The notes under the pieces: generated by a model
Told to the model about the DNA's origin: nothing
The model's database searches: none
What the model saw: the letters and a program-made list of their open reading frames with translations, nothing else
NCBI GenBank assembly: GCA_021827245.1
Contig: JAKAWN010000104.1
Location: 1 to 17,287 of the forward strand
Source: Acidobacteriota bacterium
GTDB taxonomy: Bacteria; Acidobacteriota; Terriglobia; UBA7540
DNA length: 17,287 nucleotides
Reading direction: 5' to 3'
Program-made: the position numbers and the translations under genes
Shown here: positions 1-17,287 of the stretch, piece after piece
Layout of the letters: each line of letters opens with the position of its first letter
How positions within the stretch are numbered: the stretch's first letter is position 1

Positions 1-266
1 GTGAAATCCTTGCACCTGGACCGGGCCGGTGACCTGGTGGTGGAGGTGGGCGGAGGAGCGGTTTATCTGCGGCGCCCCAGGGCCTATCAGGGGCGCGGAG
101 CGGGGCGGCGCGAAGTTGCGGTTCACTACCAGATAGGAGCAGGAAACCAGGTGGGATTTAAAGTGGGCCGGTACGATCGGCGGCAGGAGTTGGTGATTGA
201 CCCGGTACTGTCTTATTCGACCTATCTGGGAGGCAATGGCGGGGATATCGGCTACGGGATCGCCGT
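1..266 (+). repeat. Near-identical paralog tract, copy A
   Basis: This stretch aligns without gaps to 3890-4155 (offset 3889). By eye I count six differences in 266 bases, at positions 53, 156, 204, 207, 243 and 266. It covers the end of the DUF7948-like domain and the first half of SBBP blade 1. Past it the two genes fall to ordinary paralog similarity. The left limit cannot be seen because the window starts inside the tract. Confidence 0.9.
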
Positions 267-3159
267 CGATTCCTCCGGAGATGCCTACGTCACCGGAACC
301 ACTGGTTCGACGAACTTTCCCACAACAACGGCAGGGCAGCCCATCAACGGAGGCGGCAACGATATTTTCGTCACGAAGTTCAATCCTGCGGGAAGCGCAT
401 TCATCTACTCTGTCTACATGGGTGGGTCTGGGTCCGACACGGCAACTGGCATTGCGATCGACTCGGCGGGGGATGCCTACGTTGTCGGGTACACCTCTTC
501 CACCAGCTTTCCGACGACATCCGGCGCCCTTCAAGTAAGCAATGCTGGAAACATCGACGCGTTTCTGACCAAGCTGGACCCCACGGGCACGACCTTGGTT
601 TATTCCACCTATCTAGGTGGGAGCGGAATTGATTATGGGCGTGCCGTTGCGGTGGACGCCTCGGGCGATGCCTTTGTAACGGGTTCCACAACGTCAACGG
701 ACTTTCCCACGACGACGAATGCACTGCAACCTGGCCTCGTTGGCGGCTCCGATGCCTTCCTGACGGAAGTTAATCCAGAAGGCACGGGACCCGTGTACTC
801 AACTTACCTGGGAGGAAGTGGGGCGGATGAAGCTCTAGCCATCGCCTTGGACAGCGTGGGCGACGCGTATATCACCGGATATACTTTCTCCTCCAACTTT
901 CCTACTCAAAATCCCTATCAGTCGTCACTTTCGGGGACGTCTGACGCGTTCGTGTCGGAAATCAATCCCGAAACTTCCTCGCTGGTGTTCTCGACCTATC
1001 TGGGCGGGAGCGGATCAACCAGCGCTCAATCCATTGCCCTTGACTCGGCCGGAAGCATCTATCTGGCTGGCAACACCACGTCCACCGACTTTCCGGTAAC
1101 CAGCGGAGCCTTTCAGTCCACTAACAACGGCGGGGGAGATGCTTTTATCACCAAGCTGGCAGCCGGTGCAACTAACCTGGTCTATTCTACCCTGTTAGGT
1201 GGCAGCGCCACCGATCAGGCAGATGGGATAGCCCTCGATTCGTCAGGCGACGCTTTCGTGACCGGCTACACCCAGTCGAGTAACTTTCCATTGGTGAATG
1301 CTCTGCAAAGGGTCCTTGGCATTTCCGGGGCGAGCTCTTGCGGTGCGACTGTATGTGCTGATGCCTTCGTCAGTGAGCTTGGTCCTTCCGGGAATTTGGT
1401 CTATTCCACCTACCTGGGGGGAAGTGCCCAGGATTTAGGCCAGGCTATCGCGGTCGACTCTTCAAGCGCAGCATATGTAACAGGCAGCACCAACTCAACG
1501 AACTTCCCTGTTATTGCCGGAGCGATTCAGCCCGCTTATGCAGGAACGAATTCGAGCACTAATGCATTTGTCGCCAAGATCGCCCAACAAGACGCACCTG
1601 CAGCGGCGCTCAGCCCGCAGACACTCAATTTCGGGAACCAGGCTCTAAATACAACAAGCAAATCGCAGACTGTCACGCTGCTCAACGCGGGCAGCACGCC
1701 TCTCGGAATCACAAGCATCACTGCCAGCGGGCAGTTCAGTCAGACCAACAACTGTGGGACAATCGTCCCGGCAGGAGGTGGGACGTGCGCCATTCAAGTG
1801 ACTTTCACGCCAACCCAGACGGGCCCCGTGACAGATCAGGTCACTATCACGGACGATGCTCAAGGTAGTCCCCAGACAATCACGGTGACCGGGACTGGCG
1901 TCACGACGGGAGGCTCACTGACAGTTACTCCGACTAGTCTTTCTTTCCCTGCGACCACGGTAGGAAACACGAGCCCTCCACAGACAGTTCAGCTTACCAA
2001 TACCGGGAGCACGGCCGTCACGATTACCAGTATCAGCGTGTCGGGAGACTTCGCGGAAACAAACACTTGCGGAAATCTCGCCACAGGTTCTTACGTGCTG
2101 AACGTGGGTGCCGCCTGCACTGCCAGTGTTACTTTTACGCCAACGGCGACCGGAAATCGCACGGGTTCATTGATCGTCCAGGATAACTCAACCGCTGGTT
2201 CTCAGGACGTGTCCCTGAGTGGAACGGGAAACGCGGTCTTTTCGCTTTCGACGAGTGCAAGATCGGCTCTACTTCTCATTGGGACTAATTCAACAACGTT
2301 CACGATCGCAGCTTCAGCGCCCAGTTCGTTTCAAGGCACCATCGGCCTTTCATGCAGTAGCGGAGCAACATGCAGTTTTAACCCTGCTTCTATCACGCCA
2401 GGCCAGACGAGCGCACTCACAGTAAGCGGGCTCTCGTCAAATGTCTCCAACCCCGGTCCCGCCCCTCCCGTAGACTTCACAGTAACAGGAACCAGCGGCA
2501 GCCAGACGACAACTGTACCCCTGACGATCTTTTTCTCGGACTTCTCGCTGTCGCAGACTCCGCCGTCGCCGCCACTTGCCTCGGTTACGGCCGGTCAGTC
2601 GGCTACTTATGTCGTCACCTTGACCCCATCGAACGGATTCAAACAAGTTGTCCTGTTGGGTTGCTCGAATCTGCCACAGGGGACGGACGCCACGCCGCAA
2701 AAGCCTGATACGACTTGCACCTTCTCGCCGCCGGGACTCGTGCTGAACGGTACATCTGCGGCGACGTCTACTCTCACTATCAGCACTACGGCTCAGAAAT
2801 CCTCTTCTTTACGGCCGCTCCCTCGAGGGATTCCGCCGCCGGGAACAAATTCGAGATTTGAGTGGTGGGTTTTTCTGGTGGTACTCAGTATGATTTTTGT
2901 GGCTGCCGCAGCGCTCAGCGCGCGGCGCCTGCAAGGTACGACCCCGTTACGTCTTCGCGCGAGCTTTGCAGTCCTGATAATGGCGGGCTTACTGACTGCC
3001 TTTGTGGCTGCGTGCAACAACACTTATGTCGGCCCGACTACCACTCCGGCAGTGACGGGTACCCCCACGGGCACGCATACCATCGCGATTATCGGGACCA
3101 TGGGAAGCAACAGCAGCGTTAAGCGAACGACGACTGTTAACTTGGCAGTTTCACCTTGA
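1..3159 (+). CDS. SBBP beta-propeller / ASH-domain giant exported protein, 5' end outside window
   Basis: The reading frame is open from the first base. The GTG at position 1 is not the start: the complete paralog downstream has the same residues internally, after about 208 more N-terminal residues. Residues here: about 1-70, end of the N-terminal DUF7948-like domain; 71-530, seven SBBP repeats of the YSTYLGG...D...AIAVDSSGDAYVTG...FPTT type, the right number for one closed seven-bladed propeller; about 534-745, two choice-of-anchor-D/ASH domains (LNFGNQ..., TCAIQVTFTPTQTG); about 748-945, two Ig-like modules opening with FSLS/DFSLS; about 954-974, membrane helix; an Arg-rich loop; about 990-1005, a second helix ending FVAAC (Cys1005); then a 47-residue tail. 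Such proteins are known as secreted or surface proteins without an assigned enzymatic role, so adhesion or ligand binding is inference. The family call is strong; function is unknown. Confidence 0.9.
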   Translation: MKSLHLDRAGDLVVEVGGGAVYLRRPRAYQGRGAGRREVAVHYQIGAGNQVGFKVGRYDRRQELVIDPVLSYSTYLGGNGGDIGYGIAVDSSGDAYVTGTTGSTNFPTTTAGQPINGGGNDIFVTKFNPAGSAFIYSVYMGGSGSDTATGIAIDSAGDAYVVGYTSSTSFPTTSGALQVSNAGNIDAFLTKLDPTGTTLVYSTYLGGSGIDYGRAVAVDASGDAFVTGSTTSTDFPTTTNALQPGLVGGSDAFLTEVNPEGTGPVYSTYLGGSGADEALAIALDSVGDAYITGYTFSSNFPTQNPYQSSLSGTSDAFVSEINPETSSLVFSTYLGGSGSTSAQSIALDSAGSIYLAGNTTSTDFPVTSGAFQSTNNGGGDAFITKLAAGATNLVYSTLLGGSATDQADGIALDSSGDAFVTGYTQSSNFPLVNALQRVLGISGASSCGATVCADAFVSELGPSGNLVYSTYLGGSAQDLGQAIAVDSSSAAYVTGSTNSTNFPVIAGAIQPAYAGTNSSTNAFVAKIAQQDAPAAALSPQTLNFGNQALNTTSKSQTVTLLNAGSTPLGITSITASGQFSQTNNCGTIVPAGGGTCAIQVTFTPTQTGPVTDQVTITDDAQGSPQTITVTGTGVTTGGSLTVTPTSLSFPATTVGNTSPPQTVQLTNTGSTAVTITSISVSGDFAETNTCGNLATGSYVLNVGAACTASVTFTPTATGNRTGSLIVQDNSTAGSQDVSLSGTGNAVFSLSTSARSALLLIGTNSTTFTIAASAPSSFQGTIGLSCSSGATCSFNPASITPGQTSALTVSGLSSNVSNPGPAPPVDFTVTGTSGSQTTTVPLTIFFSDFSLSQTPPSPPLASVTAGQSATYVVTLTPSNGFKQVVLLGCSNLPQGTDATPQKPDTTCTFSPPGLVLNGTSAATSTLTISTTAQKSSSLRPLPRGIPPPGTNSRFEWWVFLVVLSMIFVAAAALSARRLQGTTPLRLRASFAVLIMAGLLTAFVAACNNTYVGPTTTPAVTGTPTGTHTIAIIGTMGSNSSVKRTTTVNLAVSP

Positions 3160-3186
3160 TATTTGTGGAGGGTAGCGCAGTCTGCC

Positions 3187-3215
3187 TTGACGCAAGCTTG
3201 GCAACGGAATTTAAA
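3187..3215 (+). promoter_or_regulatory. Sigma70-like promoter for the second SBBP gene
   Basis: TTGACG (3187-3192) and TTTAAA (3210-3215) are separated by 17 bp, in the 106-bp gap before the second giant gene. The -35 matches five of six consensus bases and the -10 four of six. Between promoter and start lie an imperfect tandem repeat (TGGAGAATAC/TGGAGAATTT, 3221-3240), a hairpin CTGGAG-AATT-TTCCAG (3230-3245) and a good ribosome site AAGGAG (3253-3258). The paralog could therefore be transcribed on its own. No strong terminator is visible after the first gene, so read-through is also possible. Confidence 0.45.
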
Positions 3216-3265
3216 GATTTTGGAGAATACTGGAGAATTTTCCAGCATGTTCAAGGAGAAAGAGT

Positions 3266-6200
3266 GTGAATAAGAAAAGTTGCGCTACGGTGCATAAGGA
3301 AGCCCGAAAGGGTCGAGGACAGTCGCCATGGGTGCGCTGCCTGGTTGGATTATGCCTTATTGGGTCCGCGCTGGTAGCCACCAGTGTGATCTCGAACGGA
3401 GTTCAAGCATCTCCCGTTCGCAGCACGCCTGAATTGCGACTCTGGGCAAGCCGCTACGCTCACATGCCAGTCAGCTTCGAGGTCAATCAGGGACAAACCA
3501 ACCCTCGGGTCAAGTATCTCGCCCGAGGCCAGGGTTACACGTTGTTCCTCACTTCCCGCGAAGCCGTCCTCGCTCTTCATCCTGAAAACCACGGACGCAC
3601 GCCGGGAAAGCAATCCTCTTCTCTGGTCGCTTTGAGCGTCCGGCTGCTGCGAGCCGCTTCGTCAGCGCAAGTTACCGGTGAGACTCAATTGGCAGGGTAT
3701 AGCGATTATTTTATTGGGAACAATCCTCGGGATTGGCACACGCATATTCCCAATTACGCCCAGGTTCGTTACCACCATATCTATCCCGGCGTTGACCTGG
3801 TTTATTTCGGCCGCCAGGGACAACTGGAAAACGATTTCCTGATCTCGCCGGGAGCCAATCCGAAGTCGATCCGCCTCGGTCTGCAAGGCGTGAAATCCTT
3901 GCACCTGGACCGGGCCGGTGACCTGGTGGTGGAGGTGGGCGAAGGAGCGGTTTATCTGCGGCGCCCCAGGGCCTATCAGGGGCGCGGAGCGGGGCGGCGC
4001 GAAGTTGCGGTTCACTACCAGATAGGAGCAGGAAACCAGGTGGGGTTTAAAGTGGGCCGGTACGATCGGCGGCAGGAGTTGGTGATTGACCCCGTTCTGT
4101 CTTATTCGACCTATCTGGGAGGCAATGGCGGTGATATCGGCTACGGGATCGCCGTTGATACTTCTGGAAACGCCTATGTAGTTGGAACCACCAATTCATC
4201 TAACTTTCCGACCACTACGGGCGTCCAAAGTGCCAGTTACTCCGGCAATGGCGATGTGTTTGTGGCAAAGATAAATCCCTCAGGCAACCCGTCAAGTACC
4301 TCGGCTACTCCACAACTTGTGTATTCCACATACCTTGGTGGCAGCGGGGCAGATTCGGGAGCTGCAATCGCAGTTAATGCCGGCGGGGACGCGTTCATCA
4401 CAGGTAGCACGTCCTCTTCAGACTTTCCAACGACCTCCGGTGCATTTCAGACCACATACGCGGGAGGGGGCGACGCCTTTGTCGCGCAACTGGCCAGCAC
4501 CGGCGCGAGTCTTGTTTACTCTTCCTACCTCGGAGGCAGTGGAGCAGACGCGGGATTAGGCATCGCGATCGATTCCTCAGGCAATGCCTACGTTACAGGT
4601 TCTACGCAATCGGCTGACCTTAAGATCACTACTAATGCCTTGCAACCGAACAACGCGGGGTCCTCGGACGCTTTCGTTGCTGAGGTCAACTTTTCCGGTT
4701 CTCAACTCACTTATCTTAGTTATTTGGGCGGATCACAAGCCGACGTTGGGGAAAGCATCCAAGTTAACAGCTCCGGCAGTATTTTTGTTGCGGGATACAC
4801 GTTTTCATCGAACTTTCCCATCCAAAATCCGTGTCAGGGTGCGCTCGCCGGTACGGTCAATGCTTTCGTCAGCAAGATCACGGTCAATTCCACAAGTTCA
4901 TCACTCGTGTTTTCGACATACCTAGGGGGCAGTGCCGACGATCGAGCCTATGGGCTTGCGCTGGATTCGAGCGGGAACATTTATGTCACGGGTGCCAGCA
5001 CATCAACCAATTTCCCGACTACAGTTGGCGTTTTCCAATTAACAAATCATGGACTTACTGACGCCTTTGTTGCAAAGCTGAACCCCTCGGGCCCGACGCT
5101 GGTTTACTCGACTCTTCTTGGGGGTGGCGGGACAGACCAGGGCAATGGAATTGCTGTGGATTCTTCGGGCGACGCCTTTGTAACGGGCTTCACGAATTCA
5201 AGTGATTTTCCGACACAAAGTCCTATCCAGGCTGTTCTGGGGATCAGTGGCGGCAGCGCCTGCGGCAGTGCCGCGTGCTCTGACGCTTTCGTTTCCGAGT
5301 TGAACCCCACCGGAACAGGGCTCGTCCAATCAACATATCTTGGGGGAAGCGGGGCCGATTTCGGCCAAGCCATCGCCCTCGATCCTTCGTTCAACGTCTA
5401 CATCACTGGCAGCACTTCCTCCACGAATTTCCCGGCAATTGCTGGCACCTATCAGGCGTATCAATCCAGCCTGGCGGGGGTGGCCGGCAATGCATTCATC
5501 GCTGAAATCCAACCGGCCAACTCCCCTGGCATGTCGATCGTGCCTCAAAAGATCGACTTCGGAAATCAGACCCTGAATGTCCGCAGTGCCGTGCAAACTG
5601 TTATGGTCACTAACGAAGGAACAGCTCCCCTGACCATAAGCTCGATCACTTTTACTGAGACGGATAGTACTGGGAATACGAACGACTTTGCCGAGACGGA
5701 CAATTGCGTGGGCACCGTAGCCGCGAGCGGCGGGTCCTGCACCATAAACATCACTTTCACACCCAAGACGGCGGCTCCGGAAACTGGAACCTTCAGCATT
5801 GCCGATAATGCCGCCGGGAGCCCGCAGACCATCAAGGTGAGTGGAACAGGTGTGACGACCGCAACTGCGGTCACAGTGTCTCCTTCCAGCCTTGCTTTCG
5901 GGAACGAGACCATCGGGGAGGTCAGCCCACCCCAAACGGTGACAATTACGAACACCGGCACGCAAACCCTGACTATCACCACCATCAGCACCACCGGTGA
6001 TTTCTCACAATCGAACACTTGTTCAACACTGAATAATGTGCTTAATGTGGGCCAAAGTTGCAGTGTGAGCGTGACTTTTGCTCCCACTGTCAGCGGCGCG
6101 CGAAACGGTACTTTGTCGATTAGTGATAACGCGGCCGGAAGTCCGCAGACGGTTGCCCTTTCGGGTACGGGCGTTGCGCAGTTTACGCTTTCTTCTCCGA

Positions 6201-7084
6201 GCCCCAATGTCACCACGTTGATTGGAAATACGACGGCAACATTTAAGATTGCGGCGTCGGCGCCCAGCAATTTCACCGGGAGCATCACGCTTGCCTGTCC
6301 CTCAACGTTAACAGCCAATGGAGGAACGTGTTCCTTCAGTCCCGCGAACATCCTCGCGGGGCAAACCAGTACTCTGACGATCAGCAATCTCACCAACGCC
6401 TTGCCCATAAACACGGTAAATAGCGAGTACGGTGACGTATTCCAGTTTCAAGTTCTAGGAACTAGCGGTTCACAAAATACAACAGTCAATTTAAATCTTC
6501 TTTTTGCGGATTATAGTTTGTCCACTGCTGCTCCGGCGCTGGCTACGATCGTTCCCGGAGCACCCGCTAACTACACGATTCTCCTGACGCCGATCAACGG
6601 ATTCAGCAACCAGGTCCAGCTCGCATGTGGAGACGGAATGCCTCCTGGGGCCACGTGCAGCTTCTCGCATTCCTCGGTCACTCCAAGCGGTTCCGCTTCC
6701 TCCAATATCACCTTGACGATCCACACTACAAAGACCAGCGGATCTCCACCGCCTCCCTACATTCCGCCTGATGTGACGCCCCCCTTGGTTCTGTCCCTGT
6801 TAGCTCTAGTCTTGGTGGGTGCGCTCGTGCTCGTGCGCAAGCGGGATCAAATCCCGAATCTGGCGGGCCAGCGGTGGCTCCGCATTCAGGTTTGTACGCT
6901 TTGCCTGCTGATTCTTTGCGCGGTGTTCCTGGGTTCTTGCCGGAGCGCCCCAGCTACCACCGGTTCGACAACGGGGAATTACACGATCACGATCAATGGC
7001 ACGCTCGGTTCCAATTCCTCTGTTATCAGGAGTACGCTCGTCAATTTGGCTATCACATGCCCGCCGGGGCAGACTTGCCCGTGA
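3266..7084 (+). CDS. SBBP beta-propeller / ASH-domain giant exported protein with DUF7948-like N-terminus
   Basis: 1272 residues. The GTG start is chosen for AAGGAG 7 nt upstream and a signal peptide beginning at once: basic n-region, hydrophobic stretch about 27-45, likely cleavage near VQA-SPV. About 60-270 is a DUF7948-like domain (SFEVNQGQTNPRVKYLARGQ, DYFIGN, YPGVDLVYF). About 276-750 holds seven SBBP blades. Blade 3 has lost the usual FPTT end (it reads SADLKIT) and blade 4 is weak. About 755-970 has two ASH-type domains, each with a conserved Cys pair. About 972-1157 has two Ig-like modules. About 1171-1192 is a membrane helix, followed by VRKRDQ and other basic residues, then a second helix about 1209-1225 ending FLGSC (Cys1225) and a 47-residue tail ending CPPGQTCP. 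Tandem paralog of the preceding gene. Likely exported and membrane-held; adhesion or ligand binding is inference, with no catalytic motif seen. Confidence 0.93.
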   Translation: MNKKSCATVHKEARKGRGQSPWVRCLVGLCLIGSALVATSVISNGVQASPVRSTPELRLWASRYAHMPVSFEVNQGQTNPRVKYLARGQGYTLFLTSREAVLALHPENHGRTPGKQSSSLVALSVRLLRAASSAQVTGETQLAGYSDYFIGNNPRDWHTHIPNYAQVRYHHIYPGVDLVYFGRQGQLENDFLISPGANPKSIRLGLQGVKSLHLDRAGDLVVEVGEGAVYLRRPRAYQGRGAGRREVAVHYQIGAGNQVGFKVGRYDRRQELVIDPVLSYSTYLGGNGGDIGYGIAVDTSGNAYVVGTTNSSNFPTTTGVQSASYSGNGDVFVAKINPSGNPSSTSATPQLVYSTYLGGSGADSGAAIAVNAGGDAFITGSTSSSDFPTTSGAFQTTYAGGGDAFVAQLASTGASLVYSSYLGGSGADAGLGIAIDSSGNAYVTGSTQSADLKITTNALQPNNAGSSDAFVAEVNFSGSQLTYLSYLGGSQADVGESIQVNSSGSIFVAGYTFSSNFPIQNPCQGALAGTVNAFVSKITVNSTSSSLVFSTYLGGSADDRAYGLALDSSGNIYVTGASTSTNFPTTVGVFQLTNHGLTDAFVAKLNPSGPTLVYSTLLGGGGTDQGNGIAVDSSGDAFVTGFTNSSDFPTQSPIQAVLGISGGSACGSAACSDAFVSELNPTGTGLVQSTYLGGSGADFGQAIALDPSFNVYITGSTSSTNFPAIAGTYQAYQSSLAGVAGNAFIAEIQPANSPGMSIVPQKIDFGNQTLNVRSAVQTVMVTNEGTAPLTISSITFTETDSTGNTNDFAETDNCVGTVAASGGSCTINITFTPKTAAPETGTFSIADNAAGSPQTIKVSGTGVTTATAVTVSPSSLAFGNETIGEVSPPQTVTITNTGTQTLTITTISTTGDFSQSNTCSTLNNVLNVGQSCSVSVTFAPTVSGARNGTLSISDNAAGSPQTVALSGTGVAQFTLSSPSPNVTTLIGNTTATFKIAASAPSNFTGSITLACPSTLTANGGTCSFSPANILAGQTSTLTISNLTNALPINTVNSEYGDVFQFQVLGTSGSQNTTVNLNLLFADYSLSTAAPALATIVPGAPANYTILLTPINGFSNQVQLACGDGMPPGATCSFSHSSVTPSGSASSNITLTIHTTKTSGSPPPPYIPPDVTPPLVLSLLALVLVGALVLVRKRDQIPNLAGQRWLRIQVCTLCLLILCAVFLGSCRSAPATTGSTTGNYTITINGTLGSNSSVIRSTLVNLAITCPPGQTCP
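3890..4155 (+). repeat. Near-identical paralog tract, copy B
   Basis: Partner of the tract at 1-266, with six mismatches and no gaps. Outside it, third positions and many residues differ between the genes. Local gene conversion or recent recombination is therefore more likely than a recent whole-gene duplication. Confidence 0.9.
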
Positions 7085-7124
7085 GCGGGAAAGCGGTTGG
7101 CAATGCGGCGGTCAATCTGGCTAT
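7040..7124 (+). repeat. Short direct repeat spanning the stop of the second SBBP gene
   Basis: GTCAATTTGGCTAT (7040-7053, in frame, coding VNLAI) recurs as GTCAATCTGGCTAT (7111-7124), after the stop and in another frame, where it reads VNLAIS followed by TAG at 7129-7131. The paralog ends TVNLAVSP. The second copy may be a remnant of an older gene end displaced by a small insertion or frameshift; chance similarity is possible. Confidence 0.45.
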
Positions 7125-7299
7125 TTCATAGGACAGGCTGGAGTTCTCTCCGGAGGTGTGTTGCCCAGACTCGCCAGGCCTCGGCCCATGAGGAAGGTAC
7201 CCCTATGCGCAGGACCAGGAACTGAAAAGACACCAGCCAAACCAGAACCAACCCGAATCAAATCTGAATCCTGCCGGGCCTTGCTGCGCACGCACTGTG

Positions 7300-7315
7300 G
7301 GGAGATGAGTCTCCC
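7300..7315 (+). terminator. Weak terminator-like hairpin after the SBBP gene
   Basis: GGGAGA-TGAG-TCTCCC is a perfect 6-bp stem with a 4-nt loop, 216 nt after the stop. No T-run follows (GCCCTCCG), so this is only a candidate 3' end or processing structure. Confidence 0.25.
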
Positions 7316-7468
7316 GCCCTCCGAGTTACTTTCGTCCCTTAAGCTTTCTTCTTTTCATAATGGCAAGCCCACAAGCTGAACTATGGATTCAGACCCGCGC
7401 TATCCTAACGGGCGACTCTTGTGCATCGAGTGCGGATACCCCACCGCAAGAAATGGGGTAACACCTTC

Positions 7469-7489
7469 CGGCAGACCTGCCGTCTGCCG
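7469..7489 (+). promoter_or_regulatory. Stable hairpin in the presumed leader of the Spy-like gene
   Basis: CGGCAGAC-CTGCC-GTCTGCCG is a perfect 8-bp GC-rich stem with a 5-nt loop, 122 nt before the Spy-like start codon. AAATGGTTTTACG follows, so weak termination, attenuation or a protein-bound leader are all possible. No matching riboswitch was recognised. Confidence 0.4.
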
Positions 7490-7610
7490 AAATGGTTTTA
7501 CGCAGATTTAACCAACGGGGCGCAACTCACGGAAAGGCTGTGGCGTCTATTTTCCTGTAAAGCGGGCAAGTGTGCGAAAGTAGGGTGTGGACGCCCCAAA
7601 GGAGGGATAG

Positions 7611-8087
7611 ATGATGACCGAGGAAACAAGAAGGGCCTTCGGACTGGACAGCTCTCAGATTTTAAAATGGCGACAGGGCGGACGATCCCAGAAGGCAAAG
7701 ACCATTCTGCTGGTGGCGGGTGTTGCCGTCATGATCCTGATGGGAATCAAGATGTTATCCGGCACGCCATTGCCCCAGTATCGCGGGCAGCGAATGCGTG
7801 GGCCGATGACCCCCGAACAACAGTTGGCCCGCATGACCGGGCAATTGCATCTAACAAATGAGCAGCAGGCCAAGATTAAACCGATCCTGGAAGAACAGCA
7901 CAAGCAGATAATGGCCTTGCGGCAGGATACCTCAATGTCCAGGGAAGAACGGTTCGCCAAGTTCCGCGAAATCCACAGGCAGACGTTTGAAAAGATCCAT
8001 CCGATTCTGACCGCAGAACAGCAGAAAAAGATGGATGAGATGCAGCAAATGTGGCGACAACGCGGATGGCACGGGCGACCCAATTGA
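7611..8087 (+). CDS. Spy/CpxP-like LTxxQ-motif protein, membrane-anchored
   Basis: 158 residues, small and helical with high Gln, Lys and Met. After a short basic N-terminus comes one membrane segment (about 31-49, TILLVAGVAVMILMGIKML) with no clear cleavage site, so it is probably an anchor. The extracytoplasmic part carries two LTxxQ motifs, LTNEQ (81-85) and LTAEQ (133-137), at the spacing seen in the Spy/CpxP family, with amphipathic helices between them. In enterobacteria Spy is an ATP-independent periplasmic chaperone and CpxP dampens the CpxA kinase; either role here is inference. GGAGG at 7601-7605 precedes two consecutive ATGs (7611, 7614), so the exact start is uncertain by one codon. 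It is first in a likely operon with the DUF2844 and DUF3443 genes. The OmpR-type two-component system converging on this operon fits a Cpx-like pairing. Confidence 0.85.
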   Translation: MMTEETRRAFGLDSSQILKWRQGGRSQKAKTILLVAGVAVMILMGIKMLSGTPLPQYRGQRMRGPMTPEQQLARMTGQLHLTNEQQAKIKPILEEQHKQIMALRQDTSMSREERFAKFREIHRQTFEKIHPILTAEQQKKMDEMQQMWRQRGWHGRPN

Positions 8088-8095
8088 GGTCTGAA

Positions 8096-8149
8096 CCGGA
8101 GCCAATCTCCGGGTTTCACTCACGTGTTCGACCGGGACCGCCGGGTCCC
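8096..8149 (+). promoter_or_regulatory. Two consecutive hairpins between Spy-like and DUF2844 genes
   Basis: CCGGAG-CCAAT-CTCCGG (8096-8112) and GGGACC-GCCG-GGTCCC (8134-8149) are perfect 6-bp stems within the 89-bp gap. The first is followed by GTTTCAC and the second by CCCGAG, so neither is a classical terminator. They could stabilise or partly separate the upstream transcript, changing the ratio of Spy-like to downstream products. Confidence 0.35.
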
Positions 8150-8176
8150 CCGAGTAATCCAAATCAAGGGAGGAAT

Positions 8177-8620
8177 ATGAAGATCTTTCTGTCTGTTTTT
8201 GTAGTCTTGCTTCTGGCAAGCTCTTCCGGCTGGGCGGTTCTTGGAGAGTATGAGAATTCTGTAGCCACCGACCAGCAGCGAATGCATGCGCAGCTTCGCG
8301 AGATGTCGGGCCAAGGCTATTCAATCAAACAGCTCAGCTCGTTAAACGGCAAGGTTGTCAGGGAATATGTTTCGCCAAAGGGCATGGTTTTTGGGATTTC
8401 GTGGCAGAGCCCGACCATGCCTGACCTGCGTCAGTTGCTGGGTTCCTACTTTGCACAGTTCCAGCAGGCAGCGCGGTCCCGGCGGCAGCGCGGCGGGCCG
8501 CTGGTGATCAGGACTAAAGACTTTGTACTGGTCAGCGGCGGGCACATGCGGGCGTTCCATGGGGTTGCATATGTACCAAGCCTCGTGCCGGCCAACGTAT
8601 CAGCGGAGGTGGTGCGATGA
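8177..8620 (+). CDS. DUF2844 family exported protein
   Basis: 147 residues. The ATG at 8177 is chosen because GGGAGG lies just upstream and a signal peptide starts there (MKIFLSVFVVLLLA..., likely cut after GWA at residue 20); the frame is open further upstream without such signals. Family-typical parts are visible: VREYVSPKGMVFGISWQ, then PTMPDLRQLLGSYF, and near the end SGGHMRAFHGVAYVPSLVP. From memory, DUF2844 proteins are short, periplasmic, of unknown function and often sit beside DUF3443. Here the stop overlaps the next start as ATGA, so translation is probably coupled and the two products may act together. No catalytic motif is seen. Confidence 0.87.
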   Translation: MKIFLSVFVVLLLASSSGWAVLGEYENSVATDQQRMHAQLREMSGQGYSIKQLSSLNGKVVREYVSPKGMVFGISWQSPTMPDLRQLLGSYFAQFQQAARSRRQRGGPLVIRTKDFVLVSGGHMRAFHGVAYVPSLVPANVSAEVVR

Positions 8621-9903
8621 GACTGCCTAAAGGATGGTGGCACACCCGGTTCGTTCTCTTCCCTCTGCTTGCGGCAGTTTCCCTGGCCCTGGCCGGTTGC
8701 GGCGGAGGAGGCGGGTCCAGTCCGACTCCGACCCCCTCGCCCAGTACGGCAGAAAACACGCAAGCCATTGAAGTCAACAGCGGCCCGGCTGGCGACTACA
8801 CCAACGGGGTCTTCACCAGTGTGACCATCTGCGTGCCGGGCACCTCGAACTGTCAGACCATCAAGGATGTCCTGGTGGACACAGGCTCAGAGGGGCTGCG
8901 CTTGCTTTCCTCGGCAGTGAACCTATCCTTGCCGGCAATCACCGACAGCAGCAGCAGCGGCAACACGTTGAACGAATGCGCTGCCTTTGCAGACGGATCG
9001 TACGTCTGGGGGCCGGTTGTGTCCGCAGACATCCAGATGGCAGGCGAAAAGGGAAGCGGAGTTCCTATCCAAATCATCGACAGCTCAAATCCCACCAAGT
9101 ATCCGGTACCCAGCTCGTGCATCAGCAGCAGCTCAGCACCCGAAAACTCCGTGCAATCGCTCGGGGCCAATGGGATCCTGGGAGTCGGGGTCTTCGAACA
9201 GGACTGCGGCTCCTCGTGTGCCGCCACGACTAGTGTGCCGGCTCTGTATTATCTGTGTCCTCCCACTGCGGGCTCGGTCTGCAACAGCGCCTCCGTTCCG
9301 GTGCAGTATCAGCTTCAGAACCCGGTTTGGACGTTTCCTCAGGACAACAACGGCTTGCTCATTTCGCTGCCATCCATATCTGACACCGGGGTGCCGAGCG
9401 TCTCCGGATCGATGATATTTGGCATTGGAACCCAGTCTGACAACGCTCTCGGCAACGCTCAGGTCTATACGACTGATCCCAGCGGGAATTTCCATGCAGT
9501 TTACAACAACATCGACTACAGCAACAGCTTCATCGACAGCGGATCAAACGCCCTCTATTTTCTCGATGCCACTACTCTTAACATCCCGGAGTGTCTGGAT
9601 TCCCAAGGGAATCCGACAGGATTTTACTGCCCTCAATCAACCCTGAGTTACACAGTAACCACCACTGGCCTGAACGGAACCTCGAACCCGGTCAGCTTCA
9701 ACATCGCGAATGCTTTTGCTCTATTTGCGGCAAATAATGGTCAGAATTTTGCCTTCAATGATCTGGGAGGTGACAGCGGAACCAGCCAGCAGACAGACTA
9801 CGTTGATTTCGGCCTGCCATTCTTCTTTGGCCGCAAGGTTTTTGTGGGAATCGAGAACCAGACAGGGCCAAACGGAGTCATCGGCCCCTATTGGGCATAT
9901 TAG
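8617..9903 (+). CDS. DUF3443 family lipoprotein with pepsin-like signatures
   Basis: 428 residues. The start overlaps the DUF2844 stop (ATGA), with GGAGG at 8605-8609, 7 nt upstream. A lipoprotein signal peptide ends LAGC, with Cys28 as the lipid site, followed by a Gly/Ser/Thr/Pro linker to about 48. The mature part has VDTGSEGLRLL (Asp88), NGILGVG (185-191), FIDSGSNALYF (Asp307) and, close to the C-terminus, GLPFFFGRKVFVGIENQ. This order matches bilobal pepsin-like aspartic proteases: D-T-G-S, then GILG, then D-S-G-S, then a final strand like the pepsin C-terminus. Ten further Cys suggest disulfides. DUF3443 is formally uncharacterised; the protease fold is my inference and activity is unproven. 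Likely an envelope lipoprotein working with the DUF2844 protein. Confidence 0.87.
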   Translation: MRLPKGWWHTRFVLFPLLAAVSLALAGCGGGGGSSPTPTPSPSTAENTQAIEVNSGPAGDYTNGVFTSVTICVPGTSNCQTIKDVLVDTGSEGLRLLSSAVNLSLPAITDSSSSGNTLNECAAFADGSYVWGPVVSADIQMAGEKGSGVPIQIIDSSNPTKYPVPSSCISSSSAPENSVQSLGANGILGVGVFEQDCGSSCAATTSVPALYYLCPPTAGSVCNSASVPVQYQLQNPVWTFPQDNNGLLISLPSISDTGVPSVSGSMIFGIGTQSDNALGNAQVYTTDPSGNFHAVYNNIDYSNSFIDSGSNALYFLDATTLNIPECLDSQGNPTGFYCPQSTLSYTVTTTGLNGTSNPVSFNIANAFALFAANNGQNFAFNDLGGDSGTSQQTDYVDFGLPFFFGRKVFVGIENQTGPNGVIGPYWAY

Positions 9904-9955
9904 GAGTGAAAGCTCCGAGCAAGTTTTCTCACGGCCCTCCTAACCCGACCAACAA

Positions 9956-9984
9956 GCCCACTCCCTGATTCTTGGGGAGTGGGC
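9956..9984 (+). terminator. Terminator-like hairpin between converging operons
   Basis: GCCCACTCCC (9956-9965) pairs perfectly with GGGAGTGGGC (9975-9984) around a 9-nt loop, 53 nt after the DUF3443 stop, in the 236-bp gap between convergent gene sets. GTCCCTCCTT follows rather than a clean T-run. Position and stem strength suggest transcript end formation, perhaps for both directions. Confidence 0.5.
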
Positions 9985-10139
9985 GTCCCTCCTTCAGGAC
10001 CATTGCCTGTTCAAGGACGGAATTCTCACCTGCAGCCGGATGCTATAAGCCTCGAGACCTGAAAGCGCAGGGAAATCCCGCGGTATGTTCCGAAAATTCT
10101 CCTATCCTTGATCGGTGCAGCCTTGTAAAGGAACATCAT

Positions 10140-10856
10140 TCAGGCAGGCGTTGGCACAAACCTGTAACCCAGGCCGCGAACGGTGAGAAAGTGACGGGGA
10201 TTCTGAGGATCTTCCTCCAGTTTCTGCCGCAACATCCAGACGTGGGCATCAACAGTGCGGGTGAGCGTCGCTCCGTCATAACCCCACACCTCCCGAAGGA
10301 GTTCCTCGCGTGAAAGCGTTGTACCCTGCTGTTGAATAAAGTATGCGAGCAACTCGAATTCCCGCGCCGACAACTCGACGAGTTTCCCCTCGCGTCGCAC
10401 CGCCGTGCGGCGGAAGTCGACCGTCACGGAGCCAAACTGAAAGGCCGAATCCCGGCTGTTCTGTTGAAGCAGAGACGCTCGCCGCAGTAATGCTCCAACG
10501 CGCGCCAGCAGTTCAGAAGGCTCGAAGGGCTTTGCCAGATAGTCATCGGCGCCAAGCTTCAAACCGGAAACTCTGTCGTCAACCTGGCCGCGCGCCGTCA
10601 GCATGATGATCGGCGTATGAACGGAACGGCGCCGCAGAGTACGGCAGATTTCAAAACCGTCTTTATGTGGCAACATAACATCCAGCACAATCAGGTCATA
10701 CGCCCCTTCCGATGCAAGATCGAGGGCTTCCTGGCCGTCCTGAACGCTCCCCACCTGGTAGCCTTTGCTGGTCAGAAGATCGGTGAGCGTCAGCACTAAG
10801 GCAGCGTCGTCTTCCACCAGCAGCAGCCTGGGCTGGATGATCGGCCTTCGCTTCAT
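10140..10856 (-). CDS. OmpR/PhoB-family response regulator
   Basis: 238 residues. The receiver domain (about 10-125) has all key residues: acidic pair Asp16-Asp17, phosphoacceptor Asp59 in LIVLDVMLP, Thr87 in IIMLTARG and Lys109 in DDYLAKPF. The winged-helix DNA-binding domain (about 150-236) shows LSAREFELLAYF, TVDAHVWMLRQKL and TVRGLGYRFV, the OmpR/PhoB pattern. The ATG at 10856 is chosen for the receiver's usual N-terminus; a GTG at 10874 is an alternative, and neither has a clear ribosome site. The open frame further upstream overlaps the kinase gene and is not protein-like. It follows the histidine kinase by 49 nt on the same strand, so they form a two-gene operon. Likely targets, by inference, are its own operon and the Spy-like operon converging on it. 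Confidence 0.95.
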   Translation of the reverse strand: MKRRPIIQPRLLLVEDDAALVLTLTDLLTSKGYQVGSVQDGQEALDLASEGAYDLIVLDVMLPHKDGFEICRTLRRRSVHTPIIMLTARGQVDDRVSGLKLGADDYLAKPFEPSELLARVGALLRRASLLQQNSRDSAFQFGSVTVDFRRTAVRREGKLVELSAREFELLAYFIQQQGTTLSREELLREVWGYDGATLTRTVDAHVWMLRQKLEEDPQNPRHFLTVRGLGYRFVPTPA

Positions 10857-10905
10857 ACTTGCTTGTGTTTTCACCTGCAACAATTCCAGTTGAGCAGCAC
10901 GCCCT

Positions 10906-12870
10906 TTAAACAGCCTCCCGCTGGGGTTCTGAGATGGCGGGCAGATGGAGAGTGAAGCACGATCCTTTCCCTTTCGTGCTCTCGACGTCCACCCGGCCGC
11001 CGTGGGCTTCAATATGGCGGCGCACAATGCTGAGTCCCAGCCCGGCTCCCGGCACTGTCGAGGCCAATACGCGCCGCCCACGATAGAACGGCTCAAAGAG
11101 GTGCGGCAAATCGCCCGGATCGATGCCCGGACCATGATCTTCAACGGAAATCTGAACTTCAGCAGGTTCCGCTTTGGGGACAGGCACAGCCGCCACGCGA
11201 AGCCATTTCTCCGCACCGGCATATTTGATGGCATTGGAGATCAGGTTCTTGACCGCGGTCTCCACCGCCGGCGATTCAGCCAGCACCGACGGAAGATTAT
11301 CAGCGACTTTTTTCTCGACCTGCCACCCCCCATCACGGAGAGCCGGCTCATATTCGGCAAGTGCCCGCTCGATAATTCCCGAAATCTGGGTCGGAATAAG
11401 CTCATAGCGTTTGCCGCCGGACTGGATGCCGGCATAGTTCATCACCTGCTCAATCATGCCCGCAAGCCGCCTCGCTTCATTTTGCACAAGCTCGCCATAT
11501 TCCTGCACCCGGCTCGATTTTCGGATGACCCCGCTGGCAAGATTGAAGCCGGCGGATTGAATGGCAGCAAGGGGAGTGCGAAACTCGTGTGAAACGCCCG
11601 CGACGAATTCCACCTCGCGCCGCGCAAGCTCCCGCGCTCGGTGTGTGGTGATCACCAGCAAACCCATGCTGAATGCCAGGAGAAAAAGCACTCCGAATCC
11701 CAGGGCAAGATTCCGCTGCCGTGTGCGGGCAACAACTGCACCAATCGAACCGGCCTTGCTCCTGGCCACCAGGACCCAGGCATTCGCTTTCAGGAAATGG
11801 TCACGTGCAATCATGCTCTGCGTACCGCTCACTCGGGGAAGCACGCGCATTGCCCCAAAAGCAGAATCGCCCCTTTGATCACCAGGTTCAGTGCGGAAAG
11901 TGAATTCCCAGCGGCGGCCACGGAAACCGGGACCTCTGAAAGAAGCAAAAAGCACTTCCTCCGCATCCGGCGAAGCGAAAGATGACGGCGTCAAGCCCGC
12001 CTCAGAGCTGTAAATGATTTTTTGCGGATCGCCTGACAGAACCGCAACCTGATAATTGGACAATCCTGCCTTGCTGAAGCTTTGTTCCACCAAGCGCGGG
12101 ATGAAGCGTGTCTTGAGATAGCTGAGATCAAGCCCCAGGAAGCACCAACCCCGTAATCGGCCCGGCAACAGAGGGCGCATCGGCATCGTAGAAAACCTTT
12201 TGCCGCCACGTTGTTGTCGCGCTGATCCGAATTCCTCATGCCCTGTAAATAGTTCAGGAGGGGGATTCAGCCCTGACGGAGCCTGCGTGTGTGGCCACGG
12301 ACCGAATCCTTCATCCTGCCCCTCGAACTCCATCAAGGGGACCACGACTAACGGCCGGCCCCCATCCACTGCAAAGGGAAAACCTCCAGCGCGGTAAAAC
12401 AGGACATGATGTGTCCCTCGAGTATTGAAGTTTTCTATTCTCGGACGGAAAACCTGTAGCGGTTGAGGCATCTGCGCTTGCTTGAACTTCCCGGTTTTGG
12501 GATCGAACGTTCGGTACTGCACCTTTCCGTCATTATCAATTGTCGCCACACTGAGGCTTGACACTAAAGGTCCGTTCGCGTCATTCCTTCGCCACTGGGT
12601 GTAGAAACTTCCAAGGTAGTTCGCCACTGCACGGGTCGTAGTTGCTCGCGGTATGGGACGGAATGATGCGCGAATTTCCAGAATCGGCGCTATGAATTCT
12701 CCCCGAAAACTGCGCATTGCAGCATTTAGGAATTCTTGCTGCTGTTCACGGTCTGCGACGCTCGCACGGTTGATCCACCGGTAAAGTAGTACCCCTGCCA
12801 GCATAAGCCCAACGGCGAATACCGCGACGAACAGTACCTGGTCGTTCGACTTGGACAGCCTCCAATGCAT
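10906..12870 (-). CDS. Membrane sensor histidine kinase with large periplasmic domain
   Basis: 654 residues. Membrane helices are near 11-32 and 387-408, enclosing about 350 extracytoplasmic residues with no domain I can name. The cytoplasmic part is complete: HisKA with His428 in VSHEFRTPL; N-box with Asn546 in NLISNAIKYA; G1 box DHGPGID (Asp578); F-box LFEPFYRG; G2 box GAGLGLSIV. It should autophosphorylate and pass phosphate to Asp59 of the adjacent regulator. The sensor loop holds a Pro/Gly-rich insert (about 190-225) and no obvious metal-binding cluster. The ATG at 12870 sits right before the first helix but lacks a ribosome site. A TATAAT lies 8 nt upstream, so the mRNA may be nearly leaderless. 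Gene order kinase-then-regulator is less usual than the reverse. The Spy-like gene nearby suggests an envelope-stress role. Confidence 0.95.
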   Translation of the reverse strand: MHWRLSKSNDQVLFVAVFAVGLMLAGVLLYRWINRASVADREQQQEFLNAAMRSFRGEFIAPILEIRASFRPIPRATTTRAVANYLGSFYTQWRRNDANGPLVSSLSVATIDNDGKVQYRTFDPKTGKFKQAQMPQPLQVFRPRIENFNTRGTHHVLFYRAGGFPFAVDGGRPLVVVPLMEFEGQDEGFGPWPHTQAPSGLNPPPELFTGHEEFGSARQQRGGKRFSTMPMRPLLPGRLRGWCFLGLDLSYLKTRFIPRLVEQSFSKAGLSNYQVAVLSGDPQKIIYSSEAGLTPSSFASPDAEEVLFASFRGPGFRGRRWEFTFRTEPGDQRGDSAFGAMRVLPRVSGTQSMIARDHFLKANAWVLVARSKAGSIGAVVARTRQRNLALGFGVLFLLAFSMGLLVITTHRARELARREVEFVAGVSHEFRTPLAAIQSAGFNLASGVIRKSSRVQEYGELVQNEARRLAGMIEQVMNYAGIQSGGKRYELIPTQISGIIERALAEYEPALRDGGWQVEKKVADNLPSVLAESPAVETAVKNLISNAIKYAGAEKWLRVAAVPVPKAEPAEVQISVEDHGPGIDPGDLPHLFEPFYRGRRVLASTVPGAGLGLSIVRRHIEAHGGRVDVESTKGKGSCFTLHLPAISEPQREAV

Positions 12871-12878
12871 TCAGTTGA

Positions 12879-12884
12879 ATTATA
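12879..12884 (-). promoter_or_regulatory. -10 element of the kinase-regulator operon
   Basis: On the minus strand a perfect TATAAT ends 8 nt before the kinase ATG. The -35 position (about 12902-12907, GGTCCG) is poor, as in activator-dependent promoters. Transcription would begin near 12872, leaving almost no 5' leader, which fits the absence of a ribosome site. Confidence 0.5.
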
Positions 12885-12933
12885 TACCGTGCAAAGTCGC
12901 CCGGACCTCGTGCCGTGCACGGCCAAACCGAAC

Positions 12934-12950
12934 TTTACACGGATTTTACA
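12934..12950. promoter_or_regulatory. Perfect direct repeat TTTACA-N5-TTTACA, candidate OmpR-family operator
   Basis: TTTACA occurs at 12934-12939 and 12945-12950, an exact 11-bp period and so one helical turn. Read toward the kinase gene it is GTAAA-N6-GTAAA, the arrangement established for CpxR boxes; OmpR/PhoB-family regulators generally bind tandem half-sites with this period. It lies about 62-78 bp upstream of the predicted kinase start of transcription, suitable for activation by the operon's own regulator. The binding protein is inferred. Confidence 0.5.
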
Positions 12951-13027
12951 TCTTTCTCTCTAACAGACTTTGCGCCGGCTTAAAAGCGCCTCCTGCAATC
13001 TTCTGCCAACATCGACAGTCAGACACT

Positions 13028-13118
13028 GCCCGCGGTGCGGGCGGCTTGATGAGCAGGCTTCATCAAGGGGGGCAAGATTACCCTTGCCGATCCGTCGATC
13101 AACGCCGGACAGCCTGCT
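13028..13118. other. Cluster of nested hairpins, candidate structured RNA
   Basis: Four inverted repeats lie within 91 bases: GCCCGC-GGT-GCGGGC (13028-13042); GATGA...TCATC (13049-13053/13060-13064); AGCAGGCT...AGCCTGCT (13052-13059/13111-13118); and inside the last, GGCAAG-ATTACC-CTTGCC (13071-13088). The second and third overlap and are alternatives, so a switch between folds is possible. No known RNA family was recognised and the transcribed strand is unknown. Confidence 0.35.
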
Positions 13119-13184
13119 TATGCAAAGTCGGTAGGAGTCTCATTAGTCTGCAAGAGAATCTCCGGTTGACAAAATAGAAAATGC

Positions 13185-13228
13185 GGTCAGGCAGCCGCGG
13201 GTGAGATTTCGAACCTATAGCCCTGACC
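13185..13228 (-). other. 7-bp stem with a wide loop, weak terminator candidate on the minus strand
   Basis: GGTCAGG (13185-13191) pairs with CCTGACC (13222-13228). Read on the minus strand it is followed by a T-rich stretch (GCATTTTCTATTTT), which could end transcripts from the LuxR-type gene about 500 nt upstream. The 30-nt loop is too wide for a typical terminator. The loop holds a TTCGAAA like a tRNA T-loop, but no tRNA can be folded around it. Confidence 0.25.
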
Positions 13229-13449
13229 AAAGGGGGGTTATTGCAGGCAAGCTCGCCCAACGTGTCGGGCAAGAATCATTTATGTTTCTTATGCATAGGC
13301 TATCGGGGCGGGTGGACCTGGCTCCGATGAAACAAACCCAAAGTGAAGAAGGGTAGCCCGTCCATCATCCAGCGCGAGGGGTCACACAATTGCATGGTCC
13401 AAATGGACTGGATGCGATCTTGTCAGGATGGGAATCTGGGAAGAGGGTG

Positions 13450-13575
13450 AAGGTTCCTTCAGAAAACGGCTGGGGAGTGGGGGTATGAAGGGTTCGTATA
13501 GGCAGGATTTCTGAATTCCTAAAGACAGCCTGGTAAGGCTTGGAGAGGGCATCGGGGAACCTGAAGGAACTTCAG
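13450..13575. repeat. Two related palindromes forming a long-range inverted repeat
   Basis: GAAGG-TT-CCTTC (13450-13461) and CTGAAG-GAA-CTTCAG (13561-13575) are each self-complementary. GTTCCTTCAG (13454-13463) is also an exact inverted match of CTGAAGGAAC (13561-13570). Paired dyads like this can be regulator sites or ends of a small element. No target-site duplication or coding content between them was seen. Confidence 0.3.
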
Positions 13576-13728
13576 ACCCCAAGACAACGAATTCCTTCGT
13601 CCGGGCGCGTAAGTGATAAGAAGTACGAGCACCGATCCGGATCTTCAAGACCAGGTCGCTGAAACCTATAACCAGCAATATCAAGTCTCTGGGGTTCCAA
13701 GCTTCGTTGCCGAGTCAGATCACAAGGC

Positions 13729-14394
13729 CTATGACCTTTGATCGTGGAACTGAAGCATGATCAGGTCGATTCGTCGTCTCACATCGAATTTGGCCAGCAG
13801 ATTTGACACATGGAACTTGGCTGTACGTTCGGAGATGTCCAGTCTCTTGGCAATCTCTTTATTCGAAAGGTTCTCAAGCAGGCACTCAAGGACTTCACGC
13901 TCCCGCGGGCTCAGGCGGCGCGGACGCGCCTTTACAAAGCGCCGCCGAGCACTGTGCACAACTGAGTCCATAAATCGGGAGAGTAATTGGCGATCTACCC
14001 AAAATCCTCCTTCGGCTACCGTTTTGACGGCTTCCGGCAGGTGCTGTGATGCCTGAGAATAATTAAGCAGACCCTTGGCTCCTAGTTCCAGGAGCGGGAA
14101 AGCATTGGCATCCGTGAATTTTTCGGAGAGTACGACAACACGAGAATTGGAAAAGCGATTCACCAACGCCCCTACCAAGACAGCCGCGAAGGGATCGTGG
14201 CCGTCAACAACGTAGACTGCGGCGTTAGGGATGGCCAGATGATTTACGTCCTCAAAAAAGAGTTGCCGCAGCCGAAAAGCCTTCACTCTAAAGTGCGACC
14301 TGGAAAGCTTCCGGGTAAACTCCTCCAGGAGCAGGGGATGAGTGGATAGCAGGCACACCACTGGCTGCTCATTCACGCGCGCCTTCCGATCCAT
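13729..14394 (-). CDS. Orphan NarL/LuxR-type regulator with degenerate receiver
   Basis: 221 residues from the ATG at 14394, chosen because GAGG lies about 8 nt upstream; a TTG two codons earlier is less likely. Residues about 10-135 look like a receiver fold, but its chemistry is eroded. After the first strand (VVCLLSTHP) Ser-Thr-His replaces the usual acidic pair. Asp64 in YVVDGHD may be the old phosphoacceptor. Asn111 (GLLNYS) stands where receivers have the invariant Lys. Residues 160-215 are a complete GerE/LuxR helix-turn-helix (LSPREREVLECLLE, SNKEIAKRLDISERTAKFHV). It probably binds DNA as a dimer, but control by phosphorylation is doubtful; ligand, protein or constitutive control is inference. 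No kinase gene adjoins it on its strand. Targets are unknown; the divergent TIG genes are candidates. Confidence 0.9.
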   Translation of the reverse strand: MDRKARVNEQPVVCLLSTHPLLLEEFTRKLSRSHFRVKAFRLRQLFFEDVNHLAIPNAAVYVVDGHDPFAAVLVGALVNRFSNSRVVVLSEKFTDANAFPLLELGAKGLLNYSQASQHLPEAVKTVAEGGFWVDRQLLSRFMDSVVHSARRRFVKARPRRLSPREREVLECLLENLSNKEIAKRLDISERTAKFHVSNLLAKFDVRRRIDLIMLQFHDQRS

Positions 14395-15434
14395 AGCCAA
14401 GCCTCACAAATGATTGTCTGCCGCCAGTGTCAGGCCTCCAGCAGGGTTGAACTCCGAGCATGAGCGCTGACGGAAAGGCCGCCACGGCGTTGACTACCAA
14501 TACTAAACCTCGAAACGGCATAAGCAAATGAAATGTATTGATTACGCGCACACAGCTCCATCTTTGAACGAAGTTTTCCCGATCAATCAGAGACCAAGAC
14601 GCCATGGCAAATCGGTTCCTGGATGAGGTAATCAAGCACCGGCTGTCATGGAACTACGTGCGATGCCGTTAATTCCGTATGATATCAACATTCGAGCGCT
14701 TCCGTTAATAGTTATCCTCCTGTATGGATTTTGCCGGTGCAGGGTTTCGAAGCCGCCCCGAGCAACCCACCTGTCCCCCTGTTCATAAGAAATCCTGACC
14801 CTCTTCTAGCCTTTCGTACAGTTGTCGTTATGGTGTTCGGCTTAGTAGTCTTGTCTACGGTAGTAAACCAAGTTGTGTGAGCAAGCACCATGCTGCTCTC
14901 AAAAGAGGAAAGAATCTTAAAGCAGATGATAGTTTGCCTCGTGTGCACAAGCTAAATCACGTGCCAACTGTACGAATCCGAGTTGGCTTTGGTTGGGATC
15001 TGTGCGACGACCTTTTCATGGCTTCGGCACACTGTACTTGGAAATATGGGATGATGACAGGCAGACTCGAAAGCTCTCGTCACGTCACTTTTTTTCAACG
15101 CAAGCCTTAATCCAATCCGCTTTTGGAAAGAAAGGCCGTCACCGGGAAGAACATCCTAACTTGATGCAAAAGGCCGTTAGCGCATCATCGATCACGTAAT
15201 AGGCGGCTCGGTGTGCGTCCAATTTTCGGGACCAGACAACGGCCAACACGGGAAGCGCAAGCAAGCATTCCGTGCATTGATGTCAGAAGTGAGGTATTGA
15301 GGTCCGAGTGCTCTGCTGGAATAGAGCCGGGCAGAGATAGCCGGGGAGGGCAACATATAGCGCATTGAGTCATTTTGAGGGGGGGAAGACCCGATGCTCC
15401 AGTCAAATCTTTATACACGAAGGGAGCATTCCCA
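14395..15434. other. Long divergent intergenic region
   Basis: About 1040 bp between the divergently read LuxR-type and TIG genes. Several short open frames exist on both strands, but none has a ribosome site with a recognisable product. Seen here: CCGTTAAT twice, near 14667 and 14702; a 6-bp stem CTCTGC...GCAGAG (15311-15316/15331-15336); and the hairpin over the TIG ribosome site. No convincing promoter pair could be fixed by eye. The length suggests both promoters plus regulator sites, or decayed sequence. Confidence 0.5.
15394..15429 (+). promoter_or_regulatory. Hairpin covering the ribosome site of the TIG/FnIII gene
   Basis: ATGCTCC (15394-15400) is exactly complementary to GGAGCAT (15423-15429), with a G-U pair beyond. 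The ribosome site AAGGGAG (15420-15426), 8 nt before the ATG at 15435, lies partly in the 3' arm. Initiation could be reduced when the 7-bp stem forms and rise with heat, a bound factor or coupled transcription. The 22-nt loop weakens the case. Confidence 0.35.
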
Positions 15435-16580
15435 ATGTGGTTCGAAAGGCCGAACTCGGGCAAAACCTGCCGTCTTTCACTTTCTATCGCCTTCATCCTT
15501 ACCTGTTGCGTCACATGCTTCGGCAAGACGCCAAGTAACAAAACAAACGGCTTCTCAAGCTCACAGCTCGCAATCAGCAGCATCGGACCCAACACCGGAC
15601 CGACTGCCGGCGGAACCACTGTGATGATCGTAGGGACTGGATTCTGGCATTCCACTTCAGTGGCGTTCGGTGGAATCGCATCACCTGCCGTCACATTCGT
15701 CAGCTCAACGGAGCTGCAAGCGACTACCCCCGCACATGCAAGCGGAACAGTGGCTGTAACCGTGATAGGGTGGCACAATCAGTCGGCCACCCTTGGGGGC
15801 GCATTTACGTACGCTGACGCGACCTCAACCGCCGTGACCATCTCCGCCATTTCACCGTCGCAAGGCCCTACCGATGGAGGGACGGCCGTTAGCATTACGG
15901 GAACAGGATTTCAAACAGGGGCAGCAGTGGCGTTTGGAAGCGTTCAGTCAACCGCTGTCAGCGTGGCAAGTTCGACCCAGATTAATGCGGTTTCGCCGCC
16001 CGAGAGTTCAGGGACTGTCACCGTAGCCGTAACCGAATCTAATTCCCAGTCGGCTTCCCTCCCCTCAGCATTCACGTACACTTCGGGACCTTCCGTCAGC
16101 TCCGTATCTCCCCAAACCGGGCCGGTGACCGGCGGTACAACAGTGACCATCATGGGAAGTGGATTCCAGAGTGGAGCGAGCGTGGCGTTTGGAGGTATCG
16201 CCGCGACGTCCGTCAAGTTTGTGAGCTCTGCTGAGATTCAAGCCGTCACGCCGGTTTCGCCGGCCGGAACTGTCTCTGTTGCCGTTGGGAACCTGGATTC
16301 CCAAACAGGAACTCTGGCGTCGGCATTCGCTTTTTATCATACGGTAGGCCTCGCATGGTCGGGGAGCACCTCCTCAGTCGCAGGCTATAACGTTTACCGG
16401 ACCTCCACTTCCGGCGGCCCGTACGCCAAGCTAAATTCCTCTTTGATCTCCAGTACGTCATTCATTGACAATAATGTGCAATCAGGTCACACCTACTTCT
16501 ACGTAACTACCGCCGTCGACAGCAACAACGTCGAATCCGCGTATTCAAATCAGGCCGAGGCGATTGTTCCATCTCCTTGA
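15435..16580 (+). CDS. Exported protein with three IPT/TIG domains and a fibronectin type III domain
   Basis: 381 residues. The ATG at 15435 has AAGGGAG 8 nt upstream and opens a signal peptide (basic to Arg13, hydrophobic about 14-29, LSLSIAFILTCCVTC). The upstream in-frame TTG at 15375 has no ribosome site. Three TIG domains follow (about 46-126, 133-216, 218-300), each starting with a pattern like ISSIGPNTGPTAGGTTVMI and carrying a GTGF/GSGF turn and VAFGG. A FnIII-like domain closes it (about 302-381, VAGYNVYRTSTSGGPY, TYFYVTTAVDSNNVES). These folds mediate protein or carbohydrate contacts in secreted proteins; the partner here is unknown. Cysteines at the end of the hydrophobic segment do not make a good lipobox, so a cleaved secreted form is likelier than a lipoprotein. 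A related TIG lipoprotein follows 184 nt later. Confidence 0.9.
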   Translation: MWFERPNSGKTCRLSLSIAFILTCCVTCFGKTPSNKTNGFSSSQLAISSIGPNTGPTAGGTTVMIVGTGFWHSTSVAFGGIASPAVTFVSSTELQATTPAHASGTVAVTVIGWHNQSATLGGAFTYADATSTAVTISAISPSQGPTDGGTAVSITGTGFQTGAAVAFGSVQSTAVSVASSTQINAVSPPESSGTVTVAVTESNSQSASLPSAFTYTSGPSVSSVSPQTGPVTGGTTVTIMGSGFQSGASVAFGGIAATSVKFVSSAEIQAVTPVSPAGTVSVAVGNLDSQTGTLASAFAFYHTVGLAWSGSTSSVAGYNVYRTSTSGGPYAKLNSSLISSTSFIDNNVQSGHTYFYVTTAVDSNNVESAYSNQAEAIVPSP

Positions 16581-16583
16581 GTG

Positions 16584-16593
16584 TGCAATTGCA
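16584..16593. repeat. 10-bp perfect palindrome TGCAATTGCA
   Basis: It lies 3 nt after the TIG/FnIII stop. It may be a regulator site or part of a 3' end structure; such a short dyad could be chance. Confidence 0.2.
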
Positions 16594-16620
16594 GGCCGTG
16601 TAAAGAGGAGAGAACAAAAG

Positions 16621-16647
16621 GTAATTGAAAGAGGGGCGTAATTGAAA
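16621..16647. repeat. Direct repeat GTAATTGAAA, 17-bp period
   Basis: Identical 10-mers lie at 16621-16630 and 16638-16647, upstream of the TIG lipoprotein gene. They might be regulator half-sites, though 17 bp is not a whole number of helical turns. Confidence 0.3.
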
Positions 16648-16745
16648 AGACGAAGGGCCCCAACCATTGATCAGGAAAACGCAAGCTGGCCGTCTCAATG
16701 ATCGTCTGTCCAGGCTGCTGTTCCACGACGTCGGGCCAGTTTCAG

Positions 16746-16757
16746 CCCCTTGGGGAG
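16746..16757 (+). promoter_or_regulatory. Ribosome site of the TIG lipoprotein gene in a small CUUG-type hairpin
   Basis: CCCC-TT-GGGG (16746-16755) can fold as CCC-CTTG-GGG, a stable tetraloop type. It includes most of the ribosome site GGGGAG (16752-16757), 7 nt before the ATG at 16765. The stem is very short, so any effect would be mild. Confidence 0.3.
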
Positions 16758-16764
16758 AAATGCT

Positions 16765-17287
16765 ATGAAGCCACATGTACTCGAACGAAAGTTTTTTGTG
16801 TGCCTCGCCATTCTGCTTGCGGCAGCTATTCCAATGTTTTTTGCGGCATGCGGCGGGGGGATGATTTCTGCCACCGGAGCGAACCAAAATCCGAACGTTA
16901 CGGTCAAATCAATAGTGCCGGATTCAGGGCCTCTAACAGGAGGGACAGTGGTTCTGATCAACGGATCGAATTTTTCGTCCGCCACCCAGAACACTCCTCC
17001 CGCGGTCACGTTCGGAGGGGTAGCCGCAACCCAAGTTTCTATCATCAGCCCTTTGCAGGTGAAGGCTGTAGTCCCGGCCCACGCCGCCGGAAGCGTCAGC
17101 GTCGAAGTCTCTACGGCGGATGGTGAGTCTTCCACCCTCCCTGGAGGCTTCACTTACACGTCCGGTTCTCTCAGGATCAGCGGCGTGTCACCTAATTCCG
17201 GCCCCACTGGCGGAGGAACAGCAGTCACGGTAAACGGCTCCGGCTTTTCAACGGGCGCAACCGTCTCTTTTGGTGGCAGCACAGCCT
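16765..17287 (+). CDS. IPT/TIG-domain lipoprotein, 3' end outside window
   Basis: 174 codons are visible, without a stop. The ATG at 16765 is supported by GGGGAG 7 nt upstream and an immediate lipoprotein signal peptide: basic residues to Lys9, hydrophobic FFVCLAILLAAAIPMFFAAC, with Cys29 as the lipid site followed by Gly-Gly-Gly. A first TIG domain (about 47-131, IVPDSGPLTGGTVVLINGSNF, VTFGGVAATQVS) and the start of a second (from about 135, ISGVSPNSGPTGGGTAVTV) are seen. It is related to the TIG/FnIII gene before it but lipid-anchored, so the pair could be one secreted and one membrane-held partner (inference). Total length and later domains are unknown. Confidence 0.9.
   Translation, partial: MKPHVLERKFFVCLAILLAAAIPMFFAACGGGMISATGANQNPNVTVKSIVPDSGPLTGGTVVLINGSNFSSATQNTPPAVTFGGVAATQVSIISPLQVKAVVPAHAAGSVSVEVSTADGESSTLPGGFTYTSGSLRISGVSPNSGPTGGGTAVTVNGSGFSTGATVSFGGSTA

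Follow-up and report, generated by a model that had tools for sequence, protein, structure and literature searches.

The window, by which we mean the whole stretch of 17,287 nucleotides analyzed here, opens within the gene of a large SBBP beta-propeller/ASH protein (ORF A), in which profile matches identified a partial DUF7948 domain, seven SBBP stretches and choice_anch_D/ASH Ig-like domains. The DUF7948 match starts at profile position 148 of 214, and since the gene start lies upstream of the window, the number 1005 given to the cysteine discussed below is window-relative. ORF A is adjoined by ORF B, likewise an SBBP beta-propeller protein with ASH/choice_anch_D Ig-like domains, the two proteins being 53% identical over 1089 columns. 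Their DNA is 92% identical over 331 bases (window 1-331 in ORF A and 3890-4220 in ORF B), and such a patch, set against the 53% identity of the proteins, points at the sequence level to a recent duplication or gene conversion. Downstream, overlapping histidine kinase and response regulator frames occupy 10140-12870 on the minus strand, and two N-terminal lipoprotein-like genes lie at 8617-9903 (DUF3443) and 16750-17287 (TIG domain); the segments LAGCGGGG and FAACGGGM in these DUF3443 and TIG genes have post-Cys residues of the same kind as many of the tails described below.

The first-pass annotation had singled out the end of ORF A, at 2857-3159, and its description was borne out: a hydrophobic helix (WWVFLVVLSMIFVAAAAL) is followed by an Arg-rich loop, a second helix ending in FVAAC and a 47-residue tail. 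The same helix-loop-helix-Cys-tail ending closes ORF B, on which that annotation was silent. Both proteins match NF058595.1 invert_tail ("lipo-invert putative C-terminal anchoring domain"), a model already in NCBIfam 20.0, with scores of 48.9 bits (ORF A, residues 921-1050) and 42.4 bits (ORF B, residues 1147-1259) and a cut-off of 37. The features listed from its members, namely two helices, a basic loop, a lipobox-like Cys and a beta tail, are present in ORF A and ORF B, and all 61 members of our alignments A1 and A2 match the model at E ≤ 0.01. The lipo-invert ending is real and recurrent, and both ORFs belong to a known but uncharacterized family of putative anchors. The first-pass remark that the processing of similar endings in other acidobacterial proteins had gone undescribed needs amending, since in the protein-family databases NF058595.1 already covers such endings as a putative anchor.

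Table 1 Features of the two genes and their C-terminal endings in the window.
Feature	Position	Strand	Basis or remark
ORF A, SBBP beta-propeller/ASH protein	1..3159	+	5′ end outside window; reading-frame, domain and NCBIfam matches
ORF A, first part of split last Ig-like domain, through the strand called E here	2530..2784	+	Uninterrupted-Ig profile positions 1-70; AF2 strands 4-10 to 78-85 of 209-residue model
ORF A, TM1 helix of inserted hairpin	2854..2928	+	AF2 helix 109-133; hydrophobic core 2869-2919
ORF A, Arg-rich loop ARRLQGTTPLRLRAS	2920..2964	+	+4 (4 Arg), no acidic residue
ORF A, TM2 helix with internal lipobox FVAAC	2944..3015	+	AF2 helix 139-162; hydrophobic core and Cys 2965-3015
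ORF A, Cys1005 codon	3013-3015	+	Sequence
ORF A, C-terminal tail, 47 residues	3016..3156	+	Profile positions 67-97
ORF A, predicted tail strands completing the Ig domain	3070-3102 and 3121-3153	+	AF2 strands 181-191 and 198-208; block pLDDT 94-96
ORF A, stop codon	3157-3159	+	Sequence read directly
ORF B, paralogue of ORF A with complete N-terminus and matching ending	3266..7084	+	Domain matches, alignment
ORF B, first part of split last Ig-like domain	6500..6730	+	Profile positions 2-74
ORF B, hairpin overall	6785..6940	+	Helix and loop reading of sequence
ORF B, TM1	6785-6835	+	Hydrophobicity of sequence
ORF B, basic loop	6836-6889	+	Sequence
ORF B, TM2 with lipobox FLGSC	6890-6940	+	Cys1225 codon at 6938-6940
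ORF B, tail, 47 residues	6941..7081	+	Profile positions 68-95; final Ig strand pair near 6977-7012 and 7031-7057 (profile-based)

Searching proteins with the C-terminal portion of ORF B returned 148 relatives, the best 120 of which were combined with ORF A and ORF B; in this search and in that with P0118 below, scores were computed for the candidates with the most words in common with the query. Two hydrophobic helices lie in the last 220 residues of 91 of these 122 sequences, and 90 of the 91 carry the Cys, the exception (P0114) looking like an unrelated membrane protein. These 90, together with four proteins whose first helix fell below threshold, make up a set of 94 hairpin proteins for which the Cys was itself a selection criterion, leaving the −1 residue as the one informative position; it is Gly, Ala or Ser in 94/94, with no small residue required by the selection. 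P0118, taken as a second query, brought up 1671 relatives, of which the best 120 were used, and the union of 240 sequences was sorted by C-terminal Ig profile match and helices, independently of the Cys. The last two strands of an Ig domain end 210 of the 240; 189 sequences were flagged as interrupted, and removing P0072, P0109, P0153 and P0199, which on inspection are ordinary Ig domains containing a hydrophobic strand, left 185 split-Ig C-termini. The other 30 failed the C-terminal profile test, some of them with a hairpin: P0083 and P0092 are hairpin proteins of the 122-sequence set and stand outside the 185 and the family counts. The Cys is present in 185/185 split domains and is preceded by Gly, Ala or Ser in 184/185, with Arg at this position in P0137, which was dropped from the non-redundant alignment. 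These two figures and the 27/27 genome loci presented below are unbiased with respect to the Cys, whereas the rows of A1 and A2 and those of the non-redundant set (124 of 211 rows) were taken from Cys-bearing sequences, the protein rows of the latter also with Gly, Ala or Ser before the Cys. Conservation across the split domains and genome loci rules out chance or artefact as the origin of the ending.

The basic loop, which the first-pass reading needed to be conserved no less than the Cys, is mostly kept, its 12 residues holding on average 4.1 basic and 0.13 acidic residues, with at least three basic ones in 81/94 hairpin proteins. In the Cys-selected non-redundant set (n = 124) its basic columns reach 2.2 to 3.2 bits. 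Helical hairpins are common as membrane anchors, and the ending might be no more than a hairpin of this kind in the inner membrane, with a Cys that is there by chance or has another role, but we consider this very unlikely, given a Cys in every split domain and genome locus as against about 0.4-1.3 bits in most other columns of TM2. The last Lys or Arg stands 16 to 23 residues (median 20) ahead of the Cys, and the tail beyond runs for 33-58 residues in the 94 hairpin proteins, CGGG being common at its start. The lipobox pattern [LVI][ASTVI][GAS]C is found at the internal site in 39/94 and a relaxed pattern in 78/94; the −3 residue (Leu in 101, Gln in 30 and Met in 18 of 184) often departs from the lipobox consensus of classical lipoprotein signal peptides, as given in PMC8689077. 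Sequence comparison establishes the invariant Cys with its small −1 residue and the basic loop as features of the ending.

The proposal that the tail resembles the last two strands of the preceding Ig-like fold, so that the hairpin interrupts that domain, was examined with a profile built from uninterrupted Ig repeats. The sequence leading up to the hairpin matches the initial three quarters of this profile in 94/94 hairpin proteins, and the tail matches its missing end (i-E < 1e-3) in 84/94, against 1/470 shuffled tails. With the hairpin removed and body and tail fused, the median was 58.5 bits, compared with 60.5 for the body alone, and the fused sequence exceeded both parts in 7/94; since joining brought no gain in score, the support for a split Ig domain lies in the complementary profile ranges. 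AlphaFold2 models of two subtypes, which treat the chain as continuous and hence predict the fold for the uncut tail, agree with the tail as the last strands of the Ig domain and place it within that domain, not apart from it. Profile and models concur on a single insertion point, the loop before the penultimate strand. Sequence comparison establishes both this point and the identity of the tail, and completion of the Ig fold by the tail is predicted from the models.

The top-ranked solved match to body plus tail is the Ig-like domain of the Micromonospora viridifaciens sialidase (2ber, 1w8o), a crystal structure in which the domain is one contiguous stretch (residues 404-502), whereas the lipo-invert Ig domain is interrupted by the hairpin. 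Chaperone structures were also among the fold matches of body plus tail, the single Foldseek match at E ≤ 0.001 was to a ciliary protein, and alignment A2 gave no match against the sequences of solved structures. A Cys pair (about 2662-2718 in ORF A) is found in 180/184 split domains, in 172/204 uninterrupted Ig domains of the same proteins and in 13/310 Ig domains of relatives lacking the hairpin. A disulfide between tail and body was considered and rejected, as this common pair lies in the body and a further Cys occurs in 4/182 tails.

To follow the ending across genomes, we used 247 genomes drawn from the phylum of G001, the genome of locus L001. Matches to the ending occur in 120/247 at E ≤ 0.001 and in 30/247 above the cut-off. 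Of the 30 loci examined, 27 are true split domains, each from a different genome and all with the Cys (26 confirmed by script and L024 by eye). Of the three weakest, L029 to L031, two proved on reading to be Ig domains without interruption and one an apparent N-terminal lipoprotein, and for this reason 27 confirmed genomes are used below, not 30. Copy numbers are lower bounds, with no more than 17 candidates scored in each genome; in G085 at least 11 matches, counted from scores, lie above the cut-off among the matches listed. P0201, named as a protein of a Phycisphaerae bacterium, also carries the split domain, which may reflect spread beyond Acidobacteriota or misbinning. By Pfam, among the relatives listed and checked, the module ends 19/20 subtilases, 8/9 FG-GAP proteins, 4/4 PF07995 proteins and 2/9 kumamolisin-like peptidases; one module thus terminates otherwise unrelated proteins.

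The first-pass annotation likened the internal segment to a lipoprotein signal peptide, and its succession of basic loop, helix and Cys with a small −1 residue agrees with this in sequence. Basic loops stay on the inner side of the membrane (the positive-inside rule), so TM2, which follows such a loop, should run N-in/C-out. In addition, the model for internal tails drew in an apparent N-terminal lipoprotein, indicating that internal and N-terminal signals are much alike. By analogy with ordinary lipoproteins, we infer the topology of the ending, its lipidation and cleavage, the non-covalent holding of the body and the membrane where it finally resides. The whole protein would be exported by Sec through an N-terminal signal, TM1 would stop transfer with the basic loop left inside, and TM2 would re-cross the membrane N-in/C-out, the direction of an ordinary lipoprotein signal peptide. 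Lgt would then add diacylglycerol to the Cys, LspA would most likely cut before it, and the freed tail would stay folded as the final strand pair of the Ig domain, the large body being held as well by a lipidated peptide to which no peptide bond joins it. We lean, with modest confidence, towards this whole scheme, in which the ending is a C-terminal lipid-anchor module built into the terminal Ig-like domain.

A Sec-like N-terminal helix is present in 73/93 hairpin proteins (ORF A, whose start lies outside the window, being excluded). An N-terminal lipobox was found in 0/93 of the same proteins, which sets aside a reading of them as N-terminal lipoproteins; non-hairpin relatives have one in just 1/28, so its absence does not discriminate between the two groups. 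Lgt and LspA were found in 30/30 genomes searched, and because Lgt is near-universal in the phylum sample (239/247), its presence says little. Given the loop topology, the likeness to a lipoprotein signal and the co-occurrence of Lgt and LspA in all 30 genomes, we consider lipidation of the Cys likely, and cleavage a little less likely. At least two Lgt matches, some of which may be fragments, occur in 22/27 confirmed tail genomes and 63/220 others, and in many tail genomes (for example G008, G037 and G095) the top Lgt match scores below what is typical of the phylum sample. A second Lgt was rejected as a dedicated partner, since G001, G024, G122, G211 and G217 have one match and the association remains a correlation.

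One difficulty for the favored scheme is that after an LspA cut the body would remain attached to the inner membrane through TM1, unless that helix were cut too. Lgt might instead lipidate the Cys of a chain that is rarely or never cleaved, leaving hairpin and lipid as a dual anchor at the inner-membrane surface. TM2 is long enough for a membrane helix (median of 20 residues from the last basic residue to the Cys), TM1 would serve as the second tether and nothing in the sequence demands cleavage; however, the small −1 residue in 184/185 fits a signal peptidase II site and would not obviously be needed for acylation alone, and we regard an uncut chain as unlikely. A start codon inside the gene, yielding the tail as a separate small lipoprotein, would also let TM2 and the Cys pass as an N-terminal signal, but no stop codon breaks the frame across the hairpin, and only 81/182 have a Met within the loop or the first part of TM2 (GTG and TTG starts uncounted), making such an origin extremely improbable, and we rejected it.

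Both helices could also be removed, by LspA and by a separate intramembrane protease acting at TM1 in the manner of sortase-like enzymes on CTERM tags, with the body then bound only to the lipidated tail. TM1 with its Arg cluster resembles a CTERM tag, and an aromatic Y-A-x-W-L-like motif marks the start of TM1 (Trp at 69% of column residues and 4.19 bits in the non-redundant set). Exosortase (PF09721, E ≤ 0.001) is found in 22/27 confirmed tail genomes as against 64/220 others. However, G008, G024, G180, G217 and G226, five of the 27, have no PF09721 match, excluding exosortase as a required partner, and the enrichment may come from shared ancestry; many genome loci lack the motif, common though it is in the non-redundant set, and it provides no universal cleavage motif at TM1. 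We find double removal of this kind quite improbable.

A two-chain maturation, in which LspA frees the lipidated tail, which keeps its place in the Ig fold, and a second cleavage, within TM1 or ahead of it, detaches the body from the inner membrane, is a tentative extension of the favored scheme that we hold possible though doubtful; a very large protein would then be held on the membrane only by strand complementation. Anchoring by strand complementation to a protein's own lipidated fragment was not found in the literature searched, which left out preprints and most subscription journals; nor did those sources contain a paper under "lipo-invert" or "invert_tail". If such anchoring is real, it would recur many times within single genomes in part of the Acidobacteriota, predictors that consider only the N-terminus would miss these lipoproteins, and the link between protein and lipid anchor would be a common fold in place of a peptide bond.

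In donor-strand complementation of chaperone-usher pili, an Ig fold is completed by a strand from another chain. The completion proposed for lipo-invert is reminiscent of this in that a separate chain would complete the fold, but the pilus strand comes from another protein, whereas the lipo-invert strand would be the protein's own cut end. PEP-CTERM tags, which are processed by exosortase, consist of a helix and an Arg cluster soon after which the protein ends. TM1 and its Arg cluster resemble such a tag, but the lipo-invert chain continues past the cluster through TM2 and the tail, and this, with the five confirmed tail genomes in which PF09721 has no match, excludes identity of the two. MYXO-CTERM, the myxosortase substrate, has an invariant Cys, proposed to be lipidated, ahead of a single helix and an Arg cluster, and its end is cut off, according to PMC11980579. 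It shares with lipo-invert a C-terminal helix, a cluster of Arg and an invariant Cys for which lipidation is proposed, but in lipo-invert the Cys comes after a second helix, which runs the opposite way, and precedes 33-58 further residues with a predicted strand pair, so that the two are not the same.

With the classical signal acted on by Lgt and LspA, lipo-invert has in common a basic region, a hydrophobic helix, [GAS]-Cys and an N-in/C-out order; it differs in being close to the C-terminus, where another helix precedes it and a tail extends beyond the Cys. The "C-terminal lipobox" of PMC9287161 and PMC8689077 denotes the end of an N-terminal signal. NF058595.1 describes the same module, its match in ORF A spanning strand E, the hairpin, the Cys and the end of the tail; we compared it by name, cut-off and match ranges, and the split-Ig reading was tested independently of it. 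What our analysis adds, from sequence profiles and predicted models, is evidence that the hairpin interrupts a domain at a single site and that the tail is probably the remainder of that domain.
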